Assembly (NCBI GenBank): GCA_015068345.1
Contig: SVKS01000009.1
Coordinates: forward strand, 1-37,064
Origin: Oscillospiraceae bacterium
GTDB lineage: Bacteria > Bacillota > Clostridia > Oscillospirales > QAMX01
Length of the DNA stretch: 37,064 nt
Reading direction: 5' to 3'
Shown: positions 1-37,064 of the stretch, piece by piece
Numbering within the stretch: the stretch's first letter is position 1
How the letters are laid out: every line of letters begins with the position of its first letter
Translations under genes and position numbers: made by a program
Notes under the pieces: generated by a model
What the model was told of the DNA's origin: nothing
What the model saw: only the letters and a program-made list of their open reading frames with translations
Databases searched by the model: none

Positions 1-2
1 CC

Positions 3-743
3 CTCAGCCACGAATACGGTCATCATTACACCTTTTTCCACATGATCGGCGATCTTTTCGTTGGCACTCCCTACGCCCAACTCCGTTGGATGGATTCCAG
101 CCGCATCCGTACCACCGGCGTTTCCGACAAGGATTATTGGCTCAATCACCACTGGTATTATTTTGAAATTGCCGCCGAGGATTACGTTGTCCTGATGGGC
201 TCCCCCACCACCCGGCAGACCGGCAATTACTGTGACGTGCGGGATCTTCTGAATGGTTTGGAAGGAGATACCTTCCCCTATCGCAACATCGACGTACAGG
301 AAAACCTGATGCTCCCCATGGCAAGCCAGGTTCCCGGCCTTGCAGAGCTGTTTTACAGCTTTATTGACGAACCTGCCCCCTCCTTCGCCCCTAAGAAATT
401 GACCCTTTCCATTGATAAAGACACCAGTCGCTACAATCTGGTTACCGGGTCCAAAAGCTTTACCCACTATACCATTCGCTGGGACAAGGTCTACGGAGAG
501 GACGCTGTCTATACCCTGGTATGCTACGATCCGGATAACTACAAAGACTCCCTCTATCCCATTCGCACGGTCACGCAGGACGAAGAATCCGAGGGAATCA
601 TTGGTAACTATGTCCGGGTTACCGGTGATATGGTACATTATTGGTATGACGAACTGGATCAGGGAACCAAGATCTTCCAGGTTACCGTCGTCTGTCCCGA
701 CGGGAGCATGTATCTTTCCGATCCCTTAACCTACACATTTTGA
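3..743 (+). CDS. Putative zinc metallopeptidase, C-terminal part (truncated by window start), with a possible Fn3-like C-terminal domain
   Basis: The frame is open to the window edge; upstream of the track's ATG it reads LSHEYGHHYTFFHM, containing HExxH (HEYGH). Stop TGA at 741-743. Confidence 0.65.
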   Translation, partial: LSHEYGHHYTFFHMIGDLFVGTPYAQLRWMDSSRIRTTGVSDKDYWLNHHWYYFEIAAEDYVVLMGSPTTRQTGNYCDVRDLLNGLEGDTFPYRNIDVQENLMLPMASQVPGLAELFYSFIDEPAPSFAPKKLTLSIDKDTSRYNLVTGSKSFTHYTIRWDKVYGEDAVYTLVCYDPDNYKDSLYPIRTVTQDEESEGIIGNYVRVTGDMVHYWYDELDQGTKIFQVTVVCPDGSMYLSDPLTYTF

Positions 744-755
744 GGAGGAGTACCC

Positions 756-1550
756 ATGAAAAAGATTCTCATCCTTTTGCTGATCCTCCCCTTGCTCCTT
801 TGCTCCTGCGCCACCGGCGACATTTCCTGTGGTGTAGACGAGGAAAACAACGCCTTTCTTTTCCTCTCCCTCCAGGCCGATTGGTCTGGTGCCACCGATG
901 ATATGAAGGAGGAGATCCGCCGGGGTTTCATTGCCATTGCGGATCATTTTGAAAACAAGCTTGGATTCGAAGTCGAGCAATCGATTACCAAGGTGTCCGC
1001 CGATTTGAATATGCGCTTGGTACGTCCTGCCGCAACCCCCGAAGAAGCCTTTCAGGAATTGGAATCCATCCTGACCGACGAGGCACTGACCCCCTTTACC
1101 GAGGTCAAAATGCAGATGGTCCCCGGGGAACACTTCAGTGGCTACCGGGTGGATGTAACACTGGATGCTGCCGGCTTCCTTTCTGCCATGTCTCTGGATC
1201 ATTTCCCCGCCAGTCTGGCCCAATACATTACCCAATCGATTAGCGATAGCCAAGTTACCATGCAGCTGACCCTTCCTGGGGAAGAGGCGGTAGCCTCCTC
1301 CGTCACGCCCACATTGGAAAATGGCGTTGTAACGGTTTCTTCTCCCGTTTCCTTCACCGAAACCACCTCCCTTTCCCTTACTGCCACCACCAACACCTCC
1401 GGCGAAACCACCGAATCCCTGGAATCCCAAGTAAAATCCACCCAGACCCGTCTTTGGATCTTCGGAGGTCTTCTGGTGTTGTTTGTAGCAGGTCTTGTGG
1501 TCTCCATTTTCTGCATGCGGGAAAAGGATCCCGCCGACTACGACTGGTAA
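756..1550 (+). CDS. Putative lipoprotein with C-terminal transmembrane helix
   Basis: N-terminus MKKILILLLILPLLLCSC (lipobox-like); C-terminal hydrophobic segment IFGGLLVLFVAGLVVSIF; RBS aggaggag upstream. Confidence 0.7.
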   Translation: MKKILILLLILPLLLCSCATGDISCGVDEENNAFLFLSLQADWSGATDDMKEEIRRGFIAIADHFENKLGFEVEQSITKVSADLNMRLVRPAATPEEAFQELESILTDEALTPFTEVKMQMVPGEHFSGYRVDVTLDAAGFLSAMSLDHFPASLAQYITQSISDSQVTMQLTLPGEEAVASSVTPTLENGVVTVSSPVSFTETTSLSLTATTNTSGETTESLESQVKSTQTRLWIFGGLLVLFVAGLVVSIFCMREKDPADYDW

Positions 1551-1558
1551 TACAAAAA

Positions 1559-1585
1559 ACGAGCAAGCACAAAATGCTTGCTCGT
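1559..1585. terminator. Bidirectional intrinsic terminator between convergent genes
   Basis: acgagcaagca-caaaa-tgcttgctcgt hairpin with A- and T-rich flanks. Confidence 0.75.
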
Positions 1586-1598
1586 TTACTTTTTTCAT

Positions 1599-2693
1599 TC
1601 ACCGTTTTCCAAAATCAAAGGAAAGCTGGCCGCCATCGTCCCGATTTCCCATGGGAATCCCCAGGTGTTGGTAGGCCGCAGGGGTGGCACATCTGCCCCG
1701 GGGCGTACGGTTCAGGAAGCCCAACTGCATCAGATAGGGTTCGTACACATCCTCAATGGTGACGGTTTCCTCTCCAATGGTGTAGGCCAGGGTTTCCAAT
1801 CCCACCGGGCCGCCGCCGAAGCTTGTAATAATGCTCAGAAGCATACGTCGGTCGATGGAATCCAGGCCCAATTTATCAATATCCAGGGCCGCCAGGGCAA
1901 TATCGGTAATATCCCGGTCAATGACCCCATTGGCACGAACCTGGGCATAGTCCCGGACGCGTTTGAGAAGGCGGTTGGCAATACGGGGAGTACCGCGGCT
2001 GCGGCGGGCAATTTCAAAGGTGCCGCTGACCTCACCGTTTTCCGGCTCCTTCACCGGAATTCCAAGGATGCCAGCACTGCGTCGAACGATTTGCTCCAGT
2101 TCCTCATCCGAATAAAGTTCCAGCTTGAACTGCACCCCAAACCGGTCACGAAGAGGGCTGGAAAGCTGTCCCGCCCGGGTGGTAGCCCCGATGAGGGTAA
2201 ACTTCTTCAGATCAATGCGGATGGTACGGGCGGCAGGTCCCTGCCCCACGATGATATCCAGCATAAAGTCCTCCATGGCAGGGTACAAAACCTCCTCCAC
2301 GGTGCGGTTCAAGCGGTGTATTTCATCAATAAACAAAATGTCGTTTTCATTCAGATTGGTCAGGATCGCCGCCAGATCCCGGGGTTTCTCAATGGCCGGA
2401 CCGGTGGTGGTGCGGATATTGACCCCCATTTCGTTGGCAATGATCCCCGCCAGGGTGGTTTTACCCAATCCCGGAGGACCGTAAAGAAGGGTGTGATCCA
2501 GGGGTTCTCCGCGGAATTTTGCCGCATCAATAAAGACGGACAGCATATCCTTGATCTTTTCCTGACCGAAATAATCCTTCAGGCTTTGGGGACGTAATTT
2601 ATTTTCGTTATCATCCTCGGTGGCAAGCACCCGGGAGGTCATCATTCGCTCTTCTGCGGTTTCAATGGTATCGCTGTCAAATTCAATGGGCAT
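1599..2693 (-). CDS. ruvB: Holliday junction branch migration ATPase RuvB
   Basis: [22 protein letters not shown] Walker [45 protein letters not shown]. Confidence 0.98.
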
Positions 2694-2708
2694 GGACGTT
2701 CCTCCTTA

Positions 2709-3314
2709 TCAATAGGGAATCACGAGATTTTTCAGGGCAAAGCGAATAATATCCTCCACCGAGCTTCCCTCGGGGGCACCGGATACAGCCTTCATGGCTT
2801 CCGGTTTGGAATAGCCCAAAACCATCAGGGCTTCGATCGCTTCCTCCGCATTGCCGCCAACACCGCCTGCAATCTGGGGCATTGCCAGGTCACTGCCGGA
2901 AATTTCCGCGCCGCTCTTGAGCATTTTATCCTTGAGTTCCAAAACAATACGGCTCGCAAGTTTTTTACCAACACCGGGAGCGTTGGTGATAGCCTTCAAA
3001 TCTTCTCCGGCAATGGCCAGGGCCAGGGCGGAGGGAGAAAGAGTGGACAAAATGGAAAGCGCCACCTTAGCACCCACCCCGGAAATGGAAGTAATCATCT
3101 TGAAGCAGCGAAGCTCCTCCTGGGAAGCAAATCCCACCAGCTCCATACCATCCTCCCGGACGATGAGATGGGTATAAAGCTTGACCTTTTCACCGGTTTT
3201 GATGTTGCCGATGGTATACATGGAGGTGGAAACCGAAAAACCCACACCATTCACGTCCACCACCGCCAGATTTTTTTCACACAGGGCAAGCTTGCCCTCC
3301 ACGTAATAGATCAT
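2709..3314 (-). CDS. ruvA: Holliday junction DNA helicase subunit RuvA
   Basis: MIYYVEGKLA start (the track ORF is extended 28 codons too far upstream), ISGVGAKVALSILS and APGVGKKLASRIVLELKDK helix-hairpin-helix motifs. Confidence 0.97.
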   Translation of the reverse strand: MIYYVEGKLALCEKNLAVVDVNGVGFSVSTSMYTIGNIKTGEKVKLYTHLIVREDGMELVGFASQEELRCFKMITSISGVGAKVALSILSTLSPSALALAIAGEDLKAITNAPGVGKKLASRIVLELKDKMLKSGAEISGSDLAMPQIAGGVGGNAEEAIEALMVLGYSKPEAMKAVSGAPEGSSVEDIIRFALKNLVIPY

Positions 3315-3327
3315 AGGAATGACTCCT

Positions 3328-3816
3328 TCAGGATTGGTAAATTTGGGAGGCGGCCGACCGGATATGGCACACCGCCAGGGCCAGGGCGTCGGCTGCATCG
3401 TCAGGTTTTGGCGTCTTTGGCAGATTCAACTGCAGACGGGTCAATTCCATCACCTGCTTTTTTTCAGCCCGTCCGTAACCCACCACTGCAGATTTGACCT
3501 GGAGAGGGGTATACTCCACAATGGGAAGCTTCTTTTTTGCCGCCGCCAGAACGATGACACCCCGGGCCTGGCCCACGCCGATGGCAGTGGTCTGGTTGGT
3601 ATTGAAAAAAAGTTCTTCCACCGAAAGGGCATCCGGTTTGAACCTTTCGATCAATTCCAAAACTCCCTCGTGGATGTCCAGAAGCCGGTCCGGAAAGGGG
3701 GTATCCGGTTTGGTCTGGATAGCGCCCCAAGCCAGGGCTGTCATTCGGTCTCCTATGGCGTGCACCACACCAAACCCCACGGTGGCATACCCCGGGTCGA
3801 TTCCCAAAACGATCAT
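3328..3816 (-). CDS. ruvC: Crossover junction endodeoxyribonuclease RuvC
   Basis: MIVLGIDPGYATVGFGV start, SVEELFFNTNQTTAIGVGQARGV, KPDDAADALALAVCH. Confidence 0.97.
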   Translation of the reverse strand: MIVLGIDPGYATVGFGVVHAIGDRMTALAWGAIQTKPDTPFPDRLLDIHEGVLELIERFKPDALSVEELFFNTNQTTAIGVGQARGVIVLAAAKKKLPIVEYTPLQVKSAVVGYGRAEKKQVMELTRLQLNLPKTPKPDDAADALALAVCHIRSAASQIYQS

Positions 3817-3966
3817 AGATGTCCCTTCCAGCGAAAATTTGTTTGCCATTATTATACCACACCCCGAAAAAAAGGTAAAGCCTTCGGGCAAAAATTTTAC
3901 TGTTTTCATCTTGTTTGTCATGTGTTATAATGAAGAACAAGACGTAAGATCAAGGAGGGTATTTCG

Positions 3967-5778
3967 GTGAAACACTGGAATTTCTACACAGCAAAGGAAA
4001 TCAAGCCCCAGGGATGGCTTTTGCGCCAACTGCGCATTCAGGCAGAGGGACTCAGCGGCAATCTGGACAAGGTCTGGCCCGACGTGCGTGACAGTGCCTG
4101 GCTCGGTGGTGATCGGGAAGGTTGGGAACGGGTCCCCTATTGGCTGGATGGCTTCATTCCTCTGGCCTATCTGTTGGAGGATCCGGATATGATCGCCCGG
4201 GTAAGACGTTATATGGATGCCATTCTTTCCTTCCAGAAAGAAGACGGTTGGATCTGCCCCTGTTCCGAAGAAGAGAGGGCCACTTACGATACCTGGGCTA
4301 TTCAGTTGATATCGAAAGTGTTGGTGGTTTATTACGAATGTTCCGGAGATGAGCGTATTCCGGACGTTCTCCATCAGGTTCTCAAGAATTATTATGATCT
4401 CCTTGTCTCCGGCAATATCAAGCTTTTCGATTGGGGCAAATTCCGCTGGTTTGAGGGGCTCATTGCCATTCGCTTCCTTTATGAGCGCACAAAAGAGGAG
4501 TGGCTCCTTGACCTGGCTAAGCTTTTGAAGGAGCAGGGCGCTGACTACACCCAGTTCACCGACCTTTGGATCCGTCCTCTGAACCGCTGGCGCTTCGACA
4601 CCCATATCGTCAACCTGGCCATGATGCTGAAGGCCGAAGCAGTATATCAAAACCTATTCGGCGGCGAATATACCGATTATGCCGAATCGCTTCGCACGCA
4701 TCTCGACCAATACAACGGCACCCCCGTTGGTCTTTTTACCGGGGATGAATGCCTGTCGGGGCTGAGTCCCATCCAGGGCACCGAGCTTTGTGCAGTGGTG
4801 GAACAGATGTATTCCTACGAGCTCCTTTACGCCGCCACCGGGGATGCCAAATGGGCAGAGCGGTTGGAGGTTTTGGCCTTCAACGCCCTTCCTGCCACCA
4901 TCAGCGATGACATGTGGACCCACCAGTACGTCCAGCTTTCCAACCAGATTGCCTGTGAAAAGTTTCCCGGGAAATCCCTTTTCCGCACCAACGGGCCGGA
5001 TGCCCATCTCTTTGGGTTGGAGCCCAACTACGGTTGCTGTACGGCAAACTTCAACCAAGGTTGGCCCAAGTTCGCCTTGTCCACCTTCTTATGGAAGGAT
5101 AACGTCATCGAAAGCGCCATACCGGTCCCCGCCGTCCTGACCCTTCCCGGAAAGCGTATCTCCCTGGAAACCAATTACCCCTTTGAAAACAAACTGACCT
5201 ACACCCTGGAAAGCGACACCGACTTCCTCTTCCAGGTGCGAATCCCCTCCTTCGCGAAAAGCCTGGCGGTCAACGGTCACCCCCAGGAAGCCACTTTCCT
5301 GGAATTTGCCGTGAAAGCAGGCAAGGCGCAAACCATCGAAATCACCTTTGACACCGAGCCATTCCTGTCGGACCGTCCCCACGACTTGAAAAGCGTGAAA
5401 TGTGGTTCTTTGGTTTTCTCCCTGCCCATCAGCTTTGAAACCCGCATGATGGAGTACGAAACCAATGGGGTCCCCCGCAAGTTCCCCTATTGCGATTACG
5501 AGCTTCTGCCCACCTCCCCCTGGAATTACGGCTACCTTCCCGCCGAGCTGGTGGTGGAGCGCCGGATGGTAGACAACATCCCCTTCTCGGGGAAGAATCC
5601 CCCGGTGGTCATCCACACCAAGGGTCAAAAAATCAATTGGGGATTGGCGGACGGCTACGAAAATGTCTGCGCCAAAATTCCCGAAGCCCGCACCCCCATT
5701 TCTGAAGAGGTGGAAATCACCCTGTACCCTTATGGATGCAGCAAGCTCCGCATGACCGAGCTTCCCCTTTTGAAATAA
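3967..5778 (+). CDS. GH127-like (DUF1680) beta-L-arabinofuranosidase family protein
   Basis: GTG start with aaggaggg RBS; GWLLRQLRIQAEGLSGNL N-terminus, TELCAVVEQMY (E-x-C) and NYGCCTANFNQGWPKF (CC) motifs. Confidence 0.8.
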   Translation: MKHWNFYTAKEIKPQGWLLRQLRIQAEGLSGNLDKVWPDVRDSAWLGGDREGWERVPYWLDGFIPLAYLLEDPDMIARVRRYMDAILSFQKEDGWICPCSEEERATYDTWAIQLISKVLVVYYECSGDERIPDVLHQVLKNYYDLLVSGNIKLFDWGKFRWFEGLIAIRFLYERTKEEWLLDLAKLLKEQGADYTQFTDLWIRPLNRWRFDTHIVNLAMMLKAEAVYQNLFGGEYTDYAESLRTHLDQYNGTPVGLFTGDECLSGLSPIQGTELCAVVEQMYSYELLYAATGDAKWAERLEVLAFNALPATISDDMWTHQYVQLSNQIACEKFPGKSLFRTNGPDAHLFGLEPNYGCCTANFNQGWPKFALSTFLWKDNVIESAIPVPAVLTLPGKRISLETNYPFENKLTYTLESDTDFLFQVRIPSFAKSLAVNGHPQEATFLEFAVKAGKAQTIEITFDTEPFLSDRPHDLKSVKCGSLVFSLPISFETRMMEYETNGVPRKFPYCDYELLPTSPWNYGYLPAELVVERRMVDNIPFSGKNPPVVIHTKGQKINWGLADGYENVCAKIPEARTPISEEVEITLYPYGCSKLRMTELPLLK

Positions 5779-5791
5779 CTCCACACAAAAA

Positions 5792-5817
5792 AGAACGCCT
5801 GCTTTTGCAGGCGTTCT
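5792..5817. terminator. Intrinsic terminator between convergent genes
   Basis: agaacgcctgc-tttt-gcaggcgttct perfect stem. Confidence 0.75.
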
Positions 5818-5826
5818 TCGATTTTC

Positions 5827-7317
5827 TTAACTTCTTTCCCGGACCTGGTTGCATTTTACAAGGGACACGGTCACAGGGAATTCCTCTTCCAGTTCGGCCA
5901 GGCTTTCCACGTAGTCGGCAGCACGCATATACTTTTCGGTATCGTTCTGCCAGCTGTAAACGCCCTTGCCAACAAAGTAGAGAATATGTACTCCATCTTC
6001 GTCGGCCAGGATGGTGGTATCACCGGTCTTGCGGCCCGATTCATTGGCCCAGGCGGCATAAACGACATCATCCTTGGCGGAGACGTTGTTCACAGCACCT
6101 TCTACAGCAGCCAAAGCCTCGTCCTCGCCCTTTTCAGCAGCCAGAGTCTTGAACGCATCGGCGGACTTGGTGCCAGCTTCATACTCAGCCAGGATCGCTT
6201 CGGCGGCACTCATGCAAGCTTCGTCATTTTCATAGTTCACAGCATCCAAATAAACATCAATGACGTTCTTGGTCATGCTGTCATCCCGTTCGGCGGCATC
6301 CACCACGTAAACGGCGGTATAGCGGTCATCATTGAAGGTGATAACCGTTTTGTCCCCATCTTCACGGGTATCGCTGAAAAGCCAGTCGGAAAGCTTGTTA
6401 TCACTGACGAACTTATAATTCTCGTGCAGAACGGCAGCATACTTCTCTTCGGCGATTTCTGCATCGTAGTTATCAAAAATGTAGGTCTTGAGGTTGGCCA
6501 TAAATTCCTCTTCGGAATTGCAGGCAATCAGAGCCTCTGCATCGGCCTTCGCCTTGGCGCGGGCTTCCTCAATCTCCTTTTCGGTGGCGTCCTCATCCTC
6601 CACGGTTGTAGGAATTGTGGAGAAGAAGATGCAGTCGGTGTAGAGGAAGTACTGGCGGAAGTTCTGATAATAGGTATTGATTTCTTCCTCGCTGTATTCG
6701 AAGGAATTGAGCAGATCATCATTCACTTTGGTGGAGATGTAGTAAACCTCCAGGGCTCGACGGATATCGTCCTCCTGAACACCCTCACCGTAACGGGACT
6801 GGATATAATCGGCTTCGCTCATGCCGACATTCTTGGCTTCTGCATTGAGCTTATTGATTTCCCGGTCGATCTTAAGAAAATCCTTCTCTTCCAGACCCAC
6901 ACCCTCGTCATAGGCCTTTTCGGCAAAGATCAGGATGTTTTTGGCTTCCTTCACGGTCATTTCCATAAAGTAGTCGTACCAGGTCATGGTTTCGTTGAAC
7001 ATTTGCTTCTTCAGGGGCTTATCCATATCAAAACCGCGTTCTTCGTAAAGATGCGGATTGGCTCCAACCTTGTCATACATGTAATCATACATGTAGTAGG
7101 AAAGCATGGCGTTGTCGATCTGCAGATTGTCCGATTCAATCCCCGCGGTGGCACGGAGAGTCGCGCCTCCCTTTTGAACAAAGGAAATGACAACGGCGCC
7201 GATCAGAATGATGCAGACAATACCGACTATAACTCCGATGGATATTTTGGTTTTTTTGTCCATCGGTGCCTTTTTCTCTTTCTTATTTTGATTTTGAGCC
7301 TTCACGTTAGATGCCAA
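5827..7317 (-). CDS. Membrane-anchored SurA/PrsA-like extracytoplasmic protein (uncertain function)
   Basis: TTG start with gaaagga RBS; Lys-rich N-terminus plus TM helix ISIGVIVGIVCIILIGAVVISFV, then a long acidic helical domain (SEEEINTYYQNFRQYF) resembling SurA-N/foldase proteins. Confidence 0.55.
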   Translation of the reverse strand: MASNVKAQNQNKKEKKAPMDKKTKISIGVIVGIVCIILIGAVVISFVQKGGATLRATAGIESDNLQIDNAMLSYYMYDYMYDKVGANPHLYEERGFDMDKPLKKQMFNETMTWYDYFMEMTVKEAKNILIFAEKAYDEGVGLEEKDFLKIDREINKLNAEAKNVGMSEADYIQSRYGEGVQEDDIRRALEVYYISTKVNDDLLNSFEYSEEEINTYYQNFRQYFLYTDCIFFSTIPTTVEDEDATEKEIEEARAKAKADAEALIACNSEEEFMANLKTYIFDNYDAEIAEEKYAAVLHENYKFVSDNKLSDWLFSDTREDGDKTVITFNDDRYTAVYVVDAAERDDSMTKNVIDVYLDAVNYENDEACMSAAEAILAEYEAGTKSADAFKTLAAEKGEDEALAAVEGAVNNVSAKDDVVYAAWANESGRKTGDTTILADEDGVHILYFVGKGVYSWQNDTEKYMRAADYVESLAELEEEFPVTVSLVKCNQVRERS

Positions 7318-7472
7318 ATCGAATCAATCCTTTCACAAGCAAGAATACGGGGCAGGATCTCCCCATCCAACACATGCCGATTATTATATCACAAATTTAT
7401 GGACTTGTCACTATCTATTTTAAAAATTCCCGGGAACTTTTGGTTTTCCTGCCAAGAGAGTCACATTCAAAA

Positions 7473-7509
7473 GCATCCCCGTGTCCGTGTAGGTTGGACA
7501 CAGGGATGC
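7473..7509 (-). terminator. Intrinsic terminator of the 7.5-10.7 kb operon
   Basis: Minus strand gcatccctgtgtcc-aacctacac-ggacacggggatgc followed by tttt. Confidence 0.65.
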
Positions 7510-7538
7510 CTTCACGAATCCCATTTGCTTTCTGGCAA

Positions 7539-8384
7539 TCAGGCAATGATTTCCCGCAGGGAAGCCACCGCCGCATCAAAGGCCGCTCTGGCAGAGGGGT
7601 AGGCAAAGCCGCCAACAGCACTTCTCTCCCCTTCCCGTTCCAGGTCGGAAAGACCCTTAAACACGGTCAGGTGAGGTTCCAGAGTCAGTACCTTTCCCCC
7701 CTGGGCACCGTATGCTTCCAGAATGGTGGGCAGGTTCCCGATGCCCTTGCCGGCAGGGACCACCGAGCCATCGGCGAAGCAATCCTTGATGTGCATGTAT
7801 TTCACGTATTTACCCAACATTTCCCAGGCTTCCAGGGTGTCCTGGCCCGACTGAATGAAGTTAGCCGGATCAAAAATGGCACCAATGGAGGGCAAATTTT
7901 CGTAGATCACCTTGCAGCGGGTAGCAATATCACCATAAATGCCCTTTTCATTTTCGTGACAGACCAGAAGGTCCAGGCCACGGGCTTCTTCTGCAAAGTG
8001 GCTCATGCGCTCCAGAACCTCATCCCGGTAGATTTCAGGATCCTCGTCCTTGGGCATGAAGAAGGAGAAGAGACGGAACGCCTTAGCGCCAAGCACCTCT
8101 GCCAATTCCAGGGTGTGCTTATACAAATCCAGATGGGGACCGAACGGATCGGTGATGTTGATTTTCCCGATGGGAGAACCGATGGACCAAACCGAAAGGC
8201 CCTTATCTTCCAGTTGTGCCCGAATCTCCTTGGCTTCTGTCAGGGTCAGGGAGGTGACGTTGCGGCCGTCAATCCCACGGATTTCCAGCCCGGAAACGCC
8301 GTTTTCAGCCATAGCGGAAATCTGTTCGGGAATAGAAGCACCTGCTTCGTCCGCAAAAGCGGCCAGTACGAAGGGATATTTCAT
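7539..8384 (-). CDS. Sugar phosphate isomerase/epimerase (AP-endonuclease-2-like TIM barrel)
   Basis: GVSGLEIRGIDG, FRLFSFFM, GAIFDPANFIQSG, YMHIKDCFADGSVVPAGKG motifs. Confidence 0.82.
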   Translation of the reverse strand: MKYPFVLAAFADEAGASIPEQISAMAENGVSGLEIRGIDGRNVTSLTLTEAKEIRAQLEDKGLSVWSIGSPIGKINITDPFGPHLDLYKHTLELAEVLGAKAFRLFSFFMPKDEDPEIYRDEVLERMSHFAEEARGLDLLVCHENEKGIYGDIATRCKVIYENLPSIGAIFDPANFIQSGQDTLEAWEMLGKYVKYMHIKDCFADGSVVPAGKGIGNLPTILEAYGAQGGKVLTLEPHLTVFKGLSDLEREGERSAVGGFAYPSARAAFDAAVASLREIIA

Positions 8385-8387
8385 ATT

Positions 8388-9212
8388 TTACACCCCGGAG
8401 TAGGCGGAGAAACCGCCGTCGATGGGAAGGACAACACCGGTAATAAAGCCGGCGGCCTTGTCGTCCAGCAGGAAGTGGAGGGCTCCCAGCAATTCTTCGG
8501 GATCGCCGAAACGGCCCATCGGAGTAGCCCGGAGGATCTTTTCGGTACGGGCAGTGGGAGTTCCATCTTCATTAAAGAGCAGGGCACGGTTCTGATTGGT
8601 AACAAAGAAGCCGGGGGCCATGGCGTTGACACGGATGCCCTGGGGAGCAAAGTGAACAGCCAGCCATTGGGTGAAGTTGGAAACCGCCGACTTGGCAGCG
8701 CTGTAGGCAGGAATCTTGGTCAGGGGACGGAAGGCATTCATGCTGGAAACGTTCAGAATGCTGCAGCCTTCCCGACCGATCATATCCTTGGCAAAGACCT
8801 GAGTGGGAAGCAGAGTACCCATGATGTTCAGGTCGAACACAAAGTTGAAGCCAGACTTGTCCAGGTTGAAGAAGGTCTTGATATCTTCCCGGGTCTCGTC
8901 CCCTTCTTCGAAGAATTCATGGGCGGTGGTGGCACGGGGGTTGTTGCCGCCGGCACCGTTGATGAGAATCGTGCAGGCACCCATGGTTTCCAGGATATCA
9001 GCATGGATGGCTTCCAGACTTTCCTTTTCCAGAACATTGGCCTTGTAGGCCTTGGCAGTACCGCCGGCAGCGTTGATTTCGTCAGCGACGGCCTGGGCAG
9101 CTTCCAGATTCAGGTCCAGAAGAGCGACTGCACAGTCTTTTTCCGCCAGAGCTTTTGCAAAGGAAGAGCACAGAACTCCTCCCGCACCGGTAATAACTAC
9201 TACTTTCTTCAT
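8388..9212 (-). CDS. SDR oxidoreductase, UxuB-like (D-mannonate oxidoreductase type)
   Basis: VVVITGAGGVLCSSFAKALAEK, YSAAKSAVSNFTQWLAVHFA, RATPMGRFGDPEELLGALHFLLDDKAAGFITGVVLPIDGGFSAYSGV C-terminus. Confidence 0.8.
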   Translation of the reverse strand: MKKVVVITGAGGVLCSSFAKALAEKDCAVALLDLNLEAAQAVADEINAAGGTAKAYKANVLEKESLEAIHADILETMGACTILINGAGGNNPRATTAHEFFEEGDETREDIKTFFNLDKSGFNFVFDLNIMGTLLPTQVFAKDMIGREGCSILNVSSMNAFRPLTKIPAYSAAKSAVSNFTQWLAVHFAPQGIRVNAMAPGFFVTNQNRALLFNEDGTPTARTEKILRATPMGRFGDPEELLGALHFLLDDKAAGFITGVVLPIDGGFSAYSGV

Positions 9213-9272
9213 AATGGTTATTTCCTTTCCCGATATGGTTTTTATCTCATATTTTTCGACCCTTCGGATCGT

Positions 9273-10727
9273 TTACAACGTAATGAATGCACCGTTGCCG
9301 ATGAGGAAACGATTGCAGGTTTCTTCCTCGCTCTCGGGTACCAGTTCTTCCTTGGAAACCGGCACGCCGTCCACGGTAACGCCCGACACAAGCTCGTTTG
9401 CGATCAGGCGGCACATGGGGTGGCCTTTTGTGCCGAGGGCTTCCCCATTGACGGTGATTTCCTCAAACCGCACGTCCCGGATATCGCTATCCGCTTGGTA
9501 ACCAATCATCCGGCAGGGCACCATGGTGCGTCCGGTGTAGGCGATACGGCGGAAGATAATCCCTTCCACTCTTCCCATCTTGTCCCCCTTGATCCAGCAC
9601 ATGGGCCGGATAAAGATCTCGCAAAGCCGGGGCTCACATTGAGGATCCAGGGGTTCCCCTACCCGAATGTCTTCAAACAGCACGTCATGCACCAACGCAT
9701 CCCCGCAGGCCTGCACGTCACAGGCCATAAACAGGAAGTGGAGCACGTCACAATTCCGGAAGGTGATTCTATGCATTTCGTCGGCACAGGTTTCTGCACC
9801 GATTTCCAGGGCACGCCCCCAATCGTTCCACAGAACGCACCTTTCCACCAGAATATCTTCCACGTTGCTGTTGTTGGTCTTCATGCCGCCAACCTCGTGT
9901 CCCCCCTTGAGGACGATACAATCGTCAAAGGTACGAACGAAGCAATTGGTGATCCGCACGTCGTAGGTGTTATAAAGGTCGATCCCGTCTGCGTTGTAGC
10001 GCCATTGACCAATCACCTTGACCCCATCGATCCTATGGTTCCCGCCGCCGCCAATCTTCAAAGAGAAGCAGGGTGCATCGTGCAAAATGACGCCTTCCAC
10101 CGTTACGTCCCGGCAGTCCACCAGCAGGATGCTGTTGATGGCGCTCTGTCTGGGTACCAGGCTGGTATCGATCACACCCCGACCCATGATGCGGATCCCG
10201 TCGGCATGCTCGGCAATAACCCCACCCATCAGGCGGGCCCCGCCGGCCAGGTACAGGGTCTGCCCCGACTGCACGCGAAGCAATCCCACGTTATGGAGTC
10301 CCGGTCCGTAATAAAGCACGTTGGGATCATCCTGATCAGGCACCTGTGTCTCGGGCGGATCGAAGAAAATATGCAGGGGCTTGTGAACCCCGTTGACTTC
10401 CAGTACGTAGCTTCCGCATTTTTCCAGGGTAAACTGCAGCCGCCGCCCGTTTCGCAGGACCTTCACCCCGGCGCTTGCCGGAACCACCGACGCGCAAAAC
10501 ACGTCGAAATTCACATCCACCGTCAGGGATGCCGCTTCGTCCCCCTCAAAATGGACGTAGGAGGCCAGTTCGGTCTCGTCTATTCCCCGCTGTTTTCCCC
10601 GAAATATCTGGTTGGTTGCCATGGCGGAAAACCGAACCGGATAGACGTGCAGGCTTTCCCCCGCAAGACTGACCGAGTAATCGGTACTGACCGGCTCAAA
10701 GGGAGCCACCTGGTAGGCTTTCAGCAT
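9273..10727 (-). CDS. GH28-family (polygalacturonase-like) right-handed beta-helix glycoside hydrolase, no signal peptide
   Basis: GRGVIDTS, YNADGIDLYNTYDVRITNCFVRTFDDCIVLKGG; start MLKAYQV placed 7 nt after aggagg. Confidence 0.82.
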   Translation of the reverse strand: MLKAYQVAPFEPVSTDYSVSLAGESLHVYPVRFSAMATNQIFRGKQRGIDETELASYVHFEGDEAASLTVDVNFDVFCASVVPASAGVKVLRNGRRLQFTLEKCGSYVLEVNGVHKPLHIFFDPPETQVPDQDDPNVLYYGPGLHNVGLLRVQSGQTLYLAGGARLMGGVIAEHADGIRIMGRGVIDTSLVPRQSAINSILLVDCRDVTVEGVILHDAPCFSLKIGGGGNHRIDGVKVIGQWRYNADGIDLYNTYDVRITNCFVRTFDDCIVLKGGHEVGGMKTNNSNVEDILVERCVLWNDWGRALEIGAETCADEMHRITFRNCDVLHFLFMACDVQACGDALVHDVLFEDIRVGEPLDPQCEPRLCEIFIRPMCWIKGDKMGRVEGIIFRRIAYTGRTMVPCRMIGYQADSDIRDVRFEEITVNGEALGTKGHPMCRLIANELVSGVTVDGVPVSKEELVPESEEETCNRFLIGNGAFITL

Positions 10728-10798
10728 TTCCATTCCTCCTGTTTCCACCCAAGAAGCTATCGCTTCGCCTCGGTATGGACTCTGGATGATTTTAGATT

Positions 10799-10827
10799 AT
10801 CATACCACTTTCATAGCTTCTTGTCAA
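10799..10827 (-). promoter_or_regulatory. SigA-type promoter of the GH28 operon
   Basis: Minus strand TTGACA (10827-10822), 17-nt spacer, TATGAT (10804-10799). Confidence 0.7.
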
Positions 10828-10877
10828 ACAGAAGCGCCGTTTTTTCTAAAAGAATCCAAAGAATCTTCGGGAAACGA

Positions 10878-10906
10878 TTGAAAAAACAGGATTTATATAG
10901 TATAAT
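10878..10906 (+). promoter_or_regulatory. SigA-type promoter of tsaE-tsaB
   Basis: TTGAAA, 17 nt, TATAAT. Confidence 0.7.
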
Positions 10907-10970
10907 ACAGTGGTTCGGAAGTTTCTTCCGATTTTTACCACTACGACTTCATCAAGAGGGATCATCACCC

Positions 10971-11417
10971 ATGAATATGGAACATCACTACGCCGCATCC
11001 CCGGCTGAAACCGTCGCCCTTGGGGAATCCTTTGGCCGCCGTCTGACCGGCGGCGAGGTTTTGCTTTTGGACGGAGACCTGGGGGCAGGAAAGACTGCCT
11101 TCGTTTCCGGGGTGGCAAAGGCCCTGGGGGTCGTCTCCCGGGTCACCAGCCCCACCTTCACCATTGTCAACCGCTATACCACCGGCCGGGTTCCCCTGAC
11201 CCACTTTGACCTTTACCGTATTGCCGACCCGGAGGAGCTTTTTGAACTCGGCTGGGAGGAATACCTGGCGGAGGGAGGCGTGGTGGCAGTGGAATGGTTC
11301 CGGAACGCCGGAGAAGAGCTCCCCGAGAACCACATTCTGATCACCCTGCGCTACGAAGACGTGGGACGAAGCATCACCATCCAATCCGTCCCCCCGGAAG
11401 GAGAAACCGCATCATGA
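10971..11417 (+). CDS. tsaE: tRNA t6A modification ATPase TsaE
   Basis: [59 protein letters not shown]; lies inside a much longer spurious track ORF. Confidence 0.95.
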
Positions 11418-12082
11418 CCTTACTTGCCATCGAAACCTCCGGTAAAGCCTGTTCCGCCACTGTAATCCGGGACGGGAAGGAATATACCGTATTTACCCCC
11501 ACCGCCGGTACCCACAGCGCCGCCCTGTTCCCCCACCTGGAGGAAGCTATGAAAAAGGCCGGCATTTCCCCCACCGAGCTGGATGCCGTAGCGGTCTCCG
11601 CAGGTCCCGGTTCCTTCACCGGCATCCGTATCGGAATTGCCGCCGTCAAGGGAATCGCCTGGGCCGGGGAGCTTCCCACCATGGGCATTTCCTCCCTGGA
11701 AGCATCCGCATACGCGGCCGAAACCGATGGGCCGGTAGCTTCTCTGATTGATGCCCGGCATGGGAATTTTTATTTTGCGCACTTCTTTTTTGAAGACGGC
11801 AAATGTACCCGATTGATTCCCGATCAGGTTCTCTCTGCCACGGAGATTGCCCAACTGCTTCCTGAGGGTTGTTTCCTCACCGGGGAGGGTGCCGCCCCAT
11901 TCTATGCTCTCTGTCCCGAAAAACACTTTGCCCTGCTGGATGCCCCTGCAACCTCCCTGGGGGTTGCCAAAGCCGCCCTGGCCCGGAATCCCGGGGATTT
12001 TATCCCGGCCAAGGACCTGGAAGCGGTGTACCTGCGTCCCTCCCAGGCAGAACGAACCAGAAAAGAATCCCAAAAGGTATAA
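11414..12082 (+). CDS. tsaB: tRNA t6A modification protein TsaB
   Basis: [44 protein letters not shown] overlap with tsaE. Confidence 0.94.
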   Translation: MTLLAIETSGKACSATVIRDGKEYTVFTPTAGTHSAALFPHLEEAMKKAGISPTELDAVAVSAGPGSFTGIRIGIAAVKGIAWAGELPTMGISSLEASAYAAETDGPVASLIDARHGNFYFAHFFFEDGKCTRLIPDQVLSATEIAQLLPEGCFLTGEGAAPFYALCPEKHFALLDAPATSLGVAKAALARNPGDFIPAKDLEAVYLRPSQAERTRKESQKV

Positions 12083-12121
12083 AATAAGGCTATCATGCCA
12101 TAATAAGGAAGGAATCACATT

Positions 12122-12568
12122 ATGAAGATTGCAATGGGTTGTGACCACGCCGCCGTGGAATACAAAAATCAAATCCGTGACCTGCTCCGTGCCCAGGGTC
12201 ACGAAGTCACTGACGTGGGCATTGAAGCCGGCGAAAAAGCCGATTACCCCGATATCGCTGAAAAGGTAGGCGGCCTTGTGGCCGGCGGTACCGCCGAAAA
12301 GGGTATCCTGATCTGTGGCACCGGCGTTGGTATGTCCATCGCCGCCAACAAGGTCAACGGAATCCGGGCCGCCGTGGTTTCGGAAGCTTACAGCGCCAAG
12401 CTTTGTCGCCAGCACAACGACGCCAACATTCTCTGCTTCGGTCAGCGGGTGGTGGGTATTGAAGTTGCCCTGGAACTGGTGAAGGTTTTCCTGGAAACCG
12501 AACACGAAGGCGGCCGCCACGCAGGCCGCGTGGAAAAAATCATGGCCATTGAGGGACGTCAGGCATGA
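12122..12568 (+). CDS. rpiB: Ribose 5-phosphate isomerase B (RpiB/LacAB family)
   Basis: MKIAMGCDHAAVEYKNQI, ILICGTGVGMSIAANKVNGIRAAV, NDANILCFGQRVVG. Confidence 0.94.
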   Translation: MKIAMGCDHAAVEYKNQIRDLLRAQGHEVTDVGIEAGEKADYPDIAEKVGGLVAGGTAEKGILICGTGVGMSIAANKVNGIRAAVVSEAYSAKLCRQHNDANILCFGQRVVGIEVALELVKVFLETEHEGGRHAGRVEKIMAIEGRQA

Positions 12569-13701
12569 AGTTCACCTTAGCCGCCGTCAGCCTGTTTGGG
12601 CTGGAGGGCATTACCGCCGATGAGTGTAAGCGTCTTGGTTTCGAAAACGTCCGGGCGGACACCGGCAAGGTCTTTTTCGACGGGGATTTCTCCACCATTG
12701 CCAAGGCTAACCTGTGGCTTCGCACCGCCGAGCGCATTTTGATCTACGTAGGCGGAGGCCATGTCACCACCTTTACCGAGCTTTTTGACCTGACCGCCGC
12801 CCTTCCCTGGGAGACCATCATTCCCGAATCAGGAGAATTTCCCGTGAAGGGACATACCCTGGGCTCCACCCTGCACAGCCTCCCCGATTGTCAGGCCATC
12901 ATCAAAAAGGCCATCGTCAAACGGATGCAGTCGGTTTATCACCGGGAATGGCTTCCGGAGGATGGCGAGCGCTATCAGGTACAGTTCTCCCTAATGAAGG
13001 ATGAATACGCCGTTTACATCGATACCAGCGGTGAAGGACTCCATAAACGGGGCTACCGGGCCAATGCCGGCATTGCTCCCCTGCGGGAAACCCTGGCCGC
13101 AGGCATCCTTTTGATTTCCCGTTACCGGGGTTACGAAAGTCTTTACGACCCCATGTGCGGTTCGGGTACCTTCCTGATTGAGGCCGCCCTGATTGCCACC
13201 AACCGGGCTCCCGGCCTTCAGCGAAGCTTCTCTGCCGAAAAGTGGCGCATCATGCCGGAAGACGTCTTCCCCACCGAACGCAAAGCCGCTCTGGCCGCCA
13301 TCCGGAATCTCCCCTGTCATATTGCAGGCAGCGACATCGACCCGGAGGTAGTAGCCCTGACCCTGGAAAACGCAAAAAAGGCCGGGGTGGGCAGCCTTGT
13401 GGAGGCCACCTGCCTGGCCGCCGCCAGTGTGAATGCCACCCCGGACGTTTTGATCTGCAATCCCCCCTACGGCGAGCGCATGGCCGACAAATCCCAGGCC
13501 GCAGCCGCCGCCCGCACCCTGGCTCAAATCCGGGCCGGACGCAGCTATATCATCACCTCCGACGAGCGCTTCGAGGAATTCTACAAACGCAAAGCCACCA
13601 AAAAGCGCAAATTGTACAATGGCATGATCAAGTGCCAACTTTATATGTACCTCCCCCGGGAAAAAGCCTCCGGTAAACCAGCTTCACCAGCAAGACATTA
13701 A
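12565..13701 (+). CDS. THUMP-domain class I SAM-dependent RNA methyltransferase (RlmL/YpsC-like)
   Basis: LYDPMCGSGTFLIEAALIA, DVLICNPPYGERM; ATGA overlap with rpiB. Confidence 0.9.
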   Translation: MKFTLAAVSLFGLEGITADECKRLGFENVRADTGKVFFDGDFSTIAKANLWLRTAERILIYVGGGHVTTFTELFDLTAALPWETIIPESGEFPVKGHTLGSTLHSLPDCQAIIKKAIVKRMQSVYHREWLPEDGERYQVQFSLMKDEYAVYIDTSGEGLHKRGYRANAGIAPLRETLAAGILLISRYRGYESLYDPMCGSGTFLIEAALIATNRAPGLQRSFSAEKWRIMPEDVFPTERKAALAAIRNLPCHIAGSDIDPEVVALTLENAKKAGVGSLVEATCLAAASVNATPDVLICNPPYGERMADKSQAAAAARTLAQIRAGRSYIITSDERFEEFYKRKATKKRKLYNGMIKCQLYMYLPREKASGKPASPARH

Positions 13702-13784
13702 GAGCGATTGGTAGATTTTGGGAGTATTCAAGAGATTATTCACCCTATTTCTTTTTCTTCACTCTTAATCGCTTCTTTTTGAAT

Positions 13785-13813
13785 TTGTGTTCAAGACGGG
13801 AATGGATTATTAT
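13785..13813 (+). promoter_or_regulatory. Candidate groESL promoter
   Basis: TTGTGT, 17 nt, TATTAT immediately upstream of CIRCE. Confidence 0.5.
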
Positions 13814-13821
13814 ATACCCAG

Positions 13822-13848
13822 TTAGCACTCCGGCTTTCCGAGTGCTAA
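13822..13848 (+). promoter_or_regulatory. CIRCE operator (HrcA binding site)
   Basis: Exact TTAGCACTC-N9-GAGTGCTAA upstream of groES. Confidence 0.98.
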
Positions 13849-13882
13849 TCCAACCACAAAAAACACTTCGTTTTTATATTGA

Positions 13883-15838
<1,956 letters not shown>

Positions 15839-15871
15839 TCCCATCGGCTTCCAACGTCAGTTGAATTATCC

Positions 15872-15909
15872 ACACAACCCTGCTTTTCCGGCAGGGTTGT
15901 GTTTTTTTT
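15872..15909 (+). terminator. Intrinsic terminator of groESL
   Basis: acacaaccctgc / gcagggttgtgt 12-bp stem followed by a T8 run. Confidence 0.9.
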
Positions 15910-15911
15910 AT

Positions 15912-15940
15912 TTGACACTCTTCGACATTTGTGTTACACT
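15912..15940 (+). promoter_or_regulatory. SigA-type promoter of the Ldt lipoprotein gene
   Basis: TTGACA, 17 nt, TACACT, starting directly after the groEL terminator T-tract. Confidence 0.7.
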
Positions 15941-15994
15941 TTGTGTATCTGATCGTTGCCACCTTCATCCATCGTCAAATAAGAGGAATGATTC

Positions 15995-17161
15995 ATGACA
16001 TATTTACGCCGCACCATCGCCATCTTTTTGTTTCTCGCTTCCCTTATGTCTCTTGCCGCCTGTACCCCCTCCCAATCGGCACCGACTCCTGAACAAGAGA
16101 CCAGCCAATATGAATCCGAAACACTCCCGCCCGAGTCGGAATCCGAAACCGATTCGGAATCGGAAACACTCCCGGAATCCGAATCCGAGAGTAATTCGGC
16201 GGTCGAATCCGAATGTGAAAGCGAAAGTGAATCGGAAAGCGAATCGGAATCCGCATCCGAATCGGAAAGCGAGAGTAAAAAAGAGCCCAAGAAGGAGACC
16301 ACAAAAAAGCCAACTTCTACCAAAAAGCCCACCTCCAATAAAAAGCCTGCCGATACCTCCAAGCCCGCCACAACAGAAGAAGAAAAGCCCAAGCCTCCTG
16401 CTTATAAATACATTGCCAAGGTCAATAACCAGGCCAACGTCGTCACCATCTATACATACGACGAGGATGGCAATTATACCGTACCCTACAAGGCCATGAT
16501 CTGCTCCACTGGATCAGCCACCCCCAAATCGGGTATCTACAGCCTTTCCGGCAAGTACAAATGGAAGTGGAAGGGACTTTTTGGCAATGTTTACGGCCGT
16601 TACACCACCCAGATCACCGGAAATATTCTGTTCCACTCGGTCCCCTATCTGACCAAAGGAGACAACGGCAGTTTGAAGTACGCCGAATTCGACAAGCTGG
16701 GTACCTCTGCCTCCATGGGCTGCATCCGCCTTCAGCTGAAGGACGCCCTTTGGATCTACAACAACAAATCCAACATTAAAACGGTGGAATTCTACAGTTC
16801 CGGTGATCCCGGTCCCCTGGGCAAGCCTTCTGCCCCGAAAATTTCCGGCAACGTCACTTGCCGCAACTGGGATCCCACTGATACCGATCCTGCAAGCCCC
16901 TGGCTGAATCCCCCTGCTGAAGAGCCCGATACCACCCCGGATACCGAACCGGATACCACCACCGAGGTGGAAAGCGAAACCGGGTCTGCTCCCACCACCG
17001 AGGTGGAAAGTGAGACTCCCCCGGATACTGCCCCCGCCACCTCCGAATCGGAAAGTGAAACAGAACCCGAATCCGAATCGGAATCCGAATCCGAAACCGA
17101 ATCGGAGAGTGAGTCCGAAAGCCAAACGGATTCCACTTCCTCCACCGATTCTGCCACGTAA
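15995..17161 (+). CDS. Lipoprotein with YkuD-family L,D-transpeptidase domain flanked by Ser-Glu repeat regions
   Basis: Lipobox LAAC; YkuD-like NILFHSVPY...LGTSASMGCIRLQLKDALWIY; S-E dipeptide repeats on both sides. Confidence 0.85.
   Translation: MTYLRRTIAIFLFLASLMSLAACTPSQSAPTPEQETSQYESETLPPESESETDSESETLPESESESNSAVESECESESESESESESASESESESKKEPKKETTKKPTSTKKPTSNKKPADTSKPATTEEEKPKPPAYKYIAKVNNQANVVTIYTYDEDGNYTVPYKAMICSTGSATPKSGIYSLSGKYKWKWKGLFGNVYGRYTTQITGNILFHSVPYLTKGDNGSLKYAEFDKLGTSASMGCIRLQLKDALWIYNNKSNIKTVEFYSSGDPGPLGKPSAPKISGNVTCRNWDPTDTDPASPWLNPPAEEPDTTPDTEPDTTTEVESETGSAPTTEVESETPPDTAPATSESESETEPESESESESETESESESESQTDSTSSTDSAT
16112..16276 (+). repeat. N-terminal Ser-Glu coding repeat (tccgaatcggaa-type)
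   Basis: Protein SETLPPESESETDSESETLPESESES...SESESESESESASESESES. Confidence 0.85.
17042..17122 (+). repeat. C-terminal Ser-Glu coding repeat
   Basis: Protein SESESETEPESESESESETESESESES. Confidence 0.85.
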
Positions 17162-17166
17162 AAAGG

Positions 17167-17203
17167 AACGCTTCCTCACCGCCGTGTGCGGTTTGGAAGC
17201 GTT
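17167..17203. terminator. Intrinsic terminator between convergent genes
   Basis: aacgcttcc ... ggaagcgtt with nested accgc/gcggt stem, then tttct. Confidence 0.7.
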
Positions 17204-17205
17204 TT

Positions 17206-17847
17206 CTATTTGGATATGCTTTTCGCCACCGTGACACAGAGAACCCGGTTGGCACCACTCATTTTCAAAATCCGGGCCACCTCCCCCAGGGTGCTTCCCG
17301 TGGTAACAATATCATCGACAACCAGAACTGTCTTTCCGGCAAGTTGCCCTTCCCAACGCCGATTCAAGCGGTATACGCCGTACACGTTGGCCTTCCGTTC
17401 CTTTTGGGACAAGCTACTTTGCCGCTTGTTCCGAAGATGCTTTTGCAGTATCCTGCAGTAAGGGATCCGGGTATACTTCGCCAGGCGCACGGCAATTTCT
17501 TCGCTGTGGTTCAATCCCCTGGTCAGTTTTTGCCGCCAGCGCACCGGTACGCAGGTAATATAGTCAAAGGTCAGCCCTTGCTCCGCAACAAGCGCTTCCA
17601 GGGCTTTGGCCAGGAGGTTCGCCCGGGCAGGATGCTTCCTCCGTTTCATATTCCGAAGGGTTTCCGCCAGTGGTTCTTCAAATGCAAAAACAGAAAGACA
17701 CAAATCAAAAAATTCTCCATCGGTACGATAGCACTTTGGTCGGTTCTCAAGCCGTTTTTGACACGCCTGACAATATTTTTCATTTTCACCGCCGACAATT
17801 TTCCCACATAAAGTACAAACCGGTGGATAAACAAGCCCCTTTAGCAT
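17206..17847 (-). CDS. comFC: ComF-family phosphoribosyltransferase
   Basis: PPVCTLCGKIV...YCQACQKRL zinc-finger-like cysteines, TVLVVDDIVTTGSTLGEVARIL PRPP motif; start MLKGLVYPP. Confidence 0.9.
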   Translation of the reverse strand: MLKGLVYPPVCTLCGKIVGGENEKYCQACQKRLENRPKCYRTDGEFFDLCLSVFAFEEPLAETLRNMKRRKHPARANLLAKALEALVAEQGLTFDYITCVPVRWRQKLTRGLNHSEEIAVRLAKYTRIPYCRILQKHLRNKRQSSLSQKERKANVYGVYRLNRRWEGQLAGKTVLVVDDIVTTGSTLGEVARILKMSGANRVLCVTVAKSISK

Positions 17848-17922
17848 TTTATCGCCCCCTTTACTGTATTTTACCCGTTTTTCTCTTTGAATGCAAGCCC
17901 TTCTTTCTTCAAAAACAGTTGT

Positions 17923-17951
17923 TTGCATTTTCTCATTATCTATGGTACAAT
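17923..17951 (+). promoter_or_regulatory. SigA-type promoter of recD2
   Basis: TTGCAT, 17 nt, TACAAT. Confidence 0.65.
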
Positions 17952-17982
17952 AAGAAGAATTCATCGGAAAGGAGTAGCAGAT

Positions 17983-20175
17983 ATGCAGGAAATTCGCGGT
18001 GTCATATCCGATGTGGTCTATACCAACGAGCAAAATGGCTACAGCATTGTGGAAATCGAAACCGAAGGCAACCTCCCCATGGTGGTCACCGGTACCATAC
18101 CCTTTCCGGGTGTTGGCGAAACCATTGAAGCCAAGGGGAATTTTGTAAACCATGCGGTTTATGGACAACAATTTAAGGCAACTCAGATTGTTCGCTCCTA
18201 CCCCCAGGACATGAATTCCCTGTATCTCTTCCTGGCATCCGGCTCCTTCAAGGGCATCGGCCTTGCTACCGCCCGCCGTATCATCAACACCTTTGGTACC
18301 GAATCCATCCAGATTTTAGAGAACGAACCCCATCGTTTAGCAGAAATCAAGGGGATTACTCCCAAAAAAGCCCAGGAAATTGGCGAAGGCTTCCGAAAGC
18401 ACACCGCCCTACGGGCCCTCACCGAATTTTTGGCTACCAACGGTTTGGAACCGGCCCTTGCCATGGACCTGTATCGCCGGTATGGTCAGGATGCCCTTCC
18501 CAAAATCTTATCCAATCCCTACCTGCTGATTACCCTGGATCTTTCCCATAATTTCCGGGCTGTGGACGCTCTTGCCATGAAACAGGGACTCACCACCGCC
18601 GCCCCCCAGCGCATAGATTCTGCCCTGCTTTTCCTGCTTTCGGATGCGGGCGACAGTGGACACGTGGCCCTGCCCCGGGATCTTTTGGAATCCCGGGCCT
18701 CCTCCCTTTTGGGTCTTTCCCAGGAAGATGTTTCCATCGAGCTTTCCAATGCCATCTCGGTTTTCCTGATTATCGAAGATCAGGGACTTTGCTACCTGCC
18801 CGCCTTATACAAGGCCGAATGTCATGTGGCCGAGCGACTGGCCGCCCTTGCTAAGATCCATTTTAAGGTACCCAAAGGGCTCACCCGCCTGATTGAAGAA
18901 TCCGAAGAAAGCCTGTTGGTTCATTATTCCGAACAGCAAATCACTGCTTTGCGCACCGCCGCCGAATACGGTTTGATGGTACTCACCGGCGGTCCCGGTA
19001 CCGGAAAAACCACCTCCATCCGGGGCATTATCGCTCTTCTGGAGCATTTGGGTGCCGAAGTAGCCCTGGCCGCCCCCACCGGCCGGGCCGCCAAGCGCAT
19101 GAGCGAACTGTGTGACCGGGAAGCCAAAACCATTCATCGCCTGTTGGAGGTTACGGTGGATGGGTACGGCCAGTTGGTTTTTAACCGTAATGCCACCAAT
19201 CCCCTCCCCTTCGACGTGGTCATTCTGGACGAACTCTCTATGGTAGATTTGGAGCTCATGTCCTCCCTGCTGGCCGCCCTGAAGGAAAGCGCCAGACTGA
19301 TTCTTGTGGGAGATGCTGATCAGCTTCCCTCGGTTGGTGCAGGAAACGTTTTGGCTGACATCCTGCAAAGCGGGGTCGTCCACTCGGTCCACCTGAACGA
19401 GATTTTCCGCCAAGCCCATGAAAGCCTGATCGTGGTGGGTGCACACCAAGTCAACCAGGGAATGCTCCCTCCCCTGCGGGAAAAGAAGGGTGATCTTTTC
19501 TTCCTTGGCCGCCGTACCTCCCGGGAAATGTGCGAAACCATTGTGGATCTGGTCACCAACCGTTTGCCCAACCGGATGCAGATTCCGCCGGAGGATATTC
19601 AGGTGCTTCTCCCCAACCGTCGGGATGAGGGCGGCACCGAGATGCTCAACCCTATGCTACAAGCGGCGGTCAATCCCCCCTCCCAGCACAAACGAGAAGT
19701 CAAATCCTCCTTTTCCCTGTTTCGGGAAGGAGATCGGGTGATGCAAACCGCCAACAACTACGAGCTGGAGTGGAGAAAAAACGACTCCACCGAAATGGGA
19801 ACCGGCATTTTCAACGGAGATACCGGCATCATTCTTTCCATTGATAAGGAAGCCAATCAAATGGTAATTCGCTTCGATGAGCGCACCGCCATCTACACCT
19901 TCGATATGCTGGATCAATTGGAGTTATCCTATGCTACCACAGTCCACAAAGCCCAGGGAAGTGAATATCCGGTGGTCATTTTCGGTGCAACCCTGCTCCG
20001 ATCCCGTCTTTTGAACCGGAGCCTCTTTTATACAGCCATGACCAGAGCCAAAAATATGCTGATTTTAGTTGGCCGGGAGGATTCCATTGCCACCATGGTG
20101 GAAAACAGCCGTCGTCACGAGCGCTACGGGCTTTTATCCACCCGCCTGCAGAATGCTGCAAAAGATCTTCTTTGA
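17983..20175 (+). CDS. recD2: RecD2-family ATP-dependent DNA helicase
   Basis: MQEIRGVISDVVYTNEQNGYSIVEI start with aaaggag RBS; LTGGPGTGKTTSIRGII Walker A; DVVILDELSMVDLELMSSLL; YATTVHKAQGSEYPVVIF. Confidence 0.95.
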   Translation: MQEIRGVISDVVYTNEQNGYSIVEIETEGNLPMVVTGTIPFPGVGETIEAKGNFVNHAVYGQQFKATQIVRSYPQDMNSLYLFLASGSFKGIGLATARRIINTFGTESIQILENEPHRLAEIKGITPKKAQEIGEGFRKHTALRALTEFLATNGLEPALAMDLYRRYGQDALPKILSNPYLLITLDLSHNFRAVDALAMKQGLTTAAPQRIDSALLFLLSDAGDSGHVALPRDLLESRASSLLGLSQEDVSIELSNAISVFLIIEDQGLCYLPALYKAECHVAERLAALAKIHFKVPKGLTRLIEESEESLLVHYSEQQITALRTAAEYGLMVLTGGPGTGKTTSIRGIIALLEHLGAEVALAAPTGRAAKRMSELCDREAKTIHRLLEVTVDGYGQLVFNRNATNPLPFDVVILDELSMVDLELMSSLLAALKESARLILVGDADQLPSVGAGNVLADILQSGVVHSVHLNEIFRQAHESLIVVGAHQVNQGMLPPLREKKGDLFFLGRRTSREMCETIVDLVTNRLPNRMQIPPEDIQVLLPNRRDEGGTEMLNPMLQAAVNPPSQHKREVKSSFSLFREGDRVMQTANNYELEWRKNDSTEMGTGIFNGDTGIILSIDKEANQMVIRFDERTAIYTFDMLDQLELSYATTVHKAQGSEYPVVIFGATLLRSRLLNRSLFYTAMTRAKNMLILVGREDSIATMVENSRRHERYGLLSTRLQNAAKDLL

Positions 20176-20200
20176 AGGTCACTCACAATCACACAAATTG

Positions 20201-20240
20201 AAGGATCTTGTTGAATTTCTCTTGTTTCAACAAGATCCTT
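20201..20240 (+). terminator. Intrinsic terminator after recD2
   Basis: Perfect 15-bp stem aaggatcttgttgaa / ttcaacaagatcctt followed by a T-rich tract. Confidence 0.65.
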
Positions 20241-20314
20241 CCCTATTTTATATATTTTTTGTTGCTCAATTTGTATCTTTTGGCATCACCTCTCAACATG
20301 CTTAAAATTTCCTC

Positions 20315-20344
20315 TTGACAAACGTTTGTTTATTATGGTATGAT
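20315..20344 (+). promoter_or_regulatory. Promoter of the dinB operon with overlapping palindrome
   Basis: TTGACA (20315-20320), 18 nt, TATGAT (20339-20344); palindrome ACAAACGTTTGT at 20318-20329. Confidence 0.7.
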
Positions 20345-20384
20345 ATCACCAGAATCCAAACATTTGTTTTGCGTGGTGATTTAC

Positions 20385-21623
20385 TTGCAGCCTGTCATCC
20401 TGCATTCCGATTTGAACTCCTTTTATGCGTCGGTGGAATGCGCATTGCGTCCCGAGCTTCGGGACAAGCCTGTAGCCGTTTGCGGCTCCATTGAAGCCAG
20501 ACACGGTATCATCCTGGCCAAAAACCCTCTTGCGAAGTGTTATGGTATCAAAACCGGACTGGCTGTTTGGGAAGCGCGCAGACTATGCCCTGATCTGGTC
20601 ACCGTGGAAGCCCGGCACGAAATCTATCTGCGCTATGCCCGACGGGTTCGGTCGATTTACACCCGTTTCACCCCCTGGGTAGAACCATTCGGGTTGGACG
20701 AAGCCTGGCTGGACGTAACCGGAGAGGATGGCAAAACCATCGCCGACCGGATCCGCCGAACCATTTACGAAGAATGCGGCATCACCGCCTCCATTGGTGT
20801 CGCCGACAACAAAATCTACGCCAAGCTTGGGTCCGACTATAAAAAGCCGGATGCCACCACCGTATTTCTGGGGGAGGCCATTCCCAAGGTGGTGTACAAA
20901 TTGCCGGTTTCTGACCTGTTGTTTTGCGGCAACGCCGCCACCCGCCGTCTCCACAGCTATCGCATTGAAACCATCGGAGACCTTGCCAGAGCCGACCCGA
21001 TTTTTCTTCACTCCATTCTGGGAAAGACAGGGGTTACCCTGGGGCAATACGCAAAAGGCGTGGGATTGGGGCCGGTTCGCAAATTCGGTGATGAAGAATC
21101 CATTAAAAGTATTGGCCACAGCACCACCCTCCCCCGGGATATCACCACCGACGAGGATGCCCGGGCTGTCATCGCCCTGCTTTCCGATGCAGTGGGAACC
21201 CGTCTTCGTTCCCATCAATTGTGCGGTCGAACGGTCAGCCTGTACCTGCGATACAGCGACCTTTCCCACTTTGAACGGCAGACTACCCTGCCAACCCCCA
21301 CCAATCTCTCCCTGGAAATCCGGGATGCGGCCTTCCGTCTACTCTCTCCCATGGAAGTAGTCGTATCCCGGGGATTGGGGCTTCGCTCGGTGGGTGTACG
21401 TCTTTCGGAGTTGGTTCCGGAGAACGAGGAATACCAGCTCACCTTAACCGGTCAGCCCTACCTTCGGGAGAAGCGTATCACTCTGGATCGCACCATGGAC
21501 GATCTGCGGCGCCGGTTCGGCTACCTTTCCCTGCGACGGGCTTCCATGCTTCGGGATCCCAGCCTGACCGGACTTGATTTTTCCAAGGATGCGGCGTCTC
21601 CGCCGGATCCCCACCTGACTTAG
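20385..21623 (+). CDS. dinB: Y-family DNA polymerase (DinB/Pol IV-like)
   Basis: PVILHSDLNSFYASVECALRPELRDKPVAV, FGLDEAWLDVTG, ITASIGVADNKIYAKLGSDYKKPD. TTG start proposed because the track's ATG (20340) overlaps the -10 box. Confidence 0.9.
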   Translation: MQPVILHSDLNSFYASVECALRPELRDKPVAVCGSIEARHGIILAKNPLAKCYGIKTGLAVWEARRLCPDLVTVEARHEIYLRYARRVRSIYTRFTPWVEPFGLDEAWLDVTGEDGKTIADRIRRTIYEECGITASIGVADNKIYAKLGSDYKKPDATTVFLGEAIPKVVYKLPVSDLLFCGNAATRRLHSYRIETIGDLARADPIFLHSILGKTGVTLGQYAKGVGLGPVRKFGDEESIKSIGHSTTLPRDITTDEDARAVIALLSDAVGTRLRSHQLCGRTVSLYLRYSDLSHFERQTTLPTPTNLSLEIRDAAFRLLSPMEVVVSRGLGLRSVGVRLSELVPENEEYQLTLTGQPYLREKRITLDRTMDDLRRRFGYLSLRRASMLRDPSLTGLDFSKDAASPPDPHLT

Positions 21624-21632
21624 GAGGGTCAA

Positions 21633-21920
21633 ATGCTTAACGAATACGATTTGATTAAAACCTTCGTGGCCGTCACCGCCGCCTATGATCCGGACGGCAA
21701 TCTCCGTCCTCTGGCGATTCACTGGCGGGACGGAACCACCTTCACCGTGGACAAGGTAGTGGAGACACGTCCTGCCGCCAGTTTGAAGGTAGGCGGATGC
21801 GGAACATTATTTTCATGTCGGATCAGAAATAAGATCACCCACCTTTTCTTCGAAAACGGACGCTGGTTTGTGGAAGAAAAAGTACCCCGTATTGCTGAAA
21901 GGAAGGACCTGATTGTTTAA
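21633..21920 (+). CDS. Small (95 aa) conserved-looking protein of a dinB operon, DUF6504-like by eye
   Basis: RBS aggaggg, 10 nt after the dinB stop; PLAIHWRDGTTFTVDKVVETRPAASLKVGGCGTLFSCRIRNKITHLFFENGRWFVEE. Confidence 0.7.
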   Translation: MLNEYDLIKTFVAVTAAYDPDGNLRPLAIHWRDGTTFTVDKVVETRPAASLKVGGCGTLFSCRIRNKITHLFFENGRWFVEEKVPRIAERKDLIV

Positions 21921-22314
21921 TTCCTACCGCATGAAACAGGCCCGTCTGGCCCAGTCCATGACCCAAAAAGAACTTGGCCTTTTGGTTGGTCTGACCGCAT
22001 CGGGTGTTGGTATGTACGAGCAAAACCGACGTCTGCCCGACGCTGACACCACCACCAAAATCGCCTGGGCTCTGGGGGTCAGCCTGGATTGGTTGTGCGG
22101 CAACAGCGACGATGCCGTAAGCGACAATCAACCCGATTCACTGGAAGCTCTTTTGCAGGATTGCTGCCTTCGCATTCTGGACCAGCAGCGGCCCTTAACC
22201 TATCGAGGACTCCTGTTGAGCATGGATCATCGTATGATGGCCGCCGCCTTAATTCACAATAATCTTTTCCGCCATCTGCAAAGACAACTCCCGCAAAAGA
22301 CAGACCGGGCATGA
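21913..22314 (+). CDS. XRE-family HTH transcriptional regulator
   Basis: MKQARLAQSMTQKELGLLVGLTASGVGMYEQNRRLPDADTTTKIAWALGVSLDWLCGN; TTG start overlapping the upstream stop, RBS aaggaagg. Confidence 0.85.
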   Translation: MFNSYRMKQARLAQSMTQKELGLLVGLTASGVGMYEQNRRLPDADTTTKIAWALGVSLDWLCGNSDDAVSDNQPDSLEALLQDCCLRILDQQRPLTYRGLLLSMDHRMMAAALIHNNLFRHLQRQLPQKTDRA

Positions 22315-22371
22315 TATTGCCAATCTGTACATATATTGGAGGGAAGTTTTGAAAACGGCGGTGATGGACCC

Positions 22372-24846
22372 ATGGCAAAATCTTACCCTTCCCGGGAGGA
22401 ATTACTGAAAGCCCACCACAGCAGTCAATCAAATGGGCTTTCGGTTTCGGAAGCTCGGCGGCGGCTGATGATGGGCAAAAATACATTGGAACAGGTCAAG
22501 AAAAAATCCTTACTGCTTCTATTTTTCAGTCAGTTTTCCGATTTTATGGTGCTCATTTTAATGGGTGCGGCGGTCATCTCCTTCCTTTTAGCATTGTTTG
22601 GATCGGGCGATTACGTGGACCCCGTTATGATCCTGATCATTGTAATATTCAACGCTCTCATCGGTACCATTCAGGAACGTCGGGCAGAGGCTGCCCTGGA
22701 AGCTTTGAAAAGGCTTCGGGCTCCCCGATCCACCGTCATACGGGGAGGGCGATCCCTTTCCGTTTATACCGAAGATCTGGTTCCCGGGGACGTGGTACGC
22801 CTGTCCACCGGCGATATTGTCCCCGCAGACGGAATCCTTTTGGATGGTACCGGTTTGCAAACCGACGAATCCCTCCTGACCGGAGAAAGCCGCCCGGTGG
22901 AGAAAAAGCCGGTTTCCGGGGAGGAATACTTGCTTTTTTCCGCCACGGCTATCCTGGCAGGCCATGGGACCATGCTGGTGACCGCCACCGGCATGCACAC
23001 CGAAGTCGGTAAAATTGCCGGCATGCTGAAAGAAAATACCGCTCCCGAAACGCCCCTGCAGCAAAAACTTGCACGGGTCAGTCTGTTTCTGGGAATCGGG
23101 GCAATTTTCGTATGCATTGCCGTTTTCCTTCTAGGGCTTTATCGTTCTCTGCCGCCCGGAGAAATTTTTATTACCTCGGTATCCCTGGCAGTGGCCGCCA
23201 TTCCGGAGGGTCTTCCTGCCATTGTAACCGTTATGCTGGCCCTTGGTGTTCGGCGCATGGCCGCCAAGCACAGCATCGTCCGCCGCCTGCCTGCAGTGGA
23301 AACCTTGGGTTCGGTGGATGTGATCTGTACCGACAAAACCGGCACCCTGACGCAAAACAATATGCGGGTGGTAAAGCTTTTCGGGGACGAACTTCCCCTT
23401 CTGTCAGCCGCCCTTTTGGCATCCAACCAAACCGATCAAACCGAACGGGCCATTTTTGCCCGAGCAGCAGACTACAAACTTTCCCTCCCTGATCTGCAGG
23501 AGATCTATCCCCGGATATCAGAAATCCCCTTTTCTTCCGACCGCAAACGCATGACGGTTGTGGTTCGCCACTCCAGTGGTTATCGTGTCATTATGAAGGG
23601 TGGTGCCGAAGTGGTTCTGTCACACACCCCCTCCCCTGCCATGCAATCCGAAGCCGCATCCCTGGCAAAACAAGGGCTTCGTGTATTGGCTGTGGCCGCC
23701 TACGACACCACTGTTCTACCCCAGGATCCTGAGTCCGGTCCCTTCCGGCCGCTGGGTCTTATCAGCATTCAGGATCCCCTGCGTCCCGAGGCCAGGGATG
23801 CAGTTTTGACCTGCCGGGCAGCCGGAATCCACACCGTCATGATCACCGGGGACCACCGGGACACCGCCTCCGCCATCGCTCGGGATGCAGGAATTCTTCA
23901 ACCCGGGGATATCATCATGACCGGTAAGGAATTGGATCAACTTTCGGAGGAATCTTTGCTTACCTCCCTGCCCAAAATCACGGTTTTTGCCAGGGTAACC
24001 CCTTCTCACAAGCTTCGGATCGTCAAAGCCTTCCGCTCCCTGGGCAAGGTGGTCTGTATGACCGGGGATGGGGTCAACGATGCCCCCGCCCTGAAGGCCG
24101 CCGATATCGGTCTGGCTATGGGTGCCGGCGGCACCGAAGTAGCCCGGGAAGCTTCCGACATGGTTCTGACCGATTCCAACTTTTCCACCATCGTGGATGC
24201 GGTGCGGGAAGGGCGGGGCATTTTCCAAAACATTCGTCGGGCTCTGCACTTTCTGCTTTCCTCCAATATTGGGGAGATTCTGACCATTTTCGGAGCCCTT
24301 CTGCTTTCGGCACCGCCTCCCCTGTCTCCCATTCAGCTTTTGTGGATCAATCTGGTCACCGACTCTCTGCCCGCCCTGGCTTTGGGTTTTGAACCGCCTG
24401 ACCGTCATATCATGGAAGAGGGACCGGTGAAAAAGAATGCTCTCTTCGGAGGAGGACTCCCCTTCCAAATTGTTACGGAAGGAATCATGATCGGCCTTCT
24501 CTCACTTTCCGCCTACTTCCTTGGCTGTTTGCATTTTGGCGGAAAGGCCGCCGGAATGACCCTTTGTTTTGGCACCCTGAGTCTTTCCCAGCTGATCCAC
24601 GCCTTCAATATGCGCAGCGACCGTTCCCTCTTCTCCCTTTCTCCCCTATCCAATCGCAAGCTTCTTTTTGCTTTTGCTCTTTCCGTCCTTCTGCAACTGG
24701 GCGTTATGCTGATTCCCGGCCTGCAGAACTTGTTTGCGGTGGTTCCTCTTCCCGTTTCCGGTTGGGGTATTTTACTTCTTTTCGCTCTCTTTCCCCTGGT
24801 TTTCGGGGAGCTTTACAAACTCATCATGCGTCCCGGGCGCCCATGA
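22372..24846 (+). CDS. P-type cation ATPase, Ca2+-transporting (SERCA/PMCA-like)
   Basis: ICTDKTGTLTQNN, AAIPEGLPAIVTVMLALG, SSNIGEILTIFGALLL, LLWINLVTDSLPALALGFEPPD, MTGDGVNDAPALKAADIGLAMG. Confidence 0.92.
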   Translation: MAKSYPSREELLKAHHSSQSNGLSVSEARRRLMMGKNTLEQVKKKSLLLLFFSQFSDFMVLILMGAAVISFLLALFGSGDYVDPVMILIIVIFNALIGTIQERRAEAALEALKRLRAPRSTVIRGGRSLSVYTEDLVPGDVVRLSTGDIVPADGILLDGTGLQTDESLLTGESRPVEKKPVSGEEYLLFSATAILAGHGTMLVTATGMHTEVGKIAGMLKENTAPETPLQQKLARVSLFLGIGAIFVCIAVFLLGLYRSLPPGEIFITSVSLAVAAIPEGLPAIVTVMLALGVRRMAAKHSIVRRLPAVETLGSVDVICTDKTGTLTQNNMRVVKLFGDELPLLSAALLASNQTDQTERAIFARAADYKLSLPDLQEIYPRISEIPFSSDRKRMTVVVRHSSGYRVIMKGGAEVVLSHTPSPAMQSEAASLAKQGLRVLAVAAYDTTVLPQDPESGPFRPLGLISIQDPLRPEARDAVLTCRAAGIHTVMITGDHRDTASAIARDAGILQPGDIIMTGKELDQLSEESLLTSLPKITVFARVTPSHKLRIVKAFRSLGKVVCMTGDGVNDAPALKAADIGLAMGAGGTEVAREASDMVLTDSNFSTIVDAVREGRGIFQNIRRALHFLLSSNIGEILTIFGALLLSAPPPLSPIQLLWINLVTDSLPALALGFEPPDRHIMEEGPVKKNALFGGGLPFQIVTEGIMIGLLSLSAYFLGCLHFGGKAAGMTLCFGTLSLSQLIHAFNMRSDRSLFSLSPLSNRKLLFAFALSVLLQLGVMLIPGLQNLFAVVPLPVSGWGILLLFALFPLVFGELYKLIMRPGRP

Positions 24847-26146
24847 AATAGGCCATAGCGGGTTTATTCACCTCATAAATAGCCGGAAAATCACCCAGTG
24901 GCAGAGGATTTTGCCCCATTCCCGCTTCCATGGTATAGCCCGGTCGATTCCAGGTTTGAATAAACCAATCCTTGTATCCTGCGTTAGCGCTGACAGCGGG
25001 AGTTTCCTCCAATGGATAACCGGTGATGGAGGAAAGGCCCTCCCCAATCCGACGGGCCCCCTCCGGTTCCCGATCTCCGAACTGCCAATAGATCACGTTC
25101 CCCTGGGTATGATAGGCCATAACCCGGGCAAAATCTTCCCGTCGGGTCAGTTCGGCAAGACTTCTTGCTTCCGGAGCCTCCAATGGCGAGAAGCCCACGA
25201 AATCCCGGGGCGCCGGAGAACGAAATCCCTGGTTATATTTGATGGCTCTTGCCCGTTCCCATCCGGCCGGAAACTGCAGGTTCAGGTCGATCCCCTGAAT
25301 GTTGGCCTTCCATCCATTTGGGAAAGGTATCCCTGGGTAGGATACTGCGATACGGCGTGCCATCAGGAATCCACGTCCTTCCCGCAGGGCACCGGTCACC
25401 AAATCCACCCCATCCGGATTCTGCAAAGGTGTCACCACCAGCCGACATTCCCGATAGAGTTCCCTTGCCCGCACACCGGCAAATTCCCCGTCACAAGCCA
25501 GTGCCGTTGCATACTCCTCCAGGTATTTCAGTACCAAAAGGGAGGTAATCCATTCGTTAGCGTGGATAGCCGCCCCAATATGTACCTTTCTCTTTCCGAT
25601 GCCCAGTGAAAGGGTATAGAGTGGTTTGCCTTGGACGCTCTTTCCGTATTCCCCCTTTTCAAGGAAGGGATACCGGGCCGCAAGTCCGCAGGCGATAGTG
25701 CTGACGAACCAGGAGCTTACCGGCACCCGCTCATCCACCAAAGGGAATTCCAGGGGTATCACCAATTCCCCACCCACCGGCAGGTTTTCCTCATTGTACG
25801 CCGGGTTTGCGGTTTGAATGGCTTCCACCCTGGTGCCATACTCCTCCGCCAGGGCTCCATATGTGTCCCCCGATTCGATCCTCTTCACAACAAAGCCCAT
25901 TAGCCAGGGCGCCAGCCTTCCCCAACTTTCGGTTCCGGCGATTCCATCAGCCCCAATCCCTTCCGCCCGTTGAAATGCCAGCAAGGCTTCACGAGTTTGG
26001 TTCCCAAATATGCCATCCAAAGCTCCCTGATAATACCCCGCCCGGGAAAGCCCCAGTTGTAAGAGTGACACATCGGACCCTCGGGATCCGAATCGAATGG
26101 TTTCCGGCATAGCATTCATCCTTTCTTCCATGTTCCTTCCCTTCAT
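24824..26146 (-). CDS. M14-family peptidoglycan peptidase with PG-binding and LysM domains (gamma-D-glutamyl-meso-diaminopimelate peptidase type)
   Basis: GSRGSDVSLLQLGLSRAGYYQGALDGIFGNQTREALLAFQ; LysM-like YGALAEEYGTRVEAIQTANP; IGAAIHANEWITSLLVLKYLEEY; GIDLNLQFPAGWE; TMEAGMGQNPLP. Confidence 0.88.
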   Translation of the reverse strand: MKGRNMEERMNAMPETIRFGSRGSDVSLLQLGLSRAGYYQGALDGIFGNQTREALLAFQRAEGIGADGIAGTESWGRLAPWLMGFVVKRIESGDTYGALAEEYGTRVEAIQTANPAYNEENLPVGGELVIPLEFPLVDERVPVSSWFVSTIACGLAARYPFLEKGEYGKSVQGKPLYTLSLGIGKRKVHIGAAIHANEWITSLLVLKYLEEYATALACDGEFAGVRARELYRECRLVVTPLQNPDGVDLVTGALREGRGFLMARRIAVSYPGIPFPNGWKANIQGIDLNLQFPAGWERARAIKYNQGFRSPAPRDFVGFSPLEAPEARSLAELTRREDFARVMAYHTQGNVIYWQFGDREPEGARRIGEGLSSITGYPLEETPAVSANAGYKDWFIQTWNRPGYTMEAGMGQNPLPLGDFPAIYEVNKPAMAYFMGARDA

Positions 26147-26175
26147 CCTATGCCGAAGTCCTTCAAAGGGTGCAG

Positions 26176-26204
26176 AAAAGGCCCGCCTTACCGGCGGGCC
26201 TTTT
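26176..26204. terminator. Intrinsic terminator (3' of the VOC gene, minus strand; near-symmetric)
   Basis: aaaaggcccgcc-ttacc-ggcgggcctttt. Confidence 0.85.
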
Positions 26205-26219
26205 CATACGTTCGGTTAT

Positions 26220-26594
26220 TTACTTTCTTGGCGGAAGCACTTCCATCCAGTAATCATCGGGGTCATTGATGAAATAGATGCCCATGGACTCATTTTCAAA
26301 GCAAACACAACCCATTTCCTTGTGTTTTTTCAGAGCCGCATCGAAATCGTCCACGGTAAAGGCCAGGTGGAATTCATTATCCCCCAGGTCGTAGTGGTCC
26401 TTTTCCCAATCCCGAAGCCAGGTCAACTCCAGGCAATGCTTGCTTTCCCCATCTCCCAGGTAGACGATGTGGAAGCTGCCGTCTTCGGCAACGATGTCCC
26501 GTACCGGTTCCAGGCCCAGGGCTTCCTTATAGAAAGCCAGGGATTTTTCCAGGTTGGTGACGTTGATATTATTATGATCAAAACGGAATACCAT
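26220..26594 (-). CDS. VOC/glyoxalase-family protein
   Basis: FDHNNINVTNLEKSLAFYKEALGLEPVRD, FHLAFTVDDFDAALKKHKEMG, IYFINDPDDYWMEVL. Confidence 0.88.
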   Translation of the reverse strand: MVFRFDHNNINVTNLEKSLAFYKEALGLEPVRDIVAEDGSFHIVYLGDGESKHCLELTWLRDWEKDHYDLGDNEFHLAFTVDDFDAALKKHKEMGCVCFENESMGIYFINDPDDYWMEVLPPRK

Positions 26595-26610
26595 ATTTCT
26601 TCTCCTTTTC

Positions 26611-27312
26611 TTATTTCACAAGAGCAGCCACATCAAAGGGCTGGTTGTATGTCATTTGGTAGTAGGCAATACCACTGCCTTCCAGGGCTTTGCGGAAATC
26701 CTCCGGATCGGCGGTATTTTCGGCAAACATACCGTAGTGATTGGGAATGGCAAGCTTAGCCCCCACCTTGGCGGAAAGGCAAGCGGCTTCGTTGTGATTC
26801 ATGTTGCCCCAACGGCCATTGATACAACATTCGATCACATCCACCTTCACGCCGTCTCCCAGTTTTTCGCTCCATAGGCTATCCCCGGTGAAGTAAACCG
26901 AGACGCCGTCACAGGTGATAACCACCCCAAGGCTTCCCTCGGTATGGTCAGCCCAAACGGTTTTCAGTTCAAACCCGCCGGCAGTAACGGTTTCCCCTTC
27001 ACCTAACAGGGTGATAGCTTCCTCGGCAACGCCGCATTCCAGAAGAATCTTCTTGCAAACCGGAGGTACCAGGAATTTAACGCCCTCCTTTGGCATTTCT
27101 TTGACGGTGATGGTGTCCAGGTGATCGATATGCTCGTGGGTCAGGAAAATGTAGTCGGGATGGAAATCCTTGGGCTCGATGGCAGGAGGTACCAGCCGCT
27201 TCAGCCCGTCGGCGATTTCCACCAGGTTAGAAAGATAGGGATCGATAGCAAGCTTTACTTTCCCATCGGAAAGCAAAAAGCCGCCCTGCCCGATCCATTG
27301 AATCTGAAACAT
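26611..27312 (-). CDS. MBL-fold metallo-hydrolase (UlaG-like)
   Basis: LAIDPYLSN, DYIFLTHEHIDHLDTITV (HxHxDH), VYFTGDSLW, AIPNHYGMF. Confidence 0.85.
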   Translation of the reverse strand: MFQIQWIGQGGFLLSDGKVKLAIDPYLSNLVEIADGLKRLVPPAIEPKDFHPDYIFLTHEHIDHLDTITVKEMPKEGVKFLVPPVCKKILLECGVAEEAITLLGEGETVTAGGFELKTVWADHTEGSLGVVITCDGVSVYFTGDSLWSEKLGDGVKVDVIECCINGRWGNMNHNEAACLSAKVGAKLAIPNHYGMFAENTADPEDFRKALEGSGIAYYQMTYNQPFDVAALVK

Positions 27313-27341
27313 ACGAATTCTCCTCTCTTGGTATTGGTACC

Positions 27342-27370
27342 ATTATAACGGAATTTAGCTGGGATTGCAA
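27342..27370 (-). promoter_or_regulatory. SigA-type promoter of the MBL-VOC operon
   Basis: Minus strand TTGCAA, 17 nt, TATAAT. Confidence 0.65.
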
Positions 27371-27371
27371 G

Positions 27372-28544
27372 TCACTTTGTGGTATATTCTTTTGCCGGAT
27401 GCTTTTTCAAGGCTTCCTCATTGATATCCACACCAAATCCCGGACGATCCGGCACTATGATCTGCCCATTTTGAAACTCGATTGGATAGGTCAGCATTTC
27501 ATCCCGCCAGGGTACATCGTCATAATCAAACTCCATCAGATAGAAATTTGGTGTGTTTGCGCAAAGATGGGTGCAAACAAAGGTTGTCAGCGGGCTGTGG
27601 CAGTTGTGGGGCGCAAACATGATATCATATTGCTTGGCTAGTTGAACAATCCGACGGGTCTCGGTGATCCCATTCCACGCCACATCCGGCATGACAATAT
27701 CCATGGCATAACGTTCAAAAAACGGCTTGTATTGTCCCGCACCAAACAGGCTTTCCCCAATACATACCGGGGTCGAGGACGCATTTCGCACCTCCTTCAA
27801 CGCATCCGGATTGGTCGTTTCGCATTCCAACCACATGGGGCCATAATCGGCAATCACCGAAGCCAATTTCTTTGCGGCGCCCAGCTTATAGCTAAAAGTA
27901 ACATCCAGCGCAATTCCGATATCGGGCCCCAACCCCTGTCGGATGGTTTGGTAAAGCTCACGATATCCCCGAAGCAGCATCCCTTCGTTTTTGTAGGGAA
28001 ACACAGGGTCAATGGAAGGAATGTCATACCCTAACGCCTTCAAGACTTCTGTATTCGTCTTCACACCGGCAAAACCAAAGTTTTTTGCCTCTTCGCACAT
28101 TTCCAGGATCTGCTCCTTGTTTGTGAGAGGCTTTTTCCCAACCACCTCCGGGAAGCGGACACGGCTCCATCCAAAATGGGTCCAATATAAAGGAATCGTA
28201 TCCCGAAATTTTCCGCCCAAAAGCTGCCAAACCGGAGCATTCCAGTATTTACCACGAATATCCCAACATGCAATATCAATGCCTGCCATGGCTTTGTGTG
28301 CCACGCCGCTTAGATGACGCATATTCCGGGACGCCAATTTTTCCCATATATAGTCGGTATTCAGGGGATCCTCCCCCACCACATAGGGCTCCAGAGCCTC
28401 AATCATAGCAGCTACCGGCTTCGCGCCGCCCCAATCGGTGCAATCCCCCCACCCTATCAATCCATTATCGGTTTCCACCCGCACAAAGGTCCAGGGACGG
28501 AATCCTCCATCGGCTAAAAAGGTTTTCACAGATTTTATTTTCAT
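27372..28544 (-). CDS. Mandelate racemase/muconate lactonizing enzyme family (enolase superfamily) sugar-acid dehydratase candidate
   Basis: GIDIACWDIRGKYWNAPVWQLLGG, candidate ligands ALDVTF / LECETT / IGESLFG, APHNCHSPLTTFV; RBS ggagg. Confidence 0.86.
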   Translation of the reverse strand: MKIKSVKTFLADGGFRPWTFVRVETDNGLIGWGDCTDWGGAKPVAAMIEALEPYVVGEDPLNTDYIWEKLASRNMRHLSGVAHKAMAGIDIACWDIRGKYWNAPVWQLLGGKFRDTIPLYWTHFGWSRVRFPEVVGKKPLTNKEQILEMCEEAKNFGFAGVKTNTEVLKALGYDIPSIDPVFPYKNEGMLLRGYRELYQTIRQGLGPDIGIALDVTFSYKLGAAKKLASVIADYGPMWLECETTNPDALKEVRNASSTPVCIGESLFGAGQYKPFFERYAMDIVMPDVAWNGITETRRIVQLAKQYDIMFAPHNCHSPLTTFVCTHLCANTPNFYLMEFDYDDVPWRDEMLTYPIEFQNGQIIVPDRPGFGVDINEEALKKHPAKEYTTK

Positions 28545-28555
28545 TACTTCCTCCG

Positions 28556-29317
28556 TTACACATCAAACTGATAATCCGGATCTCGTTGACAACTTGCTCC
28601 GCCATCCATCGTTAAGACCGATCCAGTAAAAAAGTCCCCCTTCTGAGATGCCAGATACAAAACCAATTCGCCAACCTGCTCGACCGTTGCCCATTTCCCC
28701 AGGGGAATATTCCTTTTGGAGCTTTCCCGATGGGGTTCCAGGCGTGGAGAAGAATCCACCCATCCCGGTGCAATGGCATTTACGCGGATTCCATATGGTG
28801 CGAGTTCCATGGCTTCATTTTTCGCAAGCTGGGCAATGGCGCTTTTAACCGGTCCGTAAACCGACATATGCGGCTGAATGTATTCCCGCAGATTGGAAGA
28901 CAGAAGAACAATACTTCCTTCTATCCCCATGCGAATCATGCGTTTCGCAGCCTCCTGCGTGCAAAAAAACGAACCCTTCAGATTGATGTTCACCACCCGC
29001 TCAAAGGTTTCTTCACTCATTTCCAAAAAAGGGGCACCCTCGGTAATCCCTGCATTGTTACAAAACAGATCCAACCGATCAAATTTTGCGTCAAATTCAC
29101 GGAACATCTCTTGAAACGCTCCAGGATGCAAGAAATCGGCCTTCACCACATAAGCCCGGATTCCGTAGGAGGCAATCAACTCATCCCGTAGTTTTTCTGC
29201 AGGCGCAAGATTGGTCGCCGTATGGATCATCAGATCATACCCTTCCCTTGCCAATACCCGGCAAATTCCCATACCGATACCTTCCCCGGCACCGGTAACC
29301 ATGGCAACTTTTTTCAT
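28556..29317 (-). CDS. SDR-family oxidoreductase
   Basis: VAMVTGAGEGIGMGICRVLA, FCNNAGITEGAPF, YGPVKSAIAQLAKNEAMELAPYGIRVNAIAPGWV. Confidence 0.9.
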   Translation of the reverse strand: MKKVAMVTGAGEGIGMGICRVLAREGYDLMIHTATNLAPAEKLRDELIASYGIRAYVVKADFLHPGAFQEMFREFDAKFDRLDLFCNNAGITEGAPFLEMSEETFERVVNINLKGSFFCTQEAAKRMIRMGIEGSIVLLSSNLREYIQPHMSVYGPVKSAIAQLAKNEAMELAPYGIRVNAIAPGWVDSSPRLEPHRESSKRNIPLGKWATVEQVGELVLYLASQKGDFFTGSVLTMDGGASCQRDPDYQFDV

Positions 29318-29343
29318 TTCTTCTCTCCCTTCTCCATTTTGAA

Positions 29344-29375
29344 AAAGCGAGATGCCAATAATGGCATCTCGCTTT
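29344..29375 (-). terminator. Intrinsic terminator between the manD-like gene and the SDR
   Basis: 14-bp perfect stem aaagcgagatgcca/tggcatctcgcttt with minus-strand T-run. Confidence 0.75.
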
Positions 29376-29389
29376 GAATGCGTATGAAA

Positions 29390-30580
29390 TTACGGACGCT
29401 GGAAGGTGCCGTCGGGCAGACGGTTCTGGGTCCATTCGGTAACGGTGTTGACAGCGGGGAACTTCTTGGCGAGTTCTTCGTCGATGTCCACGCCGAGACC
29501 CGGCTTGTCGCTGACGGTGACGTAGCCGTTCTTGGCAACAGGAGTGCCCGGGAAGACTTCGTTCAGGATGCCTTCGCGGATGCCCCATTCCTGGATACCA
29601 AAGTTATGGGTGGAGAGGTCAAGATGCACGTTGGCAGCGTGACCAACAGGGGAAACGTCGCCGGGGCCATGCCAAGCGGTGCGGATGCCGAAGACTTCGC
29701 AATAGGTGGCGAGCTTCTTGGCCGGGGTGATACCGCCGATCTGGCTGATGTGGCAACGGATGAAGTCGATAAGACGGTTGCAGATGAGATAGTCCCATTC
29801 CTTGGGGTTGTTGAAGAGTTCACCCATGGCGATGGGGGTGGTGCTGGTCATGCGGATATTGCGGAAATATTCGCACTGTTCAGGAGCAAGAGCGTCTTCC
29901 AGGAAGAAGAGGCGGTAGGGCTCCAGACGCTTGGCCAGGCTGACCGATTCGCTGGGCTGGATTCTTTCATGTACGTCGTGGCAAAGTTCAACCTTGTCAC
30001 CCAGGGTCTTACGGGCATAGTCGAAGAGTTCGACGGTGTTGCGGATGTAGTCGCCGGAGTTGCTGTAGAGGCCGCTGAGGGAGGGACCCTTCTTGACTTC
30101 CTTGTTTCCGCCGTAGCCGCCCCACTGAATTCTGACGTGTTCAATACCGTCTTCCATGAATTCCTGTACGCGTTCGATAACGGCTTCCTTGGTTCTGCCA
30201 TCAGCATGACGGTAGATGGGAGCAGCATTGCGGCACTTGCCGCCCAGCAGGTCGTAAACAGGCATATTGGCCATCTTACCCTTGATATCCCACAGAGCCA
30301 TGTCAACACCGGAGATCGCATTGTTGGTGATGGGACCGTTACGCCAGTAGGAGTTGTGCATCATCATCTGGAAGAGGTCTTCGATCTGGGAAACATCTCT
30401 GCCAACCAGCAGGGGCTTGAGATAGTTGTTGATGAAGGCTTCGACCAGTTCGTGTCTGTAGGCGAAGGTGGAGCAGCCGAGGCCGTAGAGGCCCGGTTCG
30501 CTGGTTTCGACCTTGACAACAATCAGGTTGATTCTTTCGGGGGCGGTGCAGATTGCACGCACGTCACGAATGGTTACCAT
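29390..30580 (-). CDS. manD: ManD/RspA-like enolase-superfamily dehydratase
   Basis: AISGVDMALWDIKGKMANMPVYDLLGGK, ELCHDVHERIQP, IAMGELFNNPKEWDYLI, AWHGPGDVSPVGHAANVHLDLSTHNFGIQEW. Confidence 0.85.
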   Translation of the reverse strand: MVTIRDVRAICTAPERINLIVVKVETSEPGLYGLGCSTFAYRHELVEAFINNYLKPLLVGRDVSQIEDLFQMMMHNSYWRNGPITNNAISGVDMALWDIKGKMANMPVYDLLGGKCRNAAPIYRHADGRTKEAVIERVQEFMEDGIEHVRIQWGGYGGNKEVKKGPSLSGLYSNSGDYIRNTVELFDYARKTLGDKVELCHDVHERIQPSESVSLAKRLEPYRLFFLEDALAPEQCEYFRNIRMTSTTPIAMGELFNNPKEWDYLICNRLIDFIRCHISQIGGITPAKKLATYCEVFGIRTAWHGPGDVSPVGHAANVHLDLSTHNFGIQEWGIREGILNEVFPGTPVAKNGYVTVSDKPGLGVDIDEELAKKFPAVNTVTEWTQNRLPDGTFQRP

Positions 30581-30635
30581 AGTGTACTTCCTTTCTTACC
30601 TCCCGTCAGAGCGGGATGAAATATCAACTGTAGTC

Positions 30636-30664
30636 ATTATAACATTCTTTCGGAGAATGTGCAA
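30636..30664 (-). promoter_or_regulatory. Promoter of manD-like gene with palindromic spacer
   Basis: Minus strand TTGCAC, 17 nt, TATAAT; inverted repeat ACATTCT-N5-AGAATGT at 30642-30660. Confidence 0.75.
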
Positions 30665-30702
30665 GAGGGCTGACAGCCTTTTTGAAGTGAATTTCTAAAA
30701 AT

Positions 30703-30972
30703 TCAAAATTCGTACATAATTGCGCTGGTGGCACCCAAAGCTACTACCAGGATCACCAGCATAATAACAAGAATCAACGCCAGAGCATAGACGCAGAAGA
30801 AGGAGCGTGCGTAGTTTTTCAGGTTGATGTTACTTCCGCCACCCAGGGCAAACACCAGGATGCAGATGAAACCCACCACCGGAATGGAGAAAAGCAGGTT
30901 GTAGCCAAAGTAAGCCCAGGGAGAAAGGGGTTTGTACTCAGCAGGGATCGTGTTTTTGACTTCAGGATTCAT
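30703..30972 (-). CDS. Small membrane protein (two predicted TM helices)
   Basis: MNPEVKNTIPAEYKPLSPWAYFGYNLLFSIPVVGFICILVFALGG...VYALALILVIMLVILVVALG. Confidence 0.7.
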   Translation of the reverse strand: MNPEVKNTIPAEYKPLSPWAYFGYNLLFSIPVVGFICILVFALGGGSNINLKNYARSFFCVYALALILVIMLVILVVALGATSAIMYEF

Positions 30973-30994
30973 AATAACTCTCTCTTTCATTTAT

Positions 30995-33313
30995 TTAGGC
31001 AAGACGCTTGCCCTTGTACCAAATTTCGTAATCTTTCTGGTCGCCGTGGATCCGGTAGCTTTCCAGGACACCGTCCCTCCAGCAAATATCCAGTTTCATG
31101 TTGCCCTTCACAGCGATTCCCTTCAGGGATCCGGTCTTCCAATCGGTGGGCAGGGCGGGCAAAAGGGTGATCTTCTTGCCAATGCTACGCACCAGCATCT
31201 CTGCTATGCCGGCGGTGCAGCCAAAGTTGCCATCGATCTGGAAGGGCGGATGGGCATCAAAGAGGTTGGCATAGGTACCGCCTCCGTTGTAAGCCAGCAT
31301 CGCCGCCGCAGGCAGATTGCTTCCCGCCGCAATCATGGGGTCCTTCAAGCGAAGCTGATTATCCAGCATGATCTTGGCGTGATCTCCGTCATTGAGCCTG
31401 GCCCAGAAGTTGATTTTCCAACCCAGGCTCCAGCCGGTGCCGTCGTCACCCCGTTCTTCCAGGGTGCGTTTGCAGGCAGCAAAGTACTCCGGAGTATCCT
31501 CTTCATTGAAGAGGCCCGCCGGATAGAGCCCGTAAAGGTGGCTGGTGTGGCGATGGTGAGGTTCCACCTCCTCCATTTCCTCAGCCCATTCCAAAAGCTG
31601 ACCCCGGGATCCGATCTTCGGTTGCCAGAGTTTAGAAATCGCCGCTTCAATTTCAGGGGTATAGCGATTCAGGCCCAAAAGCTTTTCGGTTTCCAGGAGG
31701 TTCAAAAAGAGTTCCCGGATGATGGTCATGGTCATGGTGGTGGTTTTGGACACGGCGGTAGCCTTCCCGTTAAACCAGAAGTTGTTTTCCGGGGAGGTGG
31801 AGGGAACCAGAGCCAGGTTTCCTTCCCCATCGTCGCTCAATACATCCAGGTAGAAACGAGCGGCATCCGCCATAACCGGGTATGCTTTATCCCGCAGGAA
31901 ATCCAGGTCCAGGGTGTATTCGTAGTATTCGTAAAGATGACGGCACAGCCAACCGGAGGCCATGGGCCAGAAGGACCACACCGCACTCCCCTGCACCGGT
32001 ACGGTATGACGCCACAGGTCGCTGTTGTGATGCACCGTAAATCCACCGGCACCGTAATACTGACGTGCGGTCTTACTGCCATTTTCTCGGAGTTCATCCA
32101 CCATACGGTTGAGGGGTTCGGTCAGTTCCGGCATGGCAGTAGGCAGGGCCGGCCAGTAGTTCATTTCGGTATTGATGTTTGTAGTATAGTTGGAATTCCA
32201 GGGGGGATTGGGTTCATCGTTCCAAATTCCCTGCAGATTGGTGGGTTGGGTTCCCGCCCGTGAAGAGGCGATCAGCAGGTAACGGCCAAAGTTAAAGAGA
32301 AGCGTGTAAAGTCCAATATCCTTTTTATCCTGCATAAAGTTCAGCAGGCGGTCGTAGGTGGATTGGTTTTCCTTTCCATCGCTTCCCAGATCCAGTTCCA
32401 CCCGGTCGTAGAAGCTGCGGTGGTCGGCCACGTGCTCCTCCTTCAGGACATCGTATCCCTTTTGCAATGCCGAAAGCAGACGACGGTTGACAATGGGTTT
32501 GGGATCCTTCCCCTCCAGGAAGGGATGCTTGTCGGGTCCTGCAAAGCTTGTGGCGGTGGAGAAATAGAGTTCTACCCTCTTTGCCCCACGAATGCAAAGC
32601 TTATCCCCCATGGCTTTAGGATAACCATCGGTTTTGACCTCCAGCGCCGCATAAATTTGCATCCCCCGATTCTCATCCCCATCCAAATAACGGTAGAAGG
32701 GGTTGGGATCCCGGCGATCGGTATAACTGGGGGCTTCGGCGGTCATAGCAAGCCGGGTTTCGCGTGCCTCTGTTTTGTAACGCAGGGGTGACGTCATGGA
32801 AATAGACAGGTCGAAATGCTCTTCCGCATCGATTCGGTAAACCACCACTCCCGCAGGGTGAGAAGCAAAGGCTGTACGGCTAACCTTCTTCCCATTTTGC
32901 GTGTAAGCTACTTCGGCCAGAGCGGTCTGGAAATCCAGGGTACGAACGTAATTTTCTGTGCCTTCCTCACAGGAAAATTCCAGAAACAGATCACCCAGGG
33001 GCAAATATGCCTGGCTATCCTCCCCCTGAAAATCCTTTTCCAAGATGGTCTGTGCCTCGTCATACCGACCTTCCAGTACCAGCTTTCGGGCTTCCTTCAG
33101 AAATTCGGCACGGGGATAATCGTATTTTTTGCTTCCACCGTAGCCGTTTTCCATACCGGGGCCACCGCCCCAGATTTCATCATGATTCAAGGCAAGGCAT
33201 TCCTTTTGAACTCCGCCAAATACCATGACGCCGATATCTCCCGAGCCAATGGGCAGGGCTTCCTGCCAGCATGCTGCAGGTTTCCAGTATTTCGAAAAAT
33301 GTCCGTCTTTCAT
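30995..33313 (-). CDS. GH95-family glycoside hydrolase (alpha-L-fucosidase/alpha-galactosidase type), no signal peptide
   Basis: KPAACWQEALPIGSGDIGVMVFGG, TNINTEMNYWPA, PSTSPENNFW, FQIDGNFGCTAGIAEMLVRS; start MKDGHF after ggagga. Confidence 0.92.
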   Translation of the reverse strand: MKDGHFSKYWKPAACWQEALPIGSGDIGVMVFGGVQKECLALNHDEIWGGGPGMENGYGGSKKYDYPRAEFLKEARKLVLEGRYDEAQTILEKDFQGEDSQAYLPLGDLFLEFSCEEGTENYVRTLDFQTALAEVAYTQNGKKVSRTAFASHPAGVVVYRIDAEEHFDLSISMTSPLRYKTEARETRLAMTAEAPSYTDRRDPNPFYRYLDGDENRGMQIYAALEVKTDGYPKAMGDKLCIRGAKRVELYFSTATSFAGPDKHPFLEGKDPKPIVNRRLLSALQKGYDVLKEEHVADHRSFYDRVELDLGSDGKENQSTYDRLLNFMQDKKDIGLYTLLFNFGRYLLIASSRAGTQPTNLQGIWNDEPNPPWNSNYTTNINTEMNYWPALPTAMPELTEPLNRMVDELRENGSKTARQYYGAGGFTVHHNSDLWRHTVPVQGSAVWSFWPMASGWLCRHLYEYYEYTLDLDFLRDKAYPVMADAARFYLDVLSDDGEGNLALVPSTSPENNFWFNGKATAVSKTTTMTMTIIRELFLNLLETEKLLGLNRYTPEIEAAISKLWQPKIGSRGQLLEWAEEMEEVEPHHRHTSHLYGLYPAGLFNEEDTPEYFAACKRTLEERGDDGTGWSLGWKINFWARLNDGDHAKIMLDNQLRLKDPMIAAGSNLPAAAMLAYNGGGTYANLFDAHPPFQIDGNFGCTAGIAEMLVRSIGKKITLLPALPTDWKTGSLKGIAVKGNMKLDICWRDGVLESYRIHGDQKDYEIWYKGKRLA

Positions 33314-33335
33314 GGATATTTCCTCCACTTCATTC

Positions 33336-34616
33336 TCAGATCAGTTTTTCCTGAATTTCCTTCACATCCACTTCGTGGGGATCGATTCCCTTTGCCACGG
33401 CAATGGCGGCGGCAGCTCCCGCCCCCTCACCCATAGCAAGGCAAATCGGCATAACCCGGTAGTTGGAATGAGCCATGTGGGTGCCGGAAATATTCCGCCC
33501 CGCAAGCAAAAGGCCCTTCACCCCTTCGGGGATCAGGCATCGGTAGGGAATGGTGTAGCCCTTGGCTTGGGGGAAATATTTCTGCTGGCCGGTCTTGTCC
33601 AGGCCGGCACCCTCGATATTATGTACGTCGAAATTGAAATGGGCACCCCGTACCACCCAGTCATCGAACACCCGGGCTTCCAGGATATCCTCCTCGGTGA
33701 TGGTGTAAAGTCCCTTGAAATGGCGGGTTTCTCGAATGCCAACCATGGGAGCCGCGCTAATGACGTAGCAATTCTCGTACCCCGGTACAAACTCCCGCAG
33801 GAATGCCTCGATGGCATAAATCTGCTTGCGGCACTCAATCTCCGCCCGGGTCAGGCTTTCCGCATCGGTACCATCGATACCGGTACAGTTGGTCATGTTG
33901 CAGGTCACCACCCCGGGCAGGGTGGACTTATATAGCAGAACATGTCCCGCAGGGGCCGGCAGGTGTTCCCTTGCCAGAGCCTGGAGCTCACCCCGGGGCG
34001 TCTCATAGGTGGATTCAAAGCTTGGCAGAAAAACCGCTCGATCATAGTCCACCCCAGCCACCTTGAACATGATGGTGGCGGGCTGCATCTTTCCGTCGCT
34101 TTCCCGGCCCATAAAATAGGGAACCCCCGCCTTGGCGGCCACATCCCCGTCACCTGAGGCATCGATCACGATTTTTGCCAGGAAGGCTTCCCGCCCCGAC
34201 TTACTTTCGGTGATAACGCCGGCGATTCGGTTTCCTTCCATAATGGGAGCCGACACAAAACTGTAGAATCGGATGGAAGCACCCGCCTCCTCCAGCATTT
34301 CCAGATAGAGAAGCTTCAGTTTTTCGGGATCAATTTCAATCACCGGCCGGTTCTTGAAATCCCCCTCATTCTTTTCTGCACTGCGGATCAGGATTTCCCG
34401 GTAAAGATTACTGCCAGAGGTGCCAGTCCAGTGGCTCATAAGCCCGGCGGTGGAAACGCCACCGGCCATACCGCTCTGTTCCAAAACCAACACCTTTGCG
34501 CCGCCTCGGGCGGCCATAATGGCAGCCCCCATACCCGCCGGGCCGGAGCCGATCACCAATACATCATATTCCCCCGCCACCGGCAGGGTCTTTGCTTCTT
34601 CCCGATAGATTTTCAT
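33336..34616 (-). CDS. FAD-dependent oxidoreductase (FAD_oxidored/PF12831-like)
   Basis: YDVLVIGSGPAGMGAAIMAARGGAKVLVLEQ, IVIDASGDGDVAAKAGVPY; start MKIYREEAK. Confidence 0.85.
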   Translation of the reverse strand: MKIYREEAKTLPVAGEYDVLVIGSGPAGMGAAIMAARGGAKVLVLEQSGMAGGVSTAGLMSHWTGTSGSNLYREILIRSAEKNEGDFKNRPVIEIDPEKLKLLYLEMLEEAGASIRFYSFVSAPIMEGNRIAGVITESKSGREAFLAKIVIDASGDGDVAAKAGVPYFMGRESDGKMQPATIMFKVAGVDYDRAVFLPSFESTYETPRGELQALAREHLPAPAGHVLLYKSTLPGVVTCNMTNCTGIDGTDAESLTRAEIECRKQIYAIEAFLREFVPGYENCYVISAAPMVGIRETRHFKGLYTITEEDILEARVFDDWVVRGAHFNFDVHNIEGAGLDKTGQQKYFPQAKGYTIPYRCLIPEGVKGLLLAGRNISGTHMAHSNYRVMPICLAMGEGAGAAAAIAVAKGIDPHEVDVKEIQEKLI

Positions 34617-34626
34617 ATAGAACCTC

Positions 34627-35307
34627 TTATTTCCCCAGAGCACCGGCAAAGGCCCGGAAGATCTTCGCCGCATCCTCGTCTTCGGTGTAATAGATTTCGG
34701 GGTGCCATTGCACACCCAGGAAGAACTTGCGTCCCGGCATCCAAATGGCCTCGGTGCGTCCATCCGCCAAGTCGGCACAAACCTTCACACTTTTGCCCAA
34801 CCCCTTCACCATCTGGTGGTGCCAGGAATTGGTGCGAATCACGTCCTTGCCCATGATGTCATGCAGCAGGGTCCCCTGTCTGATGTATACGTCATGCCAC
34901 ACGTCGGGGCCGTCCCCGGCGCTGTGACCCTCCACGTGCTGAAACAGACTCCCGCCGAGACCCACGTTCAAAAGCTGGATCCCTCGGCAAATGCCAAGCA
35001 CCGGTTTATCCCGCAGCATCACCGAGGTTAGAAGGGACAATTCAAAAGCATCCCGTTCCTCATTGGCCTGGCCGCACAGGGGGTGCCGATCCTCCATGTA
35101 ATATTTGGGATCCACGTCCCCACCGCCGGTGAAAAGGAAACCATCAAATTGGTCGGCGTACTCCTCTGCCTTGGCCCAATCCAGCTTGCCGGGCAGAGCC
35201 ACCGGCATAAGCCCTGCATCCCACAGGGCGTTGAAGTAACGTTGATGTACGTGGATCATGTTACCATCCCGGAGTTCCCCGGTCATGGCTACAGTAGGAC
35301 GACTCAT
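34627..35307 (-). CDS. Class I glutamine amidotransferase / gamma-glutamyl hydrolase-like (peptidase C26, PuuD-like)
   Basis: FLFTGGGDVDPKYY, PVLGICRGIQLLNVGLGGSLFQ, VQWHPEI. Confidence 0.9.
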   Translation of the reverse strand: MSRPTVAMTGELRDGNMIHVHQRYFNALWDAGLMPVALPGKLDWAKAEEYADQFDGFLFTGGGDVDPKYYMEDRHPLCGQANEERDAFELSLLTSVMLRDKPVLGICRGIQLLNVGLGGSLFQHVEGHSAGDGPDVWHDVYIRQGTLLHDIMGKDVIRTNSWHHQMVKGLGKSVKVCADLADGRTEAIWMPGRKFFLGVQWHPEIYYTEDEDAAKIFRAFAGALGK

Positions 35308-36305
35308 TTCGCCGCCTCCCCTACCGCCTGGAAGTAAGCATCAATATTGGCCCAGGAAGCCTTAGGCGGAATGTCACAGCCGGAGGAAGGAATGTAGTTT
35401 TTGAAACCCTTCAGCGCCTCCATCTGATCCAAAACCGCCTTGCGGATGCTTTCAGGGGTACCATCCTTGAATTCAAACACCGGGCTGATGTTGCCCATGA
35501 CCACGATGTCCTCCGGGGTCTTGGCCAGGATGCTTCCCAGGTCCACCGCATCCCCAAAGTGATAGGCCACGGCACCCTGGTCGTAAAGGAAGGGCAACAT
35601 GGCTTCCACACTGGCACCGCAGTTGTGGTAAACCACCCCAAATTCCTCGGTCTGCACCGCTTCAATAATCTCCTTTACATAGGGAGCGGAAAACTCCTCC
35701 GCCAGGGCGGGAGACATGATACCTGTGAGGGGTTCGGCCATGACCACACCCACAGCCCCTGCTTCCTTGTATGCCAGGATGTATTTTTTCAGGAAATCGG
35801 TGGCCTTCCGCATGACGGTATGCACCATATCTTCCTCATCATAACAATTCAACATGATTTCCGAAACGCCCATCAAACGGCCCGCCAGGGAGAAGGGACC
35901 GATGACGCCGGCAAACACCGGGCGGTCGGTAATCAATTCGCAGGCCTTACGGATGGTTTCCACGTAAAGGCCGGTGCGGGCTGCACCCACTTCGGGTACC
36001 ACAAGATTTTCGGCATCTTCGGGGGTTTCCACCAGAATACCGGTGATGGCGGGCACCTCATCCTCAAAGGCAACCATGGTACCGCCAAAGGCCTCAGCTT
36101 CCACCGAAAGGTCCATCATGCTGACCGAAGCCAGCGACGGGCAACGGGCCGCCACGGCAGCCATACCCTGGGCCTGCTTGTCGGAAGATGCAATCAGTTC
36201 CCGCACCGAACAGCCCAGAAGGGCAGTGGAGGGGAATGAAAGAATCGGCATAGCCTTTTTGTGGGAGTCTGCGGCATGTTCCTGTAGAAATTTCTTTACC
36301 TGCAT
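35304..36305 (-). CDS. Uroporphyrinogen decarboxylase/MtaA-family protein with corrinoid-methyltransferase-type zinc motif
   Basis: AGVIGPFSLAGRLMG, VVMAEPLTGIMSPALAEEF, VVYHNCG ... PSSGCDIPP (H-x-C-x81-C counted from the protein). Confidence 0.85.
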   Translation of the reverse strand: MQVKKFLQEHAADSHKKAMPILSFPSTALLGCSVRELIASSDKQAQGMAAVAARCPSLASVSMMDLSVEAEAFGGTMVAFEDEVPAITGILVETPEDAENLVVPEVGAARTGLYVETIRKACELITDRPVFAGVIGPFSLAGRLMGVSEIMLNCYDEEDMVHTVMRKATDFLKKYILAYKEAGAVGVVMAEPLTGIMSPALAEEFSAPYVKEIIEAVQTEEFGVVYHNCGASVEAMLPFLYDQGAVAYHFGDAVDLGSILAKTPEDIVVMGNISPVFEFKDGTPESIRKAVLDQMEALKGFKNYIPSSGCDIPPKASWANIDAYFQAVGEAAK

Positions 36306-36398
36306 AATGTGTCTCCTTTTCAGCTGAGTGGGATCAGGTTATCCCAAATCCCATAGTCTGTCAGCCCTATTATACCTTTTTCCGGGTTATTTTGTAAA
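36306..36398 (-). promoter_or_regulatory. Promoter and short structured leader of the MtaA-like operon
   Basis: Minus strand TTTACA, 18 nt, TATAAT; leader with tgggat-aacctg-atccca hairpin and outer ggctga/tcagct pairing, then aaggag SD. Confidence 0.5.
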
Positions 36399-36442
36399 GC
36401 AATATTTTTACTTTTTCAGGACTTTCTCTTTTCCTCTCTCGC

Positions 36443-36471
36443 TTGCCAAATCAACGGGAATATAGTATAAT
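36443..36471 (+). promoter_or_regulatory. SigA-type promoter of the UvrD/PcrA-like gene
   Basis: TTGCCA, 17 nt, TATAAT. Confidence 0.7.
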
Positions 36472-36529
36472 AGACATCTCCCTTCCAATCACAAGAAGGT
36501 GAGAAAATCCTTATCCAAAGGAGAATCAC

Positions 36530-37064
36530 ATGGCTGAAATTGATTACATCGGTGAATATTACCGATTAAGACGATATTATTTATCTCAGCAGCATAAAAA
36601 GCTCAATGACATGCAGCGCAAGGCGGTGTTCAGCGTCAACGGTCCCCTGTTGGTACTCGCGGGGGCAGGAAGCGGCAAAACCACCGTTTTGGTTTCCCGT
36701 ATTGCCCATCTGATCCGATACGGCGATGCCTACGAAAGCGAAATGATCCCCGAAACCGTCACTGCCGAGGACATCGAATGGCTGATGGAGTGTGAAAAGA
36801 AGGGCATCCAGCCAACCCACGAGGAACTGATTCCCCTGTTCGCCGTCAATCCCGCCCCCGCCTGGTCGGTATTGGCCATCACCTTCACCAACAAAGCCGC
36901 CGCTGAAATGAAAGAGCGCATTGCCCGCACTCTGGGCAAGGGTGCCGAGGAGGTTTGGGCATCCACCTTCCACTCCATGTGTGTGCGCATTCTCCGACGT
37001 TATGCCGATCGGTTGGGCTATTCCAAAAGCTTCACCATTTACGACAGCGATGACCAGGTCCGTA
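36530..37064 (+). CDS. UvrD/PcrA-type superfamily 1 helicase (truncated by window end; missing from the ORF track)
   Basis: [62 protein letters not shown] ... [25 protein letters not shown] ... [22 protein letters not shown] aaaggag. Confidence 0.93.

Follow-up and report, generated by a model that had tools for sequence, protein, structure and literature searches.

An MtaA-like methyltransferase gene heading a glycan operon in an Oscillospiraceae bacterium, with candidate corrinoid partners encoded elsewhere in the genome

To our knowledge, no role is settled for MtaA-like enzymes outside methanogens, and the roles proposed for them in the literature concern sulfur and selenium. Among published systems, those that come closest are the mlp gene clusters (PMC10418091), CdmBCA (PMC13222342) and the core methionine synthases (PMC7857596). 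MtaA-like proteins (Mlps) are defined by an identity above 25% to a characterised SCMT, and the type 1 mlp clusters by the presence of two or three Mlps (PMC10418091). His-Cys-Cys (HCC) zinc sites in the UroD superfamily mark S/Se-methyltransferases, and the Mlp2 of type 1 clusters moves a methyl group between methylcobalamin and selenide (PMC10418091). The CdmBCA and OdmB/VdmB systems hand the methyl group to folate via a dedicated MTII (PMC13222342). The locus described here carries an mlp gene in a different setting.

The stretch of DNA analysed (the window) is 37,064 nucleotides long and belongs to the 2.8 Mb draft genome (G000) of a gut-type anaerobe, which is 92% complete, so gene absences reported for this genome are provisional. 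The first-pass annotation had described a row of five genes on the minus strand, in the order Mlp, C26 amidase, FAD enzyme, GH95 and small membrane protein, with spacings of -4, 10, 22 and 22 nt. All of this agreed with the open reading frames of the window, and the spacings hold with the starts given in Table 1 for the FAD enzyme, GH95 and the small membrane protein. A second promoter-like site (30663-30636, 10 of 12 positions in the consensus scan) follows the small membrane protein gene, so the downstream ManD cluster may form its own unit. The search for intrinsic terminators gave no convincing candidate. Elsewhere in the window, the only domain recognised in a 1368-aa open reading frame (7311-11417, plus strand) is a TsaE domain close to the C terminus, and its first 1200 residues matched no family.

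Table 1. Features of the five-gene row and the adjoining sugar-acid cluster (positions in the window)
Feature	Position	Strand	Remarks
Promoter-like TTTACA-18-TATAAT upstream of the Mlp gene	36398-36369	-	Predicted; consensus scan, 11/12 positions
MtaA-like protein (Mlp)	36305-35304	-	333 aa; UroD superfamily; predicted zinc ligands H227, C229, C310
Peptidase_C26 amidase	35307-34627	-	226 aa; PuuD/gamma-glutamyl-hydrolase-like; ATGA overlap with Mlp stop
FAD-dependent oxidoreductase PF12831	34616-33336	-	426 aa
GH95 glycoside hydrolase (alpha-L-fucosidase/alpha-L-galactosidase family)	33313-30995	-	772 aa
Small membrane protein, no assigned family	30972-30703	-	89 aa; longer start at 30990 possible
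Sugar-acid cluster	30580-26611	-	Adjoins the operon; Pfam and NCBIfam
ManD-like dehydratase	30580-29390	-	Pfam/NCBIfam
SDR	29317-28556	-	Pfam/NCBIfam
Second enolase-superfamily dehydratase	28544-27372	-	Pfam/NCBIfam
Metallo-beta-lactamase-fold hydrolase	27312-26611	-	Pfam/NCBIfam

The first protein had been read as MtaA-like rather than as a plain UroD, and the comparisons bear this out. It matched URO-D in Pfam (PF01208, 2e-47), and among the NCBIfam models it scored 99 bits against TIGR01463 (mtaA_cmuA) but only 44 bits against TIGR01464 (hemE), below the hemE equivalog cut-off of 303 bits. All SCMT models also scored it below their curated cut-offs, including NF040654 for MtaA (85 bits, cut-off 400) and NF041608 for MtbA (93 bits, cut-off 600). 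Solved HemE and MtaA chains scored about equally when the single sequence was used; with the profile of its orthologues, MtaA (4ay7) ranked first among solved structures, and CdmB (9rui) also matched, at 2e-8, much more weakly than MtaA. The AlphaFold model (pLDDT 91) had MtaA (4ay8/4ay7) as its closest solved fold. The identity between Mlp and 4ay7 was 28.6% over 248 aligned residues (84-342 of 4ay7), and about 22% over the whole fold.

The H-N-C...C motif pointed out earlier corresponds to H227, C229 and C310, the two cysteines lying 81 residues apart, and these residues align with the His-x-Cys...Cys zinc ligands of MtaA. A lack of conservation at these positions had been named as a refuting result; they are conserved in 50 of 51 Mlp orthologues. 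The exception (L027:8001-9011) has HNF in place of HNC at an otherwise conserved site. In the model, one strand ends at H227 and C229, and C310 comes shortly after a second one; judged from strand ends and the MtaA alignment only, this placement fits a zinc site at the mouth of the barrel. The genome holds 17 further PF01208 matches. When 16 other UroD-superfamily proteins of G000 were aligned, only L092 on contig C38 seemed to keep all three ligands, and most had His-x-Cys plus a His near the third position. The assignment of Mlp to the MtaA-like class, and not to HemE, is thus well supported by profile, sequence, ligand alignment and fold. With these predicted HCC ligands, its substrate is likely to be a thiol or selenol.

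Of 394 genomes sampled across the order, 57 carry an Mlp orthologue; within the family, at least 11 of 21 genomes do, counting one copy truncated at a contig end (G005). Neighbours were counted at 51 order-level Mlp loci, the window included. An MtaC-like corrinoid protein or a RACo activase was encoded within 6.5 kb of Mlp at 35 of them. On the same strand and within 3 kb, the counts were 26 for the corrinoid protein, 24 for RACo, 13 for DUF2284 and 10 and 9 for the UroD paralogues c4 and c10, respectively; by our estimate, with about one corrinoid and about one RACo gene in some 2,000, chance would account for about 1% of loci. Profile comparison gave good support for placing c4 in the UroD superfamily and weaker support for c10, and PDB searches with c4 gave no match. 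The clusters of relatives usually combine one HCC Mlp with UroD paralogues that lack HCC; two Mlps occurred together only at L132 and L169 among these loci. No folate methyltransferase was seen among the scanned neighbours in the relatives' clusters. At L138, three tandem corrinoid-protein genes lie upstream of Mlp. These data describe a distinct Mlp orthologous group of one bacterial order that accompanies a corrinoid protein, its activase and other UroD-superfamily genes. The window alone among the 51 loci has C26, FAD and GH95 genes beside Mlp; a distant FAD homologue lies about 5 kb from Mlp on the opposite strand at L029.

The window had been reported to contain no corrinoid protein, which is correct for the window but not for the genome. 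The genome search that had been suggested located one MtaC-like corrinoid protein, which carries DxHxxG, on contig C25 and one RACo, with an open frame, on contig C3, whereas Mlp is on contig C169. The corrinoid gene follows that of an AraC regulator and precedes that of a GH35 protein, and its product is 55-83% identical to homologues in most genomes of the family. The genome also encodes one DUF2284 protein (contig C97) and three c10 homologues. With these partners present, Mlp most likely works in trans, and the puzzle of an MtaA-like enzyme without a corrinoid protein is answered at the level of the genome. Since the genes for Mlp and the corrinoid protein lie apart in G000, we infer their pairing from the relatives.

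Three of the other four proteins of the row were assigned to known families. The amidase matched Peptidase_C26 (PF07722, 4e-54) and carries ICRG and WHPE, the catalytic Cys and His-x-Glu motifs. Its closest solved relatives are Lin1909 (3fij) and PuuD (6vtv), and it scored 85 bits against the PuuD equivalog NF008471, below the cut-off of 266. The FAD enzyme covers the full PF12831 profile (1-416 of 416, 1e-113) and has a GSGPAG dinucleotide-binding motif; its homologues in other genera lie near GH123, GH43-like, gluconolactonase-like and other genes, which fits carbohydrate use, though not specifically. The GH95 protein has the catalytic domain PF22124 (1e-163) with the catalytic motifs NIN-EM, STSPE and QIDGN, and matched the structures 2rdy (1e-177), 8zbv, an alpha-L-fucosidase (3e-151), and 4ufc, a GH95 enzyme (2e-144). 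The small membrane protein had no match in Pfam or NCBIfam.

These four genes were then compared within the genus. The gene order in G014 is helicase, C26, FAD, GH95, small membrane protein, ManD and lactamase-fold protein, and that in G017 is helicase, C26 and FAD, followed by the contig end. The FAD orthologues after C26 in these two genomes are 80-83% identical, the small membrane protein at the equivalent position in G014 is 44% identical, and the ManD (88%) and lactamase-fold (67%) proteins follow it there as well. C26, FAD, GH95 and the membrane protein are a unit kept within the genus, behind the same helicase gene and without Mlp. No strong Mlp match was found in four same-genus genomes, G014 and G017 among them, and the window's Mlp sits exactly at the junction where, in these two, C26 directly follows the helicase. 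A misassembly is unlikely, as synteny is conserved to either side of this junction. The frame of Mlp is intact, and its GC3 of 0.66 compares with 0.61-0.69 in its neighbours. The simpler reading is a gain of Mlp in the window's lineage, and the alternative is that it may have been lost in the sister species; the Mlp tree, in which the window's protein is on a long branch, points to no particular origin. The gene row is thus a composite, in which a displaced member of a widespread corrinoid methyl-transfer system heads a glycan operon of the genus.

Further observations concern the flanks of the unit. In G014 and G017, C26 is immediately preceded by a TATAAT stretch. Homology between the region upstream of Mlp in the window and that upstream of C26 in these two genomes was considered and set aside, as the alignment was poor. 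Of the sugar-acid cluster of the window, G014 has the ManD and lactamase-fold genes only.

For the methyl acceptor, we searched G000 for known methionine synthesis genes. The 92% complete draft gave no match to PF01717 (MetE and core MetE) or PF02219 (MTHFR), and no MetH was detected, PF02607 giving a single match without a second. In G017, which lacks Mlp, the genes next in line after the corrinoid one encode UroD c4 and then a stand-alone homocysteine S-methyltransferase (PF02574; L081:6526-9270), the only such enzyme found beside a corrinoid gene among the fetched loci. Together with the HCC ligands, these findings make homocysteine the preferred, if hypothetical, acceptor of Mlp. Homocysteine as acceptor would explain how methionine could be made in bacteria without any known methionine synthase. 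The organism may also simply import methionine. We rejected the broader idea that Mlp stands in for MetH in every genome that has it, because several genomes of the family encode a MetH-size corrinoid protein as well as Mlp. Searches of Mlp and corrinoid loci for SAM and cobalamin riboswitches gave no match, and the one T-box detected was not assigned to an Mlp operon, so that control by methionine gains no support.

In G014, genes for GH29 and a DUF4838 protein adjoin corrinoid or UroD genes, as do those for GH78 in G013 and for GH2, an esterase and an alpha-galactosidase in G010 and G012. Such adjacency to glycoside hydrolases, seen in several genomes among the neighbours that were scanned with Pfam, makes O-methyl sugars a candidate methyl source. 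At the order level, the clusters are made mainly of corrinoid genes themselves, and our literature search found no precedent for the corrinoid-dependent removal of methyl groups from sugars. We regard the donor, like the link to glycan use, as hypothetical. A bolder and quite improbable version is that UroD proteins in the glycan operons of this lineage strip O-methyl groups from methylated plant-type sugars onto a shared corrinoid protein, from which Mlp passes them to homocysteine, so that dietary methyl-sugars would feed a folate-free synthesis of methionine without MetE, MetH or MTHFR. On four contigs of G000 (C38, C16, C119 and C120; loci L092, L093, L094 and L103), UroD genes lie directly beside those for GH116, GH29, GH28, an arabinofuranosidase and GH2.

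We propose, with a probability of about 0.5, that Mlp is a zinc- and corrinoid-dependent methyltransferase that works in trans with the partners on C25 and C3, has homocysteine as its preferred acceptor and has become joined to a glycan operon. Mlp would belong to the soluble-CoM-methyltransferase (MtaA-like) lineage, and its predicted zinc site at H227, C229 and C310 would most likely bind a thiol or selenol. It would exchange methyl groups with the MtaC-like protein of C25, whose Co(I) state would be restored by the RACo of C3, and at least one other UroD-superfamily protein of the genome probably loads the methyl group onto the corrinoid protein. With homocysteine as acceptor, the outcome would be folate-free methionine synthesis. 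The Mlp gene would have joined the head of the pre-existing C26-FAD-GH95-membrane protein operon, or been lost in the sister species, and the substrate of that operon may be a fucose/galactose-type glycan. Its position at the head of the operon suggests that Mlp is probably co-expressed with glycan use and probably does not share the substrate of its neighbours.

The same enzyme could run in the opposite direction, as a demethylase of a methylated thiol or selenol such as dimethyl selenide, methylthioadenosine or other S-methyl compounds, with the methyl group leaving by another route. This direction has been proposed for the Mlps of type 1 clusters (PMC10418091). The HCC ligands suit S/Se chemistry, the selenide activity of type 1 Mlp2 is a precedent (PMC10418091), and the lack of a folate methyltransferase among the scanned neighbours agrees with it. 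However, a single HCC Mlp with non-HCC UroD paralogues is the usual arrangement here, as opposed to two or three Mlps in type 1, and we consider this direction unlikely. A similarly small chance is given to Mlp being a recent and functionally unlinked arrival that uses the operon promoter and adds nothing to glycan use. Its long branch, its place at the helicase-C26 junction and the lack of strong matches in the four same-genus genomes would all be expected of such an arrival. Nevertheless, the intact frame, kept ligands and matching base composition indicate that the gene is not a decaying passenger, and its partner genes, corrinoid and RACo, are still in the genome.

It had also been suggested that the row may process a glycoside that is methylated and/or gamma-glutamylated, which would have the five proteins act one after another. 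The tight spacing with a 4-nt stop-start overlap of Mlp and C26 speaks for such a pathway, as do the glycoside hydrolase genes beside corrinoid or UroD genes in G000 (GH35), G014 (GH29), G013 (GH78) and G010/G012 (GH2 and alpha-galactosidase). Against this, the other four genes stand together without Mlp in G014, as does the C26-FAD pair in G017, and the genome-context comparison found no other Mlp of the 51, and no relative examined, that keeps Mlp with C26, FAD and GH95, an outcome that had been named beforehand as refuting this reading. In addition, HCC ligands favour thiols over ethers (PMC10418091). We thus regard a joint five-protein pathway as very improbable.

Taken as a corrinoid-dependent methyltransferase acting in trans, Mlp can be compared with the known systems. 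It shares with MtaA, MtbA and MtsA of Methanosarcina (4ay7/4ay8) the UroD fold and the His-x-Cys...Cys ligands, with the best profile and fold match, and in its relatives the genes for an MtaC-like corrinoid protein and an activase are close by. However, the identity over the whole fold is about 22%, no SCMT cut-off is reached, and coenzyme M is not expected in this bacterial genome. The type 1 mlp clusters (Kountz and Balskus 2023, PMC10418091) likewise have bacterial HCC Mlps, a corrinoid protein and bacterial RACo, with no folate methylase seen. They differ in that the clusters of this orthologue usually have one HCC Mlp together with non-HCC UroD paralogues, DUF2284 and AraC, and in that the parts lie on separate contigs in G000, with Mlp in a glycan operon. 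CdmBCA and OdmB/VdmB of Acetobacterium dehalogenans also combine a UroD-superfamily methyltransferase with a corrinoid protein and an activating enzyme, but CdmB is a zinc-free substrate methyltransferase (PMC13222342). The core folate-independent methionine synthases MesA-D belong to PF01717, which has no match in G000, whereas Mlp belongs to PF01208; MesA-C nevertheless resemble the proposed role of Mlp, as they too are proposed to be zinc enzymes, with a related barrel fold, on which homocysteine receives the methyl group of a corrinoid protein (PMC7857596).
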